A stretch of 64,000 bases of DNA from positions 1-64,000 of the forward strand of contig JAFOLW010000029.1 of assembly GCA_017419165.1 (NCBI GenBank), written 5' to 3'. Each line of letters opens with the position of its first letter. Position 1 is the stretch's first letter. Source of the stretch: Erysipelotrichaceae bacterium (GTDB lineage: Bacteria; Bacillota_I; Bacilli_A; Erysipelotrichales; Erysipelotrichaceae). The notes below the pieces were generated by a model. That model was not told the origin of the DNA, did no database searches, and worked only from the letters and a program-made list of their open reading frames with translations. A program made the translations under genes and the position numbers. Positions 1-64,000 of this stretch are shown piece by piece.

Positions 1-66
1 GATAAACTGAGCACAAAGGAATACGAAGATCCGTTCAAAAAGCCGAGTCAGACAAGACTCCTTTAG
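1..66 (+). CDS. 3' end of an open frame, possibly tnpB (partial)
   Basis: Frame 1 is open from the window edge to a TAG at 64-66, giving a lysine-rich tail of 21 residues ending in TRLL. The stop codon lies inside the first hairpin (57-61 with 66-70). In tnpB genes the coding 3' end overlaps the guide RNA scaffold, which is the arrangement seen here. No catalytic motif is inside the visible part, so the assignment to TnpB rests only on the downstream structure. Confidence 0.35.
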   Translation, partial: DKLSTKEYEDPFKKPSQTRLL

Positions 67-196
67 GAGTAAAGGCCCACAGCGGTAAACACAATAGAGC
101 TTGAACGGCTTTAGGTTCAAGCAGCGCCTTGAGACGCAGTGAAGTGTAACAAGCCTTACAGGCTTAGAGAAAACCACCCGTTTTACGGGTGGTGAT
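46..196 (+). ncRNA. Candidate omega RNA (reRNA) scaffold of a TnpB element
   Basis: Four perfect stems follow one another: 57-61/66-70, 100-106/115-121, 151-155/161-165 and 174-180/186-192. The region begins in the last codons of the upstream frame and ends at the presumed element boundary. Known omega RNAs of IS200/IS605 TnpB nucleases come from exactly this place, with the guide being the flanking DNA after the right end. Here the guide would start near 197-201, in the promoter of the next gene. Function is inferred from position and folding only. Confidence 0.45.
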
Positions 197-198
197 TA

Positions 199-204
199 TA
201 TAAT
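199..204 (+). promoter_or_regulatory. -10 element at the IS/regulator junction
   Basis: A perfect TATAAT at 199-204 stands 9 bases before the ATG of the PTS regulator, so the transcript would have only a few untranslated bases. No convincing -35 hexamer is present at the right distance; that place is taken by the terminal hairpin of the insertion element. The hexamer straddles the likely element boundary. Confidence 0.45.
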
Positions 205-213
205 GAAGTAAAT

Positions 214-2226
214 ATGAGACTGGAAAAGTACCGTCACATCATAATCCTGAGAAGTCTTTTCGAGGCAAAAGAGCCTTTGACGGCAGAAGAACTGTCGAGG
301 TCTGCCAAGACATCTTTGCGGACCGTCAAGTCGGACATCCTGTATCTGAACTCGCTGAGCGAACAGGAGGGGATCTTTTCGATCGTCTCCTACAAGGCCA
401 AGGGGTACCGGATCAGGATCAAGGACGAAGAAGCGTTCAAGGAACTGCAGAACAATGTCGATATCCTGCATTCACTGTTTTACGGAAGGAATGTGGAATC
501 GGTCAACCGGAGGATCTATATCCTGCAGCGTTTTCTGACCGATGAGTTCGTTCTGATCGACGATCTGTGCGAGGAACTGTATATCTCACGTTCTTCTTTG
601 CGCAAAGATATTGCCTGGGCAAATAAATTTCTGGAATCGTATCACATCTCACTGAATTCTTCCGGCAACGGGTACGCCGTTTCGGGAAAGGAACAGGATC
701 TGCGCAGTGCGATGGTGGAACTGCGTTGTTCGCAATACCACGAATTCCAGCCGCTGTATCCTTATCCGGCTTTCGATGACATGTTCTGCAAGGACGGAGT
801 CAATCATTATGCGCCGTTACGCAAAGCGTTCCTGGATATCTTAAGAAGCAGCCGCATCGTGATCAGTGATATCGCGACCAAGAAGATCACTTCGCATATC
901 TGTCTGACTTATCAGAGAGGTCAGAAGTCTCTGCATCCGCAGCTGGATGAGACCATTGTGAATGAACTGAAAGCGACGTATGACTACGAGGTGGCAAAGC
1001 AGATCTATGCGGACGAAACGATACGCGGATATGCCGGTGTGCAGGAGATCGAAGTGCTCAATCTTGCCAGGCTTTTACTGATCCACCGGGAACTCAATTA
1101 CCGGGTCTCGGGGACCAAAGACCTGCCGAGGAAGCTTGTGGAAGAGAACCGGAAGATCTATTACGAGATCCTCGATGACATGAAGGATTCCATCGGTTCC
1201 TACCTGCATCGGACGGATTTTTTCAAGATCTACAGTCAGGATTTCGAATCTCTGCAGATGGAGCTGTATCTTCGCCATCACTTCGACTACACCGGCAAAG
1301 TACGTCTGGTCACTTATCAGGAAGGCAGCCAGGACTTGTTTTCGCCGATCCCGCTGGAACTTACCCGGGGCATGGTCGCAAGGCTGCAGATCAAACTGGG
1401 TTCGCCGATCCGCGACGAGGTGGTCATGAGTTATGCCGGCGTTCATGAGCGTCTTCTGAAGAAGATCGTCTATCCTTACAAGAAACTGACGCTGGCAGCG
1501 GTCTCTACGGAGAGCCTGGTCTATACCCAGCACGTTGCCGAAGGTCTCAACGAACGTTTTTCACAATTCATCGATAAGATCGATGTCTTCAATCTCTATG
1601 AGATGCGCAAAGTGAATTTCGCGGACTACGATGCGATCGTCTCCGCCAATTCGATCTTTTACTATTACTATCCGATCCCGATCGTCTCCTACAAGGAACT
1701 CGATTATGACCGGGAACCGGGCGAACTGTTCGATTCGCTGTTCCGCTATGGCTTTGACCGCAGCGAGCTGAAACGGATCAAGGAACAGATGGTCATCAAC
1801 GAAGATGCCAAGATTCTGCAGATCGATCAATTCGTCGAAGCACTGTCGTACCGCTACGGCAAAAGCAGCGAAGATCAGAAAAGACTGCTGGCACAGTACA
1901 CGGAGAACGAAGAGATTATCGACCACTACTATGCACGCAACGGCATCGTCATGATCTTCATGCCGTACATGTTTACCGGGAAAGAGATCTTCGATATCTA
2001 TCTCCCGGAACAGAACGTCGACTTCGAGGAATTCCTGGAAGTCAGTGCGGTCATCGCCGTTTCCGTCGATCCGCAGATCTCGCTGGCGGATCTGAAGATC
2101 CTGGACCATGTCTTACGTTACATCGTGCAGGTGCCCGGTACTCTTGAGAAACTTAAGAACGACAAAAACGGGACACTGGATGAGATCTTCGATGCGATCA
2201 TCCGCCGTAAGTTTTTGAACGTTTGA
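214..2226 (+). CDS. PRD-containing PTS-responsive transcription regulator (BglG/MtlR type)
   Basis: A 670-residue regulator. The first 60 residues form a DeoR-like helix-turn-helix (LRTVKSDI recognition segment), followed by a second HTH around 100-170 (SRSSLRKDI). Two PTS regulation domains follow, about 190-300 and 305-405, then an EIIB-like region and a C-terminal stretch resembling a degenerate EIIA. Known: such proteins are phosphorylated by HPr and the cognate EII and activate PTS operons. The mannose-family PTS genes start 107 bases downstream on the same strand, so control of that operon is the obvious role. No sigma-54 AAA domain is present, so it is not LevR itself. The ATG at 214 has only a weak GAAG upstream. 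Confidence 0.85.
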   Translation: MRLEKYRHIIILRSLFEAKEPLTAEELSRSAKTSLRTVKSDILYLNSLSEQEGIFSIVSYKAKGYRIRIKDEEAFKELQNNVDILHSLFYGRNVESVNRRIYILQRFLTDEFVLIDDLCEELYISRSSLRKDIAWANKFLESYHISLNSSGNGYAVSGKEQDLRSAMVELRCSQYHEFQPLYPYPAFDDMFCKDGVNHYAPLRKAFLDILRSSRIVISDIATKKITSHICLTYQRGQKSLHPQLDETIVNELKATYDYEVAKQIYADETIRGYAGVQEIEVLNLARLLLIHRELNYRVSGTKDLPRKLVEENRKIYYEILDDMKDSIGSYLHRTDFFKIYSQDFESLQMELYLRHHFDYTGKVRLVTYQEGSQDLFSPIPLELTRGMVARLQIKLGSPIRDEVVMSYAGVHERLLKKIVYPYKKLTLAAVSTESLVYTQHVAEGLNERFSQFIDKIDVFNLYEMRKVNFADYDAIVSANSIFYYYYPIPIVSYKELDYDREPGELFDSLFRYGFDRSELKRIKEQMVINEDAKILQIDQFVEALSYRYGKSSEDQKRLLAQYTENEEIIDHYYARNGIVMIFMPYMFTGKEIFDIYLPEQNVDFEEFLEVSAVIAVSVDPQISLADLKILDHVLRYIVQVPGTLEKLKNDKNGTLDEIFDAIIRRKFLNV

Positions 2227-2279
2227 TTCACCTTAAAAGGTGCAAAATAAAAAATTACACTTAATTCAGACGAAAAATA

Positions 2280-2317
2280 AGCATTAACGCGAAAAAGGTG
2301 TTGATGCTATTTTTTTA
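2280..2317 (+). terminator. Terminator or attenuator between regulator and PTS genes
   Basis: Bases 2280-2288 pair with 2300-2308 (one G-U pair) and seven T follow. It lies 16 bases before the first PTS gene, so it either ends the regulator transcript or works as an attenuator in the PTS leader. Confidence 0.65.
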
Positions 2318-2333
2318 TTAGAGGAAAAAGAAA

Positions 2334-2747
2334 ATGTTAAAAATATTCATTTCATCGCACGGTCATTTCGCCAGCGGCATCAAAAGCTCCGTCGAGATCT
2401 TGATGGGACCCAACCCCCGGATCACGGTCTTCGATGCCTACATCGATCAGGACTCCGTACAGGAACACCTCGATGCCTTCTATGAGACGGTAAATGCCGA
2501 CGATCAGGTCCTGCTTCTCTCCGATCTCTACGGGGGAAGCGTCAATCAGGTCATGTATACCTATCTGGAAAAGCCGAACACGAGGCTGGTCGCCGGAGTC
2601 AACCTGGCACTGGTCCTGGAGCTGGCTGTCAAGGAAGAGATCAGCGATGAAGAACTGTCACAGCTGATCGAACAGAGCCGTACGATGCTGAGGATCGTCG
2701 AGCTCGACAAGAGTGAAACCGTAACGGAAGACGAAGATTTCTTCTGA
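2334..2747 (+). CDS. PTS mannose-family EIIA component
   Basis: A 137-residue ManX/EIIA-Man type subunit. His9 in the N-terminal SSHGHFASG segment is the expected phospho-acceptor from HPr-P; the DLYGGS loop after the central strand is also typical. It passes phosphate to the EIIB encoded next. GAGG lies 11 bases before the ATG. The protein ends in an acidic tail, EDEDFF, that EIIC of the same operon also carries in near-identical form. Free-standing EIIA is normal for this family. Confidence 0.92.
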   Translation: MLKIFISSHGHFASGIKSSVEILMGPNPRITVFDAYIDQDSVQEHLDAFYETVNADDQVLLLSDLYGGSVNQVMYTYLEKPNTRLVAGVNLALVLELAVKEEISDEELSQLIEQSRTMLRIVELDKSETVTEDEDFF

Positions 2748-2768
2748 TAAAAAGAAAGGAACAGGAAC

Positions 2769-3263
2769 ATGTTAAAGTTAGTCAGATTAGATGAGAGACT
2801 CATTCACGGTCAGATCGCCATCAAGTGGTCTAGACACACGGGCGTCGACAGGATCATCGTTGCCAACGATGCGGCGGCGGAGAATTCCGTCATCCAGCAG
2901 TCACTGATGATGGCTGCTCCGGCGACCTGCAAGACGGCGATCATTTCCGTCGACAAGGCGATCGCCATGATGGCCAATCCGAAGGCAGCCGATCACAAGA
3001 TCCTGCTGCTGGTCAACAATCCGGACGATCTGCTCAAGATCCTGACTTCGGTCAAAGAGAAGCCGGAGATCGTCAACATCGGCAACTACGGCCGTATCGC
3101 TCCGAAAGTGAACGGAGCGCCGAGAAAAGAATACCGGCTGAATCTCTATCTCTATGATGATGAAAAAGAAACATTGAAGAAGGTCCTCGATCTGGGTCAC
3201 AAGACCATCTATCAGACCACTCCGGAAGAAACAGCTGAGCCGCTGGAAAAGGCTCTTAATTAA
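2769..3263 (+). CDS. PTS mannose-family EIIB component
   Basis: A 164-residue EIIB of the mannose/fructose/sorbose class. His13 in the motif RLDERLIHGQ is the phosphorylation site that donates phosphate to the incoming sugar. Length and domain are those of a stand-alone EIIB. AAAGGA lies just upstream of the ATG and the gene follows EIIA after 21 bases, so the two are surely co-transcribed. Subclass within the family (mannose, fructose, sorbose, N-acetylgalactosamine) cannot be read from this subunit alone. Confidence 0.93.
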   Translation: MLKLVRLDERLIHGQIAIKWSRHTGVDRIIVANDAAAENSVIQQSLMMAAPATCKTAIISVDKAIAMMANPKAADHKILLLVNNPDDLLKILTSVKEKPEIVNIGNYGRIAPKVNGAPRKEYRLNLYLYDDEKETLKKVLDLGHKTIYQTTPEETAEPLEKALN

Positions 3264-3300
3264 ATTAGTATTCAAAAAAGGAAAGGGGGAAAACTAATTT

Positions 3301-4107
3301 ATGGCTGGTGCTGCATTGAAAATATGCATCGTTTATTTCCTGCTGAATTACATCGACGAGATCTGTCTGTCCTGGCAGTGTCTGACTCGTCCGATCGTCA
3401 TCGCTCCGTTGGCAGGACTTGTACTGGGTGATTTCCATACAGGCATCATTATGGGAGCGGAACTCGAAGCGATCTTCATGGGTATCTCCGCGATCGGCGG
3501 CGTCATCGCTGCGGATGCGACCTTATCCTCGGTCATCGCTGTTGCCTACACGATCCTGACCGGCGCGACCATCGCAGACGGTGTCGCTCTGGCTTTCCCG
3601 ATCGGTACGGTCTTAACGACAGTCAATAACCTGTCCATGTCCCTGATCGCCAACCCGATGGCTGCTTATTGGGAGAATCTGGCTGTCAAGGATCTCAAGA
3701 AGTTTGCGATCCAGAACTATCTGTTCGCTGCTGCCATGAAGCTGATCCCGACGGCTGTCGTCTTCGTCGCCGTTGCTTTCGGTGTCGACGGACTCAACAG
3801 ACTGCTAGGTGCTTTGCCGCCGTTCGTCATGACGGGCTTAGGTGCCGCTTCCGGTATGATGATCGCTGTCGGTTTCGCGATCCTCACCTCCATGATCTGG
3901 GACAAAGAAGTCGGTATCTTCTTCTTCGTCGGTTATGTCATGGTCGCTTATCTGCATATGGATACTTTAGCGATCGCCATCATCGGTGCCGCGATCGCCA
4001 TCACGATGTTCTTCTCTCATAAGAGAGTCATCGATCTGAAAAAAGAACTGACTTCCGGTGTCGTCACAGCACAGGAAAACACGAACGATGAGGAGGACTT
4101 CTTCTAA
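3301..4107 (+). CDS. PTS mannose-family EIIC component
   Basis: A 268-residue integral membrane subunit with several hydrophobic segments and the family's GAELEAIFMGISAIGG signature near residues 57-72. Together with EIID it forms the sugar channel. AAGGAAAGGGGG precedes the start. The C-terminus NTNDEEDFF repeats the acidic tail of EIIA. The stop codon overlaps the EIID start (TAATG), so the two subunits are translationally coupled. Confidence 0.93.
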   Translation: MAGAALKICIVYFLLNYIDEICLSWQCLTRPIVIAPLAGLVLGDFHTGIIMGAELEAIFMGISAIGGVIAADATLSSVIAVAYTILTGATIADGVALAFPIGTVLTTVNNLSMSLIANPMAAYWENLAVKDLKKFAIQNYLFAAAMKLIPTAVVFVAVAFGVDGLNRLLGALPPFVMTGLGAASGMMIAVGFAILTSMIWDKEVGIFFFVGYVMVAYLHMDTLAIAIIGAAIAITMFFSHKRVIDLKKELTSGVVTAQENTNDEEDFF

Positions 4108-4931
4108 TGGCTAACAACAATCTGACTGCTCAGGAAAAAGCGACTCTTAACAAGATGTTCTGGCTCTCCCACCTTGTCTTCATCTCTTTCTCGATGGTCA
4201 AGATGGAAGCGAACGGTTTCACGATGACGATGACTCCGGCTCTGGAAGAACTGTACAAAGATGATCCGGAAGAAATGAAGGAAGCCGTCTTGAGACACCA
4301 GTCCTTCTTCAATACGCACGCCGTACCGTTCTCCTTCGTTGCCGGTCTTGCCTACGCTATGGAAAGACAGCACAAGGAAGGCAAAGTCGACGGAACGACG
4401 ATCGAAAACATCAAGGCTGCCCTGATGGGACCGACAGCCGGCATGTTCGACTCTCTGTTCTTCAACGCGATCCGTGTCATCGCTGCAGGTATCTCCATCG
4501 GTCTTTGCCGCAACGGCAACTTCCTCGGTGTCATCCTGTTCATCCTGCTCTATGGCGTATCTCAGTCGGTCGTCAAATACTTCCTGCTGAACGCCGGTTA
4601 CACGCTTGGTACTTCCTTCATCGACCAGGTCTTCAATTCCGGTCTGATCCAGGTCTTAACGAAGTGTGCTTCCGTCATCGGTCTGATGATGGTCGGTGCG
4701 ATGACTGCCCAGATGGTCAACGTTCCGCTGAACCTGGTCGTCAATACGACAGGTGCGGAAGGCGGCGAAGTCGTCGTCGGCGACATCCTCAACCAGGTCT
4801 TCCCGGGACTGCTCGGTGTATGTGCTCTGTTCCTGATGGTCTATCTGATCAAGAAGGGCTGGACGCCGACCAAGCTGATCCTTCTGATCTTCGCATTTGC
4901 CCTTGTCGGTGCTGCGATCGGCTTATTCTAA
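4107..4931 (+). CDS. PTS mannose-family EIID component
   Basis: A 274-residue EIID. The family's LRRHLEFFNTHP-like segment appears as LRHQSFFNTHAVPF, and the GPTAGMFDSLFFN and GISIGLCRNGN segments are also characteristic. The N-terminal two thirds is cytoplasmic and amphipathic, the last third hydrophobic. Start overlaps the EIIC stop. A strong terminator follows at 4941, so this is the last gene of the PTS block unless read-through reaches the two deacetylase genes. Confidence 0.93.
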   Translation: MANNNLTAQEKATLNKMFWLSHLVFISFSMVKMEANGFTMTMTPALEELYKDDPEEMKEAVLRHQSFFNTHAVPFSFVAGLAYAMERQHKEGKVDGTTIENIKAALMGPTAGMFDSLFFNAIRVIAAGISIGLCRNGNFLGVILFILLYGVSQSVVKYFLLNAGYTLGTSFIDQVFNSGLIQVLTKCASVIGLMMVGAMTAQMVNVPLNLVVNTTGAEGGEVVVGDILNQVFPGLLGVCALFLMVYLIKKGWTPTKLILLIFAFALVGAAIGLF

Positions 4932-4940
4932 AAACAGACA

Positions 4941-4969
4941 AACAAGGGGATGACATTCCCCTTGTTTTC
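4941..4969 (+). terminator. Rho-independent terminator after EIID
   Basis: Ten-base perfect stem (4941-4950 with 4957-4966), six-base loop, followed by TTTTC. Confidence 0.85.
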
Positions 4970-4979
4970 ATCCACATAG

Positions 4980-5020
4980 CCCTTATCTTTCATGAAAAAC
5001 AGGTATCATGGAGATAAGGG
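4980..5020 (+). promoter_or_regulatory. 9-bp inverted repeat before the deacetylase genes
   Basis: CCCTTATCT at 4980-4988 is repeated in perfect reverse complement at 5012-5020, separated by 23 bases, 28 bases before the start codon at 5049. It could be an operator or a leader hairpin; there is no T-tract after it. Confidence 0.4.
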
Positions 5021-5048
5021 ATATATGGATGAAAAGGAGAGAAAGATC

Positions 5049-5858
5049 ATGACAAAAATTCTGTTTCAGGGTGATGATTTCGGCTTTACGCGAAGCGTCA
5101 CCTACGGCATCGTCGATTCGATCGACAGAGGGGTATTGAGGAATACCGGTCTGTTTGCCAATATGCCTTCCGCCGCTCTGGCAGTCTCGTATATGAAGGA
5201 TCGCCCGCAGGCTTGTTTCGGCATCGATTTCAACCTGGTCTCCGGACCGTCCTGTGCCGATCCCGCAAAGATCCCGCATCTTGTCGATGAGAAAGGCAAT
5301 TTCATCCGCTCCGGTGTCCGTACAAGAGACGAACGCTGGAAGACCGTCGAAGGAAGGGCGGAACTCTTCCCTTACGACGAAGTTAAAACGGAGATCCTTG
5401 CGCAGTTCGACCGTTTCGTCGAATTGACCGGAAGGATGCCGGAGTACCTGCATGAACACTCGATCTCTTCCGAGAACTACCGCAAAGTCATCGAAGAACT
5501 CTCCGTTGAAAAAGACATCCCGTATTCCACGAAGATCTGGAAAGAGATGAAGATGGATGCCACGATGTGGAAACTCATGTCCATGTCCATGGCATCGCAG
5601 AAGAAGGTCTTCGATCCCAACGATCAGTTGAACAAAGACACGGTCGAACAGTTCTTCTCCGTTGCCGATGAGATGCTGGAGAACGAATACAATGTCTTCT
5701 GCTGCCATCCGGGTTATGTCGATGCGGATCTGCTCGGTCTGACGACACTGTCGCTGGAGCGGGCAAAGGATGCGCAGATGATGATGTCGGAAAAAGTCAT
5801 GAACTGGGTCAAGGAAAACAACGTGGAACTCATCACGTACAGGGATTTAAGAAAATGA
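5049..5858 (+). CDS. YdjC/ChbG-family carbohydrate deacetylase
   Basis: A 269-residue YdjC-family enzyme. The metal-binding DDFG motif follows the first strand (residues 9-12), a second His set lies in LHEHSIS, and CCHPGYVD carries the C-terminal motif. Known: family members such as ChbG remove an acetyl group from N-acetylated disaccharides or their phosphates. The start at 5049 was chosen because GGAGA sits 9 bases upstream; an in-frame ATG at 4992 lies inside the upstream inverted repeat. The gene overlaps nagA-like by ATGA, so both act on the same imported sugar in all likelihood. Confidence 0.85.
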   Translation: MTKILFQGDDFGFTRSVTYGIVDSIDRGVLRNTGLFANMPSAALAVSYMKDRPQACFGIDFNLVSGPSCADPAKIPHLVDEKGNFIRSGVRTRDERWKTVEGRAELFPYDEVKTEILAQFDRFVELTGRMPEYLHEHSISSENYRKVIEELSVEKDIPYSTKIWKEMKMDATMWKLMSMSMASQKKVFDPNDQLNKDTVEQFFSVADEMLENEYNVFCCHPGYVDADLLGLTTLSLERAKDAQMMMSEKVMNWVKENNVELITYRDLRK

Positions 5859-7051
5859 TCATACACGCAAACAATATCGTCACGGAGCAGGGCATCATCG
5901 ACGGATACTTGGTCATCGAAGACGAAACGATCACGGACATCGTCAGGAGAGACGTCGAAGAACTGTCCTGCGACATCGATTTCAAAGACAATACGGTCAT
6001 CCCGGGCATCTTCGATACCCACAACCACGGCTACAAGGGCTGGGATCCGGCTAATGTGAAACAAGGGGAGGCTGCCGTACGGGGCTATGTCAAAGCTTTA
6101 GGCTCGGCTGCCGTCACTTCGATCTTTCCGACGGTCGACAATGAAGAAGGTGCCTTCAGGCAGGTCGTCCGCGTCATCAGGGAAGATCCCGTCGGCGCAA
6201 GGATCTTAGGCATCCACTCGGAAGGTCCGTATCTCAACCGCGTCGGTGAAAAAGGCATCGATACCGGTCATCCGGAGATCGACTTGGACCATGTGCAGCA
6301 GATGATCGATGACGGGGAAGGCTATCTGCGTCTGGTAGCCCTTGCCCCGGAACTGGACCGCAGCAGACAAGCCATCCGCCTGCTGAATCAAAACGGCGTT
6401 CGAGCCGCCTTCGCCCATTCCAATCAGACTTACGAAGAAGCGATGGAATCTTTCAAAGACGGCATCAGCGTCATCACTCATACCGCCAACGTCATGGCCG
6501 GCATCCATCACCGCAATATGGGCGGTCTCGGGGCTGCATTGCTCAATGACGATGTCTATAATGAACTGATCTGCGACGGTCTGCATGTGCGCAATGAGAT
6601 GATCGAGATCATCCTGCGGGTCAAGAAGGATGCTTTCCATAAGATCATGATGATCTCCGACAACGTGAACCTCGGTGGTCTTAAGCCGGGCAGATATCAC
6701 GGCATCTTCGGCAGCATCTGCAACATCACGGAAGAAGGCTTCTGTCTGACCGATACCGGCAGACTGGCCGGTTCCGCCAAGCCGGTCCTCTTCGGCATGC
6801 GGAACCTGGTCAAAAACATGGGCATCCCTCTGGAAAAGGTCTGTGTGATGGCTTCGCTGAATCCGTGTGAAGTCTACGGTTTTGCGGATAAGAAAGGATC
6901 GCTGCGCGTCGGCAAGGATGCCGACTTTGCGGTCATTGATGAAGATTTCAACTGCCTGTATACTTACAGAGAAGGGAAAAAGATCTTCGATCATCTTGAG
7001 GACCCGGATCTTTGCGATCCGGATGCCTACAAGGAACGGATCGAAGACTAG
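5855..7051 (+). CDS. N-acetylhexosamine-6-phosphate deacetylase (NagA family)
   Basis: A 398-residue amidohydrolase. The DTHNHG motif (HxH metal site), HSEGPYLN with the metal-binding Glu, AHSNQ, THTANVM and the catalytic SDN motif appear in NagA order, and GKDADFAVID closes the C-terminal beta domain. Known: NagA removes acetate from GlcNAc-6-P, and relatives act on GalNAc-6-P. With a mannose-family PTS and a YdjC enzyme before it, the operon probably handles an N-acetylated sugar or disaccharide. The exact epimer cannot be told. No NagB-type isomerase is in the window. Confidence 0.85.
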   Translation: MIIHANNIVTEQGIIDGYLVIEDETITDIVRRDVEELSCDIDFKDNTVIPGIFDTHNHGYKGWDPANVKQGEAAVRGYVKALGSAAVTSIFPTVDNEEGAFRQVVRVIREDPVGARILGIHSEGPYLNRVGEKGIDTGHPEIDLDHVQQMIDDGEGYLRLVALAPELDRSRQAIRLLNQNGVRAAFAHSNQTYEEAMESFKDGISVITHTANVMAGIHHRNMGGLGAALLNDDVYNELICDGLHVRNEMIEIILRVKKDAFHKIMMISDNVNLGGLKPGRYHGIFGSICNITEEGFCLTDTGRLAGSAKPVLFGMRNLVKNMGIPLEKVCVMASLNPCEVYGFADKKGSLRVGKDADFAVIDEDFNCLYTYREGKKIFDHLEDPDLCDPDAYKERIED

Positions 7052-7060
7052 GGAAAAACT

Positions 7061-7678
7061 ATGGATCCTAAGATCATGATCGCCGTCGTCGCCGTCATTT
7101 TTGCGGCCGACATGGGCTGGCAGATGTTTCAGAACAAAAAGAGGAACGAGCTCTTTGACAGGCTCAGCAGCTTCCTGGCAAAAAAGGAATATGACGCTTT
7201 TGATGAACTGATCGATTCCCCTCAGACAAGGAAGCTGTTTCCGGCGTTCAATATCGCGTTCCTGAAACTGAATGAGGCGATGTTGAAGGAAGACAGGGAG
7301 GCGGTCGATCGGGCATTCGGACAGTTCGACGTGCGCATGAACGGCGTGCAGAAGGAAGCCTTGTATAAGAAGGGTTTCTATTACTATCTCGGTCTGGAAG
7401 ACAGGACAAAAACAAGGGTCTATTACGATCTTTTGAAAGGCCTCAAGGTCAGGGATGAACAGATGATCGATGTCATGTACGATACTTACATCGATAAGGG
7501 ATACGGACATATCGATGAGATCAAGGCTCTGGCCGATCAGGGAAGCGAAGAACAGAAGATGCCGTATTATGCCTTACTGGCGGACATGTACCGCAACAAG
7601 GGTGAGGAAGATACGGCAAAGGAATATGAGAAAAAGGTCTCCGAATATACCGAGACACTGCAAAAAGGAAAGAAATAA
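7061..7678 (+). CDS. Membrane-anchored helical-repeat protein of unknown function
   Basis: Not recognised as a named family. The 205-residue protein starts with one hydrophobic segment (about residues 5-22) and continues as charged amphipathic helices resembling degenerate tetratricopeptide repeats, ending in a Lys/Glu-rich helix. AGGGAAA lies before the ATG, 9 bases after nagA, so it is in the same transcript. It would be anchored in the membrane with a cytoplasmic or surface helical domain; a scaffold role is only a guess. Confidence 0.75.
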   Translation: MDPKIMIAVVAVIFAADMGWQMFQNKKRNELFDRLSSFLAKKEYDAFDELIDSPQTRKLFPAFNIAFLKLNEAMLKEDREAVDRAFGQFDVRMNGVQKEALYKKGFYYYLGLEDRTKTRVYYDLLKGLKVRDEQMIDVMYDTYIDKGYGHIDEIKALADQGSEEQKMPYYALLADMYRNKGEEDTAKEYEKKVSEYTETLQKGKK

Positions 7679-7685
7679 GACATGC

Positions 7686-7715
7686 GAAAAGGGGCTGCTG
7701 ATGCGCCCCTTTTTC
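7686..7715 (+). terminator. Terminator after the amino-sugar operon
   Basis: Ten-base stem (7686-7695 with 7704-7713) rich in G/C and flanked by T on the right and A on the left, so it can also serve the converging GH1 gene. Confidence 0.8.
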
Positions 7716-7717
7716 GT

Positions 7718-9217
<1,500 letters not shown>

Positions 9218-10705
9218 TTAGCTCTGTGCGTCGATCTTGTCAGCCTGTTCGTCCTTGTAGAGGAACATCGTGGCAGCAAATGTGACGGCAGCACCGATGA
9301 TGACGGCAATGATCATGCCTCTGAGATCGGCCATCGGATCAGGTACAGGAGCCGGATTGATGAAGACCGGGAAGGTGAAGATATTCGGCGGACCGCCGGC
9401 ATAGGAACCGACATTCATCAAGGCACAGACGATACCGCCGACGGCGGAGCCGATCATTGCGGCATACAAAGGTGTCTTGTACTTGAACGTGATACCGTAC
9501 ATGCCCGGTTCGGAAATGCCCGGGATCGCATCCGAGAATGCGCATGAGAAGGCAAGGGATTTGCGTTCCGCATTCTTCGCTTTAAGAGCGACAGCCAGAC
9601 ATGCGGCAGCTTGTGTGTACTGGAACAGGAAACCGGCCGGATGGGTGATCGGGTTCTTTCCGTATCTTCCGCCGATTGCCATTGCGACAGCCATCAGGTT
9701 GAAGTGCATGCCGGTGATGACGATGTACGGATAGACCGCGCAGAAGATCGGGACTAATACCTTGCCAAACGGCGTGTTGAACAGCATGATCAGGAAGCCG
9801 GCAAATGCTTCGGAGAGCCTTGCGCCGATCGGAGCCAGGACCAGCAGCGTCAGCGGCAGCATGATGACCAGTTCCAGCAGCGGGACAAAGATGAATCTGA
9901 CGACTTTCGGAATGAACTTGTTGAGCACTTTCTCCACATAGCTCATGACGAAGACGACCAGGATAGCCGGAATGATCGTATTGGAATAGGTCGCCGGATA
10001 GATCGGGATGCCGAACAGGAATCCTGCGTTGCCGGTACCCGGAATGATCATCGGAGGGCCACCCGGCTGCGGGATTGTTGCGCCGGCACCCTGCTTGCAG
10101 AGTTCAACGAAGTCCGGATAGACAAGGATCAGACCCATCAGGATCGCCATGGCGGCCTTGACGTTGAATCTTCTGGAAGCGGCATAAGCGACCAGAACAG
10201 GCAGGAAGTAGTAAGCTACGTTATAGACCCAGGTGAATGTTGCGACCGTAGGTGAATCCGGAGAGACGATGTGCAAGTTGATCAGCAGCATCATGACGGC
10301 CTGCAGAAGTCCGCATGCCAGAAGTGCCGGTAAGATCGGGAAGACACAGGCAACGATCGCCGGGAAGATGGATCCCAGGATCTCTTTGATGCCTTTTTTC
10401 TTCTGAAGTTCCGGATCGAGATTTTCATCGATCGCGGCTTCTCTTGCCACGCCTGATGCATTGAGGAACGCATCGTAGACCAGATCGATATCGTTACCGA
10501 TGATGACCTGGACCTGGTCACCGACCGCCTGAGCGCCGATGACACCGAGTTTCTTGATCTCATCAAGTTTCACGAGGCTGGTATCTTTTGGCGTGATGCG
10601 CAGTCTGGTGAGACAGTGAGCGGCATGGGCGATATTGTCTTTACCGCCGACCAGTTCGACGATCTTGGCGGCTAACTGCCCATAGTCTTTTTCAGTTTTT
10701 GCCAT
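9218..10705 (-). CDS. PTS beta-glucoside-family EIIBC (cluster 1)
   Basis: A 495-residue fusion of an EIIB domain (Cys31 in AHCLTRLR is the phospho-acceptor) and a polytopic EIIC domain. There is no C-terminal EIIA domain, so a separate glucose-type EIIA must supply phosphate. The start at 10705 is favoured over 10720 because AAAGGAG lies 6 bases before it and would otherwise be inside the coding region. Located between a MupG-like gene and a GH1 gene, it may import a disaccharide such as a muramyl- or gluco-disaccharide. Confidence 0.92.
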   Translation of the reverse strand: MAKTEKDYGQLAAKIVELVGGKDNIAHAAHCLTRLRITPKDTSLVKLDEIKKLGVIGAQAVGDQVQVIIGNDIDLVYDAFLNASGVAREAAIDENLDPELQKKKGIKEILGSIFPAIVACVFPILPALLACGLLQAVMMLLINLHIVSPDSPTVATFTWVYNVAYYFLPVLVAYAASRRFNVKAAMAILMGLILVYPDFVELCKQGAGATIPQPGGPPMIIPGTGNAGFLFGIPIYPATYSNTIIPAILVVFVMSYVEKVLNKFIPKVVRFIFVPLLELVIMLPLTLLVLAPIGARLSEAFAGFLIMLFNTPFGKVLVPIFCAVYPYIVITGMHFNLMAVAMAIGGRYGKNPITHPAGFLFQYTQAAACLAVALKAKNAERKSLAFSCAFSDAIPGISEPGMYGITFKYKTPLYAAMIGSAVGGIVCALMNVGSYAGGPPNIFTFPVFINPAPVPDPMADLRGMIIAVIIGAAVTFAATMFLYKDEQADKIDAQS

Positions 10706-10772
10706 AATTACTCCTTTCATTTTTACGTATTATGTTTCGTATATGTTTATACCCTGGCGAGGTAATGAAACC

Positions 10773-11936
10773 TTATTTGGGGATGAACCCGAAGTTCACC
10801 ATGTAGTGCAGATAGTCCAGCAGGAACAATTCTTCTTTTACGATCTTTCCGACGAAGTTTTGTGTGCCATCGTTTCTGATCTTTTTTCGGACGATGTGGA
10901 CTTCGCCTTTGTAGCGCGGGACATTGCCGTTGATGATCAGCACATCACCTTCCTCAAAGTATTCCTTGTCACAAGTTCTCGGTTCGATCGGGATCGGGCG
11001 GTAATCGAATCTGCCCCAGCGGGAGCGGATGATGATGTGGGTGTATTCAGCGGAATTGTGTTTTGTGAATCCGAACAGGAGTTCTTTTTCGGTATCGGAG
11101 ACTCCCGGGGCAAGATCGATCGTCAGCGGTATGCGCTCGATGTCGCCGATCGGGATCTGCGAGCGGATGCCCGGGAAGTAGAATGGCTTGTCTTCCCCGT
11201 AGACGTAGATCTGTTTCATCGCTGCATCGATCTCTTTGAATTCTTCTTCGCTGACAAAGGCGTTGCCGAAGATCACCTCATCGCAGCCAAGGGCCAGTGC
11301 GTGCCGAAGCTGCAGACCGACCGGAAGATCTCTGTGTTCTTCGATCGTCGGCAAGCCGTCTGAGACCGGCCAGGGACCGTGAGCCCCTTTGACCAGAGAG
11401 GAGATGAAGATCTGTGTCCTCATTCCTTCGCTTTTGAAAAAGCGGTTGGCTTCAAGGACGCTCTGCGGATCGGCACCGGTGTTCCGCAAGGGATAGAAAT
11501 TGTAGGAGCCGATGATCCTGCTTTTATCGCCGCCAAGTTCGATAACGCGTTTGACGGAAGGGATGAGACTGGCGTTGAGCTGTACGCCGAGTCCTTCCTT
11601 GTTGTTGACGATGGCGACGTCGCGTTCATCGTTGAACATCAGGTCGAGCCGCAGGACATCGAGACCGATCTTTTTAAATACCGAAAGATCGTCGGGGCTT
11701 GCCCCCATCTCCATGAAGAAGCGGGCGTTGCAGTCGCCGTAGACTTCCATGCCGTGTCTGTGGGCCGCATCGCAAAGGCTTCGGAAATATGCGATGATCT
11801 CTTCTTTTGTTCCCTGAACGGAGAAAAGGGAAGTGAAGACTTTTCTGAAACCGTAGTATTCGGCAAGCTTCAGATAAGCTTCGATCTGCTCAGCGGTCTC
11901 CTGTTCCGGATAAAGCGATACTCCAAGCTGTATCAT
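10773..11936 (-). CDS. mupG: MupG-like 6-phospho-N-acetylmuramidase (DUF871 family)
   Basis: A 387-residue protein of the former DUF871 family: an N-terminal TIM barrel (starting GVSLYPE, with EVYGDCNARF and RLDLMF segments) and a C-terminal cyclophilin-like domain. Known: the characterised member, MupG, splits MurNAc-6-phosphate-GlcNAc brought in by a PTS during cell-wall recycling. Here it is the first structural gene after a RAT/terminator leader and precedes EIIBC and GH1, which suggests one phospho-disaccharide pathway. No murQ etherase is in the window, so a different beta-linked substrate remains possible. Confidence 0.8.
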   Translation of the reverse strand: MIQLGVSLYPEQETAEQIEAYLKLAEYYGFRKVFTSLFSVQGTKEEIIAYFRSLCDAAHRHGMEVYGDCNARFFMEMGASPDDLSVFKKIGLDVLRLDLMFNDERDVAIVNNKEGLGVQLNASLIPSVKRVIELGGDKSRIIGSYNFYPLRNTGADPQSVLEANRFFKSEGMRTQIFISSLVKGAHGPWPVSDGLPTIEEHRDLPVGLQLRHALALGCDEVIFGNAFVSEEEFKEIDAAMKQIYVYGEDKPFYFPGIRSQIPIGDIERIPLTIDLAPGVSDTEKELLFGFTKHNSAEYTHIIIRSRWGRFDYRPIPIEPRTCDKEYFEEGDVLIINGNVPRYKGEVHIVRKKIRNDGTQNFVGKIVKEELFLLDYLHYMVNFGFIPK

Positions 11937-11960
11937 ATGGACTCCTTTGATGATATTGAA

Positions 11961-12027
11961 TAAAAAACTCTTCGGACCACCTCAAAACGATCACTGCGTA
12001 ACGTTTTAAGGATAAGCCTCGAAGAGT
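11961..12027 (-). terminator. Leader terminator of the mupG-EIIBC-GH1 genes
   Basis: On the minus strand ACTCTTCG (12020-12027) pairs with 11967-11974, an inner AAAACG/CGTTTT stem sits between, and six T follow. Its left arm lies in the loop and upper stem of the RAT, so the two structures exclude one another. Confidence 0.8.
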
Positions 12028-12044
12028 CTCGAGTTACAAACCTT
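12008..12044 (-). promoter_or_regulatory. RAT antiterminator site (cluster 1)
   Basis: Minus-strand AAGG/CCTT closing stem, internal loop with TTTGTAA opposite GCTTAT, and an upper CTCGA/TCGAG stem reproduce the ribonucleic antiterminator bound by LicT/SacY proteins. It overlaps the terminator at 11961-12027. The licT gene just upstream encodes the likely binder. Confidence 0.8.
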
Positions 12045-12103
12045 AACTTCTATCTGTATTTTTATACTAAATGAAAAATGTAAGCGCTGTCAATAGATGC
12101 CCG

Positions 12104-12925
12104 TCATTCGATGCGGCTGACCAGGCGGTTGATGTGGATGACCAGATAGAGGACCTCTTCATCAAAGATCTGCTTGCCCAGTGTTTCTTCAAGATAGGAA
12201 GCGATCCGGCAGGCACAGGAGTAGGACATCGGATAAGAAGTCTTCAGTTCGTTGAAGATCGAGGTGTTTTCCGATTCGATCTGCTGATCTTCGGCGAGCC
12301 TTCGGATCAGGTAATCCAGATGGGTGATGAAGCGGCTGTAGTTGAAGGAATTGCGCTCAATCGTGACGGAAAAATCTTCTTCGATGATCTTCGTACATTC
12401 TTCGCAGATCGCCGTCGTATCCAGCTGCAGTTTTCTTTTGTCATCCAGCCGGTCGGCGATAAAGTGCATGCACAGAGTCCCGGCTTCCTTGCGCGGAAGT
12501 TTCTCGCCGGTCATCTTATGGATGATCTGTAACGCTTCTTCCGCCAGCGACATTTCGTCGGGATAGAGCTGATACATGTCTTGCAGCAGAGGCTGTTCAA
12601 GATAGATGTTTTTGTCTTTGCGGTCGATCGCAAACTGCAGGTGGTCGGCCAGAGAGATCGCCTTGGAAGACGGGTAGGTGACCCCGAGCGTATCCGAAAC
12701 ATGGTCGATGATGTAGATCGCCGTGTTGATGATGTTGGTCGGAATGTTGCGGATGATGCCGTAGTCCGTGTCTTTGATGTTGTAGAAGGTGCGGTTGATG
12801 CGGCTCAAAGGGATGTCATCGTTGGCTTTGTAAAAGCCGATGCCTTTGCCGAAAACGACCACTTCACGGCCTTTGGAATCCACACAGTGTGCGATGTTGT
12901 TGTTGATGTTGCGGATGACTTTCAT
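12104..12925 (-). CDS. licT: BglG/LicT-family transcription antiterminator (cluster 1)
   Basis: A 273-residue antiterminator: RNA-binding CAT domain (residues 1-55, with VIRNINNNIA and GKGIGF motifs), then two PTS regulation domains with the phosphorylatable His residues (SLADHLQFAI, CMHFIADRL, THLDYL, VIHINRL). Known: in the active state it binds RAT hairpins and prevents termination. A RAT lies in its own downstream leader at 12008-12044, so it controls mupG, EIIBC and GH1. A second terminator-like hairpin precedes its own start. Confidence 0.93.
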   Translation of the reverse strand: MKVIRNINNNIAHCVDSKGREVVVFGKGIGFYKANDDIPLSRINRTFYNIKDTDYGIIRNIPTNIINTAIYIIDHVSDTLGVTYPSSKAISLADHLQFAIDRKDKNIYLEQPLLQDMYQLYPDEMSLAEEALQIIHKMTGEKLPRKEAGTLCMHFIADRLDDKRKLQLDTTAICEECTKIIEEDFSVTIERNSFNYSRFITHLDYLIRRLAEDQQIESENTSIFNELKTSYPMSYSCACRIASYLEETLGKQIFDEEVLYLVIHINRLVSRIE

Positions 12926-12944
12926 CGTTCTTGATGTACTGCTA

Positions 12945-13017
12945 TAAAAAAACTCTTATGCGTTTTCTTTCATTGCAGTCAGACCGTTATGTTCTGAGAA
13001 GAAAAGCCGGAAGAGTT
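12945..13017 (-). terminator. Terminator-like hairpin in the licT leader (cluster 1)
   Basis: Minus strand: AACTCTT at 13011-13017 pairs with 12951-12957 and a run of seven T follows, 19 bases before the licT start. A clear RAT consensus could not be traced in front of it, unlike the other leaders, so autoregulation is only suspected. Confidence 0.5.
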
Positions 13018-13087
13018 CATAAACGCTCTGTTGACTTTATTTTAGAATAAAACAAGTACCTCTGTAAAATGCAAAACAGACAAGTGT

Positions 13088-13261
13088 TCAGGACCGTTTC
13101 TGATGATCTTTGAAAAACAGTCCCGCATAGACCGGCGTGATCAGAAAACTCAGGATATAGGAGACGAAAAGCGAGATCATCTCCGAGCGAAGCAGCATCG
13201 GCAGAAACGGGATCGATGCGCCATGAGAAACCTCTTGCCGGTAGGCGAGGAAGACCATTGA
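13088..13261 (-). pseudogene. C-terminal fragment of a DUF2798-like membrane protein
   Basis: The minus frame from about 13258 encodes MVFLAYRQEVSHGASIPFLP and a following hydrophobic segment ending GLFFKDHQKRS. This matches my memory of the C-terminal half of DUF2798-type membrane proteins. The reading continues upstream for about 15 codons into sequence that looks unrelated, so the native gene ends at a junction near 13261. The matching N-terminal half lies on the same strand at 17580-17717, beyond the licT2-EIIBC-GH1 islet. About 50 middle residues are missing. Confidence 0.6.
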
Positions 13262-13262
13262 T

Positions 13263-13445
13263 GTGCCTTTGGCAGATATCAACGTCGAGGATGGTGAAAG
13301 CAAGATACTGATCTATGGGTTTACCACAAGTAAGAAAGATGGGCAGCTATCACAAAGCGCCGTTCCGCTTGGCGAATTCAAGCTTGAGCTGCCGCAGGAT
13401 AGCAAAAAGAAAACAGAACCACGGTGGATTCCTGTAGAAGAATAA
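13263..13445 (+). pseudogene. Truncated C-terminal end of an unrecognised gene
   Basis: The frame is open from a TAG at 13242-13244 but has no ribosome site or ATG; only a GTG at 13263. From about 13262 it encodes a hydrophilic segment (VEDGESKILIYGFTTSKKDG and beyond) that ends in WIPVEE. It begins exactly where the DUF2798-like fragment stops, so it looks like the tail of a gene that came in with the neighbouring islet and lost its front part. I do not recognise the family. Confidence 0.45.
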
Positions 13446-13506
13446 TCGCATTGAGAGAGATTTCCAAAAGCTGAATGTAAAATACGCAAACTTTTCAAAA
13501 AAGATG

Positions 13507-13535
13507 TTGACATTGTTTTATCGATTTGGTAAAAA
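13507..13535 (+). promoter_or_regulatory. Promoter of the licT2 operon
   Basis: A consensus TTGACA (13507-13512), 17-base spacer and TAAAAA (13530-13535). Transcription would start near 13542, directly before the RAT. Confidence 0.75.
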
Positions 13536-13546
13536 AGAATTAACGA

Positions 13547-13578
13547 ATAGCATGTAACTCTTACGAGGCATAACCTAT
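13547..13578 (+). promoter_or_regulatory. RAT antiterminator site in the licT2 leader
   Basis: ATAG/CTAT closing stem, internal loops CATGTAA and GCATAAC, upper stem CTC/GAG around TTAC: the LicT-class RAT layout. Its upper part shares bases with the left arm of the terminator at 13556. Confidence 0.75.
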
Positions 13579-13609
13579 CGGGAATGTTTTTCAGTAAGAG
13601 TTTTTTATT
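13556..13609 (+). terminator. Leader terminator before licT2
   Basis: AACTCTTAC (13556-13564) pairs perfectly with GTAAGAGTT (13594-13602) and a T-run follows. Together with the RAT it makes licT2 expression dependent on an antiterminator. Confidence 0.85.
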
Positions 13610-13616
13610 TCAAATC

Positions 13617-14447
13617 ATGAAGATCATCAAGAACATCAACAACAATTACGCGATCGCAATCGACAGCGCAGGAAATCAGATCGTGGTATCCGGAAAGGGT
13701 ATCGGTTTTGGAACTGTGCCAAGAGAGCTTGCGGATATCACGGTGATCAACCGGTCTTACTATGATGTTGATGAGACTTACATCTCGATGATCAATTCGA
13801 TCCCGGAAGAGGTGATCGAGATCTCCGGGCAGATCGTGGATCACGCAAGGGATGTGATCGACAATCCGATCTCAGCCAACATCGTCTTCACCCTGGCGGA
13901 CCACATCAATTTCTGCATCGACCGCCATAAGAAAGGGATGAACATCAAACTGCCGATCTTATATGACATACAGCATCTCTTCGAAAAGGAGATGTCGGTC
14001 GGAGAATATGGCGTAAACCTGATCAAAGACAAGATGCGAGTCTACCTGCCAAGAGAAGAGGCAGCGTACATCGCCCTTCATCTGATCAATGCCGAAGAGA
14101 AGGAAAAGAATATCGAAGCGGACAACGATCGGATCGTGGAAGATATCACGAAGGTCGTCGAAGAGTGTTACGGTATCGAAGTCGACCGCAATGACTTCAA
14201 CTATTCCAGATTCGTATCCCACATCCATTACCTGCTCAAACGGGGAAAAACGAAAGCACTGGTGGAAACGAGCAACGACAAACTCTACCAGACGATGAAG
14301 AAGGATTACGAAAAGACGTATCTGTGTTCGGAGGAAGTTGCCAAATATCTGAAGAACAATCTGAACATCGAACTCAACGATGAAGAAAAACTGTATCTGA
14401 TGTTACACATCAACCGGCTGTGTACCCGTGAGGACTGTAACCAATAG
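13617..14447 (+). CDS. licT: BglG/LicT-family transcription antiterminator (islet)
   Basis: A 276-residue protein starting at 13617 with the canonical MKIIKNINNN RNA-binding domain; the in-frame ATG at 13584 lies inside the leader terminator and would add 11 unrelated residues. GKGIGFGTVP follows and two PRD domains carry the expected His residues (TLADHINFCI, ALHLINA, SHIHYLL, MLHINRL). It has no good ribosome site. Its last five codons form the front half of a RAT that controls the next genes, and another RAT lies before it, so it should regulate itself and the EIIBC-GH1 pair. Confidence 0.93.
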   Translation: MKIIKNINNNYAIAIDSAGNQIVVSGKGIGFGTVPRELADITVINRSYYDVDETYISMINSIPEEVIEISGQIVDHARDVIDNPISANIVFTLADHINFCIDRHKKGMNIKLPILYDIQHLFEKEMSVGEYGVNLIKDKMRVYLPREEAAYIALHLINAEEKEKNIEADNDRIVEDITKVVEECYGIEVDRNDFNYSRFVSHIHYLLKRGKTKALVETSNDKLYQTMKKDYEKTYLCSEEVAKYLKNNLNIELNDEEKLYLMLHINRLCTREDCNQ

Positions 14448-14458
14448 GGCGGAAACCT
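14431..14458 (+). promoter_or_regulatory. RAT antiterminator overlapping the licT2 stop codon
   Basis: AGG/CCT closing stem, ACTGTAA and GCGGAAA internal loops and a CC/GG upper stem around AATA match the RAT consensus closely. The licT2 stop codon (14445-14447) is within the element, and its 3' arm overlaps the terminator starting at 14454. Confidence 0.85.
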
Positions 14459-14505
14459 CATACACTAGAACATTTATTTGTTTTATTGTATGAGGTTTTA
14501 TTTAT
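14454..14505 (+). terminator. Intercistronic terminator between licT2 and EIIBC
   Basis: Ten-base perfect stem (14454-14463 with 14488-14497) followed by a T-rich run. It would stop transcription after licT2 unless the RAT is bound. Confidence 0.88.
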
Positions 14506-14579
14506 TTCAGGTCTTAACGAAGGATGATCGCGACATGCTTCGTAAGATATAGATCACAAAAAGAAAGAGGAGAAAATAT

Positions 14580-15950
14580 ATGGCTAAAAATTATGAGGAA
14601 TTTGCATCAAAGATCCTTGAGCTGGTCGGCGGCAAGGACAATGTTGTCAAAGCATATCACTGTATCACACGTCTGAGATTCAACGTCAGAGACAAGGGAC
14701 TTGTCAAAGTTGATGACATCAAGAACACAAATGGTGTCATGGGTGCTCAATGGTCTGGCGAACAATTGCAGATCATTGTTGGCCAGGAAGTCGGCGATAT
14801 CTATAAGGCTTTATGTAAGATCGGCGGTTTCGCGGAAGAAAAAGCGATCGATGAAAATCTCGATGCGCCAAAACAGAAATTCTCTGTCACATCCGTTCTT
14901 GCAGCAATGCAGGCGATCCTGATGCCTGTCATCCCGGCTCTTGCCGGCGCAGGTATGATCAAGGGTCTGATCACCATCATGACTTCCTACCTGGGTGTCG
15001 ATCCTGCTTCAAGCCTGATCACCGTACTTACGATCGCAGGCGATTGCGCATTCTACTTCCTGCCATTCCTTGTTGCATGGTCTGCATCCAAGAGATTTAA
15101 CACAGACGCCGCAATGGCTATCTGCATGGCCGGTATCCTTCTTTATCCGACGATGACTGCCGGAAACTCTGCCGGTGCTGATCCGCTCAGCTTCTTTGGT
15201 CTTCCGATCCCATTTCCAAGATATTTCGGTTCGACCATCCCAATCATCCTGACTGTTCTTGTCTTAAGCTATGTCAAGAGATGGGCTGACAAGATCATTC
15301 CGAACAACCTTCGTATCGTCTTCTCTACGATGCTGGTCCTTCTGATCATGACACCGCTCACGCTGATCGTCATTGGTCCGTTAGCCAACTATATTTCAAA
15401 AGGCTTAGTCGCGATCTTCAACTTCTTATATGGCCTTTCTCCAGTCATTGCCGGTGCGATCATCGGCGGCACAAGACTCTTCGTCGTCATGACCGGTATG
15501 CATCTGTCTCTGTCTGCGATCTGTCTTGGCAACCTTGCAGAAATGGGCTATGACTGGCTGCTTCCGATGCACACGATGGGAACCCTCGCCTTATTCGGTG
15601 CCTGCCTTGGTGTCTTCGTCAAAGCAAAGAATTCGGAAAACAAGCAGATCGGTGCTTCCACGGCGATCTCTTCTTTCATCGGCATCACGGAACCGGGTAT
15701 CTACGGTATCTTCCTGAAGTTTAGGAATGCGATGATCGCTACCGTCATCGGCGGTGCAGTCGGTGGTGCGATCGTCGGCATGTTCGGCGGACGTGCAACT
15801 TCCTTCGTCAACTCCTGCATCCTGTCCCTGCCGGTCTTTATGACAGATAACTTCTGGTGTGTATGCCTTGGTATCGCCGTTTCTGCAGCAGTCGCCTTTG
15901 CGATCGTAATGGTCTTAGGCGTTGGTGAAGAAAAAGCCGAAGCAAAATAA
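14580..15950 (+). CDS. PTS beta-glucoside-family EIIBC (islet)
   Basis: A 456-residue EIIBC: EIIB domain with Cys28 in AYHCITRLRF, then a multi-spanning EIIC domain containing the GITEPGIYGI segment of the glucose/glucoside superfamily. No EIIA domain is attached. AGAGGAG lies before the ATG. It follows a RAT/terminator and precedes a GH1 gene, so it imports and phosphorylates a beta-glucoside. Proline is written CCA more often here than in cluster 1 or 3, in keeping with a separate origin. Confidence 0.93.
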   Translation: MAKNYEEFASKILELVGGKDNVVKAYHCITRLRFNVRDKGLVKVDDIKNTNGVMGAQWSGEQLQIIVGQEVGDIYKALCKIGGFAEEKAIDENLDAPKQKFSVTSVLAAMQAILMPVIPALAGAGMIKGLITIMTSYLGVDPASSLITVLTIAGDCAFYFLPFLVAWSASKRFNTDAAMAICMAGILLYPTMTAGNSAGADPLSFFGLPIPFPRYFGSTIPIILTVLVLSYVKRWADKIIPNNLRIVFSTMLVLLIMTPLTLIVIGPLANYISKGLVAIFNFLYGLSPVIAGAIIGGTRLFVVMTGMHLSLSAICLGNLAEMGYDWLLPMHTMGTLALFGACLGVFVKAKNSENKQIGASTAISSFIGITEPGIYGIFLKFRNAMIATVIGGAVGGAIVGMFGGRATSFVNSCILSLPVFMTDNFWCVCLGIAVSAAVAFAIVMVLGVGEEKAEAK

Positions 15951-17492
<1,542 letters not shown>

Positions 17493-17554
17493 ATGTAGCT
17501 GAAATCAAAAAGGTTGCTAAACAAGACAAGTAAAAAAATTTGTTTCTTATAAAT

Positions 17555-17579
17555 GGTCCGGTAAATCCGGACCTTTTCT
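17555..17579 (+). terminator. Terminator after the islet GH1 gene
   Basis: Seven-base GC-rich stem (17555-17561 with 17567-17573), five-base loop, then TTTT. The DUF2798-like N-terminal fragment begins right after it. Confidence 0.85.
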
Positions 17580-17717
17580 CTATGTTGCAACAAAATTCTT
17601 CGCAAACGCGGTAAACGTGAACTTTCCGGAACTCAGGAGCCCGGTCAAAGACAAGACGAAGCTCATCGTTCCTCCCATCAGTAAGCCCATCTTCAGGTCT
17701 GCGTTTTTTCTGTTCAT
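17580..17717 (-). pseudogene. N-terminal fragment of a DUF2798-like membrane protein
   Basis: A 45-codon minus-strand frame starting at 17717 with a good ribosome site (AAGGTAAAGGA). It encodes MNRKNADLKMGLLMGGTMSF, a hydrophobic helix and GKFTFTAFAKNF, then stops after VAT. The segment resembles the first third of DUF2798-type membrane proteins and is cut at the islet border. The C-terminal third is at 13088-13261 on the same strand, in the order expected if one gene was split. The remaining piece is too short to be functional. Confidence 0.55.
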
Positions 17718-17840
17718 GATCCTTTACCTTCGTGTTTCCTTAATCTCATCTAACTACGTTTTTCTTTTCACGGCAAGAGAAAGAGCTGAGATCTTTTTTG
17801 AAAGATCGTACATTCCCTTCCTCCTTGAGTCGGACCTCTA

Positions 17841-17849
17841 TGGTAAAAT
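17841..17849 (+). promoter_or_regulatory. Extended -10 promoter of the gcv operon
   Basis: TGGTAAAAT, an extended -10 (TGnTAAAAT), stands about 30 bases before the first glycine aptamer. No good -35 is seen, which is usual for extended -10 promoters. Confidence 0.5.
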
Positions 17850-17875
17850 AAAGACGGAAGGACTGGATGATGAGA

Positions 17876-18024
17876 CCGGGAGAGATCTCTTAAGGAGGCG
17901 CCGAAGGGGAAGAAACTCTCAGGCAGAAGGACCGGTTTCGGACAGACTCTGGAGAGCATAATCAGATGCACCAAAGAAGCAATCCCAAAAAGGAGAATCT
18001 TTCAGGTAAACATACAGAGACAGG
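17876..18024 (+). ncRNA. Tandem glycine riboswitch
   Basis: Two glycine aptamers in series. The first has GGAG, GCGCCGAAGGGG, ACTCTCAGGC and AAGGAC blocks (17876-17945); the second starts at CTCTGGAGAG (17947) and has GCACCAAAG, CTTTCAGGT and ACAGAGAC (to about 18021). The linker and order match the classical gcv leader. The terminator right behind uses the last bases of aptamer 2, so glycine binding should switch the operon on, as known from Bacillus. Confidence 0.93.
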
Positions 18025-18043
18025 GTTTTTTCCTGTCTTTTTT
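18018..18043 (+). terminator. Riboswitch expression-platform terminator
   Basis: AGACAGG (18018-18024) pairs with CCTGTCT (18032-18038) and a T-run follows, 23 bases before gcvT. The left arm overlaps the closing stem of the second glycine aptamer. Confidence 0.88.
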
Positions 18044-18066
18044 ATCAGATAAAAGGAGAGAATGTT

Positions 18067-19152
18067 ATGGAACTGAAAACACCTCTTTACGATGCCCACG
18101 TGAAGGCCGGCGGCAGGATCGTGCCGTTTGCCGGATACCTGCTGCCTGTCCAGTATGAAGGCGTGATCGCCGAACATCTGGCGGTACGGCAGGAAGCGGG
18201 CCTTTTTGATGTTTCGCACATGGGCGAGATCACCTTCAAAGGAAAAGGTGCCCTTGCCTCACTGAACCATCTGCTGACCAACGATTACACCAAGATGCCT
18301 CTGGGCAAGGTGCGTTACGGCATCCTGTGTTATGAGGACGGCGGTGTTTGCGACGACTTGCTGGTGTACAAGTTCGGTGAAGAAGACTACTTCATCGTCG
18401 TCAATGCATCCAACCGTCACAAGGACTTTGCCTGGATGAAGGATCATATCCTGGAAGACACGGAGATCAAGGACATCTCCGATTCCGTTGCCCAGGTCGC
18501 CTTGCAGGGACCGCGGTCGTATGAGATCATCTCCAAACTGATGAAGGAAGAAGACATCCCGCAGAAATACTACACGGCGAAACGCGACGTCAAAGTCGGC
18601 GATATCAACTGCATCATCTCCTATACCGGCTATACCGGGGAGAGCGGCTATGAGATCTATGTGGAAAACAAGGATGCCGAAAAGCTCTGGGATCTGCTTC
18701 TGGAGACCGGCAGGGAATACGGTCTGCGGCCTTGCGGGCTCGGGGCGCGAGATACGCTGCGTCTGGAGGCTTCGATGCCGTTGTACGGTCACGAGATGGA
18801 TGAGACGATCACACCGCTGGAGACCGGTCTGGATTACGGCGTCAAGATGAACAAGGAAGACTTCATCGGCAAGAAGGCCTTGCAGGAAAAAGGCGAACCG
18901 AAGATCTGCCGGGTCGGCTTACGGATCATCGACAAGGGCGTATTGAGAGAACACCAGGACGTCTATGTCGGTGAAGAAAAGATCGGTCATACGACCAGCG
19001 GCACTTATTCGCCGCTGTTCAAGACGTCGATCGCCATGGCGCTGATCGACAAAAAGTATTCGGCTGTCGGACAGACCGTCGAGGTCGATGTCCGCGGAAG
19101 AAGACTGAAAGCTGAGATCGTTGAGATGCCTTTCTATAAGAGGGAAAGATAA
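18067..19152 (+). CDS. gcvT: Aminomethyltransferase, glycine cleavage T protein
   Basis: A 361-residue T protein. It moves the aminomethyl carbon from lipoylated H protein to tetrahydrofolate and releases ammonia. Seen: N-terminal LYDAHVKAGGRIVPFAG, SHMGEI, TGYTGESGYEI and GLGARDTLRLEA motifs of the family in the right order; full usual length. AAAGGAGAG precedes the ATG. First gene after the glycine riboswitch, and gcvH follows after 17 bases. Confidence 0.96.
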   Translation: MELKTPLYDAHVKAGGRIVPFAGYLLPVQYEGVIAEHLAVRQEAGLFDVSHMGEITFKGKGALASLNHLLTNDYTKMPLGKVRYGILCYEDGGVCDDLLVYKFGEEDYFIVVNASNRHKDFAWMKDHILEDTEIKDISDSVAQVALQGPRSYEIISKLMKEEDIPQKYYTAKRDVKVGDINCIISYTGYTGESGYEIYVENKDAEKLWDLLLETGREYGLRPCGLGARDTLRLEASMPLYGHEMDETITPLETGLDYGVKMNKEDFIGKKALQEKGEPKICRVGLRIIDKGVLREHQDVYVGEEKIGHTTSGTYSPLFKTSIAMALIDKKYSAVGQTVEVDVRGRRLKAEIVEMPFYKRER

Positions 19153-19169
19153 ACATAAGGAGGGGAAAC

Positions 19170-19550
19170 ATGTTTAAGAATCCGGAAGAACTCAAGTATA
19201 CCAAGACCCATGAATGGGTAAAAGAAGAAGACGGCTTATGGACCGTCGGTCTGACTGATTTTGCGCAGGACGCTTTAGGCGATATCGTCTTCGTCAATCT
19301 GCCTTCGGTCGGCGATGAAGTCAAAGCCGGGGAAGTCTTCTGCGATGTCGAGTCCGTCAAGGCGGTCTCCGATGTTTATTCACCGGTCAGCGGTGTCATC
19401 GAAGAAGTCAACGACGCTTTGACCGATGATCCGGCCCTGGTCAACAACGACTGCTACGGTGCCTGGTTTATCAAGGTGAAAGACGTGAACGGGGAAGACG
19501 AGCTGCTCGATGCGGCTGCCTACGAAGAATTCTGCAAGAGCGAGGCATAG
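19170..19550 (+). CDS. gcvH: Glycine cleavage H protein
   Basis: A 126-residue lipoyl carrier. Lys64 in VESVKAVSD is the lipoylation site; THEWVKEE at the N-terminus and NDALTDDPALVN after it are family segments. It shuttles the aminomethyl intermediate between P, T and L proteins. AAGGAGGGG precedes the ATG. The lipoate ligase encoded four genes downstream probably modifies it. Confidence 0.96.
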   Translation: MFKNPEELKYTKTHEWVKEEDGLWTVGLTDFAQDALGDIVFVNLPSVGDEVKAGEVFCDVESVKAVSDVYSPVSGVIEEVNDALTDDPALVNNDCYGAWFIKVKDVNGEDELLDAAAYEEFCKSEA

Positions 19551-19552
19551 CC

Positions 19553-20863
19553 ATGGGCAGATACATTCCTGAAACGCAAAGCGAACAGGAATCGATGTTG
19601 AAAGACATCGGGCTTTCGAGCATCGATGATCTTTATTCGATGGTACCGAAAGAGGTCCTGCTCAAGGATCTCCGGCTGCCGGCGGGAAAAAGCGAGATGG
19701 AGGTCCTTGAAGAGATCTCCGGGATCGCCGGAAAAGACCTGGTCTACGATCAGATCTACCGCGGCGGAGGCGTCTATAAACACTACATTCCGGCCATCGT
19801 CTCCTACATCACTTCCAAGGAAGAGTTCCTGACCGCTTATACACCATATCAGGCTGAGATCTCACAGGGGGTCCTGCAGTCGATCTTCGAATACCAGACC
19901 CAGATCTGCGAACTGACCGGCCTGGATGTTTCCAATGCTTCCGTCTATGACGGTGCGGTAGCTGCAGCCGAAGCTCTGTTCATGACGCTGGAGAGAAACA
20001 AGGACGAAGTCCTGGTCTCCGATACCACTGATCCGGAAACGCTGGAAGTCATGAAGACCTATTGCGAGAGCCGCAATGTGAAGCTCACGCTTCTGAAGTC
20101 CAAAGATCATAAGACCGACATCGATGAGGTCATGGCGCATCTGAACGAGAGGACTGCCTGCCTCTATGTCGAAAGTCCCAACCGCTACGGTCTGATCGAA
20201 GATACGGAAGACTTCGCCTCCCTGGTCCACGAACATAAGGCGAAGATGATACAGGGCTGCGATCCGATCGCCTTGGTCCTGTACAAGACACCGGGAGAGA
20301 TGGATGTTGATATCGCCGTCGGCGAAGGCCAGCAGCTGGGCATGCCGATGGGTTTCGGCGGACCGTATCTCGGTTTCATGGCTTGCAAGAAAGAACTGAT
20401 GCGCAAGCTTCCGGGCAGGATCGTCGGACAGACGGAAGATCATGAAGGAAGAAGGGCTTATGTTCTGACTCTGCAGGCCAGGGAACAGCACATCCGCCGG
20501 GAAAAGGCGTCATCCAACATCTGTTCCAACGAGGCCTTATGTGCTATGACCGCTTCGGTCTATCTGGCGGCGATGGGCCCTGCGGGCATGGAGAAGCTGG
20601 CACTGAGCTGCTACAACAATGCCCGTTATCTGGAAGGCAGACTGAAAGAGCTCGGTTTCGTGAGAAAAGACGAAGGGGAATACTTCGACGAGTTCCTGAC
20701 TTCTTCGCCGGTCGATCCGGATCTGCTGGAAGAAAAACTTTCGAAACACAAGATCCTATCCGGCCTGAAGGTCGATGATCAGATCCTCTGGTGTGCGACG
20801 GAAGTCAATACGAAAGAAAAGATCGATGCGTTCATCGATGTTTTGAAGGAGGTGCTGTCATGA
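19553..20863 (+). CDS. gcvPA: Glycine dehydrogenase (decarboxylating) subunit 1
   Basis: A 436-residue alpha half of the split P protein, typical of Gram-positive bacteria. IPETQSEQESMLKDIGL at the start, YTPYQAEISQG and EASSNICSNEAL-like (KASSNICSNEAL) motifs identify it. Together with the beta subunit it decarboxylates glycine. Starts 2 bases after gcvH and overlaps gcvPB by ATGA, so expression is tightly coupled. Confidence 0.96.
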   Translation: MGRYIPETQSEQESMLKDIGLSSIDDLYSMVPKEVLLKDLRLPAGKSEMEVLEEISGIAGKDLVYDQIYRGGGVYKHYIPAIVSYITSKEEFLTAYTPYQAEISQGVLQSIFEYQTQICELTGLDVSNASVYDGAVAAAEALFMTLERNKDEVLVSDTTDPETLEVMKTYCESRNVKLTLLKSKDHKTDIDEVMAHLNERTACLYVESPNRYGLIEDTEDFASLVHEHKAKMIQGCDPIALVLYKTPGEMDVDIAVGEGQQLGMPMGFGGPYLGFMACKKELMRKLPGRIVGQTEDHEGRRAYVLTLQAREQHIRREKASSNICSNEALCAMTASVYLAAMGPAGMEKLALSCYNNARYLEGRLKELGFVRKDEGEYFDEFLTSSPVDPDLLEEKLSKHKILSGLKVDDQILWCATEVNTKEKIDAFIDVLKEVLS

Positions 20864-22296
20864 AGCTCCTGTTTGAACAAAGCAAGACCGGCCGGGGCAT
20901 GGACTATCTTCCGGAAGTGAAGACCGGAAACGCAAGACCGACGGGCAGCTATGCCCGTGTCAGCAAGCCGCGTCTTCCGGAGATCAGCGAAGTCGATCTG
21001 TCGAGACACTATACGCAGTTGGCCAAGCAGACCCACGGTGTGAATGACGGTTTCTATCCTCTGGGTTCCTGCACGATGAAATACAATCCGCGGGTCGATG
21101 AAGCGGCGGCTTCTTTAAGAGGTTTCACCGACATCCATCCTCTGCAGCCGTTGAAGACCGTACAAGGTGCTTTGGAAGTCTTGTATAAAGCGGAAAAGCT
21201 TTTATGTGAGATCACCGGCATGGATGCCATGACGTTTGAACCGGCAGCCGGTGCACATGGCGAATATACGGGCCTTCTGCTGATACGGAGGTATCATCAG
21301 GACCGCCATGACGAAAAACGCGTCAACATCATCGTTCCGGACTCCGCCCACGGCACCAATCCGGCGAGTGCGGCGATGGCCGGTTTCAAGGTCGTCAACA
21401 TCCCGTCCGATGCAAACGGCGGCGTCGATCTGAGCGCACTAAGAAATGCGGTCGGTGAAGATACGGCCGGTCTGATGCTGACGAATCCGAACACCTTAGG
21501 TCTGTTCGACCCGAATATCCTGGAGATCACGAAGATCGTCCACGAGGCCGGCGGCTTATGTTACTACGACGGCGCCAACCTCAATGCGGTCATGGGTCGG
21601 GTACGGCCGGGCGATATGGGCTTCGACTGTGTCCATCTCAACCTGCATAAGACCTTTGCGACACCGCACGGCGGCGGCGGTCCGGGTTCCGGTCCGGTCG
21701 GCTGCAAAGACTTCCTGAAGAAGTTTTTACCGAAGCACCATGTGGAGCATTGTGAAGAAGGCTACCGCTTTGCCGATCCGGAAAAGACCCTGGGTCAGGT
21801 CCGGAGTTTCTACGGCAACTTCTTAGTCGTCGTCAAGGCTCTGACTTACATCCTGACATTAGGCAAGGAAGGTATCCGAGAGGCTTCCGGCAAGGCCGTG
21901 CTCAACGCCAACTACATGATGAACAAGCTCAAAGGTTCCTATCATGTGGCTTACGATCAGATCTGCATGCACGAATTCGTTCTGTCTCTGGAAGATCTGA
22001 AGAAGGAAACCGGTGTTTCCGCGATGGACATCGCCAAAGGTTCTTTGGACTACGGCATCCATCCGCCGACGATGTATTTCCCTCTGATCGTGCATGAAGC
22101 ACTGATGTTCGAACCGACGGAGACCGAAAGCAGGCAGGTCATCGACGAAGCGGTCAGGATCTATCTTGAGCTTTACAAGAAAGCACACGAGGATCCGGAC
22201 TACCTGCACGGCGCTCCGCACAAGTGCCCGATCGGCCGTCCGGACGAGACCAAGGCGGCCAGAGAACCGGTCTTGAAATATCGATTTGATGAATAG
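20860..22296 (+). CDS. gcvPB: Glycine dehydrogenase (decarboxylating) subunit 2
   Basis: A 478-residue beta half of the P protein, carrying the pyridoxal-phosphate lysine, Lys264, in NLHKTFATPHGGGGPG. The start at 20860 was chosen because AAGGAGG lies 9 bases upstream and it overlaps the gcvPA stop; the longer frame from 20791 would run deep into gcvPA. It releases CO2 and loads the aminomethyl group on GcvH. The lplA start lies inside its last codons. Confidence 0.96.
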   Translation: MKLLFEQSKTGRGMDYLPEVKTGNARPTGSYARVSKPRLPEISEVDLSRHYTQLAKQTHGVNDGFYPLGSCTMKYNPRVDEAAASLRGFTDIHPLQPLKTVQGALEVLYKAEKLLCEITGMDAMTFEPAAGAHGEYTGLLLIRRYHQDRHDEKRVNIIVPDSAHGTNPASAAMAGFKVVNIPSDANGGVDLSALRNAVGEDTAGLMLTNPNTLGLFDPNILEITKIVHEAGGLCYYDGANLNAVMGRVRPGDMGFDCVHLNLHKTFATPHGGGGPGSGPVGCKDFLKKFLPKHHVEHCEEGYRFADPEKTLGQVRSFYGNFLVVVKALTYILTLGKEGIREASGKAVLNANYMMNKLKGSYHVAYDQICMHEFVLSLEDLKKETGVSAMDIAKGSLDYGIHPPTMYFPLIVHEALMFEPTETESRQVIDEAVRIYLELYKKAHEDPDYLHGAPHKCPIGRPDETKAAREPVLKYRFDE

Positions 22297-23239
22297 ACTT
22301 TCACTGTACATCTCCGATTCGTTCGATGTCTTCCGCAACCAGGCTTTGGAATCTTATTTTCTTTCCGAAGTCAGAGAAGGGGAAGTCATCCTTTATCTGT
22401 GGCGCAACGAGAATATGGTCGTCATCGGAAAGAATCAGGATGCGTACAGTGAATGCGATGTAAAAACACTGGAAGAAGAAAACGGCTGCCTCGCCCGCAG
22501 GATATCGGGCGGAGGCGCCGTTTATCATGATACGGGAAATCTGAACTTCACTTTCCTCAGTTCCGCCGAAGACTTCGATGTCGGCCGGCAGGATGACGTC
22601 CTGCTGAAAGCACTGCGTGACCTGGGCATCTGGGCGGAAAAAAACGGAAGGAACGACCTGCTGATCGACGGCAGGAAGTTCTCCGGTCATGCCTATCACA
22701 AAGGGAAGAAGGCCTGTCTGCACCACGGAACGCTGATGCTTGAAGTGGATGAAGAAAAACTGTCGAAGTATCTTCATGTATCGAAGCTCAAGCTCCGCAG
22801 CAAGAACGTGTCTTCGGTCAAATCACGGATCATCAATCTGAAAAGCGTGAAGGAAGATCTGGATGTGGCGATGCTGCAGGAGGCACTGATCAAGGCGGCG
22901 GAAGCCGTCTATGAAGTCCCTGCTTCACGGATCGCAAAGATCGATGAAGAAAAGATCGAAGGACTGCGGAAAAAGTTTGCCGATCCTTCCTGGCGCTATG
23001 GAAAGACTTACGAGTTTCCTTACGTGAAAGAAGGACGTTTTGACTGGGGAACGGTCAAAGTATGTTTCGCTGTGAAGGAAGATGTGATCGAAGATGCCGT
23101 CATCTACAGTGATGCGCTCGACGAGACGCTCTTCGACGGTTTTGCAAAAAGACTGATCGGAAAGAAACTGAGTGAAGCCGGCAGTGAAAAAGAAGAAGAA
23201 AGGGAAGTCATCTCCCTGATGAAAGAGGTAGAACTATGA
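22289..23239 (+). CDS. lplA: Lipoate-protein ligase A
   Basis: A 316-residue lipoate ligase: RRISGGGAVYHDTGNLNFTF is the lipoyl-AMP binding signature, and the conserved Lys of the HGTLM region follows at KFSGHAYHKGKK. It attaches free lipoate to GcvH and other E2 domains. Both the N-terminal catalytic and C-terminal accessory domains are present. The start overlaps the end of gcvPB and has no own ribosome site, so it depends on upstream translation. lpdA overlaps its stop codon. Confidence 0.93.
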   Translation: MNRLSLYISDSFDVFRNQALESYFLSEVREGEVILYLWRNENMVVIGKNQDAYSECDVKTLEEENGCLARRISGGGAVYHDTGNLNFTFLSSAEDFDVGRQDDVLLKALRDLGIWAEKNGRNDLLIDGRKFSGHAYHKGKKACLHHGTLMLEVDEEKLSKYLHVSKLKLRSKNVSSVKSRIINLKSVKEDLDVAMLQEALIKAAEAVYEVPASRIAKIDEEKIEGLRKKFADPSWRYGKTYEFPYVKEGRFDWGTVKVCFAVKEDVIEDAVIYSDALDETLFDGFAKRLIGKKLSEAGSEKEEEREVISLMKEVEL

Positions 23240-24573
23240 GATATGACGTAGCGGTCATCGGCGGCGGACCGGGAGGATATACGGCTGCCCACAAGGCGGC
23301 GAAAAACGGTCTGAAGACGGTCTTGTTTGAAATGGACAAACTTGGCGGCACCTGTCTCAACCGGGGCTGCATCCCGACCAAGGCGCTGATCGAGGCTGCG
23401 CATCTTTATAAGCGGGCGAAAGAAGCCGGTCTTTACGGTCTTCATCTGGACGGATCCTTCGACTATGAGAAGATCAGTGAACGAAGAGATGAGGTCGTAG
23501 CGAAACTGAGGAGCGGCGTGGAAAAGATGCTGAAGGCCGACAAGGTCGATGTGATCTACGGAAGGGCGAAGCTTATTGAAAAGGACAAGATCCTTTGTAA
23601 CGATGAGACCTATGAAGCCGATCATGTCATCCTGGCTGCCGGCTCTGTGCCTTCATCGATCCCAGTGGAAGGAAAGGAGCTTGCGATCACTTCCAATGAG
23701 ATCCTGGAGGGACGCCGTCCGCTTCCGGAGTCATTGGTCGTCATCGGCGGAGGCGTCATCGGCGCGGAGATCTCCGATGCCCTGAACTGCCTCGGCTGCA
23801 AGATCACGGTCATCGAGATGGCCGACCGGCTGATCCCGACGATGGACAGGGACCTGGGACAGCGGCTGGGCATGTTTTTCAAGAAGAAGGGCATCGATGT
23901 CCGCCTTTCCTGTGCCGTGAAGAAGATCGAAGAGGATGGCGGCGGCAAGAAGGTCATCTACGAAGACAAGGCCGGCAAGCTCAATGAAGTCTGCGCCAAG
24001 GAAGTCTTACTGGCATCGGGAAGAAGAGCCAACATTGAAGGCCTTGTTGAAGAGACACTTGGTCTGAAGATACAGCGGGGCATCGAAGGCGATACGCTTG
24101 GTCTGACCAACATCGAAAACGTCTATGTGATCGGCGATGCCAAGGCCGGCAACATACAGCTGGCCCATGTGGCGGAAAGCCAAGGAAAAAATGTCATCGA
24201 TGCGATCCTGAAGAGGGAAGCTTCGATCGATCTTTCGGTGATCCCTTCCGGTATCTATACCGATCCGGAGATCGCTGCCGTCGGGATCAAAGAAGACGAG
24301 CTCAAAGAAAAAGGCATCCCTTATACCGTGAAGAAGGCACTGACCGGTGCCAACGGCAGATGTCTGATCGAGAATGCCGAGAGCGGTTTTGTGAAATTGT
24401 TGTGTGTCGATGAGGTCATCGTCGGCGGAGCGATCGTGGCTCCGCATGCGACGGAACTCATCGGTGAGCTGGCTGCGGCGGTGGAAAAGAAACTGACTCT
24501 GAAACAGCTTGCTCAAGTCGTCCATCCGCATCCGACGATCTGCGAAATGATCAAAGATGCAGCGAGCGAATAG
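23236..24573 (+). CDS. lpdA: Dihydrolipoyl dehydrogenase (L protein)
   Basis: A 445-residue flavoprotein disulfide reductase. FAD-binding GGGPGGYTAA at residues 9-18, redox Cys40 and Cys45 in GGTCLNRGCIPTK, NAD-binding GGGVIGAE, and the catalytic HPHPT near the C-terminus are all intact. It reoxidises dihydrolipoyl GcvH. No N-terminal lipoyl domain. The start overlaps the lplA stop by ATGA, so all catalytic parts of glycine cleavage are in one transcript. Confidence 0.95.
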   Translation: MRYDVAVIGGGPGGYTAAHKAAKNGLKTVLFEMDKLGGTCLNRGCIPTKALIEAAHLYKRAKEAGLYGLHLDGSFDYEKISERRDEVVAKLRSGVEKMLKADKVDVIYGRAKLIEKDKILCNDETYEADHVILAAGSVPSSIPVEGKELAITSNEILEGRRPLPESLVVIGGGVIGAEISDALNCLGCKITVIEMADRLIPTMDRDLGQRLGMFFKKKGIDVRLSCAVKKIEEDGGGKKVIYEDKAGKLNEVCAKEVLLASGRRANIEGLVEETLGLKIQRGIEGDTLGLTNIENVYVIGDAKAGNIQLAHVAESQGKNVIDAILKREASIDLSVIPSGIYTDPEIAAVGIKEDELKEKGIPYTVKKALTGANGRCLIENAESGFVKLLCVDEVIVGGAIVAPHATELIGELAAAVEKKLTLKQLAQVVHPHPTICEMIKDAASE

Positions 24574-24595
24574 AGAATAAGAAGGAGATTTTAAA

Positions 24596-24805
24596 ATGAC
24601 GGAACTCAGAAAACAGAATGAAGTGAAGAAGGAAAACGCTACGACCTTATTTGAAGACGTATATGTCTGCCCGAACTGCGGCAACAGGAAGATCGAGGTC
24701 TCAACATCATTCAAAGATGCCAGGATCGTCAAGACCTGCCGCTGTCTGAGCTGTGATCATCGCTGGAACAACATCGATGCATCTTCATCCGAAACTTTAA
24801 GCTGA
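24596..24805 (+). CDS. Small zinc-ribbon protein
   Basis: A 69-residue protein with CPNCG at residues 28-32 and CLSCDHRW at 51-58, the two knuckles of a TFIIS-like zinc ribbon. AAGGAGA lies 9 bases before the ATG. It follows lpdA by 22 bases and precedes the terminator, so it is the last gene of the gcv transcript. I know no role for such a protein in glycine cleavage; nucleic-acid binding is the usual function of the fold. Confidence 0.75.
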   Translation: MTELRKQNEVKKENATTLFEDVYVCPNCGNRKIEVSTSFKDARIVKTCRCLSCDHRWNNIDASSSETLS

Positions 24806-24815
24806 TCTGACATTG

Positions 24816-24845
24816 CAGCACTGCCTGAAGGCGGTGCTGTTTTTG
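24816..24845 (+). terminator. Terminator of the gcv operon
   Basis: CAGCACTGCC (24816-24825) pairs with GGCGGTGCTG (24830-24839) with a TGAA loop and TTTTTG behind. Confidence 0.88.
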
Positions 24846-24871
24846 TCAAAAAAAGCCCTTTTGACAAGAGC

Positions 24872-25060
24872 TCATTTGGATCTGGCAAAAATGAAGTAAT
24901 AGGTCACCCCGCCTAAGAACAGCGGGTTGAGCAGGTCGTTGGAAAAGGAAAAGCGGTAAGGTCTGTGCAGGAAGGCAAAACAGACAAGATAATCCAGGAT
25001 ATTGTAGACAGCGAAGAATACGAGTACGTATAGGATGCCGTTGAGCAGTTTCTTGTTCAT
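24872..25060 (-). CDS. Small two-helix membrane protein
   Basis: A 62-residue protein with two hydrophobic segments (about residues 7-30 and 43-58) and a basic end (FARSK). AGGAGGA lies 9 bases before the ATG, which supports it as a real gene. Family not recognised. It stands alone between the gcv terminator and the his operon. Confidence 0.65.
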   Translation of the reverse strand: MNKKLLNGILYVLVFFAVYNILDYLVCFAFLHRPYRFSFSNDLLNPLFLGGVTYYFIFARSK

Positions 25061-25140
25061 GGATGATGTTCCTCCTGTAAGCCTATTTTATGCGGGAAAC
25101 AACAAGTCTCTGACAAGAACGTGTATGTTTTTTGTAAAGT

Positions 25141-25866
25141 TCATTCGAAGCGTCCGACGTTGGCGGTCGTGTGGGCATCGGAAGAATCGATGTAATATCC
25201 GCCTAAGGAAAGAAGGTAAGAACGCATCTCTTCGTTGAGATAAGGAACGGACCGCAGACCTTTGTTGACGGCACCGTGGTTGATCTCGAAGCACTTTACA
25301 TCCTTGACCAGCTTCTCCATCGCTTTTTTCCAGGCAGAGACATAGCGGTCAGCGTGCTCATCGAAGAAGCGGTCTCCTTCATTGAACTTGGTGATCAGAT
25401 CGAAGTGGCCGACGATGTCGCAATGCGTCTTCCCATAAACGGAAGAGAGCGTTTCGTAGTAGGCTTCACATAAGGCGTACGGGTCGTTATGAAAATGGTC
25501 TTCGATGATCTTGCGAAAGACTTCTTCGTTCCAGTCGATCACCAGATACTTCCCGTCGGCCTTGACATAGTGGACCGACCCGATGATGTAGTCGAGCCCT
25601 TCCGGGATCTTGTCGCTATAACAGTCGCATTCCAATCCGCAGAGGACTTGGATCTTTCCTTCGTATTTCTTTTTCAGCGATCCGATCTGCCGCACATAAG
25701 GTCCGTAGTCTTCGAGCTTCATGCAATAGGACGTATCGAAGGATGTGAAGGAATGATCGGAGATGCCGATGACATCCAGCCCCTTTGCGATCGCGGCTTC
25801 GATCATCTCTTCGGCGCTGTTTTCTCCGTCGGATAATACCGTGTGGGTATGCAGGTCTTTTTTCAT
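25141..25866 (-). CDS. hisK: Histidinol-phosphatase, PHP family (short C-terminus)
   Basis: A 241-residue PHP-domain phosphatase that would dephosphorylate histidinol phosphate. DLHTHTVLSDGEN, ISDHSF, CGLECDCY, GSVHYV, VGHFDL and SSDAH supply the metal ligands in family order. The protein stops 9 residues after SSDAH, whereas relatives continue about 20 residues with a final helix. The start overlaps the hisIE stop (ATGA). It is the last gene of the operon. Confidence 0.85.
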   Translation of the reverse strand: MKKDLHTHTVLSDGENSAEEMIEAAIAKGLDVIGISDHSFTSFDTSYCMKLEDYGPYVRQIGSLKKKYEGKIQVLCGLECDCYSDKIPEGLDYIIGSVHYVKADGKYLVIDWNEEVFRKIIEDHFHNDPYALCEAYYETLSSVYGKTHCDIVGHFDLITKFNEGDRFFDEHADRYVSAWKKAMEKLVKDVKCFEINHGAVNKGLRSVPYLNEEMRSYLLSLGGYYIDSSDAHTTANVGRFE

Positions 25867-26510
25867 CAAGTCATTTTCTCCTGTTTGATCTTCTTGTCGA
25901 TGACGTGTCTGGAGGCAAGTTCCTGTCCGATGTCTTCCAGGCTGATCCCCGCTTCGGTCATCAGCACCATGACGTGATAGGCCAGGTCGGCGATCTCGTA
26001 GACCGTCTCTTTCCTGTCCTGCGCTTTGGCGGCAATGATGACTTCCGTGGATTCTTCCCCGATCTTTTTCAGGATCTTGTCGAGGCCTTTTTCAAAAAGA
26101 TAGGAAGTGTAGGATCCTTCCCGCGGATCGCTTTTCCGGCCTTTGAGCAGGTCCATGAGCCCTTCATAAGTGAAGGATGGATCGCCGGCATCAAAGAGCG
26201 GATATTCGAAACAGGACTGCGTTCCCAGATGACATGCCGGACCGTCGGCTCGGACTTTGACCAGCAGACAGTCGCGGTCGCAGTCGGCGATGATCTTGAC
26301 GATATGCTGGTAATTCCCCGAAGTCTCGCCCTTGAGCCAGAGCTTTTTCCTGGAACGGCTGTAAAAACAAGTCAGTCTTTTTTTCAGAGAGATCTTCAGG
26401 CTCTCTTCGTTCATATAGGCCTGCATCAGGACTTTATTGCTTAAAGCGTCGACGACGATGGCGGGAATGAGCCCGTCTTCATTATAGTGCAGTTCACTAA
26501 GATCGATCAT
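25866..26510 (-). CDS. hisIE: Bifunctional phosphoribosyl-AMP cyclohydrolase / phosphoribosyl-ATP diphosphatase
   Basis: A 214-residue fusion. The HisI part (1 to about 110) has [22 protein letters not shown] and the Cys/His zinc segment ADGPACHLG; the HisE part (about 115-205) has [20 protein letters not shown] and YEIADLAYH. It performs steps 2 and 3 of histidine synthesis. Located between hisF and hisK, 3 bases after hisF. Confidence 0.95.
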
Positions 26511-26513
26511 GGT

Positions 26514-27281
26514 TCACCTTTCACAGATCCTTACGGGGATCTTTTTTCGATACATTTCTTTTTTCAGGTCGGCGATCTTCACTTCGCCGAAGTGGAAGAT
26601 CGATGCGGCAAGCCCGGCATCGACTTTGGGGAGCTGTTCAAACAGGTCGATGAAGTCCGCGATCTTTCCGGCACCGCCGGAGGCGATGACGGGGACGTTC
26701 ACCCGTTCGCAGACTTTTGTCAGCAGCGGAATGTCGAATCCTTTCTTCACGCCGTCGGTGTCGATCGAATTGACCACGACTTCTCCGGCACCGTTTCTCA
26801 CGCAGTCTTCGATCCAATCCAGGGCATCCATGCCGGTATCGATCCTTCCGCCTTTGGCGAAGACATGGAAGTCATTTCCGACCCGTTTGACATCGACCGA
26901 CAGGACGACGCACTGGTCGCCGTAGATCTTGGCCGCCCTTTGGATCAAAGAAGGATCTTTGATGGCACCGGAGTTGACGGAGACTTTGTCGGCCCCGCAC
27001 TGTAAGACCCGGTCGAAATCCGCCAAGGATCCGATGCCCCCGCCGACAGTGAGCGGGATGAAGACGTTCTCCGCGGTCTTTTTCAAGATGTCGGTAAACA
27101 GTTTCCGTCCTTCCGCGGAAGCGGTGATATCGTAGAAGACCAGTTCATCGGCTCCGGCGGAAGAATAATATTTTGCCAGAGCGACCGGTGAGTCGATGTT
27201 TTTCAGATCTTTGAAATTGATGCCTTTGACGACGTTCCCGTCTTTCACATCCAGGCAGGGGATGATGCGTTTGCTTAACAT
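26514..27281 (-). CDS. hisF: Imidazole glycerol phosphate synthase, cyclase subunit
   Basis: A 255-residue TIM barrel. The catalytic Asp residues lie in IPCLDVKDGNVVKG and SIDTDGVKKG; TVGGGIGS and IASGGAGK are phosphate-binding loops. It closes the imidazole ring using ammonia from HisH. Overlaps hisA by 7 bases. Its partner HisH is interrupted by an amber codon in this sequence. Confidence 0.95.
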   Translation of the reverse strand: MLSKRIIPCLDVKDGNVVKGINFKDLKNIDSPVALAKYYSSAGADELVFYDITASAEGRKLFTDILKKTAENVFIPLTVGGGIGSLADFDRVLQCGADKVSVNSGAIKDPSLIQRAAKIYGDQCVVLSVDVKRVGNDFHVFAKGGRIDTGMDALDWIEDCVRNGAGEVVVNSIDTDGVKKGFDIPLLTKVCERVNVPVIASGGAGKIADFIDLFEQLPKVDAGLAASIFHFGEVKIADLKKEMYRKKIPVRICER

Positions 27282-27991
27282 GAGGCCTCCTTGAGTGCGT
27301 CCCGCAGATCGACCGCACCGGTGTAATAGGCTTTGCCCAGGATCGTTCCGTACAGGCCAAGCTCCTTGAGTGCCCTGATATCCTTCAGGGAAGCGACGCC
27401 GCCGGAAGCGATCAGATGAAAGTCATAGTTCTCCAGGATGCGCCGGTACAGACGCAGATCGACACCTTGCAAGGTCCCGTCTTTGGCGATGTCGGTGACG
27501 ATGAGCGTCTGCACGCCCAGTTCCTGCAAGTCCTTCAGAAATTCGAAGGGGTCCTGATCGCTCGTCTTTTTCCAGCCGTGCAAGGCGATGCCGGAGCCTC
27601 TTAAGTCGAGGCCGACGGCGATCTTTTCCCGATAGGCCGCAACGGCTTCCTTAAGGAAGGTGGGATCTTCGATCGCAGCGGTGCCGAGGATGATGCGGTC
27701 GATGCCGGCGGACAGATAGGCCTGCGCCTGTTTCATGGAACGGATGCCGCCGCCGACTTCACAGAACAGACTGCTGTTTTTCTTGATGGAGACGATCTTT
27801 TCAAAATTCGGGTTCCGACCGTCCAGGGCACCTTGCAGGTCGACGATGTGGATATGGCCGGCACCTTTGTCTCTGAGATCGAGTGCGACGGAAACGGGAT
27901 CGTCGGCATAATCGGTCCGTTTTTCATAATCGCCTTTGTATAAGCGGACGGCTTTGCCGTCATAGAGGTCGATGGCCGGTAACAGGATCAT
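27275..27991 (-). CDS. hisA: ProFAR isomerase
   Basis: A 238-residue TIM barrel. AIDLYDGKAVRLYKGDY carries the catalytic Asp, and EVGGGIRS and IASGGVASL are phosphate-binding loops; TDIAKDGTLQG carries the second catalytic Asp. It converts ProFAR to PRFAR for HisF/HisH. ATG overlaps the hisH stop codon. Confidence 0.95.
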   Translation of the reverse strand: MILLPAIDLYDGKAVRLYKGDYEKRTDYADDPVSVALDLRDKGAGHIHIVDLQGALDGRNPNFEKIVSIKKNSSLFCEVGGGIRSMKQAQAYLSAGIDRIILGTAAIEDPTFLKEAVAAYREKIAVGLDLRGSGIALHGWKKTSDQDPFEFLKDLQELGVQTLIVTDIAKDGTLQGVDLRLYRRILENYDFHLIASGGVASLKDIRALKELGLYGTILGKAYYTGAVDLRDALKEASC

Positions 27992-28614
27992 AGGTCCTCC
28001 TTTTTCATCTCGCAGAATGCCTTCAGGATCTTCAGTCCGACTTCGCCGCTCTTCTCGGGATGGAATTGGGTGCCCATCACGTTGCCTTTGGCTACGGCAG
28101 CCGTCAAAGGGGCGCCGTAGTCAGTCAGGGCGATCGTGTCGTTTTCGCAGCCGAAAGCGGCGTAGGAATGGACGAAGTAGACATAGTCATGATCGTTGAT
28201 GTAATTGAATAAGGGGTGTTTTTCCCCCTGAAAGATCAGCTCGTTCCAGCCCATGTGCGGGATCTTGAGGTCCGCGGGTATCACTTCGCCGATGAAACGG
28301 CAGCTGCCCCGGATGAGGCCGAGCCCTTCGTGATGGCCGTATTCTTCCGAGCTGTCAAAAAGCAGCTGCATCCCCAGACAGATGCCTAGGAGCGGCTTTC
28401 CTTTCTTCACTTCTTCTTTGATCAGTTGGTCGAGCTAGGATCCCTTCAGTTTTTTTGCGGCATCTTCAAAAGCGCCGACGCCGGGAAGCAGGATCTTATC
28501 ACAGTTTCTTATCGTTTCTTCGTCACGTGTCACGACGGCTTTCCGGCCGATCGCATCGAAGGAAGACTTCAGGGAAAACAGATTGCCGACGCCGTAGTCG
28601 ATGAGAGCGATCAT
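27988..28614 (-). pseudogene. hisH: hisH with an in-frame amber codon
   Basis: The minus frame from 28614 encodes a normal HisH start (MIALIDYGVGNLFSLKSSFD, LLPGVGAF) for 59 codons, then TAG at 28435-28437, then reads on in the same frame with LDQLIKEEVKKGKP, the catalytic Cys in GICLGMQ and the catalytic His in FHPEKSG to the stop at 27988. Both sides are well conserved and there is no frame change, so one base would restore the gene. HisH supplies ammonia to HisF. A downstream GTG at 28410 could start only a truncated domain. A sequencing error, a recent nonsense mutation or suppression are all possible. Confidence 0.85.
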
Positions 28615-29198
28615 AGGACTCCTTTCGAGGAAGGGATGAGATCTTCAAAACCCTCTTCGATACGGACGGCCTGCGCCAGGACGCGGCCTGCCGCTTTGAA
28701 ACAGGCTTCCAGGATGTGGTGGGAGTTCTTCCCCGCCAGCATTTCAAAATGCAGGGAACAGCCGGCATTGCGCACGAAACCGTACCAGAACTCTTCGGCC
28801 AGTTCGGTGTCGAAGTCACCGACTTTTTCCGTCGGCAAAGTGACCCGCCAGTCGAGGAAACTGCGGCCGGAGAGATCGGCCGCACATAGGATGAGTGCTT
28901 CATCCATCGGCAGGATGATATCGCCGTAGCGGCGGATGCCTTTCTTATCGCCCAGGGCTTCAGAAAAAGCCTGTCCCAGAACGATACCGGTATCTTCGGT
29001 CAGATGATGGTAGTCGACATGGATGTCGCCTTTTCCACGAACGTTGAGATCGAAGTGACCGTGAGCGGCAAACAGTTCCAGCATGTGATCCAGAAATCCG
29101 CAGCCGGTGGCGATCTGCGCCTTGCCGCTTCCGTAAAGATCCAGTTCGAGCTGAATGGAAGTTTCTTTCGTTTCGCGTGACAGTCTGACATTAGTCAT
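28611..29198 (-). CDS. hisB: Imidazoleglycerol-phosphate dehydratase
   Basis: A 195-residue single-function HisB. The two metal-binding His motifs, DYHHLTEDTG and SHHILEA, are present, as are GFLDHMLELFA and AGRSFL-like (LSGRSFLDWR). The start at 29198 (MTNVRLSRET) overlaps hisC by 8 bases; longer versions of the frame read hisC in the wrong phase. Stop overlaps the hisH start. Confidence 0.95.
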   Translation of the reverse strand: MTNVRLSRETKETSIQLELDLYGSGKAQIATGCGFLDHMLELFAAHGHFDLNVRGKGDIHVDYHHLTEDTGIVLGQAFSEALGDKKGIRRYGDIILPMDEALILCAADLSGRSFLDWRVTLPTEKVGDFDTELAEEFWYGFVRNAGCSLHFEMLAGKNSHHILEACFKAAGRVLAQAVRIEEGFEDLIPSSKGVL

Positions 29199-30258
29199 GG
29201 TGTACCTCCAGCAGCTGCTGCAGCGTGTCGAAGAAGACCTGCATCTGTTCCATTGAACCGATGCTGATGCGGATGAAATCGTTGAGCCGCGGTCTGTCAA
29301 AGTGGCGGACCAGGATGCCGTTCTCTTTGAGATCGAGGTAGAGGTCCTTTCCCGGATAGGACGGGTGTTTCGCAAAAAGGAAGTTGGCAGCGGAATCCGT
29401 CACTTCAAAGCCGAGCTGCCGCAGTCTGTCTGCGCTGTGCTGTCTGATCGCTTTGATCTTATCGATGCAGGAGCGAAGGTAGCTTCGGTCGAGCAGCGCT
29501 CCGACACCGGCCATCATCGCCATCCGGTCGACGCAGTAGGGATTGCCCGAATTGCGCAGCCTGTTGATGTCGGCGATCAGCTTTTTGTCGGCAATGACAT
29601 AGCCCAGCCGTCCGCCGGCCATCCCGTAGGATTTCGAGAAGGTGCGGATGATCATGAGGTTGTCGTATTTTTTGATCAAAGGGATACAGGTCTCGTCATT
29701 GAAGTCGCCGTAGGCTTCGTCGATCACGACGATATTGTCCGGATTGGTCTTCAGAATGACTTCGATCTCTTCGTTTTTCAATGCGAGGCCGCTCGGGGCG
29801 TTGGGGTTGGCCAGAAAGATCGTTCGATGAAGTTCTTTATAGTCGCCGACATCGACGGACAGGTCGTCTTTGACCGGGATGGTCTTGCAGGGGACCTTGT
29901 TGAGATCGGCGATGACTTCATAGAAACTGTAGGTCACATCGGGAAAGACGAGACCGGTCGTTTCATCGCAATAGGCCATGACCGCATAGTTGAGGGCTTC
30001 GTCCGATCCGTTGGTGAAGACGATCTCGTCTTTGTCGATCGCAAAGACCTGCGCTGCCGTCTCTCTCAGGATCTTCTGATCGGGATCGGAATACAGATTG
30101 AGCGAAGATGCCTCCAGACGGGCGAGCCGTTGGGCGATCGGCGAAGGCGGGAAAGGAAGCTCGTTGGTGTTGAGCTTGATATACGTCTTGTCCTGCGGTT
30201 GTTCGCCGGGCGTATAAGGTACGAGTGACTGATGGCGTTTTACGAGAAAGCGGCTCAT
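29191..30258 (-). CDS. hisC: Histidinol-phosphate aminotransferase
   Basis: A 355-residue class I/II aminotransferase. Lys209 in RTFSKSYGMAGGRLGY binds pyridoxal phosphate; KLNTNELPFPPSP, FTNGSDEAL, NPNAPSG and DEAYGDF are family motifs. It makes histidinol phosphate. It overlaps both neighbours by a few bases. Confidence 0.95.
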   Translation of the reverse strand: MSRFLVKRHQSLVPYTPGEQPQDKTYIKLNTNELPFPPSPIAQRLARLEASSLNLYSDPDQKILRETAAQVFAIDKDEIVFTNGSDEALNYAVMAYCDETTGLVFPDVTYSFYEVIADLNKVPCKTIPVKDDLSVDVGDYKELHRTIFLANPNAPSGLALKNEEIEVILKTNPDNIVVIDEAYGDFNDETCIPLIKKYDNLMIIRTFSKSYGMAGGRLGYVIADKKLIADINRLRNSGNPYCVDRMAMMAGVGALLDRSYLRSCIDKIKAIRQHSADRLRQLGFEVTDSAANFLFAKHPSYPGKDLYLDLKENGILVRHFDRPRLNDFIRISIGSMEQMQVFFDTLQQLLEVHHD

Positions 30259-31538
30259 AGATCATCCTCCTTGTTTCGAATGAGGGCACTTCTGGCGTGA
30301 GCGTACAAGCCTTCCTTCCGGGCGAAGGCGGCGACTTTGTCACTGACGGCACGCAAAGCGTCAGCGGAATAGTAGGTGTACTGCATCTTTTTGACGAAAT
30401 CGTCGACCGACAAGGGCGAAGAGAATCTTGCGGTACCGGAAGTCGGAAGGATGTGATTGGTCCCGGCAAAGTAGTCGCCCAGAGCTTCCGGGGTGTTACG
30501 GCCGAGGAACACCGATCCGGCATTTCGGATGGCGTCGAGATGATCGAAGGGCTGATCGATGCATAATTCAAGATGTTCGGGAGCGATGCGGTTGGCGATC
30601 TCGATGGCCTGTTCGATGGAAGCGGCGATAATGATCTTGCCGTTGTTTTCAATGGAAGCGGAAGCGATCGCTTTGCGGGGCAGTATTTCAAGCTGCCGTT
30701 CGATCTCCGCGGCCGTCGTTTCCGCCAGGTCTTTTGAATCGGTGACCAGGACGGCGGAAGCCATCTTGTCGTGTTCGGCTTGCGAGAGCAGATCGGCTGC
30801 CAGGAAACGGGGATCGGATGCGGCATCGGCGATGATCAGGATCTCACTGGGTCCGGCGATCATGTCGATCGAGACCTGACCGTAGACCTGCCGTTTGGCT
30901 TCCGCCACATAGGCGTTGCCCGGTCCGACGATCTTGTCGACGTTCGGGATGCTTTCGCTCCCGTAAGCCAAGGCGCCGATGGCTTGCGCACCGCCGATTT
31001 TGTAGATGTGATCGACTCCGGCGACCGCGGCGGCAGCCAGGATGACATCGCTGATCTTTCCGTTTCGATCGGGCGGTGAGACCATGACGATGTTCTTGCA
31101 GCCGGCGATCTTTGCGGGGATGACGTTCATCAAGACGGAGGAAGGATAGGCCGCCGTACCGCCCGGCACATAGACGCCGACTCTTTGCAGAGGGACGATC
31201 TTCTGGCCGAGGATCACGCCGTTTTTCTCGTTGAGGATGAAGCTGCTTCTCTTCTGCTGTTCGTGGAAGCGGCGGATGTTGGCGGCCGCTTCTTCAAGGA
31301 TCTTCAGGAAAGAGGGCTCGATCTTCGACAGGGCTTCTTTCATCTCGGCAGCGGAGACTTCGAAGTCTTCAAGTTCCGCCTGATCGAAACGCAGCGTATA
31401 TTCCTTCAAGGCGGCATCGCCTTTTTCTTTGACGTTTTTCAAGATCTCACTGACAGTCCCTTCAACGGAGAGTGCCGCCTCGTTTCTCGCGAAGATCTCT
31501 TCTTCTCTGACTTCATTTACATTGAGTATCCGGATCAT
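30255..31538 (-). CDS. hisD: Histidinol dehydrogenase
   Basis: A 427-residue zinc enzyme that makes the last two oxidations to histidine. YVPGGTAAYPSSVLMN, KIGGAQAIGALAYG, VGPGNAYVAEAKR and GPSEI identify the family, and APEHLEL carries the catalytic Glu-His. Full usual length. Starts 2 bases after the hisZG stop. Confidence 0.96.
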   Translation of the reverse strand: MIRILNVNEVREEEIFARNEAALSVEGTVSEILKNVKEKGDAALKEYTLRFDQAELEDFEVSAAEMKEALSKIEPSFLKILEEAAANIRRFHEQQKRSSFILNEKNGVILGQKIVPLQRVGVYVPGGTAAYPSSVLMNVIPAKIAGCKNIVMVSPPDRNGKISDVILAAAAVAGVDHIYKIGGAQAIGALAYGSESIPNVDKIVGPGNAYVAEAKRQVYGQVSIDMIAGPSEILIIADAASDPRFLAADLLSQAEHDKMASAVLVTDSKDLAETTAAEIERQLEILPRKAIASASIENNGKIIIAASIEQAIEIANRIAPEHLELCIDQPFDHLDAIRNAGSVFLGRNTPEALGDYFAGTNHILPTSGTARFSSPLSVDDFVKKMQYTYYSADALRAVSDKVAAFARKEGLYAHARSALIRNKEDDL

Positions 31539-31539
31539 G

Positions 31540-33093
31540 TCATACCTCTTTTTCTAAGGCAGCAGCAAGTTTCTGTATCTGCCCGGTCTTGAATTCGAAG
31601 GAAGAACGGTTGGCGATCAGCCGCGCAGAGATGTCCATGATCTCTTCGCAGACCTGCAAGCCGTTTTCTTTTAATGTCCTGCCGGTCTCGACGATGTCGA
31701 CGATGACATCGGACAGCCCGAGGATCGGGGCGATTTCGATGGATCCGTTGAGACGGATGATGTCGATGTCCCTGCCGGCAGACAGGTAATAGGCTTCGGC
31801 GATGTTGGCGTATTTGGTCGCGACTCTCAAAGTCCGATAGGGGTTCTCTTTGAAATCTTTCGGTGCGGCGACCGCCATCTTGCAGGAGCCCCGCTTCAGA
31901 TCGAGCAGTTCATAGACAGCCGGTCCGTATTCCAGCAGGATGTCTTTGCCTGCGACGCCGATATCGGCGCTGCCCCGTTCGACGTAGACTGCGACATCGT
32001 TGGGTTTGACCCAGAAATAACGCAGTTTCTTCTGCGGCTCTTCAAAGACGAGCTTCCGGTTATCGGCCAGGATCCCGGGACAGTCATATCCGGCTTTTTC
32101 AAACAGTTCATAGACCTTTTCGCCGAGCCTGCCTTTGGGCAAGGCGATGTTGAGATAGCCGTCATCTTCTTTTTCGTTCAGCGATCCCTCCAGAAGTCCG
32201 GTGTAGACGGCAAAGCCGATGGCTCCGGAACGTTTCGACAGTTTTTCCATCAGACGGTCATAGCGGCCGCCGGAAAGTACGGGATCGCTCATGGCCGACA
32301 GATAGCCTTTGAAGATGATGCCGTTATAGTAGTTGATGTCGTCGATCAGAGAGGTGTCGATGACGATCTTGTCTCCATAGCCTTTTTCCTGCAGGATGGG
32401 CAGGATCTTCAGCAGAGAGGAATCCACGCCGGCCTCCCGGCAAAGCTCTTCGAGGTCCGGGAAGACTTCGCTGATCCGGCCGATGCAGTTCATGAGTTTT
32501 TCCAGGAGCTTTCGCTGCACGTCGTTGCATCCGTTTAGTGCATAGAAGGCGTCGAGTTCGTGGATCTTCTTTTCCTTCAGGATGCGGAAGAGTTCCTTCT
32601 GTTTTTCTTTGGAGAGCAGAGGACTTTGAACGATCGCTTCACTTAAGTCGAGGTCGGAAAGCACCAGCAGGAAATCATCGGAGATGGTCTCCATCGAAGC
32701 GATGGCCAGCAGGATGACGTCGAGAAGGTCTTTGGTCCGAAGATCGCCGAAACACTCGATCCCCGTCTGCAGGATCTCTTTGAAACAAGCGCTTTTCGGA
32801 TCGAAACGGTAGACGTTTTCGTTGTAGAAGAGTTTTTCCAGGCTCTCTTTTTCATCTTTGCGGCTGCGCACGATCGACAATGTGACATCGGGTTTCAAGG
32901 CCATCAGCTTTCCGTTGCCGTCGGTAAACGTGAGGACTTTATCGGAGACTAAAAAGTCTTTGTTTTTTGCGTAGAAGTCATATTCTTCGAATTTGGACAT
33001 CTTGTACAGACTGTAGCCGTTTGCGGCATAAAGGTCTTTCAAAGAATAGACGAGCTTCTCCTCGCAAGTCAGCAGGTCCTCATTGATCTTCAT
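31540..33093 (-). CDS. hisZG: HisZ-HisG fusion: ATP phosphoribosyltransferase with regulatory domain
   Basis: A 517-residue fusion. Residues 1 to about 305 are HisZ, a class II tRNA-synthetase paralogue (LMALKPDVTLSIVRS motif 2-like, YYNGIIFKGYL, LSGGRYDRL motif 3-like). Residues 312-517 are a short-form HisG (NIALPKGRLGE, ADIGVAGKDILLE, catalytic VDIVETGRTLKENGL loop). Known: short HisG needs separate HisZ for activity and histidine feedback. Here both are one chain with a short acidic linker. First enzyme of the pathway. It overlaps yerC by 14 bases. Confidence 0.92.
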   Translation of the reverse strand: MKINEDLLTCEEKLVYSLKDLYAANGYSLYKMSKFEEYDFYAKNKDFLVSDKVLTFTDGNGKLMALKPDVTLSIVRSRKDEKESLEKLFYNENVYRFDPKSACFKEILQTGIECFGDLRTKDLLDVILLAIASMETISDDFLLVLSDLDLSEAIVQSPLLSKEKQKELFRILKEKKIHELDAFYALNGCNDVQRKLLEKLMNCIGRISEVFPDLEELCREAGVDSSLLKILPILQEKGYGDKIVIDTSLIDDINYYNGIIFKGYLSAMSDPVLSGGRYDRLMEKLSKRSGAIGFAVYTGLLEGSLNEKEDDGYLNIALPKGRLGEKVYELFEKAGYDCPGILADNRKLVFEEPQKKLRYFWVKPNDVAVYVERGSADIGVAGKDILLEYGPAVYELLDLKRGSCKMAVAAPKDFKENPYRTLRVATKYANIAEAYYLSAGRDIDIIRLNGSIEIAPILGLSDVIVDIVETGRTLKENGLQVCEEIMDISARLIANRSSFEFKTGQIQKLAAALEKEV

Positions 33094-33388
33094 CGATGAA
33101 ACCTGCCTCTTTCATTTTCCGGATCATGTTTTTGTAGCCGGTCTCCCCGTAGTTGTAGCAGCGGGAGACCCGGGAGATGGTGGTCGATGAAGCGCCGGTC
33201 TTCTTCGAGATCTCCTGATAGCTGATCCCTTGGGCGATCAAAATGGCGGCATCGAGGCGCTGGGCCATGTTCTGCAGTTCGTTGATCGTGCAAAGGTCAT
33301 CGAAAAAATCTTCGCATTCTTTTTCGTTTTCCAATAAGAGAATGGCCTGAAACAGCCGTCTGATCGAATCGTTCATATACTTTGGCAT
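33080..33388 (-). CDS. yerC: YerC/YecD-family TrpR-like repressor
   Basis: A 102-residue protein of the TrpR-like YerC family: LENEKECEDFFDDLCTINEL, MAQRLDAA and the helix-turn-helix GISYQEISKKTGASSTTISR. The start at 33388 was chosen for GAGGA placed 6 bases upstream; a GTG 12 bases earlier is less likely. As first gene of the his operon it probably acts as the operon's regulator; a partial palindrome lies across its promoter. Confidence 0.9.
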   Translation of the reverse strand: MPKYMNDSIRRLFQAILLLENEKECEDFFDDLCTINELQNMAQRLDAAILIAQGISYQEISKKTGASSTTISRVSRCYNYGETGYKNMIRKMKEAGFIDEDQ

Positions 33389-33414
33389 ACTCGTCCTCAC
33401 TTTCGAATGGTGTT

Positions 33415-33439
33415 ATTATAGCGCTTTACCATACTAAAG
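33415..33439 (-). promoter_or_regulatory. his operon promoter with possible YerC operator
   Basis: Minus-strand TATAAT (33415-33420) with CTTTA/TAAAG arms (33424-33439) just upstream, between the -10 and the expected -35 place. The -35 itself is poor. Repressor binding here would block polymerase. Confidence 0.5.
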
Positions 33440-33514
33440 TGAGTTGACCGACGGTACAGGATGACTGACTAACGAAAAAAGTGAGAGAAGCTGACGCTTT
33501 TGATCGATGACCAT

Positions 33515-33537
33515 AAAAAAGGCTTCTTTGCGAAGCC
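33515..33537 (-). terminator. Terminator after the kbl-tdh genes
   Basis: Minus strand: GGCTTC pairs with GAAGCC around GCAAA and six T follow, directly after the stop of the gene at 33538. Confidence 0.85.
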
Positions 33538-33978
33538 TCAGTAAGTATCAGCCGTATCGTTGAGTATGAAAGCGAGCTTTTCTTTCAGCGATGTGTTCTT
33601 CTCGATCCAGCAAAGCAGAGAACCGTCTCTTGAATGCGTGTTTCCGTAGACGAGGGTCATGATCAGCCCTTTGTCGCTTTCTTCGCCGTTCAGGATCGTT
33701 TCAAGAAGATCCAGGATCTTGTCTCCGTTTTCTTCCTTCAGAGTCAAAGTGCTCGGTAAGACCCGGACGATGTCGGCAAAAGGGAGCCAGGCTTTGGAAG
33801 GATCGGCTTGCACTTTTTCGAAGTATTCCTTGATGAGTTCCTGCCGCCAGGTCTCCAAGGTGTCCTTGGGGATCTGCAGCGAGACGAACTCATGATATCC
33901 AAAGGGATCTTCCCTGCCCATCATGAACAGCCGGCCCTTGTATCTCCCAAACAGGGAGCGGGCTTCTTCGAGGTCCAT
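33538..33978 (-). CDS. Hypothetical protein in the kbl-tdh operon
   Basis: A 146-residue soluble, acidic protein not recognised. It starts [15 protein letters not shown] and has no signal peptide or membrane segment. The ATG overlaps the kbl stop, so it is translated with it. A role tied to threonine or glycine use is suggested only by position. Confidence 0.7.
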   Translation of the reverse strand: MDLEEARSLFGRYKGRLFMMGREDPFGYHEFVSLQIPKDTLETWRQELIKEYFEKVQADPSKAWLPFADIVRVLPSTLTLKEENGDKILDLLETILNGEESDKGLIMTLVYGNTHSRDGSLLCWIEKNTSLKEKLAFILNDTADTY

Positions 33979-35177
33979 TATCCCAGGTTCTCGAGTTCTT
34001 TCCGGGTCTGTATCAGGCAGTCGATGACGTGATTGATGTCTTCTTTCGTGTGGTTGGCACAGACCTGCGTACGGATCCTGGCTTTGCCTTTCGGAACGAC
34101 CGGATAGGAGAAGGATACGACATAGATGCCTTTTTCTCTCATCTTGGCTGCATAGTTTCCGGCTTTGATCTCGTCGTACAGCATGATCGGTACGATCGGG
34201 TGGACACCGTCGATGATGTCGAAGCCGTTTTCTTTCAGTTTGTCACGGTAGTATTTCGTGAGTTCCATCAGGTGCTTTCTTTCTTCGCCGCTTTCCGACA
34301 ACATGTCGAAGAGCTCGATGGAAGCACCGGCAATGGCCGGCGCCAATGTGTTGGAGAACAGGTACGGTCTGCTTCTTTGACGCAGCAGATCGATGATCTC
34401 TTTCCTGCCGGAAGTGTAGCCGCCGGAAGCACCGCCCAGGGCTTTGCCCAAGGTACCGGTGATGACATCGACTCTGCCCTGCACGCCGCAATACTCGACC
34501 GAACCGCCGCCGTGTTCGCCTAAGAAACCGGCCGCATGGGAGTCGTCGACCATGACCAAGGCGCCGAATTCGTCGGCGAGATCGCAGATGCCTTTGAGAT
34601 CGCAGATGATGCCGTCCATCGAGAAGACGCCGTCGGTGGCGATCATCTTGATGCGGGCACCGTTTTGATCGGCTTCAATAAGCTTCTGACGCAAGTCGTC
34701 CATGTCGTTGTTTTTGTAGCGGTAGCGTTTCGCTTTGCACAGGCGGACGCCGTCGATGATCGACGCGTGATTGAGTTCATCGGAGATGACCGCATCTTCT
34801 TCGCCCAGCAGCGTTTCGAAGAGACCGCCGTTGGCATCGAAGCAGGAAGAGTATAAGATCGTGTCTTCCGTCTTCAGGAATGCGGAGATCTTATGTTCCA
34901 GTGTCTTGTGGATATCCTGCGTGCCGCAGATGAAACGCACGGAAGCCAGGCCGTAGCCTTTCTCATCGTAGGTCCTCTTGGCGGCATCGATCAGCCGTTT
35001 GGAGTTGCCCAGACCCAGGTAGTTGTTGGCACACATGTTCAAAAGTTTTTCGCCGTTTTCCATCAGAATGTAGGCGCCTTGCGGAGAGACATAGGCGGCT
35101 TCGGCTTTGAACAAGCCGGCGTCTCTGATGTCGTCCACGGTCTTCTTGTAAAAGCTCAGAGTTTCTTTTCTGTTCAT
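33978..35177 (-). CDS. kbl: Glycine C-acetyltransferase (2-amino-3-ketobutyrate CoA ligase)
   Basis: A 399-residue alpha-oxoamine synthase. [27 protein letters not shown] and the pyridoxal-phosphate lysine in [13 protein letters not shown] are present. It splits 2-amino-3-ketobutyrate with CoA into glycine and acetyl-CoA. Overlaps tdh by 4 bases, giving the full threonine-to-glycine route. Confidence 0.94.
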
Positions 35178-36244
35178 AACTGTTCCACCTTATCGATATT
35201 CGTCCAATCCAGAATGACTTTGCCCGAGTTGCCCGACAGCATCGCATCGAAGCCTTTCTGATAGTCAGTGATGTCAAAGCGGTGCGTGATGATCTTCGAG
35301 ATGTCGAGACCCGCCTCGATCATCGTCGTCATCTTGTACCAGGTATCCCAGACTTTGCGTCCGTAGATGCCTTTGAGGTTGAGCCCGGAGAAGATGATCT
35401 TCTCCATGTCCACTTCGGTATTGTCCGGCAAGAGCCCCAGCAAGGCGATGTTGCCGCCGTTTTTCATGTTGTGGATCATCTGGTTGAGGGCGCTTGGCGC
35501 ACCGGACATCTCCAGTCCGACGTCGAAGCCTTCTTTCATGCCGATCTGTTGCATGACATCTTCCAGTTTTTCTTTTTTGAGGTCGACGGTCCTGGTCGCA
35601 CCTAAGGTCTTAGCCATTTCAAGACGGTAGTCGTTGAAATCGGTGACGACGACATGTCTGGCTCCGGAGAACTTGACGATGGCTGCGGCCATGCATCCGA
35701 TCGGTCCGGCACCGGTGATCAGGACATCTTCGCCTAAGACATCGTAGGTCAGAGCCGTATGTGTTGCGTTGCCGTACGGATCGAAGATGGCATACATCTC
35801 TTCCGGAATGTTTTTCCTGGTCTTCCAGACATTGACATATGGGATGACCAGATATTCGGCAAAGGCTCCGTTGCGGTTGACGCCGACGCCTTCCGCATTG
35901 CGGCAGTTTTCGCGGTGTCCTTCCAGGCAGTTGCGGCACTTGCCGCAGGTGATGTGGCCTTCGCCGGAGACGATGTCGCCGGGTTTGAAGCCTCTGGCAC
36001 CCGGACCGGTCTCGACGACTTCACCGACATATTCGTGACCGATGGTCAGGCCGGGTTTGATGGTCTTCTGTGCCCATTTGTTCCATTGATAGATGTGGAC
36101 GTCTGTGCCGCAGATGGCGGTCTTGCGGATCTTGATCTTGACGTCGTTGTAGCCGACTTCGGGGATCGGAACGCGCTTCGGCCAGATGCCGACTTCCGGC
36201 TTTTCCTTGACCAAAGCCCACATGGTATTATCGTTTGTTTCCAT
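35174..36244 (-). CDS. tdh: L-threonine 3-dehydrogenase
   Basis: A 356-residue zinc-dependent medium-chain dehydrogenase. [11 protein letters not shown] and GHEYVGEV hold the catalytic zinc ligands, the [15 protein letters not shown] segment the structural zinc, and [10 protein letters not shown] the NAD site. It oxidises threonine to 2-amino-3-ketobutyrate. The start at 36244 follows AGAGGAAG; a further ATG 21 bases upstream lies in the -10 region. Confidence 0.94.
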
Positions 36245-36263
36245 ATAACTTCCTCTTGTCTTC

Positions 36264-36269
36264 ATTATA
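36264..36269 (-). promoter_or_regulatory. -10 element of tdh-kbl
   Basis: Minus-strand TATAAT followed by GAAG, 19 bases before the tdh start. No clear -35. Confidence 0.45.
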
Positions 36270-36323
36270 GCTCATGAAGGGCACCTGCAGGACAGCTTCG
36301 AAAGGATTTGATCCGGGAAAAGA

Positions 36324-36356
36324 CAAAAAAAGATACAGCCGCCCGAGGCTGTATCT
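36324..36356 (-). terminator. Terminator after the SH3-domain membrane protein gene
   Basis: Ten-base stem AGATACAGCC/GGCTGTATCT (36331-36355) with a T-run on the minus strand. Confidence 0.85.
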
Positions 36357-36372
36357 GTGTGACCCTCTTTGA

Positions 36373-37941
36373 TCAGTCGACCTGTATCCATTCGCCGTCC
36401 TGGTCGGCGATCCATTGATCCGGAGCGATGTTGAACCAGGTATAGCCTTCATTGTACAAGGCTCGGGAAGCGGTGTAGGTGTTTCCTTTCTTTCCCGTGG
36501 CGACGACTTCGCCGGTCTTGGCCGAATGGCTGTTGCGGATGTTGATGTCTCCTTCGGCGATGACCGTCAGCTTGTAACTATGATCCTTGATCACGATGGA
36601 ATCGAGGATCGTCTGTAATTCTTCTTCATTGATCCCGTTGGCGTAGATTGTGAAGGCGGAATCCATCTTTCTGATCTTGGGTCGGAAGTAGGCGGTGATG
36701 CTGCCGGTGTAGGAAGAACAGGTGCCTTCGCCGAGCTCCTTGGCGCTGATCTGTTTCTTTCCGCTGTCGGATGGCTCGTTTTTTTCAGTGGTGAAGAAGA
36801 CGGAGATGTTCAAGGCGCTCTGATTCTTTTCGGCGTTCGGATAGAAACCGTAATAGTAATTGTAGTTGGTGTGTTCCCCGCTCTTGTCCTTCCAGGTATA
36901 GATATCTTCGTTCCTGGTCAGGATCCAGGTCTCCGGGACATCGATCGTGAAGATGGAGGTGACGAAGGTATCGAAGGGGATCTTCTTTTCGTTGACCATT
37001 TCCCTGTCGATCTTCAGAAGCTTCCAGGAATCGCTTGGGATGTCGTAGTACATGTTGGCTGTCAGTTCGTAGCCCGTCTTATACAGAGGACGGTCGTATG
37101 ACAGCAAGTCGTAGTAGTAGTCCGACCGCGCTTCGCTGGCGGCTTTCATGCTGCGGTATTGGGCGAGCGGATATTCTTTATGGACCAGGGAATCCACGGT
37201 CTGTTTGTCGCATTTACGCTTCGGGATGATCGCCGAATCTTTCAGCGAATAGTCGATCACGTTCCAGTTTCCGTCGCCGGTCCCGGAGAGTTTTGCGTCG
37301 TAGGTCCCTTTATAGGTATACCTGTCATTTTTGTACCGTGCCGTGAAGCTGACGTTCTCACTCCTGTTCTTATAGTCGAGAACGACTTTGACATCGCCGA
37401 TCCCGTCCGGTCTCAGATCCGTATCTTTCAGTTCGCTGTTGTTTTCCAGCAGGAACTGTGCGATCCTTTCCGCGATCTGACGTTCACTGTCTTCGATGAT
37501 CTGTTTCGATTCATCGTCATCGATGCCTTCCGCTGCGTGGATCGCCTCTTCGTAGCGGCCTTTTTCATACGACGATCTTGCGGAGCTCTTTTTGATCATC
37601 GGCAGTCCGAAGACCAGAAAAGCCGCAAGAAGCAGCAGGATCAGGACGGCGATCAGGATGAACTTTGCGGAAGACTTCTTCTTTTTCGTTCCCGGTCCTG
37701 CAGTCCCGGGGACTGTCTTGGCCTCTTCTTCACGCTTTACGCGGATGACGTGTTTGATGATCTTGCGCTGCACCGGGCCATGATGAACGATCTCCGGCAA
37801 TTCTTCCGTTTCCGTATCTTGAGCTTCTTCTTCGGCCGGTTCTTGCGGAGCTTCTGCAGCAGGGGCTGTCTCCCCATTGATCTGCAAGGTGACCGTTTCA
37901 AGAGTCTCTTTGTTTTCTTTGTTCTCGTTTATCTCTGACAT
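36373..37941 (-). CDS. Membrane-anchored extracellular protein with C-terminal SH3 domain
   Basis: A 522-residue protein: acidic, Glu-rich cytoplasmic N-terminus (1-85), a KKKK stop-transfer cluster, one transmembrane helix (about 94-114) and a large outside part. The last 65 residues form a bacterial SH3 domain (INIRNSHSAKTGEVV to WIADQDGEW). The middle is not recognised. The SH3 module is of the same type as in the serpin at 48884. Such domains usually bind cell wall. AAGGAAAG lies before the ATG. Confidence 0.75.
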   Translation of the reverse strand: MSEINENKENKETLETVTLQINGETAPAAEAPQEPAEEEAQDTETEELPEIVHHGPVQRKIIKHVIRVKREEEAKTVPGTAGPGTKKKKSSAKFILIAVLILLLLAAFLVFGLPMIKKSSARSSYEKGRYEEAIHAAEGIDDDESKQIIEDSERQIAERIAQFLLENNSELKDTDLRPDGIGDVKVVLDYKNRSENVSFTARYKNDRYTYKGTYDAKLSGTGDGNWNVIDYSLKDSAIIPKRKCDKQTVDSLVHKEYPLAQYRSMKAASEARSDYYYDLLSYDRPLYKTGYELTANMYYDIPSDSWKLLKIDREMVNEKKIPFDTFVTSIFTIDVPETWILTRNEDIYTWKDKSGEHTNYNYYYGFYPNAEKNQSALNISVFFTTEKNEPSDSGKKQISAKELGEGTCSSYTGSITAYFRPKIRKMDSAFTIYANGINEEELQTILDSIVIKDHSYKLTVIAEGDINIRNSHSAKTGEVVATGKKGNTYTASRALYNEGYTWFNIAPDQWIADQDGEWIQVD

Positions 37942-37976
37942 AAGTTTTACTTTCCTTGTGCGGATCTTACGATCTC

Positions 37977-37982
37977 ATTATA
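37977..37982 (-). promoter_or_regulatory. -10 element of the SH3-domain protein gene
   Basis: Minus-strand TATAAT followed by GAGA, 35 bases before the start at 37941; no recognisable -35. Confidence 0.4.
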
Positions 37983-38062
37983 ACGTGCCGAGCGGCAAAG
38001 GTCTTTTGCGTATCGCAGGCAAAAAACAAGAAAACAGGCGAAGAAGGTGATATCGTAAGGTC

Positions 38063-38674
38063 ATGAAAGACTTTAAGAAGATCCGTCTCGTATTGAACAG
38101 CGTGCTGCCTGCCGTCATTTTGTATGAGTGGCTGAACATGTTTTTCTTTGCAAACGGAAATCTTTTGAGCAGCCGCGGTCTGCAGTCTCTGAAATACTTC
38201 ACGATCCTTTCCAATCTGCTGGAGGCTTTTGCCTGCCTGTGGTGGCTGTTCAGGAGAAACGAGGTGCTCAAGTTTACGGCAAGCGTCGCAGTGATGCTGA
38301 CATGCATCGTGGTGCTGGTCTTCCTGGGACCGATGTTCGGCTATCGGGCAATGTTTGCCGGACCGAATCTCTGGTTCCATCTGCTGGTGCCTTTGACCGC
38401 CCTGGCGGAGGTGTTGTTTCTGGTGAACCGGACCTATTCGAAGAAAGAGATCTTTCTGGCTTCGCTGACGATGGCGGTCTACGGGATCTTCTATCTGGGA
38501 AACATCCTGATCAACGGCATTGGACAGCGTCCCGCTTCCAACGACTGGTACGGTTTCCTGACCTGGGGCTATCCGGTCGGTGTGCTCATCTACTTCACGA
38601 TCTGGGGGACCACCTATCTGATCGGTGCCTTCATTTCGTTCATCAATGATCTCTACGACCGCAGACATTCATGA
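38063..38674 (+). CDS. Multi-span membrane protein, Pr6Pr-like
   Basis: A 203-residue protein with about six hydrophobic helices. Segments SLKYFTILSNLLEAF and NLWFHLLVPLTALAEVL resemble the Pr6Pr / FAR-17a-like membrane family (six helices with a conserved FTxxSN and a central His). Function of the family is unknown. AAGGTGA and TAAGG precede the ATG. It is divergent from the SH3-domain gene. Confidence 0.7.
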   Translation: MKDFKKIRLVLNSVLPAVILYEWLNMFFFANGNLLSSRGLQSLKYFTILSNLLEAFACLWWLFRRNEVLKFTASVAVMLTCIVVLVFLGPMFGYRAMFAGPNLWFHLLVPLTALAEVLFLVNRTYSKKEIFLASLTMAVYGIFYLGNILINGIGQRPASNDWYGFLTWGYPVGVLIYFTIWGTTYLIGAFISFINDLYDRRHS

Positions 38675-38722
38675 AAGGATGATCATTCATACGAAAAACA
38701 AAGATAAAAGGAGGGACCGTAA

Positions 38723-39136
38723 ATGAAGATCGCTGTCAGATATTATACGAAGACCGGAAACACGAAACGTCTGGCGGAAGCTGTCGCGGATGCCGTAGGC
38801 TGCAAAGCCCTTCCGATCAGTGAACCGGTTCAAGAGAAGACGGATATCCTGTTTCTGGGAAATTCCTATTACGCTTTCAGCATCGATCCGGAAGTCCGCG
38901 ATTTCGTAAGGAAGCTCGATCCGGCAAAGGTCGGCAAGATCGTCAACTTCGGTTCGGCGGCGATGTTGAACTCGACGTACAAGAAGGTAAAGGCGGAAGC
39001 AGATAAGAAAGGCATCCCGATGGATGAACGGGAGTTCCATTGCAAAGGGGAATTCAAGGGCATCCACAAGGGAAGACCGGATGCGCAAGATCTGAAAGCT
39101 GCTGCGGATTTTGCCAAAACGGTCATCAACAGCTGA
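38723..39136 (+). CDS. Flavodoxin-like protein
   Basis: A 137-residue protein with the FMN-phosphate loop YYTKTGNTKRLA at residues 7-18 and LGNSYYAF in the second FMN loop region. It should carry electrons as a small flavodoxin. AAAGGAGGG lies 8 bases before the ATG. Redox partner unknown; no neighbour is an obvious electron acceptor. Confidence 0.85.
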   Translation: MKIAVRYYTKTGNTKRLAEAVADAVGCKALPISEPVQEKTDILFLGNSYYAFSIDPEVRDFVRKLDPAKVGKIVNFGSAAMLNSTYKKVKAEADKKGIPMDEREFHCKGEFKGIHKGRPDAQDLKAAADFAKTVINS

Positions 39137-39207
39137 AACCTTTGATCGAAAAAAAGGATCACTGCTGTGATCCCGGAGATGAAATATTATTTTTGGCCTT
39201 CTGTTTT

Positions 39208-39744
39208 TCAGTAGGTCTTTTTTATGGTGATGTAACCGCGCCAGCCGCGGACGGAATAATACGAGGAAGCGCCGTTATGGAAGATGAAGGTCCGCCCGTA
39301 GCGCGTCTCGCCGAACAGGGCACCGCCTTTCTTGCGGATCTCTTCCGGCGTCTTGATCCAGGACGAAGTCTTGAGATCGAAGTCCCCATATTCCTGCAGT
39401 TTCAGGTAAAGCGCTTCGTCCATGAGACTGACGCCCATCTGCTTTGCCATGGCTTCGACGCTTCCGGAAGGCGGGTTCTTTTCCCGCTGCCGCAAAGCAG
39501 CCTCGTCATAGCAGAGGCTCCTTCGTCCGGACGGAGTCTCCGGACTGAGGTCGCAGAAGATCATCCTGCCGTTCCACAGGACGAGGTCGGGTTCGCCGCC
39601 GCTGTCTTCCATCTTTGTCAGGACATCAAGGATCTTTTCATTCAACCGTTTTTCCACGTCTTCCCAGTTCAGATCCGCGTGACGTTCTTTGTGTCTTTCG
39701 AAGCGTTCTTTCAGGATAAGCAGAGTCTGTTTGTGTTTCTCCAT
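39208..39744 (-). CDS. DUF4256 family protein
   Basis: A 178-residue protein matching the DUF4256 pattern: LKERFERHKERH, SGGEPDLV, PSGRRSLCYDEAALRQRE, MAKQMGVSLMDE, FDLKTSSWIKTPEEIRKKGG and RYGRTFIFHNGASSYYS. Function unknown. The second of two adjacent ATG codons (39744) is preferred because AAGGA then has a 7-base spacing. It lies 21 bases downstream of a DUF2200 gene on the same strand. Confidence 0.85.
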   Translation of the reverse strand: MEKHKQTLLILKERFERHKERHADLNWEDVEKRLNEKILDVLTKMEDSGGEPDLVLWNGRMIFCDLSPETPSGRRSLCYDEAALRQREKNPPSGSVEAMAKQMGVSLMDEALYLKLQEYGDFDLKTSSWIKTPEEIRKKGGALFGETRYGRTFIFHNGASSYYSVRGWRGYITIKKTY

Positions 39745-39765
39745 CGTCATTCCTTTCGTTGTATC

Positions 39766-40113
39766 TTAACGTAAGATCTTTTCCAAGGCTTTGCCTTTGG
39801 CGAGTTCATCGATGAGTTTGTCGAGCTGTCGCATCCGTTTGGTCAGAGGGTCTTCGATGGATCCGATATCGATCCCGCAGATCTTTCCTTTGATCCGTTC
39901 GCTCCGTTCGTTGTAAGACGGCGCTTCTTTAAGGAAACGGCCATAAGATATAGATGATCTGAATGCATTTTCGATCTCTTCCTTCGTATAGCCGGTCAGC
40001 CAGGAGGTGAGAATATCGACCTCTTCCCGTGTCCTGTTCTTGCGTAAAGCCTTATTGACCAAAGCAGTATAGATATCTGAAAAGTCCATTTCCAAAGCTG
40101 TTTTTCTTGCCAT
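39766..40113 (-). CDS. DUF2200 family protein
   Basis: A 115-residue protein with the DUF2200 pattern: IYTALVNKALRKNRTREEVD, WLTGYTKEEIE, EAPSYNER, GKICGIDI, IEDPLTKRMRQLDKLIDELAKGK. Function unknown; compact, soluble. GAGGGAT precedes the ATG and TATAAT stands 18 bases before it (minus strand of 40132-40137). Co-transcribed with DUF4256. Confidence 0.85.
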   Translation of the reverse strand: MARKTALEMDFSDIYTALVNKALRKNRTREEVDILTSWLTGYTKEEIENAFRSSISYGRFLKEAPSYNERSERIKGKICGIDIGSIEDPLTKRMRQLDKLIDELAKGKALEKILR

Positions 40114-40200
40114 ATCGATCCCTCTGATCCCATTATAACGGATGGTTCCGCCGAAGAAGAGATACGGTCAGGAACTTTTCAATAATGTTAACCAGGCTAA

Positions 40201-40339
40201 ATTGTAAAATCGTATCGGATTCATACAAAAACAGCATTTTTGTAACTTTACATGGATTTTACAATTGCGGATTTGTTGCAAACTTTTTGTAAAATATGAT
40301 TAGAATTATGACAGCTATGGCTGTCTGAAACATAATTCT
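40201..40339 (+). repeat. Nested inverted repeats in a 320-base intergenic region
   Basis: ATTGTAAAATC (40201-40211) has an exact reverse complement at 40255-40265, with an ACAAAAA/TTTTTGT hairpin inside. A second structure has AGAATTATG (40302-40310) paired with CATAATTCT (40331-40339) around GACAGC/GCTGTC. No T-tract follows. The region separates divergent DUF2200 and 40434 genes and is otherwise without genes. Confidence 0.6.
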
Positions 40340-40433
40340 GATTCGATACAGATCTGATACACGTAAATCAGAAGGGTTCGTATTCTCTTTTAAGGGCATA
40401 CCGTAGAAGCATTGATTCAGAAAGCGAGGAACT

Positions 40434-40685
40434 ATGAGTCCAATTGGCAAGTCTATCCGCAGCCGAGCGACCGGATCCCCAGGCGTCATCACAGGTATCA
40501 CTCGTGACAAACTGTCTGTTTCTTTTCGCTATTCCGGGATCGTCGAACTGCCGATCAAGAAATATGAGGAACTGCTGGAAATGAAACCCGAAGTCAGGGA
40601 AGCAATCGAAAGATTCAGAGAATCCGTCAAGCGGAGCAGGAAAAAGAAGATCCTCCCTGAAGCAGAAATGATGACCGGCAAGTAG
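40434..40685 (+). CDS. Small basic protein of unknown family
   Basis: An 83-residue protein: a beta-rich N-terminal half (IGKSIRSRATGSPGVITGIT, then SVSFRYSGIVELPI) that looks like a small KOW or SH3-like barrel, and a Lys/Arg-rich helix at the end. CGAGGA precedes the ATG. The long structured leader at 40201-40339 is in front. Nucleic-acid binding is possible from charge alone. Confidence 0.6.
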   Translation: MSPIGKSIRSRATGSPGVITGITRDKLSVSFRYSGIVELPIKKYEELLEMKPEVREAIERFRESVKRSRKKKILPEAEMMTGK

Positions 40686-40718
40686 TCATCGCCACATTCA
40701 TCGATCCGTTTTTATCCG

Positions 40719-40739
40719 CCTCTTCCCGAAAGAGGTTTT
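40719..40739 (+). terminator. Terminator after the small basic protein
   Basis: CCTCTT pairs with AAGAGG (40719-40735) and TTTT follows. Confidence 0.65.
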
Positions 40740-40995
40740 GCCGTCTTTATGACAGTGTTTTTCTTGATGCGCGGATGCGCATCGCACAAAGATCACCTTG
40801 AACTGTATTTCTTCATCTTCCGTTCCGGACTTCCTTATTTATGATGTGACAACATCAAATTTACTCCTTCCAGACAATACCCCTAGCATTTGTTTGCCGG
40901 GACGGAGCGGATGAGGAAAGACAGATAGGACGTGTTTCGGCAGCTGCGTTACCTCCGCAAACTCACGACAGTTTTCCGAAGCACAGCAACAGGAC

Positions 40996-41073
40996 AGCTG
41001 AACGGACGAAGGGCCCGCCGCAGGTTTTGACCCTCTCATCTGAAAAACCTGCAAGGCGCTTCGTCTTTCAGCT
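40996..41073 (+). repeat. Long imperfect hairpin (78 bases)
   Basis: Four paired blocks in one arm order: AGCTGAA (40996-41002) with TTCAGCT (41067-41073), GACGAAG (41005-41011) with CTTCGTC (41059-41065), GCC (41017-41019) with GGC (41055-41057), and GCAGGTTTT (41020-41028) with AAAACCTGC (41044-41052), loop 41029-41043. It fills most of the 410-base gap 40686-41096, which shows no credible gene. It is not a tRNA and has no T-tract on the plus strand. Confidence 0.65.
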
Positions 41074-41114
41074 TCTGAAGACCCCGGTCTGTTAAAATGG
41101 AATGGGGATCCGAA

Positions 41115-41669
41115 TTGAACAAAGAACTCAGATACGAGAGAATCAGGAAAGATCGTCATGATCTTTTTTCTGTCAGAGAGCTTTACGAGAGATCCTTTCC
41201 GACAAATGAAAGGATCCCTTTTCATATCCTTTTGCGGAAGAAGGAGAGTGATGCGTCGTTTTATGCGGTCTATGAAGCCGATGAACTCATCGGTCTGTAC
41301 CATATCTTTCTGAGTGAGGAGCTCCTCTATCTTTCTTATATATGCATAAGGGAAGATCTTAAAGACAGGGGCTATGGGACGATGGTGCTTCGTCACATCC
41401 ATGAAAAGCTGGAGGGCAGGCCGATCGTCATCGACATCGAAGAGGTCAAGCAACAGGACGACAATTACATCGAAGAGCTCCGCCGGAGACATTTCTATGT
41501 GAAGAACGGTTATGTTTCAACGGGGATCTTTTATCATTTCTACGATGTGGATTATGAGCTCTTGTCCTATGGAGGGGAAGTGAGCCGGCAGATGTGGATC
41601 GATCTGACGCTGAAGATCTGGGGAAAGCGGGCGAAAGGCGCCAGATACAAGGAGAAGAGCGAAGGATGA
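41115..41669 (+). CDS. GNAT-family acetyltransferase
   Basis: A 184-residue GNAT protein: RELYERSFPTNERIPF, then the acetyl-CoA loop IREDLKDRGYGTMVLRHI, and FYVKNGYVSTG in the C-terminal part. Substrate unknown. The start is uncertain: the ATG at 41097 is part of a TGTTAAAAT extended -10 box, so it is probably not in the mRNA; the TTG at 41115 with GGGGAT before it is favoured. The gene overlaps the next one by ATGA. Confidence 0.75.
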   Translation: MNKELRYERIRKDRHDLFSVRELYERSFPTNERIPFHILLRKKESDASFYAVYEADELIGLYHIFLSEELLYLSYICIREDLKDRGYGTMVLRHIHEKLEGRPIVIDIEEVKQQDDNYIEELRRRHFYVKNGYVSTGIFYHFYDVDYELLSYGGEVSRQMWIDLTLKIWGKRAKGARYKEKSEG

Positions 41670-42736
41670 AGCGGCGTTTTCTCTCATGTCTTTTTCTGCT
41701 GATCCTGGACGGAACATTGATGTTCCTGTTTTATAAGTTCCCCGGTCTGTTCTTCCCCGCATACCGGAACATTTCGAAAGCCTGGATCGCTTTTCTGAGT
41801 ACTTTGAGCGGTTTCACGAAGATCGCCGTCTGGGATATCGGTGCCCTGGTCCTGCTGCTTCTTGCGCTGATCACTTTAGTACTCACGGTGATAAGAAAGC
41901 GTTCCTTGCTCAACTGGCTGAGTCATGCCGCTTTGACCGCGGCGGTCTTGCTGAGCATCGCGGTGGACGGCTGGATGCTGAACCACTATGCCCCGAAGCT
42001 CAGCAGCGAATTGGATCTCACGGTCGGCGAATACAGCTATGAGCAGCTCTATGAGACGACGGAGTATTATTACGATACAGCGGCAAAGTATGCCGCGATG
42101 ATACAAAGAGACGAAGAAGGTCACGCGCTGAAGCAGGACTTCTATGAGATGGCTTCTCTTGCCGGAGCTTCCTATAAGAGACTGGCGGAAAGCTATCCGA
42201 TCTTTAAGGGATCTTCAATGAGGGTCAAGAAGCTCTCTTTGATCGGCGAATATCTGATGTATAACGGGATCGTGGGCATGTTCATGCCGATCAGCGGAGA
42301 GGCGGGCGTGCCGGAAAGCGTACCGGTCGTTCCGCTGCCGTTCACGATGGCCCATGAGGCGGGACACCGTCTGGGGCTGGCGGGAGAAGAAGAGGCCAAC
42401 TTCGCCGCTTATCTTGCCTGTGTGAACAGCGAAGATGTCCGCTTCCTTTACAGCGGCTATTACAACGCCTTCTCGTATTGTTTCTCGGCTCTGTACAGGG
42501 CCGATCCGGAAGAAGCCGTCGAACTATACAAGTCGAAGGAAGAAACGGGACACCTGCTGGTCCGGCTCGACCGCAGCGATACGGCGGCTGTTTACCGGAA
42601 CTACGATTCTCCCTTGCAGGAAGTGTCCGATAAGGTGAACGATACTTATCTCAAGACGTTCTCGGAAAAAGAGGGGATCAAAAGCTACGGCATCGTGACG
42701 GATTATCTGATCGCTTGGCATCTGGAAGGAAGATAG
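41666..42736 (+). CDS. DUF3810 family membrane metallopeptidase-like protein
   Basis: A 356-residue protein with two or three N-terminal membrane helices and a catalytic-looking domain. MAHEAGHRLG holds an HExxH zinc motif (about residue 235) and GEEEANFAAYL downstream offers the third ligand, which is the DUF3810 pattern. The start at 41666 has GGAGAAG upstream and overlaps the GNAT stop. Probable zinc peptidase at the membrane; substrate unknown. Confidence 0.8.
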   Translation: MKRRFLSCLFLLILDGTLMFLFYKFPGLFFPAYRNISKAWIAFLSTLSGFTKIAVWDIGALVLLLLALITLVLTVIRKRSLLNWLSHAALTAAVLLSIAVDGWMLNHYAPKLSSELDLTVGEYSYEQLYETTEYYYDTAAKYAAMIQRDEEGHALKQDFYEMASLAGASYKRLAESYPIFKGSSMRVKKLSLIGEYLMYNGIVGMFMPISGEAGVPESVPVVPLPFTMAHEAGHRLGLAGEEEANFAAYLACVNSEDVRFLYSGYYNAFSYCFSALYRADPEEAVELYKSKEETGHLLVRLDRSDTAAVYRNYDSPLQEVSDKVNDTYLKTFSEKEGIKSYGIVTDYLIAWHLEGR

Positions 42737-42770
42737 TATATCTTAGAAATGTGAGAAAAGGAGGTCTATC

Positions 42771-43559
42771 ATGTCGGATAAAAAAGAAAGCAAGGAATTC
42801 AACGAAGAAGAACTTCTGAAAAAAGTAGAAAAAGCGGCTGCCAGAGGAACGGCAAGATCGAGCTTCAAAAATATCATTCTGTCGGCATTGCCGACTTTGC
42901 TGGCGATCGGCCTGCTGGCATATTTCATCGTGCCGAAGGTCAATGCACTGAATGACGGACTGAGCGGATTCTTCCATTTCGATGAACCTGTCGAGGGCCA
43001 TGACATGACGATCGACAACAGTTCCATCTTCGGTTATACGGCAGCGGATTTCGAGGAGGCGATCTTGGGCGATTCTTCCAAACTCAAGAAACTGGAAGTC
43101 TTCAAGCAGAAGGTCTCCGATGCATCGATGATCACCGATACCGGTCTGCTCAACTGGGGCATCTTCACCAAGAACCAGCTGATCACCTACAACGGGACGG
43201 CGGTCTACACCGTCGATCTTTCCGCGCTGCGCAGCGGCGATATCAGTTTCAACGAAGAAGAGAAGATGATCACGCTGAAGATCCCGCATGCCGTGCAGGA
43301 AGAGATCAACATCCCGGAGGATGAGATACAGTTCGGCGATACCGCCAAAGGCTTGCTGGCATTCGGCGACATCAAGATGACGGCGGAACAGGCGTCGCAG
43401 ATCCAGGCGGAAGCCAGGAAGAAGATGCAGAAGAAGCTCGATGAGGACGGTGTCCTGACGACGGCGGACCGCTTTGCGAAGCTCGCGGTGTGGGAACTCT
43501 ACAGTCCGATCATCAAAGGCGTTGCCAAAGATTATTCCCTGGAAGTGGTATTCCGATAA
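42771..43559 (+). CDS. DUF4230 family single-span membrane protein
   Basis: A 262-residue protein with a charged N-terminus, one membrane helix (about 35-55) and an outside domain containing LLNWGIFTKNQLITYNGTA and the LKIPHAVQEEINIP segment typical of DUF4230. The end is amphipathic (QIQAEARKKMQKKL). Function unknown. AAAGGAGG precedes the ATG. Confidence 0.8.
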   Translation: MSDKKESKEFNEEELLKKVEKAAARGTARSSFKNIILSALPTLLAIGLLAYFIVPKVNALNDGLSGFFHFDEPVEGHDMTIDNSSIFGYTAADFEEAILGDSSKLKKLEVFKQKVSDASMITDTGLLNWGIFTKNQLITYNGTAVYTVDLSALRSGDISFNEEEKMITLKIPHAVQEEINIPEDEIQFGDTAKGLLAFGDIKMTAEQASQIQAEARKKMQKKLDEDGVLTTADRFAKLAVWELYSPIIKGVAKDYSLEVVFR

Positions 43560-43582
43560 GCAGTTGAAAAACTGCTTTTTTT
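43560..43582 (+). terminator. Terminator after the DUF4230 gene
   Basis: GCAGTT/AACTGC stem with GAAA loop and seven T. Confidence 0.85.
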
Positions 43583-43609
43583 GTTGCGGACATGATGCGC
43601 GGATTGCCA

Positions 43610-43615
43610 TATAAT
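43610..43615 (+). promoter_or_regulatory. -10 element of the lipoprotein/PASTA genes
   Basis: TATAAT followed by GAGA, 43 bases before the lipoprotein start; the -35 region is weak. Confidence 0.4.
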
Positions 43616-43658
43616 GAGAAAGGCCGTGAAAAACGGCAAAAGGTGAGGAAAAAAGTTT

Positions 43659-44555
43659 ATGAAAAAAATGATCAAAGTGCTGCTTGTATTGGCGATGGTC
43701 TTGGGAGCATCCGCCTGCGCAAGTCAGAAAGAAGAGGAACAGAAAGCACCGGAGGTCCCTGCGGAGGAGAGCGAACCGGTCAAAGTTCCGGAAGAACTGC
43801 TCGGATCGTATCATGAAGAGATCGCCGGCAGAGCATCCCTGGAACTGAGTGAGAACAAGATCACGATCGACTGGTCAAGTTCGGCATTCGAGAAGGCACA
43901 TTTCGATTTCGATATCGCCTACGATGCGGACAAGAACCAGCTGACTTATGTTGGCGGCAAGAGGACCGATACGGTCTTTGAATCCGATACCAAGTCCACG
44001 GTCACCGAAGCCTACAACGACGGAAGCGGAAACTTCGCGATCGAAGATGGCAAGCTGATCTGGAACGACGACAAGAACGAAAACGGCGGTCCGGTGGTCT
44101 TTGTTTCCAACGAAGAAGCTGCCGAGATCGGCATGGCCAATCCGTGGACCTATACCGGTGATCTTCAGGAAGCGATCACGGGATCTTCGATCAAGTTCGA
44201 TCCGCCGGTCAGCGTTCCGGAAGGTTTCGTTTTGACCAAGTACGGTTTCAACATCAACGGCATCATCGAAGCCAACTATGAGAGCGAAGACCGCAAGCTG
44301 ACGGTCCGCAAGTCCGATCTCTTTGAAGGACTTGAACTCAGCGGTGACTACAATACGTATTCCCATAACTGGCAGGAATCCCTCAAGGGCCTGACTGTCG
44401 ATCTTTACGGGGACGGCGAAAGCATCAATCTCGCCCTGTTCTCCGGCAACGACGCGCATTATTCCGTAGCGGTCACCGATAAGGAATATAAGAAGACCGA
44501 GGGCAACGGCATCAGTATCGATGAACTCAGTTCCCTGGTCATGGGCATGCAGTAG
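43659..44555 (+). CDS. Lipoprotein of unknown function
   Basis: A 298-residue secreted protein. The signal peptide MKKMIKVLLVLAMVLGASAC ends at Cys20, with an ASAC lipobox; an acidic linker follows (EEEQKAPEVPAEESEPV). The mature part is beta-rich with no recognised domain. GTGAGG lies before the ATG. A PASTA lipoprotein gene follows 11 bases later, so both are anchored to the outer face of the membrane together. Confidence 0.75.
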   Translation: MKKMIKVLLVLAMVLGASACASQKEEEQKAPEVPAEESEPVKVPEELLGSYHEEIAGRASLELSENKITIDWSSSAFEKAHFDFDIAYDADKNQLTYVGGKRTDTVFESDTKSTVTEAYNDGSGNFAIEDGKLIWNDDKNENGGPVVFVSNEEAAEIGMANPWTYTGDLQEAITGSSIKFDPPVSVPEGFVLTKYGFNINGIIEANYESEDRKLTVRKSDLFEGLELSGDYNTYSHNWQESLKGLTVDLYGDGESINLALFSGNDAHYSVAVTDKEYKKTEGNGISIDELSSLVMGMQ

Positions 44556-44566
44556 GAGGAAGGACG

Positions 44567-46129
44567 ATGAAAAACAAGGGGATCGTTCTGCTCTGCATCC
44601 TGATGATGGTCTCTTGTCTGAGCGCATGTTCATCAAGTACCGTTCCGGATTTTACCGGTCACAACGTACTGGAGGTCTATCAGTGGTGTTCTTCGATCGA
44701 TACGAAGTATGCCTGTGAAGTCTCTTATGCCGACGGCAACGGTGCGGAAAAAGATACCGTCATCGAACAGTCGATCAAGGGCGGCAGCCGCCTGAATTCC
44801 GATATCTCGTTCAAGATCTCCAACGGTGCCGTCGCCGAGATCCCGGTATTGCACATCGACGAAGAGACACAGAAATCCGATGTCGAGCTCTGGAGACAGA
44901 ACAGCGGCATCCAGTCGCTGACTTATATCGAAGAAGCTTCCGACACTGTCGAGAAGAACCACGTCATCCGCATCCAGCCGGCTTCCGGCATCCGCAAGGA
45001 TACGCCGGTGACCGTCTATATCTCTTCCGGCAGGAAGCAGGATGAAACACCGGTCAATACCGAGATCCAGATCGTCTTCGGCGATTTCATCGGACTGACC
45101 GTCGAACAGTTCGAAGCCAAGGCCAGACAGCTCGGATTGAATCCGAACCACAATACGACCCGTGACCGTTTCAACAAGGATGTCGCTTTCGGCAACATCG
45201 CATGGCACGGTTCGGGCACCTATGTGAAAGGTGAGACCTTCAACTACGGTATCTGCATCAATGCGATCGAAGTCATCGGCGGTACCTACATCGGCCTGAG
45301 CGAGTCGGATTTCCTGTCGAAAGCCAGGGAGCTGACGCTCTCACCGAAGCACATCTACGGACGCGATGCCTATTCCACCAGGATCTCCGAAGGTTATATC
45401 GTCACGCACGGTTACGGTACCTATGAGAAGGGCGAAGAGTGGAAATACGGTCTGTCTCTGGGTCCGGCAAGAGTCGTTTCCGGATATGAAGGATCCAGCG
45501 AAGAAGCTCTGCTCAACTACCTCAACGGCATGGGCCTGAAGGGCAGCCGTACGACAGCCAAGTCATCCACGGTCCCGGAAGGAAGGATCATCTCCTACAA
45601 TACCGGCAAGTATTCCAGCGGCGACTCCGTATCGTATGTCGTTTCCGCAGGTTATGACATCTATGTCAACGTTCCGGATTTCAAGGGCGAGACCGAATCC
45701 TCCTTACTGGAATTCTTACGCGGCAGCGGTCTGAACGTCGGTATCCGCACCATGCAGTCATCACTGGTCCCGGCAGGCAACATCGTTTCCAACGATACCG
45801 GTGTACGTACCAAGGGTTCCAAGATCGACTATGTCGTCTCTTCCGGTCCGGTCATTCCGATGGGTCACTTGGACAGTTTTGCGGATATGAAGACGATGTT
45901 GTCGGATTACGACGTCGGTTTCTATGCCGCGAAGGCAAACGTCGAACAGTATCTCAAGAACCGCGGTTTCACCGATTATGAGATCTGGGGCGAATATTCC
46001 GAGAAATACTATGACGGAACTCTGTTGTATGTCGTCGTCGGCGATCACACGCTGTCAGGCGCAGATGACTTCCCGACCTATTCGCACATCATCGTTTCGA
46101 TCAGTGCGGATCTTTATACGAACAACTAA
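44567..46129 (+). CDS. PASTA-repeat lipoprotein
   Basis: A 520-residue secreted protein with lipobox LSAC (Cys21). At least five PASTA-like units follow, each starting like VPDFTG, DFIGLTVEQ, TYIGLSESD, YEGSSEEAL, VPDFKGETES and containing an LGL or SGL turn. Known: PASTA domains bind peptidoglycan and normally sit on Ser/Thr kinases or penicillin-binding proteins; here no kinase is attached. AGGAGG precedes the start. It is coupled with the lipoprotein gene before it. Confidence 0.8.
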   Translation: MKNKGIVLLCILMMVSCLSACSSSTVPDFTGHNVLEVYQWCSSIDTKYACEVSYADGNGAEKDTVIEQSIKGGSRLNSDISFKISNGAVAEIPVLHIDEETQKSDVELWRQNSGIQSLTYIEEASDTVEKNHVIRIQPASGIRKDTPVTVYISSGRKQDETPVNTEIQIVFGDFIGLTVEQFEAKARQLGLNPNHNTTRDRFNKDVAFGNIAWHGSGTYVKGETFNYGICINAIEVIGGTYIGLSESDFLSKARELTLSPKHIYGRDAYSTRISEGYIVTHGYGTYEKGEEWKYGLSLGPARVVSGYEGSSEEALLNYLNGMGLKGSRTTAKSSTVPEGRIISYNTGKYSSGDSVSYVVSAGYDIYVNVPDFKGETESSLLEFLRGSGLNVGIRTMQSSLVPAGNIVSNDTGVRTKGSKIDYVVSSGPVIPMGHLDSFADMKTMLSDYDVGFYAAKANVEQYLKNRGFTDYEIWGEYSEKYYDGTLLYVVVGDHTLSGADDFPTYSHIIVSISADLYTNN

Positions 46130-46147
46130 CTTAGATTCGAGTTTTAT

Positions 46148-46945
46148 ATGAACAGAAAGACCCTGAACATCCCTTCCGGCGGCCGTCAGATGAAGACGAT
46201 CCTGCTGGAACCCGGACACCGTAAAGAAAAGCTGCCGGGGATCCTCTGGATCCATGGCGGCGGCTACATGCTCGGCATGGCGTCGATGGTCGATTTTTCC
46301 TGCGGGAAACTGCTCGCCCGGCGCTATGGGGCAAGGGTCTTTTCCCCCGAATACACTCTGGCCAACAAGGCACCGTATCCGGCAGCACTGGAAGACTGTT
46401 ATGCAGCCTTGGAGTACATGTGGGATCATGCGGAGGATCTGAAGATCGACCGCGAGAGGATCATCGTCGGCGGCGAAAGTGCCGGCGGCGGTCTGACGGC
46501 AGCGCTGTGTCTGTATGCCAGAGACCGGAAGAAAGTGAAGGTGGCCATGCAGCTGCCGCTGTATCCGATGATCGACTGTCACGATACGGAGAGTTCCCGC
46601 AACAACCGCGGCAAGATCTGGAATACCCGGCGCAACCACTGGGGCTGGAAACATTATCTCGGCGACCTTTACGGAAAAGAGGTCCCGGCCTATGCTTCGG
46701 CAGCCAGGGCGGAAGATTATTCCGATCTTCCTTACTGTTACACCTACGTGTGTGACGGGGAACCGTTCTATGCGGAGACACTTCGTTATGTGGAGGACCT
46801 CAGGAACCACGGCGTCGAGGCGGATATCGACATCTATCACGGCGATCTTCATGCCTTCGACATGTTGTGCTTCTGGACGAAGAAAGCCAGAAGGGCAAAA
46901 GAGAAGCTGTGTCAGATCTATTCTTCCCATATCGATCTGGTTTAA
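46148..46945 (+). CDS. Alpha/beta hydrolase, HSL-type esterase
   Basis: A 265-residue hydrolase of the hormone-sensitive-lipase group: oxyanion motif WIHGGGYM, nucleophile Ser in GGESAGGG, catalytic Asp in VCDGEPF and His in DLHAFD. It should cleave short-chain esters; substrate unknown. No signal peptide, so cytoplasmic. No good ribosome site is visible before the ATG, 18 bases after the PASTA gene. Confidence 0.85.
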   Translation: MNRKTLNIPSGGRQMKTILLEPGHRKEKLPGILWIHGGGYMLGMASMVDFSCGKLLARRYGARVFSPEYTLANKAPYPAALEDCYAALEYMWDHAEDLKIDRERIIVGGESAGGGLTAALCLYARDRKKVKVAMQLPLYPMIDCHDTESSRNNRGKIWNTRRNHWGWKHYLGDLYGKEVPAYASAARAEDYSDLPYCYTYVCDGEPFYAETLRYVEDLRNHGVEADIDIYHGDLHAFDMLCFWTKKARRAKEKLCQIYSSHIDLV

Positions 46946-46951
46946 AAAGAT

Positions 46952-46980
46952 GCGGAGATCTTAAGGTCTCCGCTTTTTTT
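46952..46980 (+). terminator. Terminator after the esterase gene
   Basis: GCGGAGA pairs with TCTCCGC (46952-46973) and seven T follow. Confidence 0.88.
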
Positions 46981-47045
46981 CTGCCGGAGCTTCGGCAAAA
47001 GAAGCGGATGCGGGACGTTGTAAAATGAAGGAAGAGGTAGAAGTC

Positions 47046-47564
47046 ATGAGAAAAGAAAAGATCAAAGCCGCCGACTATGCCGAACTGATCGAAAAACAGA
47101 TCAAGCCGGGCATCTTGCTGAACACCAACGGAGAGAAATTCAATTCGATGGTCATCGGCTGGGGACACTACGGCATCCTGTGGGGCATCGAGACGTTCAC
47201 GGTCTATGTGCGGCAGAGCCGTTATACGAAGCCGCAGATCGACCGGACAGGAGAGTTCACCTTATCGCTTCCATTGGACGGAAACTACGATCCGGAAGTC
47301 TTCCGGGTCTTCGGTTCCCTTTCGGGCAGAGATGTCGATAAGGCGGACTATGTGACTTTGGAAAAGCCGTCGGTCAATCATACGCCAGGCATCAAAGAGT
47401 ATCCTCTGACGATCGAGTGTGAGGTGATCTATGCGCAGGATCAGGATCTGGACAGGATCCCTGCGGAGATCAGAGAATGTTATTATTCAAAAGGGAGCGA
47501 TGAGGGCGATTATCACACCATGTATATTGGCAAGATCGTCGATGCCTATATCATCAGAGAGTAA
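47046..47564 (+). CDS. Flavin reductase-like FMN-binding protein
   Basis: A 172-residue protein of the flavin reductase / FMN-binding split-barrel type: GEKFNSMVIGWGHYGILWG, then FTVYVRQSRYTKP, and GEFTLSLP. The likely role is FMN-dependent reduction. An ATG at 47025 lies in a TAAAATGAAG -10 box, so the start at 47046 with AGAGGT before it is preferred. The next gene starts directly after its stop. Confidence 0.8.
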   Translation: MRKEKIKAADYAELIEKQIKPGILLNTNGEKFNSMVIGWGHYGILWGIETFTVYVRQSRYTKPQIDRTGEFTLSLPLDGNYDPEVFRVFGSLSGRDVDKADYVTLEKPSVNHTPGIKEYPLTIECEVIYAQDQDLDRIPAEIRECYYSKGSDEGDYHTMYIGKIVDAYIIRE

Positions 47565-48206
47565 ATGGCACAAAAGTATATCGACAATTTCTGTTTTTAT
47601 TCTTCGATCGATGAATTCCTTGAGACCGACAAGAAGACTTTCCTGGCGGCGATGGAAGAGAACTATCCTTTCGTGACGCCATTCCGGCTCTCTAAGGCAC
47701 AGATCGCTGCCTGGGCAGATGAATATGATGTCCTGAGGGAACAACTGAACAAGTGTGTGAACAAGGACCGGGCATATGGCAGACTGTCCATCCTTTTTGA
47801 GTATGTCCTGTGGGACTTCGACAACGAGAACGGCGTGCGTCCGGATGTGTTGATCCTGTCGAAAGAGCGCATCGGGATCATCGAGTTCAAGACCAGACCG
47901 ATCGGCGAACAGGATCATAAGTACATCACTTCGCAAGCCAAGAAGTACCGTCACCGTCTCCTGCACAATCACGATGAATCGAAGGGGATGAAACTTTCCG
48001 TCTGCGCCGTATCCACGTCGATGAAAGACTATTATGAGATCCTGGGCCACGTGCGCTGCATCTCACCGGACCGTTTTGAAGACGTGCGGGAATCTCTGAT
48101 GGGAAGGCACCCGCAGCCGCACGAAGATGTCTATCGCTGGATCGCTTCGGATTATCATTTTGAAAAAAGCTATAATGAAGATACAGAGAGGTCTTTAAAA
48201 CGATGA
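47565..48206 (+). CDS. PD-(D/E)XK nuclease-like protein
   Basis: A 213-residue protein. The segment RPDVLILSKERIGIIEFKTR has the Asp ... Glu-x-Lys arrangement of the PD-(D/E)XK nuclease fold, as in the nuclease-like N-terminal part of DUF2075 or NERD proteins, but no helicase domain follows. It starts 0 bases after the flavin reductase gene and overlaps the next gene by ATGA. Function unknown; nuclease activity is inferred from one motif. Confidence 0.55.
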   Translation: MAQKYIDNFCFYSSIDEFLETDKKTFLAAMEENYPFVTPFRLSKAQIAAWADEYDVLREQLNKCVNKDRAYGRLSILFEYVLWDFDNENGVRPDVLILSKERIGIIEFKTRPIGEQDHKYITSQAKKYRHRLLHNHDESKGMKLSVCAVSTSMKDYYEILGHVRCISPDRFEDVRESLMGRHPQPHEDVYRWIASDYHFEKSYNEDTERSLKR

Positions 48207-48808
48207 ATACACATTTTCTGATCGAAGCTTTCGGTTATCTCGGTTCTCTTTTGGTACTGGTATCGATGTTGATGACGTCGGTCGTCAAGCTCCGCATCAT
48301 CAATACGATCGGTTCGGTCATATTCACCATCTATGCGGTCATCATCAAATCGTATCCGACGGCACTGATGAATTTCTGCCTGGTCCTGATCAATCTGCAT
48401 TTTCTGTGGAAGATGTCCAAGGTCGAGAAGGAATACGAGGTCGTGGAATGCGGCAGGGACGATGTCCTGCTGGATCATCTGCTGGATCACTACAGGTCCG
48501 ATATCGAAAAGATCTTCCCGGGCGTTGACATCGATGATAAACAGATCGGAAAGGCTTATGTCGTGGTCAACCAGGGCAAGCCGGTCGGATTCACCCTGGC
48601 GGAGAGCCGGGGCGAAGATAGAGAACTGAAGCTGGACTACTCGATCCCGGAGTACCGCGACTTTTCCATCGGAACGGCTCTGTTTGCCTATCTGAAGAAG
48701 CAGGGTGTGGCAAGAGTCATCTACAGAGGTCCGGATGAAAATCATACGGCGTATCTGAACAACCAGGGTTTCGTCAAAAAAGAGGGAGCCTATATCAAAG
48801 AATTGTAA
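48203..48808 (+). CDS. YgjV-like membrane domain fused to a GNAT-like domain
   Basis: A 201-residue protein. Residues 1-72 are hydrophobic and match the YgjV-type membrane module (FGYLGSLLVLVSMLM, KLRIINTIGSVIFTIYA). Residues about 85-201 look like a GNAT fold: YVVVNQGKPVGFTLAE, then LDYSIPEYRDFSIGTALF. So an acetyltransferase-like domain tethered to the membrane. Coupled with the nuclease-like gene before it. Substrate unknown. Confidence 0.65.
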   Translation: MNTHFLIEAFGYLGSLLVLVSMLMTSVVKLRIINTIGSVIFTIYAVIIKSYPTALMNFCLVLINLHFLWKMSKVEKEYEVVECGRDDVLLDHLLDHYRSDIEKIFPGVDIDDKQIGKAYVVVNQGKPVGFTLAESRGEDRELKLDYSIPEYRDFSIGTALFAYLKKQGVARVIYRGPDENHTAYLNNQGFVKKEGAYIKEL

Positions 48809-48843
48809 AGAAGGGCGACCTTCTTTTCTTTTATATCGAACGA

Positions 48844-48849
48844 TATAAT
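48844..48849 (+). promoter_or_regulatory. -10 element of the serpin gene
   Basis: TATAAT followed by TGAG. Transcription starting about 7 bases on excludes the ATG at 48854 and supports the start at 48884. Confidence 0.5.
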
Positions 48850-48883
48850 TGAGATGAAGAAACATTTTAAACGGGAGGATGCC

Positions 48884-50515
48884 ATGAACAGATTTGTAAG
48901 AATCGTCCTGTGTCTGCTGATGAGCGTTTCGCTTTGTGCCTGTGCAAAGAGCGAAGGACCCTCGGAAAGCACGGCAGAGGTGAAAGAAGAGGAGACTTCT
49001 TCTCCTGCGACAGTCACCGTAAATAACGTCGAAAGCTTTTATCAGTCGCTTGTCAATGAATACGGCTATGTGGACATGTATAACAATGAGACGGCAGCAG
49101 AGGCGTATTCGCGATACCGCGGTTTTGCGAAGAAGCTTCTGGTCGACGCATGTAAGGAGAACGACAACGAGATCATCTCGCCTTTGTCTCTTTACTATGC
49201 CATGGCGATCCTGGCCAACGGTGCCGGAGGATCGACGAGAGCGCAGCTGGAGAACGCGCTGGGGATGAGCGTCGAAGACCTCAACAGTTTCCTGAAGGAC
49301 CTGGACAGCGTTCATGCCGGATGGGATGGCCAGGCGGCGTTCCGGAAGGTCAATGCCTTGTGGTTCAATACCGCCAAAGGCATGAAACTCAAAGAAGGCT
49401 ATAAGGATACGGTCGGCGAGTATTACGGAAACGGCATCGGCGAAAGCGACTTCACGAATGCTTCCGATCTGGCCGAACAGGTCAACTATTTCGCTTCCAA
49501 CTGCAGCTACGGTACCATCAACGACATCGTCAGTGCGGAAGACTTTTCGTCGGATACTTCGTTTTTGATCCTCAACGGACTGTCGACGGGCGACCGCTGG
49601 GCATTCCCGTTTGACGCTTCCGCTACCGCTCTTCAAAGTTTTCACAACTACAAGGGAGAGGATACGGTCGTCGAGATGATGCATCAGGAACTCTGGGGAC
49701 ACTGGCAGGGGAACGGTTACAGCGGCTTTGAAAAGAGGCTGGACAATGCCGTCGATTTCGTGGCGGTCCTTCCGGATGAAGGCACCGACATCTACGATTT
49801 CATCGCCGGGATGTCCGACAACATATTCAACGAACTGAGAGCTACCTATGAGGAATACAGCAACATGACGGAAGACGGCAACTACGGCTGCACCGCCGAT
49901 GAGAACATCACCCGCCTGTCGTTCCCGAAGTTCGATTATGAAAAGGAATACGATCTCAACGAAGTGCTTTCCGGGATGGGACTGGCCGATATCTTTGACT
50001 ATACGACGTCGGATTTCTCTGAGATGGCGGAAGGCGATCCGGATCTCGTCTCAGCCTTGTATCTGGAAAAAGCGAAACAGAAATGTACGATCAAGGTCAA
50101 CGAAGAGGAAGTCGTGGCAACAGCGGTGACGGTACTGGCCGGCGGTCTGGGTGCCGGGGGCTGTGAGATCAGAGAGACGATCTATCACGATCTGGTCTTT
50201 GATAGGCCGTTCATTTTCGCACTGATGTCCGGGGAGACGCCCTTATTCTACGGAGTCGTCACCAGACTGGGCGAGCCGGCGGATCAGCTGATCAGGATCG
50301 AGAACATCACCGGCAAGATCAATATCCGCAACAGACCTTCCAAGAGCGGCGAAAAACTCGGCACATACCAGAAGGGCGAGATCATCTACGCTTATGAGAA
50401 AGTCGAAGCGGAAGGCTATACCTGGTATCGGATCGGTGAAGACAGATGGGTCGCCGATCAGAAGGGGGGAATGGATCAAGGTCCTGGATTAAGGAAAGAA
50501 AAAAAGAGATCCTAG
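48884..50515 (+). CDS. Serpin-family lipoprotein with C-terminal SH3 domain
   Basis: A 543-residue secreted protein. Lipobox LCAC at Cys20, an acidic linker, then a serpin domain (about 55-470): NEIISPLSLYYAMAILANGA, LILNGLSTGDRW, the hinge EEEVVATAVTVLAG before the reactive loop, and FDRPFIFALM as the C-terminal strand. The hinge has small residues at most P12-P8 places but Glu where Gly is usual at P15. A bacterial SH3 domain (NIRNRPSKSGEKLGTY to WVADQ) follows. Known: bacterial serpins inhibit host or gut serine proteases. GGGAGGA precedes the start. Confidence 0.88.
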   Translation: MNRFVRIVLCLLMSVSLCACAKSEGPSESTAEVKEEETSSPATVTVNNVESFYQSLVNEYGYVDMYNNETAAEAYSRYRGFAKKLLVDACKENDNEIISPLSLYYAMAILANGAGGSTRAQLENALGMSVEDLNSFLKDLDSVHAGWDGQAAFRKVNALWFNTAKGMKLKEGYKDTVGEYYGNGIGESDFTNASDLAEQVNYFASNCSYGTINDIVSAEDFSSDTSFLILNGLSTGDRWAFPFDASATALQSFHNYKGEDTVVEMMHQELWGHWQGNGYSGFEKRLDNAVDFVAVLPDEGTDIYDFIAGMSDNIFNELRATYEEYSNMTEDGNYGCTADENITRLSFPKFDYEKEYDLNEVLSGMGLADIFDYTTSDFSEMAEGDPDLVSALYLEKAKQKCTIKVNEEEVVATAVTVLAGGLGAGGCEIRETIYHDLVFDRPFIFALMSGETPLFYGVVTRLGEPADQLIRIENITGKINIRNRPSKSGEKLGTYQKGEIIYAYEKVEAEGYTWYRIGEDRWVADQKGGMDQGPGLRKEKKRS

Positions 50516-50522
50516 GATCTCT
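50505..50522 (-). terminator. Palindromic terminator holding two stop codons
   Basis: An 18-base perfect palindrome; the central CTAG gives the stop codons of the converging serpin (50513-50515) and PfkB-like genes (50512-50514). On the minus strand a long T-run follows, so it works as terminator for the PfkB-like gene. Confidence 0.7.
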
Positions 50523-51438
50523 CGTAATACAACTTCATTTTTTCGAAGGCATGCGTATCGCGTGCCTTTTTGATGGGCGCCGGCCCTTCGTAGCGCGAAC
50601 AGAAACCGGAGGCGATGTTGGCGTAGAGCGGGATCAGTTCAAGGGAAGGGGCTTCCAGCCGGGCGTAGAGGGCAGCGGCAGCCGAACAGTTCCCGCAGCC
50701 GGTGACATCTTTTGCGTTCTTTGGATCGTATGCCGGAAGACTGTAGATCTTTCCGTCTTCGATCCAGGCGGAGCCTTCTTCCCCCATCCGCAGAAAGCAG
50801 GGGATCTTAAGGCCGATGATGTTTTGAACGATCTGCTCCCGTCCCGAAACATTGAAGAAGGCGCTTGCTTCATCGAGGTTCATCGAATAATAATCGACTT
50901 CTTTAAGATCGTCGAGGATCCGTTTTCTCATGGCGGGGTTTTTGGAGGAGAAGGTGGGCGGTTCCCAGAGGATCTTCAGACCGGGAGAGAGCCTGCGGAT
51001 CGCTTTGATCTCTTCGAAGATCTTCTCGTGGGCACCGGAATCCAGATAGAGACCTTTCGTCTCATTGTCCAGGAACGGCGAGAGTTTTTCAAATGAGGTG
51101 CGGCAGTTTTCGCTCTGCTTTGCGAAATAGTCATCGCCGTAGACCGATCTTTCCTTCCACGTGCCGTCCTTTTCATATCGCAGGACGCTGCGGTGGGTGA
51201 AAGGAAGGGAGATGAAGATGCCTTCGGTGGGGATGTCGTTGTCTTTGAAATAGTCACCGTAGAGATCGAAGAAGTCTTCCCCGCCGGAGCTGACGAAGGC
51301 CACGGAATCCGTGAAGAAGGCGATGCCGTCATAGGCGAAGACGGCACAGCCGCCGAGCCTTCCTTTTTTGAATGATGCGTCGGCGTATTCGATATCATTG
51401 ATGATCGAGATGCCGGCAACAATGTAGCGGTAACTCAT
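50512..51438 (-). CDS. PfkB-family carbohydrate kinase-like protein with altered catalytic motif
   Basis: A 308-residue ribokinase-fold protein: GRLGGCAVFAYDGIAFF at the N-terminus, MNLDEASAFF, and DVTGCGNCSAAAALYARL at the place of the usual DTTGAGD catalytic motif. The catalytic Asp is Asn here. The same change is known from MAK32-like relatives, so the protein may be a distinct subfamily or not a kinase. It overlaps the M24 peptidase gene by 4 bases on the same strand. Confidence 0.8.
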   Translation of the reverse strand: MSYRYIVAGISIINDIEYADASFKKGRLGGCAVFAYDGIAFFTDSVAFVSSGGEDFFDLYGDYFKDNDIPTEGIFISLPFTHRSVLRYEKDGTWKERSVYGDDYFAKQSENCRTSFEKLSPFLDNETKGLYLDSGAHEKIFEEIKAIRRLSPGLKILWEPPTFSSKNPAMRKRILDDLKEVDYYSMNLDEASAFFNVSGREQIVQNIIGLKIPCFLRMGEEGSAWIEDGKIYSLPAYDPKNAKDVTGCGNCSAAAALYARLEAPSLELIPLYANIASGFCSRYEGPAPIKKARDTHAFEKMKLYYERS

Positions 51439-52172
51439 AGTTTCCTCATCTTCCCTTCGTGGAAAACGTACATGTCTTCATGTTTGATGCCGTACTTACC
51501 GCCGTTCTTACAGATGTGCGGTTCAAAGGTGAGCGGTTTGTCATAAGCGGCGATCGAAAGCTTCACACCTTGATCGATGGTGATGCGCTCTTTTGCGTCG
51601 TTCTCGACCGTGTGGCCGAAATTGCCGTGGTAATCACAATTGTGATAGCCGTGTCTTTCAAGGAAGTCCTGCGTGAAACGGTGCAGATCTTCAAAGGTCG
51701 TCGTTTCTTCGACGAAGTTTACGAAACCTTCGTGAAGCTGCAGTTCCAGTTCCATGCCTTCCCGGATCTCCTCATTTTTCGTCCTTTTCCAGTCGATGAT
51801 CTTCCCGCTTTCGAGGACGAAGGATCTTGTCAGATCGCCCCAGCCGCTTTCGATCATCGGAGCGACGTCGATGCTGACGAAGTCGTCATCTTTGATGACT
51901 TTGTTTCGGTAATCGGGAAGTCCGGGACCGGAGTAGGTGCTCAGATCGCCGAACAGGATCAGTGCGGGATCGTCATGGATCCACCAGCCCTGAGAGCCCA
52001 GAGAGCGCATGTATCTTTCGCATTCTTCATGGATCCGATCCCGATCCAGACCGGGCTTAAGGAAGCCTTTCATATGTTCAAGGCACTTTACGGCGATCTC
52101 CTGTGCTTTCAGGATGTTTTTGATATCGACGTTTGTACCTTGGAAGTGTTTTATGAGTCCTTCTTTATTCAT
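51435..52172 (-). CDS. M24-family metallopeptidase-like protein
   Basis: A 245-residue pita-bread-fold protein. SIDVAPMIESGWGDLTRSF has the two Asp metal ligands, YHGNFGHTVEND the His region, FEPHIC the Glu and the end KHEDMYVFHEGK the last Glu, so the aminopeptidase P/Met aminopeptidase metal site looks nearly complete. The start at 52172 has no ribosome site; a TACAAT -10 box lies 6 bases before it, which implies a leaderless mRNA. Followed by the PfkB-like gene. Confidence 0.8.
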   Translation of the reverse strand: MNKEGLIKHFQGTNVDIKNILKAQEIAVKCLEHMKGFLKPGLDRDRIHEECERYMRSLGSQGWWIHDDPALILFGDLSTYSGPGLPDYRNKVIKDDDFVSIDVAPMIESGWGDLTRSFVLESGKIIDWKRTKNEEIREGMELELQLHEGFVNFVEETTTFEDLHRFTQDFLERHGYHNCDYHGNFGHTVENDAKERITIDQGVKLSIAAYDKPLTFEPHICKNGGKYGIKHEDMYVFHEGKMRKL

Positions 52173-52178
52173 ATCTTG

Positions 52179-52184
52179 ATTGTA
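52179..52184 (-). promoter_or_regulatory. -10 element just before the M24 gene
   Basis: Minus-strand TACAAT, 6 bases from the ATG. The expected start of transcription falls on the A of the ATG. Confidence 0.5.
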
Positions 52185-52218
52185 GCAGAAATGATGAGGC
52201 TTGCATTCGGAGGAAAAA

Positions 52219-52224
52219 TATAAT
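52219..52224 (+). promoter_or_regulatory. -10 element of the metK leader
   Basis: TATAAT 12 bases before the riboswitch P1 helix; -35 weak. It is divergent from the M24 promoter with about 35 bases between the two boxes. Confidence 0.5.
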
Positions 52225-52235
52225 ACATTAAGTGT

Positions 52236-52350
52236 ACCTATGAAGAGCACGGGAGAGACAAGCTCTGTGATCGTGCAGCAACCTGAACAGTCAAGGTGCT
52301 AAAGCTTGAACGATGGGTACCATTGTTTGAAGTCGAGTCTCGTCATAGGT
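52236..52350 (+). ncRNA. SAM-I (S-box) riboswitch
   Basis: ACCTATGA (52236-52243) pairs with TCATAGGT (52343-52350) as P1. Inside are a kink-turn-like helix (GCACG...CGTGC), the AGCAACCTG junction and the AAGGTGCTAA block of S-box RNAs, then a fourth helix (52305-52331). It precedes metK, the gene that makes SAM, and overlaps a terminator. Known: SAM binding lowers expression. Confidence 0.85.
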
Positions 52351-52366
52351 GTGGCGGGACTTTTTC
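52336..52366 (+). terminator. S-box terminator before metK
   Basis: AGTCTCG (52336-52342) pairs with CGGGACT (52355-52361), enclosing the 3' strand of riboswitch P1, and a T-run follows. Confidence 0.8.
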
Positions 52367-52387
52367 TTAGGTTAGAAAGAAGGAACT

Positions 52388-53410
52388 ATGAAGTTATTTT
52401 CAAATGAGATCGTCTTCCGCGGTCATCCGGACAAAGTCTGTGATCAGATCTCTTCGGCGATCCTGGATGCGTGTTTAAGGCAGGACAAAGGCAGCCGCTG
52501 CGGCATCGAGACGGTCGGTGGCAAGGGCAAGATCTTCATCACCGGTGAGGTCACCACAAAGGCGAAGATCGATGCGGCTTCCATTGCCAGAAGAGTCCTG
52601 CGGGACATCGGCTACCGCGATGATTATGAGATCATCGACAACATCGGCCGGCAGTCGGCGGATATCGCCTTAGGCACCAATGATGAGATCGCCGGGGCAG
52701 GCGACCAGGGGATGATGTTCGGCTATGCCTGCAACGATACGGACAGGCTTCTGCCGAAAGCGATGGTGATCTTACAGGAGTTTTCGAAGAAGTATGATGA
52801 GCTCGTGCACAGCCATGAGGATTTTTATCCGGACGGCAAGGCACAGATCACCGGTATCTATGACGATGATTTCGATCTGGTCGCGATCAAGGATTTCACG
52901 ATCTCCTACAACAATTCCGAGAAGAACAGGGAAGTGACCGACCGGATCCTGGAAGAGATCGCGCTGAAGATCTGCGATGCCTATGACGTGAAAGTGGAGC
53001 GTTTTCTGATCAATCCGACCGGGCGTTTCGAGATCGGCGGTTTTGAAGGAGATGCCGGGCTGACCGGCAGAAAGATCGTCGTGGATGCCTACCAGTCGTT
53101 TGCCAACGTGGGCGGCGGATGCATGAACGGCAAGGATCCGACCAAGGTCGACCTGTCCGGTGCCTATATGGCCAGGGTCTATGCCAAGGAACTGCTGAAG
53201 AAATATGATCTGAAGTGGTGCGAAGTTCAACTGTCGTATGCGATCGGTCTGAGGCGCCCGCTGGCCATCTACATCGATTCGGATAAAGGCAATCTCGTCC
53301 CGGAGGAAGAGATGTATGAACGCGGCGAACCGAAGCATATCATCGAGGAACTGGGCTTAAAAGATGTCTGTTATGAACGGCAGGCGATGTTCGGCCATTT
53401 TTACGACTGA
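52388..53410 (+). CDS. metK: S-adenosylmethionine synthetase, short form
   Basis: A 340-residue methionine adenosyltransferase, about 50-60 residues shorter than usual. The N-terminal VFRGHPDKVCDQIS, GAGDQGMMFGYA and the INPTGRFEIGGFEGDAGLTG block with DAYQSFANVGGG and KDPTKVDLSGAY are recognisable, but VFRG replaces the usual SVTEG and several loops are shorter. AGAAGGA precedes the ATG. The S-box in front supports a SAM synthetase role. Confidence 0.88.
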   Translation: MKLFSNEIVFRGHPDKVCDQISSAILDACLRQDKGSRCGIETVGGKGKIFITGEVTTKAKIDAASIARRVLRDIGYRDDYEIIDNIGRQSADIALGTNDEIAGAGDQGMMFGYACNDTDRLLPKAMVILQEFSKKYDELVHSHEDFYPDGKAQITGIYDDDFDLVAIKDFTISYNNSEKNREVTDRILEEIALKICDAYDVKVERFLINPTGRFEIGGFEGDAGLTGRKIVVDAYQSFANVGGGCMNGKDPTKVDLSGAYMARVYAKELLKKYDLKWCEVQLSYAIGLRRPLAIYIDSDKGNLVPEEEMYERGEPKHIIEELGLKDVCYERQAMFGHFYD

Positions 53411-53444
53411 TATGGGTTTAGAATAGAAGCAGAGGAATCAAAAC

Positions 53445-54188
53445 ATGATCATACTTGTCGTCTTAGCCAGTTTCATACCTGCATTGCTTCTGTATCTTTA
53501 TCTGTCCAAACGAAAGGATGATCCGCAATACAAAAAATACTGCGGAACGATGTTTCTTGCCGGCGTCTTGTCGAGTTTCGGTGTCGTCGGTCTCGATCTC
53601 ATTCTGACCATCGCACTGAAGCTTTTGAAGCTCAACGAGGTCCATCCGCTGCTGAGTGCGGCACTGAAGTGTTTCCTGGTCAATGCGTTTGCGGAAGAAT
53701 ACATGAAGTATCACTTCACGCGCAAGCGGATCAAAAAACATCAGATCCGTTATTCGTTCCTCGACCTGATTTCTTATTTCTGCATCACAGCCCTGGGTTT
53801 TGAGATCCTGGAATCGATCGTCTATGCCTTCACGACCAATCCGATGCAGATCATCGTGCGCGGTCTGACTTGTCTTCACGGCTGCTACGGTCTGACGATG
53901 GGCTACTTCATGGCGAAGAAGGAAGCGACCGGTGAGAAGAAGTACGGTCTTTACGGCTTACTGATCCCGATGCTGCTGCACGGCTTCTACAATTTCTTCC
54001 TGAGTGAAGCGATCCCGGAACCGTATGATATGTTGGTCTTGGTGTTCCTGTTTGCGGCGATCATCATCGGTGTCCGTCTGCTGATCTGGATGCGAAAGAA
54101 CAAAGACAAGGAAGAATACAACAGGATCCTGAATCCTCTTGCCGTACCCGACGATACGGATATAAGGACAGAAGAGGTCCAAAGCTGA
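53445..54188 (+). CDS. PrsW-family membrane protease-like protein
   Basis: A 247-residue protein with about seven hydrophobic helices. AFAEEYMKYH (Glu-Glu motif), LHGCYGLTMGY and LLHGFYNFF are the conserved Glu and His sites of the PrsW/CPBP-type intramembrane proteases. Known: PrsW cleaves an anti-sigma factor; the target here is unknown and no anti-sigma gene is near. A short charged tail follows the last helix. Confidence 0.8.
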   Translation: MIILVVLASFIPALLLYLYLSKRKDDPQYKKYCGTMFLAGVLSSFGVVGLDLILTIALKLLKLNEVHPLLSAALKCFLVNAFAEEYMKYHFTRKRIKKHQIRYSFLDLISYFCITALGFEILESIVYAFTTNPMQIIVRGLTCLHGCYGLTMGYFMAKKEATGEKKYGLYGLLIPMLLHGFYNFFLSEAIPEPYDMLVLVFLFAAIIIGVRLLIWMRKNKDKEEYNRILNPLAVPDDTDIRTEEVQS

Positions 54189-54268
54189 CCGACATTGCGG
54201 TCAAAGATAGAACGGATATCAGCACCTTGCCCGGCTCATATATAATGAGAGAAAGGGAGGTGCTTTTT

Positions 54269-54922
54269 ATGTATGCGGCAGTGAACGGAACGAAGATCTA
54301 CTATGAGATCATCGGCAAAGGCAGACCTTTGATCATGATGCACGGCAACGGGGAGGATCATACGATCTTCGATGTCGCAGCAGGAAAGCTCAGGGAAAAG
54401 TATAAAGTCTATCTGATCGATACCCGGGGCCACGGCAAGTCCGACAAGGTCGAAGAATATCATTACAAGGATATGGCGGACGATATGATCGCTTTCATGC
54501 GGATGTTGAACCTGAGCGATGTGATCTTCTACGGTTTTTCCGACGGCGGGATCGTCGGTCTTCTGCTGGCGATGAAAAGCGAGCGGATCAGCAGGCTCAT
54601 CGTTTCCGGTGCCAATCTGAAATTTGCCGGGCTGACCAAGCGCTGCCGTTTTCTGATCCGTTTCCTGTATTTCTTCAGCCGGGATCCCAAGCTGAAGATG
54701 ATGATCAAAGAACCCGATATCGATGTTCTGGATCTTTCACAGATCAAGGCCAAAACGACCGTTCTGGCCGGACAGCGGGATCTGGTCAGCGAAGAAGAGA
54801 CCAGAAGGATCGCCGCTTCCATACCCGGGGCAAAGCTGCGCATCCTGGAAGGGGAAGGCCACGGTTCTTATATCGTTCATAACGGGAAGATCGCCGACCT
54901 CATCCTGGAAGAGCTAAACTGA
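54269..54922 (+). CDS. Alpha/beta hydrolase
   Basis: A 217-residue hydrolase. MMHGNGEDH is the oxyanion region, Ser in FYGFSDGG the nucleophile, Asp in AGQRDLVSEEE and His in GEGHGSY the rest of the triad. Small lid region. Start at 54269 chosen for GGGAGG 9 bases upstream. A TATAAT box with GAGA behind it stands at 54241-54246. Substrate unknown. Confidence 0.88.
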   Translation: MYAAVNGTKIYYEIIGKGRPLIMMHGNGEDHTIFDVAAGKLREKYKVYLIDTRGHGKSDKVEEYHYKDMADDMIAFMRMLNLSDVIFYGFSDGGIVGLLLAMKSERISRLIVSGANLKFAGLTKRCRFLIRFLYFFSRDPKLKMMIKEPDIDVLDLSQIKAKTTVLAGQRDLVSEEETRRIAASIPGAKLRILEGEGHGSYIVHNGKIADLILEELN

Positions 54923-54940
54923 TCTTGTTTCGGAAAAATA

Positions 54941-54955
54941 GTGATACAATATCAC
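54941..54955 (+). promoter_or_regulatory. Palindrome over the -10 region of the HAD gene
   Basis: GTGATA and TATCAC form a perfect inverted repeat around CAA, overlapping a TACAAT -10 box, 5 bases before the start at 54960. It fits an operator. Confidence 0.4.
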
Positions 54956-54959
54956 AGGT

Positions 54960-55784
54960 ATGAAAAGACAGATCAAAGCAGCAAGCTGTGATATCGATGC
55001 GACACTGGTCGGTGATTACACGAAAAGTTTATCCGATGAGAACCGTAGGGCGATCGAGGATCTGATGGACGCCGGCGTCAAAGTCGGCCTGGCTTCCGGC
55101 AGAGCGTATGAGGACCTGAAGACCTATCCGGAAAACTGGGGGATGAAGCGCCCGTTCGATTTCTATATCGGCCTGAATGGCGCATCCTTATATGACGATA
55201 CGATGAAGGAGAACAGGATCTTCTTTCAGATCGAAAGGGAACACATCAAGCTCATCGTCGAAGAGATCGATAAGCTCGGTCTTGACTGTCATATCTATGT
55301 GGACGGCATCACTTTGTTTTCCAAAGCGAGCGACCGTTTCCTGAAGATCAAAGAGACCAAGCACCGCAGTTTCGCCGTTGCCAAGGATCTGTCCGAGATG
55401 TATGCGAAAAAGACATCCAAGATCCTGATCAACTGCGGGGACGAGCGGATGCCCGAGATCCGCGAACATTTCAAGCCGATCCTGGAAGCGACCGGGAACA
55501 ACGTCAAGCTGGTCCGGACCTCTCCGGGCTGCATGGAATTCGTTCCGGCCAAAGCCAACAAGTTCTTTGCGTTACAGAAGTATTGCGAAGCCCATGACAT
55601 CGACATCAAGGATGTTGCGGCATTCGGCGATACGACCAACGACAACGAGATGATCGAAGGTGCGGGCTTAGGCGTATGCATGTGCAACGGTTCGGACGAC
55701 ACCAAGGCGCTTGCCGATGTGATCTCCGAGTATCCGGCAGCGGAAGACGGCTTCGCCAGATTCGTTTACCGGCATATCTTATAA
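54960..55784 (+). CDS. HAD-superfamily hydrolase, Cof type
   Basis: A 274-residue Cof/YidA-type phosphatase. Motif I is CDIDATL (Asp, Asp, with Ala in place of the usual Gly), motif II LASGR, and motif IV AFGDTTNDNEMIEGAGLGVC. The C2 cap domain lies between. Sugar phosphates are the usual substrates. The start has only AGG nearby and a -10 box 9 bases away. Confidence 0.9.
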   Translation: MKRQIKAASCDIDATLVGDYTKSLSDENRRAIEDLMDAGVKVGLASGRAYEDLKTYPENWGMKRPFDFYIGLNGASLYDDTMKENRIFFQIEREHIKLIVEEIDKLGLDCHIYVDGITLFSKASDRFLKIKETKHRSFAVAKDLSEMYAKKTSKILINCGDERMPEIREHFKPILEATGNNVKLVRTSPGCMEFVPAKANKFFALQKYCEAHDIDIKDVAAFGDTTNDNEMIEGAGLGVCMCNGSDDTKALADVISEYPAAEDGFARFVYRHIL

Positions 55785-55811
55785 ACATTCCTGAGGGAGT
55801 GTTTTTCTTTT
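55785..55811 (+). terminator. Terminator after the HAD gene
   Basis: AACATTCC pairs with GGAGTGTT (one G-U) around TGAG and TTTTTC follows. Confidence 0.7.
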
Positions 55812-55825
55812 GTATAATCAAGATG

Positions 55826-56572
55826 ATGAACGGTTTATATGTCAAAAGCGTGAGGATCGATGAGAAGCTCGATGAAGACTCCTATCTTTCCAAGATCCCG
55901 GCAGTCCGGCAGCTGGAGGAAGAGCCGCTGGACTTTGAAAGACAAGTCAGTTTTTTCGTCGGGGAAAACGGATCGGGCAAGTCCACCTTGATGGAGGCGG
56001 TCGCCATCGCCATGGGTTTCAATCCGGAAGGCGGGACGAAGAACTTTTCTTTTTCGACCGACGACACCCATTCCGACCTGCACGAACATATCACGGTCTC
56101 AAGGAGCGCTTATCCGAAGGACGGCTTTTTTCTGCGGGCGGAAAGCTTTTATAATTTTGCGACCAACGTCAACAAGCTCGATGCCGGCGGAAGCGTCCCT
56201 TTGATCGATCTTTACGGCGGCATATCTTTACATGAACAGTCGCACGGCGAAAGTTTTCTGGCTCTGGTCAAGAACCGTTTTTCCGGACACGGGCTGTATC
56301 TGCTCGACGAACCGGAAGCGGCGCTGTCACCGGCCCGGCTCATGCAGCTGCTGGTCCTCATCCACGATCTGACCAAAGAAGATTCGCAGTTCATCATCTG
56401 CACACACTCTCCGATCCTGATGTCCTACCCGGGTGCCGATCTTTTCGAATTCAGCGGGAAGGGGATAAAAAGGACCGAGTATAAGGATACCGAACATTAC
56501 CGGATCACCAAGGCGTTCATCGATAAGGCCGAGGTGATGTATTCTCATCTGTTCGATCGGGAAGAAGAATGA
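55826..56572 (+). CDS. AAA-family ATPase (ABC-like, SMC-type P-loop)
   Basis: A 248-residue single-domain ATPase: Walker A FVGENGSGKST (about residues 39-49), signature-like ESFLALVKNRF, Walker B LYLLDEPEAALSP and H-loop ICTHSPIL. It resembles stand-alone predicted ATPases, not transporters. Tandem ATG codons at 55823 and 55826 follow a TATAAT at 55813-55818 by 4 to 7 bases with no ribosome site, suggesting a leaderless mRNA. Longer upstream starts lie in the HAD gene. Role unknown. Confidence 0.85.
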   Translation: MNGLYVKSVRIDEKLDEDSYLSKIPAVRQLEEEPLDFERQVSFFVGENGSGKSTLMEAVAIAMGFNPEGGTKNFSFSTDDTHSDLHEHITVSRSAYPKDGFFLRAESFYNFATNVNKLDAGGSVPLIDLYGGISLHEQSHGESFLALVKNRFSGHGLYLLDEPEAALSPARLMQLLVLIHDLTKEDSQFIICTHSPILMSYPGADLFEFSGKGIKRTEYKDTEHYRITKAFIDKAEVMYSHLFDREEE

Positions 56573-56635
56573 AAGACCGCAGGATAAGACATTTATCGGC
56601 GATCCGGCAGATCGCAATTTGGGAGGTAAGACATT

Positions 56636-57091
56636 ATGGGGTTTTTAGATCTTTTCAAAAAGAAGGAAGCGGCGAAAGCGGTGTCTTTACAGGAGATCGA
56701 TTCGGGCCTGAAATACAAGGATATTCCGGTCATCATCACATTTGAGCCGGAACTGAGTAAAGAACATATCGAAGAAGATTTTGCGGTACTAAGAAATGAA
56801 GGTATCGATCAGATCGTTCTGAAGAGATTTGTGCCATGGCTGAAGACGGACCGATACAAAGACAGAGATGATCTGAAGATATTTGAAAGCATTTCTGTTT
56901 ACGCAGCGGAATACCATTACGGAAGGATCGTCGCAAAATATTCGCCGACAGGTGAAGATGCTTATTTCGGTCAGTTTGAATTCGATTTTGAGAGTTCCGG
57001 CGAATATACCGCAGACATGATGGAAAGCTGTGCCATGCAGGTATATGTCAAAGACGGAGAGATCGTCAAAGTGTCCGGGTATGACATCTGA
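56636..57091 (+). CDS. Hypothetical protein
   Basis: A 151-residue soluble acidic protein, not recognised. It starts MGFLDLFKKKEAAKAVSL, a short amphipathic basic stretch, and is beta-rich after that. GGGAGG precedes the ATG. No membrane segment. It follows the ATPase gene by 63 bases and ends at a shared terminator. Confidence 0.65.
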   Translation: MGFLDLFKKKEAAKAVSLQEIDSGLKYKDIPVIITFEPELSKEHIEEDFAVLRNEGIDQIVLKRFVPWLKTDRYKDRDDLKIFESISVYAAEYHYGRIVAKYSPTGEDAYFGQFEFDFESSGEYTADMMESCAMQVYVKDGEIVKVSGYDI

Positions 57092-57098
57092 TAAAAAA

Positions 57099-57117
57099 GC
57101 GGGCTGTTAAGCCCGCT
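57099..57117 (+). terminator. Bidirectional terminator between converging genes
   Basis: GCGGGCT pairs with AGCCCGC (57099-57116). On the minus strand six T follow, serving the WYL regulator gene; on the plus strand the T-tract is poor. Confidence 0.75.
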
Positions 57118-57132
57118 CGATTCCGTGTGAGA

Positions 57133-58098
57133 TCATTCGTAACGTTTGGCGGTATCCTGCAGTTTCTTAAGGAACTCTTTTTTCAGTTCCTCCGGTTCGT
57201 GGATCGTGATGTGATCCATGTACTGCTGGGCAAGGTAGACCGCTCCGGTCTTGGAGGTCCGGATCCGGATGAAGAAATGATCTTCATCTGATGGGATGAT
57301 CGAGATCTCCGGTCCGAAGATGTCGATCATCTGATCGATCGCCGCATTGTCGCACTTGAAGGTGACATAATTCATCTCACCGTTGTACATGAACAGCTTG
57401 TTGCGGGCATATTCGTAGGCGTCGACGTTTTTCGGCAGGGGACGGGCCGTTTCGTTTGTCACTTGTGCATCTTTCATGCCATCGAGACGGTAGTGCGTGA
57501 AACCGTCGTGGTGGACCGAGGTGGCGATCATGTAGGCTCTTGAATCGGCATAGACGATGTAGCGCGGTTCGAAGAAGTAAGGCTCGTCTCTTCGCGGGAC
57601 GAGTTTTTTGTTCCGGTCATAGTGCAGATAAGTGAACTTCAGCACTTTGCGGTCGCGTATGGCTTCCGACACGGCTTCGATGGTATATAGCAGCTGCTTG
57701 TTGGCCGTCTTCAGCGGATTGGCCATATAGACTTTGTCGGTGAATTCCCTGGCCTGGTATTTGGATTGCGTCGACAGGAGTTTTCTGATCAGTTCCTGGG
57801 ACTGGCGGCCGGAGATGAAATGGGAAGCATGGATGGCGTTGCATAAAAGAAGGACTTCGCCTTTGTTGAACTTCCTTCCCTGCAGATAGTAGCCTTTGCG
57901 GTTGTCTTCGTATCTTGAGATCTCATAACCGCCGGAAGATAAAAGTTCGATATTGGAATAGATGGTCCTGCGCTCAAGTTTGAGATCGTATTCGTTTTGC
58001 AGATGGTCGGAGATCTGATTCACGGACAGAGGATGTTCCTCGTCGGAATAGGTCTCCAGGATGTCAAGTATCGCCAGAACGCTTTGTTTTTTCTCCAT
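57133..58098 (-). CDS. WYL-domain transcription regulator
   Basis: A 321-residue regulator: N-terminal helix-turn-helix (about 1-60; ILETYSDEEHPLSVNQISDH, RRTIYSNIELL) and a WYL domain (about 135-220; FTYLHYDRNKKLVPR, EPRYIVYADSRAYMIA). WYL domains sense a ligand, often single-stranded nucleic acid or a small molecule. GAGGTGA lies before the ATG. No obvious target; the HIRAN gene is divergent from it. Confidence 0.88.
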   Translation of the reverse strand: MEKKQSVLAILDILETYSDEEHPLSVNQISDHLQNEYDLKLERRTIYSNIELLSSGGYEISRYEDNRKGYYLQGRKFNKGEVLLLCNAIHASHFISGRQSQELIRKLLSTQSKYQAREFTDKVYMANPLKTANKQLLYTIEAVSEAIRDRKVLKFTYLHYDRNKKLVPRRDEPYFFEPRYIVYADSRAYMIATSVHHDGFTHYRLDGMKDAQVTNETARPLPKNVDAYEYARNKLFMYNGEMNYVTFKCDNAAIDQMIDIFGPEISIIPSDEDHFFIRIRTSKTGAVYLAQQYMDHITIHEPEELKKEFLKKLQDTAKRYE

Positions 58099-58216
58099 AG
58101 TCTCACCTCAGTTCCATGTTAACACGTGGCAGGTTTTTATGCCAGAAGGACCGACCCGTCCGGAGGCGTCTTTTTTGCGCAGAAAAAAAGTTAGGATACA
58201 GACAGTGAGGTGAATC

Positions 58217-58513
58217 ATGGAAAGAAGAGTCTATATCACGGTCGATCATCTCGATGATCTGTTCGGGCCGGTCTATCTGAGGGTCGGGGATGAATTGAAG
58301 ATAAAGAAGGAACACGACAACTGTTATGACGATGAGGCGATCGCCGTATTCAAAAAAGAAAACAAGTGTGCCTATGTAGCCAATTCCGTACGTACGGTCG
58401 CAAGAGGGACCTTTTCCGCCGGGCGGATCTATGATCTGATCGGCGAGGAAGGAGAATGTGTCGTGCGTTTCATCCTGGAGGATAAGGCGATCGCGGAAGT
58501 GCTGAAAGGATGA
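58217..58513 (+). CDS. HIRAN-like small protein
   Basis: A 98-residue protein with YITVDHLDD, VGDELKIKKEHDNCYDDEAIAVF and CAYVANSV: the HIRAN pattern (Glu, Asn, Asp and Ala-Ile-Ala-Val). Known: HIRAN domains bind DNA ends or are found with replication and repair enzymes; stand-alone versions are common in Bacillota. GTGAGGTGA precedes the ATG. It converges with the AraC regulator gene 3 bases away. Confidence 0.75.
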   Translation: MERRVYITVDHLDDLFGPVYLRVGDELKIKKEHDNCYDDEAIAVFKKENKCAYVANSVRTVARGTFSAGRIYDLIGEEGECVVRFILEDKAIAEVLKG

Positions 58514-58516
58514 GGA

Positions 58517-59515
58517 TCAGGAGGCGATCCTGACGTTGTGCTTCCGGTAGTCGCCGGGCAGGATGCCGTAGCGTTCTTTGAATTTCTTGTAGAAGAAGGA
58601 CATGTTCTGGTAGCCGACATAATTGATGATCTCGTTGACGGAAAGATCGGAGTTATCCAGAAGCCGTTTGGCTGCGGATAACTTTTCTTTTGATACGAGT
58701 TCGTTGAAGGAAGAACCGGTGTGTTTCTTCAAAAGATTGGAAAGGTAGTTCGGATTGAGACCGAAGGCATCGGCGGCATCGGAAAGGGTACAGGTCTTGT
58801 AATTCTCTTCGATATACCGCAGCAAAGGTATGATATAACTGTTCCGGCTGCGGATGCGGGATGCGGTCATGTGATCGTTCATAATGTTGACCAGTTCCGA
58901 TATGATCAAAGAGAAGATGTTGTTCTGGATGTCAAGAGTCGCCAGAGACGGGTCGTACCATTCGCAGAGGAATTCTTCGATGAAGACTTTCAGACGGCGG
59001 TCATCCTGGGAGGGAAAGAGGAAAAAGGGTTCCCTTGAACTTTGCGTATTGAATGCGTTGATGAAGAAGTTGGAGACGATCGAAGAGGAGGACAGGCGGT
59101 TGAAGAAATTGTTGGTCAGATGTTTCTGTCCCAAGGCGATCATGACCAGGATGTCATCTTCCGTCAAAGGCAGGATCGTGTGGACCGTTCCCGGTGCCAT
59201 CAGGATCAGCTGTCCTTCTTCCATCCGGTATTCCTTTCCTTCGATGACCTGGACACAGGAGCCCGAATACATGTAGGTGATCTCGATCCAGTCGTGGATG
59301 TGAAAGGGATAATCGCGGAAGCGGGAATGTTTTCTCACTAAGAAGGGTATGGCATTGTATTGCGAGGAGATGTTCGCATAGGAAAACTCCATAACATCGA
59401 TTCCGTTGATTCTTGTGAAAGAAAAGGCGGAAGTGTCGGGTCTGATGCCGCTTCGGTATTTTTCTTCCGATGCGGTGATCTGACTGAGTTTCTGTTTCAG
59501 TTCTTCGGGTGTCAT
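58517..59515 (-). CDS. AraC-family transcription regulator
   Basis: A 332-residue regulator with an N-terminal cupin sensing domain (HIHDWIEITYMYSGSCVQ, MEEGQLILMAPG) and a C-terminal AraC double helix-turn-helix (LSDAADAFGLNPNYLSNLLK, then NYVGYQNMSFFYKKFKERYG). Start at 59515 chosen because AAGGAAGAAG lies just upstream; a further start at 59539 is possible. Divergent from the EIIBC-GH1 pair, which it probably activates on a sugar signal. Confidence 0.9.
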   Translation of the reverse strand: MTPEELKQKLSQITASEEKYRSGIRPDTSAFSFTRINGIDVMEFSYANISSQYNAIPFLVRKHSRFRDYPFHIHDWIEITYMYSGSCVQVIEGKEYRMEEGQLILMAPGTVHTILPLTEDDILVMIALGQKHLTNNFFNRLSSSSIVSNFFINAFNTQSSREPFFLFPSQDDRRLKVFIEEFLCEWYDPSLATLDIQNNIFSLIISELVNIMNDHMTASRIRSRNSYIIPLLRYIEENYKTCTLSDAADAFGLNPNYLSNLLKKHTGSSFNELVSKEKLSAAKRLLDNSDLSVNEIINYVGYQNMSFFYKKFKERYGILPGDYRKHNVRIAS

Positions 59516-59596
59516 TGTTTCTTCTTCCTTTTTCTTCAAGATAGCAGAAAATCTGTGATTCGGTCAATAAAGTCAGAGGTTAACGACATAGGAAGA

Positions 59597-59618
59597 CATT
59601 GTAAAAGCGCATACAATG
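59597..59618 (+). promoter_or_regulatory. Inverted repeat between the AraC gene and EIIBC
   Basis: CATTGTA (59597-59603) and TACAATG (59612-59618) are exact reverse complements. The right arm contains a TACAAT -10 box. It is a good candidate operator in the 178-base divergent region. Confidence 0.45.
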
Positions 59619-59693
59619 AAGCTGTAAACACCGATATCGAATGATTCGGCAAGAATAAGAAAGACTGGGAATCAGTCAAGAAAGGAAATCATT

Positions 59694-61079
59694 ATGGCTA
59701 AGAAAGTGGATGTTGAAAAAATACTGGAACTGGTCGGCGGCAAAGAGAACGTTTCCAGCGTGACCCATTGTGCAACGAGGCTCCGTATCCGTATCAAGGA
59801 TGACGAGAAGATCGATGCCGATGCGATCAAGGCGGTCTCCGGTGTCATGGGCACCCAGAAGAATGTGGGTGAATTACAGGTCATCATCGGCCCGGCGGTC
59901 GACGATGTCTATCAGGATTTCGTGAAACTGGGAGGCTTCAAGGAAGAGAAAGCCATCGATGAAAATCTCGATGCAGGAAAAGGCAAAGGTTTCAAAGCGG
60001 TCGTCAACACGTTCTTTGAAGCCATGACCGGCTGTATCTCGCCGATCGTCTATGCCTTCGTCGTCATGGGTATGTTCAAGTCCATCACGGCGATCTTCGG
60101 TCCGTCCTTACTTGGCTGGATGGCTCCGGAATCCGATATCTATGTATTGATGGACGGCATCGGAACGGCGATCACGTACTTCTTACCGTTCTTACTGGCG
60201 TATTCTTCTTCGCAGAAGCTCGGTGCCAACACGGTCATCTCTCTGGTCCTGGCAGCGATCCTGATGTCTCCGGCGATCTCCGGCGTAGTCACGGCAGGCA
60301 ATCCGTTCAAGGTCTTCGGTCTGATCCCGATGACGCTGATCGATTACAGCTCTTCGTTCTTGCCGATCATCCTGATCGTCGCCGTTCAGGTCTATGTTGA
60401 AAAGCTTCTGAACAAAGTCATTCCCAATGTATTGAAGACGGTATTCGTTCCGACATTGACCGTCGTCATCATGGCGACCTTAGGCCTCTGCGTCTTAGGT
60501 CCGATCGGACAGTGGGCAGGCAACGGTCTGGCAAGTCTCGTCCTGGCACTCAGCGAACATGCCGGTTGGCTGGAAGGGGCCCTGGTCTGTGCGCTCTATG
60601 TCTTCATGGTCGCCTTCGGTCTGGGCGGTCCGGTCTTCCTGGCGACGTTCGCGGTCTACATGCAGACCGGTGTCGATTATCTCTACTTCCCGTATATGGC
60701 GATCTATGGCATGGCGCTGGTCGGCATCGACCTCGCTTATATCCTGAAGACGAAGAAGGCGGAAGAAAAAGAAACAGGTCTGGTCGCTCTGACTTCCCAG
60801 CTCTTGGGTTCCGTTTCCGAACCGACGATCTACGGTGTCTTATTCAGAAACAAGACCTGTCTGATCGTTGAAGTCATCGCTTGTGCGATCGCCGGCTTCT
60901 ATTGCGGTCTGACACACGCAGGCGTGGTCGGTCTGACATTCGGTCTTCCGGTCGTCGGATCCTTCATCTGCTTCTCCGGTCTGACGACAGCCAATATGGT
61001 CAATGGCTGCATCTCCGTTGTCTTAGGTTTCGCTCTTGCCTTTATCGGCGCGATGGTCTTATATAAAGAAGAAGCATAA
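59694..61079 (+). CDS. PTS beta-glucoside-family EIIBC (cluster 3)
   Basis: A 461-residue EIIBC: EIIB domain with Cys26 in THCATRLRIR and a polytopic EIIC domain with the SVSEPTIYGVLF segment. No EIIA domain. GAAAGGA precedes the ATG. Linker IDENLDAG is shared in position with the other two EIIBC proteins, which shows the three are paralogues. Its regulation by AraC rather than LicT sets it apart. Confidence 0.93.
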   Translation: MAKKVDVEKILELVGGKENVSSVTHCATRLRIRIKDDEKIDADAIKAVSGVMGTQKNVGELQVIIGPAVDDVYQDFVKLGGFKEEKAIDENLDAGKGKGFKAVVNTFFEAMTGCISPIVYAFVVMGMFKSITAIFGPSLLGWMAPESDIYVLMDGIGTAITYFLPFLLAYSSSQKLGANTVISLVLAAILMSPAISGVVTAGNPFKVFGLIPMTLIDYSSSFLPIILIVAVQVYVEKLLNKVIPNVLKTVFVPTLTVVIMATLGLCVLGPIGQWAGNGLASLVLALSEHAGWLEGALVCALYVFMVAFGLGGPVFLATFAVYMQTGVDYLYFPYMAIYGMALVGIDLAYILKTKKAEEKETGLVALTSQLLGSVSEPTIYGVLFRNKTCLIVEVIACAIAGFYCGLTHAGVVGLTFGLPVVGSFICFSGLTTANMVNGCISVVLGFALAFIGAMVLYKEEA

Positions 61080-61147
61080 TCAAAAAAACAGAATTAAAAT
61101 ATGACTGACCGGGAAGACCCGGTCAGTGATGAAAGAGAGGAGACATC

Positions 61148-62623
61148 ATGGATAAGTTCCCGGAAAACTTCTTATGGGGCACGGCGACATCCGCCATGCA
61201 GATCGAAGGCGGCTATGGCAGTTCCCGACGCGGCCTGAACTTCAACGATATGAATACGGCCGGGACCAGGACGTCTGCACGCATGACGAGCGTCGTACAT
61301 GCCGACGGGACCTATGAGCAGTATCCGATGTTCTCCAAGGATCTTCCTGCCGGTTCGAAATTAGTCTCCATTGACGGTCTCTATTATCCTAACCGCGAAG
61401 CGATCGACTTCTATCATCACTACAAGGAAGACATCGCATTATTCGGTGAGCTCGGTCTCAAGGTCTTCCGCATGTCCATCATGTGGTCCCGACTCTTTCC
61501 CAACGGGGATGAAGAACGTCCGGATGAAGAAGGCATCGCATTCTATCATTCCGTCTTTGACGAATTGAAGAAGTATGACATCGAACCGCTGGTGACGATC
61601 TGGCATTCCGAAGATCCGGTCGGACTGATCAACAGTATCGGCGGCTGGAACAGCCGGAAGATGATCGAACATTTCGACCGTTATGCCAGGACCGTCCTGG
61701 AAGAATACAAAGATGACGTCCGTTACTGGCTCACTTTCAATGAGCTCAACAACGGCATCATGTTCCTGGACTGGATCAAGGGATCCGGCGATGAAAAAGA
61801 AAGGGCGCAGACGACCTTTCAGCAGCTGCACCACAAACTGATCGCTTCAGCTCATACCGTGAAGGCGGCGCATGAGATCAACAAGGAAAACAAGGTCGGA
61901 TGCATGATCGCCTATGCGGTAAATTATCCTCTGACGCCCGCACCGGAAGACAACATGAAGCGGATCGAGACGGCAGAATGGCTCAACTGGTATACGGCCG
62001 ATACGCAAGTCAAAGGCAGATATCCGTACTTTGCGGAAAAGATATGGAATGAGCATTCGGTCAGGCTGCAGATGGAAGAGAACGATCTTTGCGAGCTTGC
62101 GCAAGGAAAAGTCGATTTCTTCTCCTTCTCTTATTATTCGACTTCCTGTGTGACGGCAAAGGAAGACTACGAAGTCTCCGGCGGCAACTTCACCATGGGT
62201 GCGAAAAATCCGTATCTGCAGTATTCGGAATGGGGCTGGGCGATGGATCCTTCGGGGCTGCGCTATGCGCTCAATGAGATCTACGGCCGTTACGAGATCC
62301 CCTGCATCGTCGTGGAGAACGGTCTGGGTGCGGTCGACCGCATCGAAGAAGACGGTACCATCCATGATCCTTACCGCATCGAGTATCTAAGGGAACACAT
62401 CAAAGCCGTGAAAGATGCTGTAAATGACGGTGTCGATGTCTTCGGCTACTGCAGCTGGGGCGGGATCGATGAGATCTCCGCAGCTTCCGGTCAGATGAAC
62501 AAGCGCTACGGTTTCATCCATGTCGATCTCGATGATGAGGGAAACGGCAGCTTAAAGAGAAGGAAAAAGGATTCCTTTGACTGGTATAAAAAAGTCATCG
62601 CTTCCAACGGCGAAGAACTGTAG
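61148..62623 (+). CDS. GH1 6-phospho-beta-glucosidase (cluster 3)
   Basis: A 491-residue GH1 enzyme. [15 protein letters not shown], acid/base Glu in TFNELNNG and nucleophile Glu in VVENGLG are intact. It differs from the other two in the phosphate-site region: GGIDEIS replaces GCIDLVS and NKRYG replaces SKRYG, so sugar or aglycone preference may differ. GAGAGGAG precedes the ATG. Last gene of the AraC-controlled pair. Confidence 0.92.
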   Translation: MDKFPENFLWGTATSAMQIEGGYGSSRRGLNFNDMNTAGTRTSARMTSVVHADGTYEQYPMFSKDLPAGSKLVSIDGLYYPNREAIDFYHHYKEDIALFGELGLKVFRMSIMWSRLFPNGDEERPDEEGIAFYHSVFDELKKYDIEPLVTIWHSEDPVGLINSIGGWNSRKMIEHFDRYARTVLEEYKDDVRYWLTFNELNNGIMFLDWIKGSGDEKERAQTTFQQLHHKLIASAHTVKAAHEINKENKVGCMIAYAVNYPLTPAPEDNMKRIETAEWLNWYTADTQVKGRYPYFAEKIWNEHSVRLQMEENDLCELAQGKVDFFSFSYYSTSCVTAKEDYEVSGGNFTMGAKNPYLQYSEWGWAMDPSGLRYALNEIYGRYEIPCIVVENGLGAVDRIEEDGTIHDPYRIEYLREHIKAVKDAVNDGVDVFGYCSWGGIDEISAASGQMNKRYGFIHVDLDDEGNGSLKRRKKDSFDWYKKVIASNGEEL

Positions 62624-62629
62624 TTTAAA

Positions 62630-62656
62630 AAACTCTATCAGCCGATAGAGTTTTTG
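62630..62656 (+). terminator. Terminator after GH1, overlapping the end of degV
   Basis: AAACTCTATC pairs with GATAGAGTTT (62630-62653) and T follows; the converging degV frame ends inside the hairpin, so it can serve both strands. Confidence 0.85.
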
Positions 62657-63480
62657 TTTGTTTCCAGACAGATGACGACGCCCCGCCGTTCCATGTAGTA
62701 GCTGCATAAGCCGCGGGTCGCATGGATACTGATGTCGGCTTGCGGATATTCGGACAAAACGAGTTCTTTCAGGCTTTCGGCGCCTTCCGGATTTTCCGTG
62801 TGGGTGATGACGGCCCTCTTTCCGTTGAAGCCTGCCTTCTCCATTTCTTCCAATAATACCTTCTGGCACTTCTTTTCGCCTCTGGCTTTGCCGGTGACGG
62901 CGATCGTGCCTTCTTCCGTCGCGGTACCGGTGACGCCGATGTTGAGGACATTGAGCGATGCGGCGACGATCTTGTTGACCCGGCCGTTCTGGGCGAGGTT
63001 GTGTAAGGAGAAGAAGGAGAAGAAGAGCCGGGTGGTCTTAAGGTAGGCACGGGCCCCCGCATCGATCTCTTCGAAGCTCAGACCTTGTTTCCGGAGTTCA
63101 TCGATCTTCTCGATGAGCAGGATCTCTTCCCCGCCGGTCGATAAGGAATCGATGACGGAGATCTTGGCACCCGGGTGTTCGTCCATATACATCTGTGCGG
63201 CCGAAAGCGCGGAATTGTAGGAGCCGGAAAGTGCGGAAGTGATGGTGACGGCGATGATCTCATCGGCGCCTGCAAACGCCTCCGACCAGGCATCGATGCT
63301 CGGGCAGGACGTATAGGAACGGTCTTTATATCGTGCAAGATAGTCCAGCATCTCGCTCACATCGAGGTCTTCCGCATCGAGGAAACTTCTTTCGTCGGTG
63401 TAGACCGTCAACGGGACGGTCTTGAAATCTTGAAGATCCGGTGAATAGAGATCACAGGATGAATCGGCAATGATACGCAT
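62638..63480 (-). CDS. DegV-family fatty-acid-binding protein
   Basis: A 280-residue DegV protein: ADSSCDLYSPDL at the start, TSCPSIDAWSEAF, ITSALSGSYNSA, then LSTGGEE and HTENPEGAESL. Known: DegV (FakB) proteins hold a fatty acid for phosphorylation by FakA. The end overlaps a terminator. AGGGAGG precedes the ATG. It is divergent from a TetR-like gene, a frequent pairing. Confidence 0.92.
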   Translation of the reverse strand: MRIIADSSCDLYSPDLQDFKTVPLTVYTDERSFLDAEDLDVSEMLDYLARYKDRSYTSCPSIDAWSEAFAGADEIIAVTITSALSGSYNSALSAAQMYMDEHPGAKISVIDSLSTGGEEILLIEKIDELRKQGLSFEEIDAGARAYLKTTRLFFSFFSLHNLAQNGRVNKIVAASLNVLNIGVTGTATEEGTIAVTGKARGEKKCQKVLLEEMEKAGFNGKRAVITHTENPEGAESLKELVLSEYPQADISIHATRGLCSYYMERRGVVICLETNKNSIG

Positions 63481-63510
63481 AGGAAAAACCTCCCTCCATA
63501 CATGTCAAAA

Positions 63511-63564
63511 TTGTAAGGAGAAAGAGACTGTGATAAAATGTACAAAAAGAGTAAAAATGTCACA
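63511..63564 (+). promoter_or_regulatory. Promoter and inverted repeat before the TetR-like gene
   Basis: TTGTAA (63511-63516), a 17-base spacer and TAAAAT (63534-63539) form a good promoter. TGTGA (63529-63533) and TCACA (63560-63564) are inverted arms around it, suiting autorepression. Confidence 0.5.
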
Positions 63565-63596
63565 ATAGGGACAATCAAGAGGTTTTTGTAACAAAA

Positions 63597-64000
63597 ATGA
63601 AGATCAAAACGGAATTGAACAACAGGACGGTCTCCACCAGGATGGCGATCGGCAATGCGATCCTCGATGAACTGGAAGAGAAGGAATTCTCCAGGATCAA
63701 GGTGAGCGATGTCATACGGCGCGGCAAAGTCTCGCGCATGTCGTTTTACCGTTACTATGAAAACCTCTACGATGCCTTGTGTGATTATCTCAACATCATC
63801 GTCAACGGGTATATGATCGAAGGCGGTGAGAAGGACGATCCGGATGTCTTCATGCGTCTGGAGCACATCGAATTCTCTTTGAATTACTTTGACCGTTATG
63901 CCAGGTACTTCCTGACCCTCAACAACAAGGGCCTGTATGCGATCCTGGTGGATGCGGTCAATGAATACATGGTCAAGAACATCCTGCCGCAGAAGAAGCT
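63597..64000 (+). CDS. TetR-family regulator (partial, cut by window end)
   Basis: The frame from 63597 is open to the window edge (134 codons). MKIKTELNNRTVSTRMAIGN is followed by a TetR helix-turn-helix: FSRIKVSDVIRRGKVSRMSF and YRYYENLYDAL. The ligand domain is cut. AAGAGG lies somewhat far upstream. Divergent from degV, it probably controls fatty-acid use or itself. Confidence 0.85.
   Translation, partial: MKIKTELNNRTVSTRMAIGNAILDELEEKEFSRIKVSDVIRRGKVSRMSFYRYYENLYDALCDYLNIIVNGYMIEGGEKDDPDVFMRLEHIEFSLNYFDRYARYFLTLNNKGLYAILVDAVNEYMVKNILPQKK

Follow-up and report, generated by a model that had tools for sequence, protein, structure and literature searches.

Can a bacterial serpin held at the cell surface still trap a protease when its hinge carries glutamate at P15, where glycine is usual, and its reactive loop is rich in glycine? 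The question is raised by a gene in a 64,000-nucleotide stretch of Erysipelotrichaceae DNA, here called the window. The host genome is a MAG of 1.79 Mb in 77 contigs, about 73% complete, in which this gene is both the sole serpin and the sole SH3_3 match. The original prediction described its product as a serpin lipoprotein with an SH3 domain, and the analysis confirms the open reading frame, with the lipobox verified by pattern and the full serpin domain and C-terminal SH3 by Pfam. The features of the gene are as follows.

48884..50515, + strand: SH3-serpin open reading frame, 543 amino acids in the window, from the ATG at 48884 to an in-frame stop that ends at 50515.
48884..48943, + strand: predicted lipoprotein signal peptide with lipobox LCAC and lipid-modified Cys20 (lipobox pattern).
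49121..50263, + strand: serpin domain, residues 80-460 (Pfam E 6.2e-61; conserved positions; fold match Z 39.7).
49889..49891, + strand: Cys336, in the stretch before strand s2C, a possible disulphide partner of Cys427 (co-occurrence with Cys427).
50102..50128, + strand: hinge P17-P9, E-E-E-V-V-A-T-A-V, with Glu at P15 (aligned hinge positions).
50141..50161, + strand: conserved Gly-rich bait GGLGAGG, residues 420-426, approximately P4-P3' (GGLG identical in 17/17 members).
50162..50164, + strand: Cys427, on the P' side of the reactive loop (sequence comparison).
50306..50492, + strand: C-terminal bacterial SH3 (SH3b), its last strand in a shifted frame (Pfam SH3_3; AF2 pLDDT 83; matches to wall-binding SH3b domains).
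50464..50469, + strand: G6 run, one base longer than in relatives, a probable assembly indel or else a real frameshift that costs the SH3 its end.

The protein belongs to the serpins. Its match to PF00079 (MEROPS I4) in the Pfam protein scan is full-length, spanning profile positions 5-368 of 370, and the shutter and breach residues are in place: S99, P100, S102, P442 and F443 are found in all 17 members of the family described below, W239 in 16 of the 17, and N231 is invariant in a 13-row alignment. The structure prediction proposed at the outset was carried out with AF2 using eight sequences (pLDDT 68, pTM 0.59), and comparison of the model with PDB serpins by VIA-align recovers the serpin fold across the whole domain, with Z up to 39.7 and 356 residues aligned at 2.5 Å. 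The top structural matches are mostly loop-inserted serpin forms, and first by Foldseek is tengpin of Thermoanaerobacter tengcongensis (PDB 2pef, 2pee, 2vh4), a member of the prokaryotic serpin Group T (PMC8233489). Tengpin is also the closest solved serpin by sequence (E ~1e-29) and shares the bacterial serpin fold, but it is only about 26% identical, has Gly at the position equivalent to P15, and its match ends at residue 461, with no SH3. The AF2 model draws P15-P6 as a strand with moderate confidence, and the reactive loop at the GGLGAGG stretch is left unmodelled (pLDDT ~31-50).

Both ends of the protein point to the cell surface. The N-terminus, MNRFVRIVLCLLMSVSLCAC, contains a hydrophobic core and the lipobox L-C-A-C at residues 17-20, ending at Cys20, as judged by pattern only. 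At the other end, SH3_3 (PF08239) matches residues 479-524 with E 2.2e-5. The protein scan scores it at 25.0 bits, just short of the cut-off of 27, and the genome scan at 29.2 bits, which exceeds it; in relatives a single repeat reaches as much as 44 bits. Modelled alone, the SH3 has an AF2 pLDDT of 83, and its top Foldseek matches are the wall-binding SH3b domains of PlySb (ClyR), Ly7917, lysostaphin (5leo) and ALE-1 (1r77), with probability 1.00, TM to query of about 0.7 and E-values that are weak, as expected at 64 residues. These domains resemble the window SH3 in fold and in Pfam SH3_3 membership but sit on wall hydrolases, whereas here the module is on a serpin and its wall ligand is putative. 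Similar C-terminal SH3 domains occur in the same bacterial family on WG-repeat lipoproteins, a DUF3160 lipoprotein, a LytR-CpsA-Psr wall protein and an M56 membrane protein. The domain therefore looks like a surface module in common use among these bacteria, one that was recruited once to a serpin. We note that one further open frame (L044, 1770-4229) joins ECF sigma factor regions, WG repeats and a C-terminal SH3, an odd cytoplasmic-to-surface arrangement.

The extreme C-terminus of the window protein needs separate comment. Its last ~15 residues (GMDQGPGLRKEKKRS) align with no relative, and the 15 relatives whose gene end is known finish in the manner of KGEWIKVLD followed by the stop. Removing one base from the six-G run restores GEWIKVLD-stop, an ending of the kind seen in those relatives, with the stop at 50490-50492; the frame as read overlaps the convergent PfkB gene by four bases. 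These final residues are probably wrong, owing to one extra G, for which an assembly indel is the simplest reading; were the frameshift real, the SH3 would lose its last strand.

Relatives were gathered with a profile of the first seven sequences, and the search for the SH3 fusion in other genomes recovered this architecture, with at least 17 members, from two genera within a single family, the Erysipelotrichaceae. The 17 aligned proteins fall into group I (n=9, from the window genus) and groups II (n=3) and III (n=5) from the other genus; one group I protein, L068, runs into masked bases before its C-terminus, so that its SH3 is unseen and its membership is counted from the rest of the sequence. 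Those records that carry a name are MAGs of Erysipelotrichaceae or Solobacterium, and their samples come from goat or water-buffalo (ruminant-gut) or have no stated source. Outside the two genera, samples of 395 class-level and 392 phylum-level genomes contained no SH3-serpins, only ordinary serpins, and a literature search found no paper joining a serpin with a bacterial SH3. The earlier remark on the rarity of bacterial serpins overstates the case here: within this lineage, 28 of 101 relatives carry a Pfam serpin. The SH3-serpin L035 (1819-2448), and likewise L013, has three tandem SH3 repeats of about 65 residues each.

The breadth of this distribution bears on whether the architecture is an artefact of assembly or annotation, such as a chimeric contig or a fusion of two genes. 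The fragmentation of the source MAG and the frameshifted last 15 residues could be taken to favour this, but the same architecture recurs, at ~31-56% identity, in MAGs that are independent of each other, come from different samples and span two genera, and the gene order around the window gene is common to L033; we give an artefactual origin of the architecture almost no credence, and reject a gene fusion because independent MAGs have the same architecture.

In a tree of 53 serpins, drawn with the reactive loop left out, the 17 SH3-serpins form one clade (support 100/99) within which groups I and II are joined (100/97), and a single change suffices for the gain of the SH3 and another for the substitution of P15 Gly by Glu or Lys. 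As judged from the alignment and this tree, the SH3-serpins are a genuine single-origin family of predicted surface-tethered bacterial serpins. The lipobox pattern is present in the window protein and in 11 of 16 relatives, with a near-lipobox, CTGGC, in two more (L062, L063); the others either have a transmembrane anchor or share a copy. An export anchor is kept in every member with a known N-terminus though its type changes, from lipobox or near-lipobox to a plain transmembrane helix (L069) or a zinc ribbon with a transmembrane helix, the last in L067 (1492-3462), where these N-terminal elements replace the lipobox. The SH3 is more conserved than the serpin (mean identity 73% vs 54%). The proposed surface display by a lipid anchor and a wall-type SH3 is therefore supported: the anchor is kept, and the SH3, which has the fold of lysin and lysostaphin wall-binding domains, is also found on other exported proteins of the same bacteria.

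Efficient insertion of the cleaved loop is tied to a P15 Gly (PMC3689916, PMC4223420), a residue that makes a tight turn with torsions open to glycine alone (PMC3689916) and is a mark of inhibitory serpins (PMC4223420). The window hinge, which reads N-E-E-E-V around P15, matches the inhibitory consensus at P17 (E407; Glu) and P16 (E408; Glu, Lys or Arg) and fails it at P15 (Glu409 rather than Gly) and P14 (Val410 rather than Thr or Ser), with most other hinge positions kept. The Glu at P15 that had been noted from the window alone is real and no stray mutation: it is a once-derived feature kept in 12 of the 17 members, with Glu in 10 and Lys in two across groups I and II, Gly in all five group III proteins, and Gly in 36 of 36 comparison serpins. 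These counts rest on the aligned set, a pattern-based survey of P15 having been dropped because of false matches outside hinges. Loop insertion also needs small residues at P12-P9 and an uncharged P14 (PMC3689916, PMC4223420). All 17 members keep Glu at P17, Glu or Lys at P16 and an uncharged P14, and P12-P9, A-T-A-V in the window, read A, T/S/A, A, V/A across the family, small though not all Ala, Gly or Ser. In so tight a turn, Glu or Lys at P15 could slow or abolish inhibition. The doubt that had been voiced about inhibitory ability was justified, and is sharpened by the conserved P15 Glu/Lys together with the retained small P12-P9; it nevertheless seems likely that the window protein inhibits a protease.

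In most serpins no part changes faster than the reactive loop. The other serpins of this order, of which 36 were compared (34 after removal of near-copies), follow this rule, their loops having a mean identity of 0.14 and ranking 295 of 370 windows, among the most variable; in the SH3-serpins the loop has an identity of 0.52 and ranks 83. At matched divergence, with the rest of the domain 40-50% identical, loop identity is 0.675 in SH3-serpins versus 0.227 in other serpins, and the longest shared loop word averages 6.0 residues versus 1.9. The Gly-rich loop originally singled out, AGGLGAGG at residues 419-426, is real, and it is the most telling part of the SH3-serpin, being conserved in a region where divergence is the norm for serpins. 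Its GGLG is identical in 17 of 17 members even though a mean of 2.8 of the four codons differ per pair (16 sequences), which reflects purifying selection rather than recent descent, and a bait so nearly fixed suggests that all members act on the same kind of partner. The loop, measured from P17 to the xPF motif, is 34-36 residues long in SH3-serpins versus 29-33 in other serpins, and in group III the GGLG motif lies one residue nearer the hinge. This shift, with hinges of 17 and 16, makes Gly423-Ala424, or one residue to either side, the most plausible scissile bond.

Just beyond the bait, Cys427 is accompanied by Cys336 in eight of the nine group I sequences, and both are absent from L068 and from groups II and III. 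The pair may represent a single event on the tree, and the two may form a disulphide that links the loop's far side with the stretch preceding s2C.

We judge the chances slightly better than even that this is a surface-held serpin, retained by membrane and wall, that traps one conserved class of serine (or cysteine) protease. The predicted lipid would anchor the serpin in the membrane and the SH3 would bind the cell wall, so placing the exposed GG-L-G-A-G loop where a protease could cut it, probably near Leu422-Gly423 or Gly423-Ala424 if hinge length is a guide. By the habit of the family, the cut loop would then insert into sheet A, with the enzyme caught as a covalent complex beside the cell. 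With the loop fixed in both genera, one conserved class of target is more likely than a shifting set: it would be an elastase- or subtilisin-like enzyme that accepts small residues and is either the bacterium's own product or widespread in the ruminant gut.

The charged P15 invites a different account, in which groups I and II are substrate-like or slow serpins whose loop is cut by a protease that mostly escapes, so that the protein would serve as a surface decoy or signal its own cleavage through the stressed-to-relaxed change, group III alone still being inhibitory. That Gly gave way to Glu/Lys once, on the branch from which groups I and II descend, with the new residues retained thereafter, while no comparison serpin departs from Gly at this position tied to efficient insertion, speaks for such a loss; yet the small P12-P9 and the GGLG bait are unchanged in these same groups, as if insertion were still selected, and the strand drawn by AF2 at P15-P6 is against it too. 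We consider this unlikely. The conservation of the loop, unusual for a bait, could instead mean that it is a binding or folding element of a surface protein that traps no protease, perhaps tied down in group I by the Cys336-Cys427 disulphide, and the co-occurrence of that pair in group I and the presence of the SH3 module on many exported proteins that are not inhibitors fit this reading. However, the hinge, shutter and fold are largely those of working serpins, and the Cys pair, which groups II and III lack, may have arisen in a single event, so that a non-inhibitory role appears quite improbable. A more specific proposal, which we regard as tentative and on balance doubtful, is that this lineage, with its fixed charged P15 and a bait loop under strong purifying selection, inhibits (or reports cleavage) at the surface by a modified insertion directed at a single conserved partner, helped in group I by the loop-to-body disulphide.

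For the surface-held inhibitor, the closest functional precedent is the dockerin-anchored PinA type (PMC5301203, PMC8201313). The cellulosomal PinA of Clostridium thermocellum, which inhibits subtilisins (PMC8201313), and its dockerin-bearing counterparts in Ruminococcus flavefaciens and R. albus are likewise modular and held at an extracellular structure by an extra module, and a role in fending off proteases has been proposed for them all (PMC5301203, PMC8201313). They differ in being anchored through dockerin to the cellulosome, whereas the window family uses a lipid or transmembrane helix and an SH3, and the Pfam scan found no dockerin module in the window protein, which is thus not of the cellulosomal PinA type. 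Miropin of Tannerella forsythia and the siropins of Eubacterium likewise come from bacteria that live with animals and are serpins directed against proteases in the cell's surroundings (PMC8233489, PMC5127057). Those papers report no SH3 fusion for them, and between siropins the loops are only 48% identical (PMC5127057), in contrast to the nearly fixed loop described here. The unusual points of the family are this fixed bait loop and the fixed charged P15: a natural bacterial family of single origin departs from two serpin rules of thumb, Gly at P15 and hypervariability of the reactive loop, while the other machinery is kept. Since architecture and bait are the same in group III (P15 Gly) as in groups I and II (Glu/Lys), they provide a natural matched pair for testing the role of P15. 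An inhibitor tethered at the surface with an unchanging bait would also suggest that gut Erysipelotrichaceae face a common protease pressure.

The genomic surroundings offer no candidate partner: the gene sits in several different contexts, and no conserved neighbour or protease gene was found near the SH3-serpins. The window order (flavin reductase, unknown, YgjV/GNAT-like, serpin, PfkB, M24 peptidase, MetK) is the same in L033, indicating that the locus was inherited there. No link to S8 subtilases was seen, these being present in four of eight SH3-serpin genomes versus 11 of 28 others of the genus, with no S8 match in the 73%-complete host MAG, and co-occurrence with C1 papain-like proteases gave no usable signal.

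Several other genes were encountered along the way. A PASTA-repeat lipoprotein is encoded at window positions 44567-46129, 2.7 kb upstream of the serpin; in L034, too, the serpin has a PASTA protein close by, next to a GntR-ABC-FtsX set. The same genus contains very large open frames for S8-type subtilases, 1,100-2,450 amino acids long (G010:C58, G006:C23, G030:C3 and others). Finally, a serpin with no export signal (L023, identical to L110; G070:C38, 415-2025) is fused in frame to an M48-type metallopeptidase (PF00079, E 1e-59; PF01435, E 1.5e-11), placing an inhibitor fold and a protease in one polypeptide.
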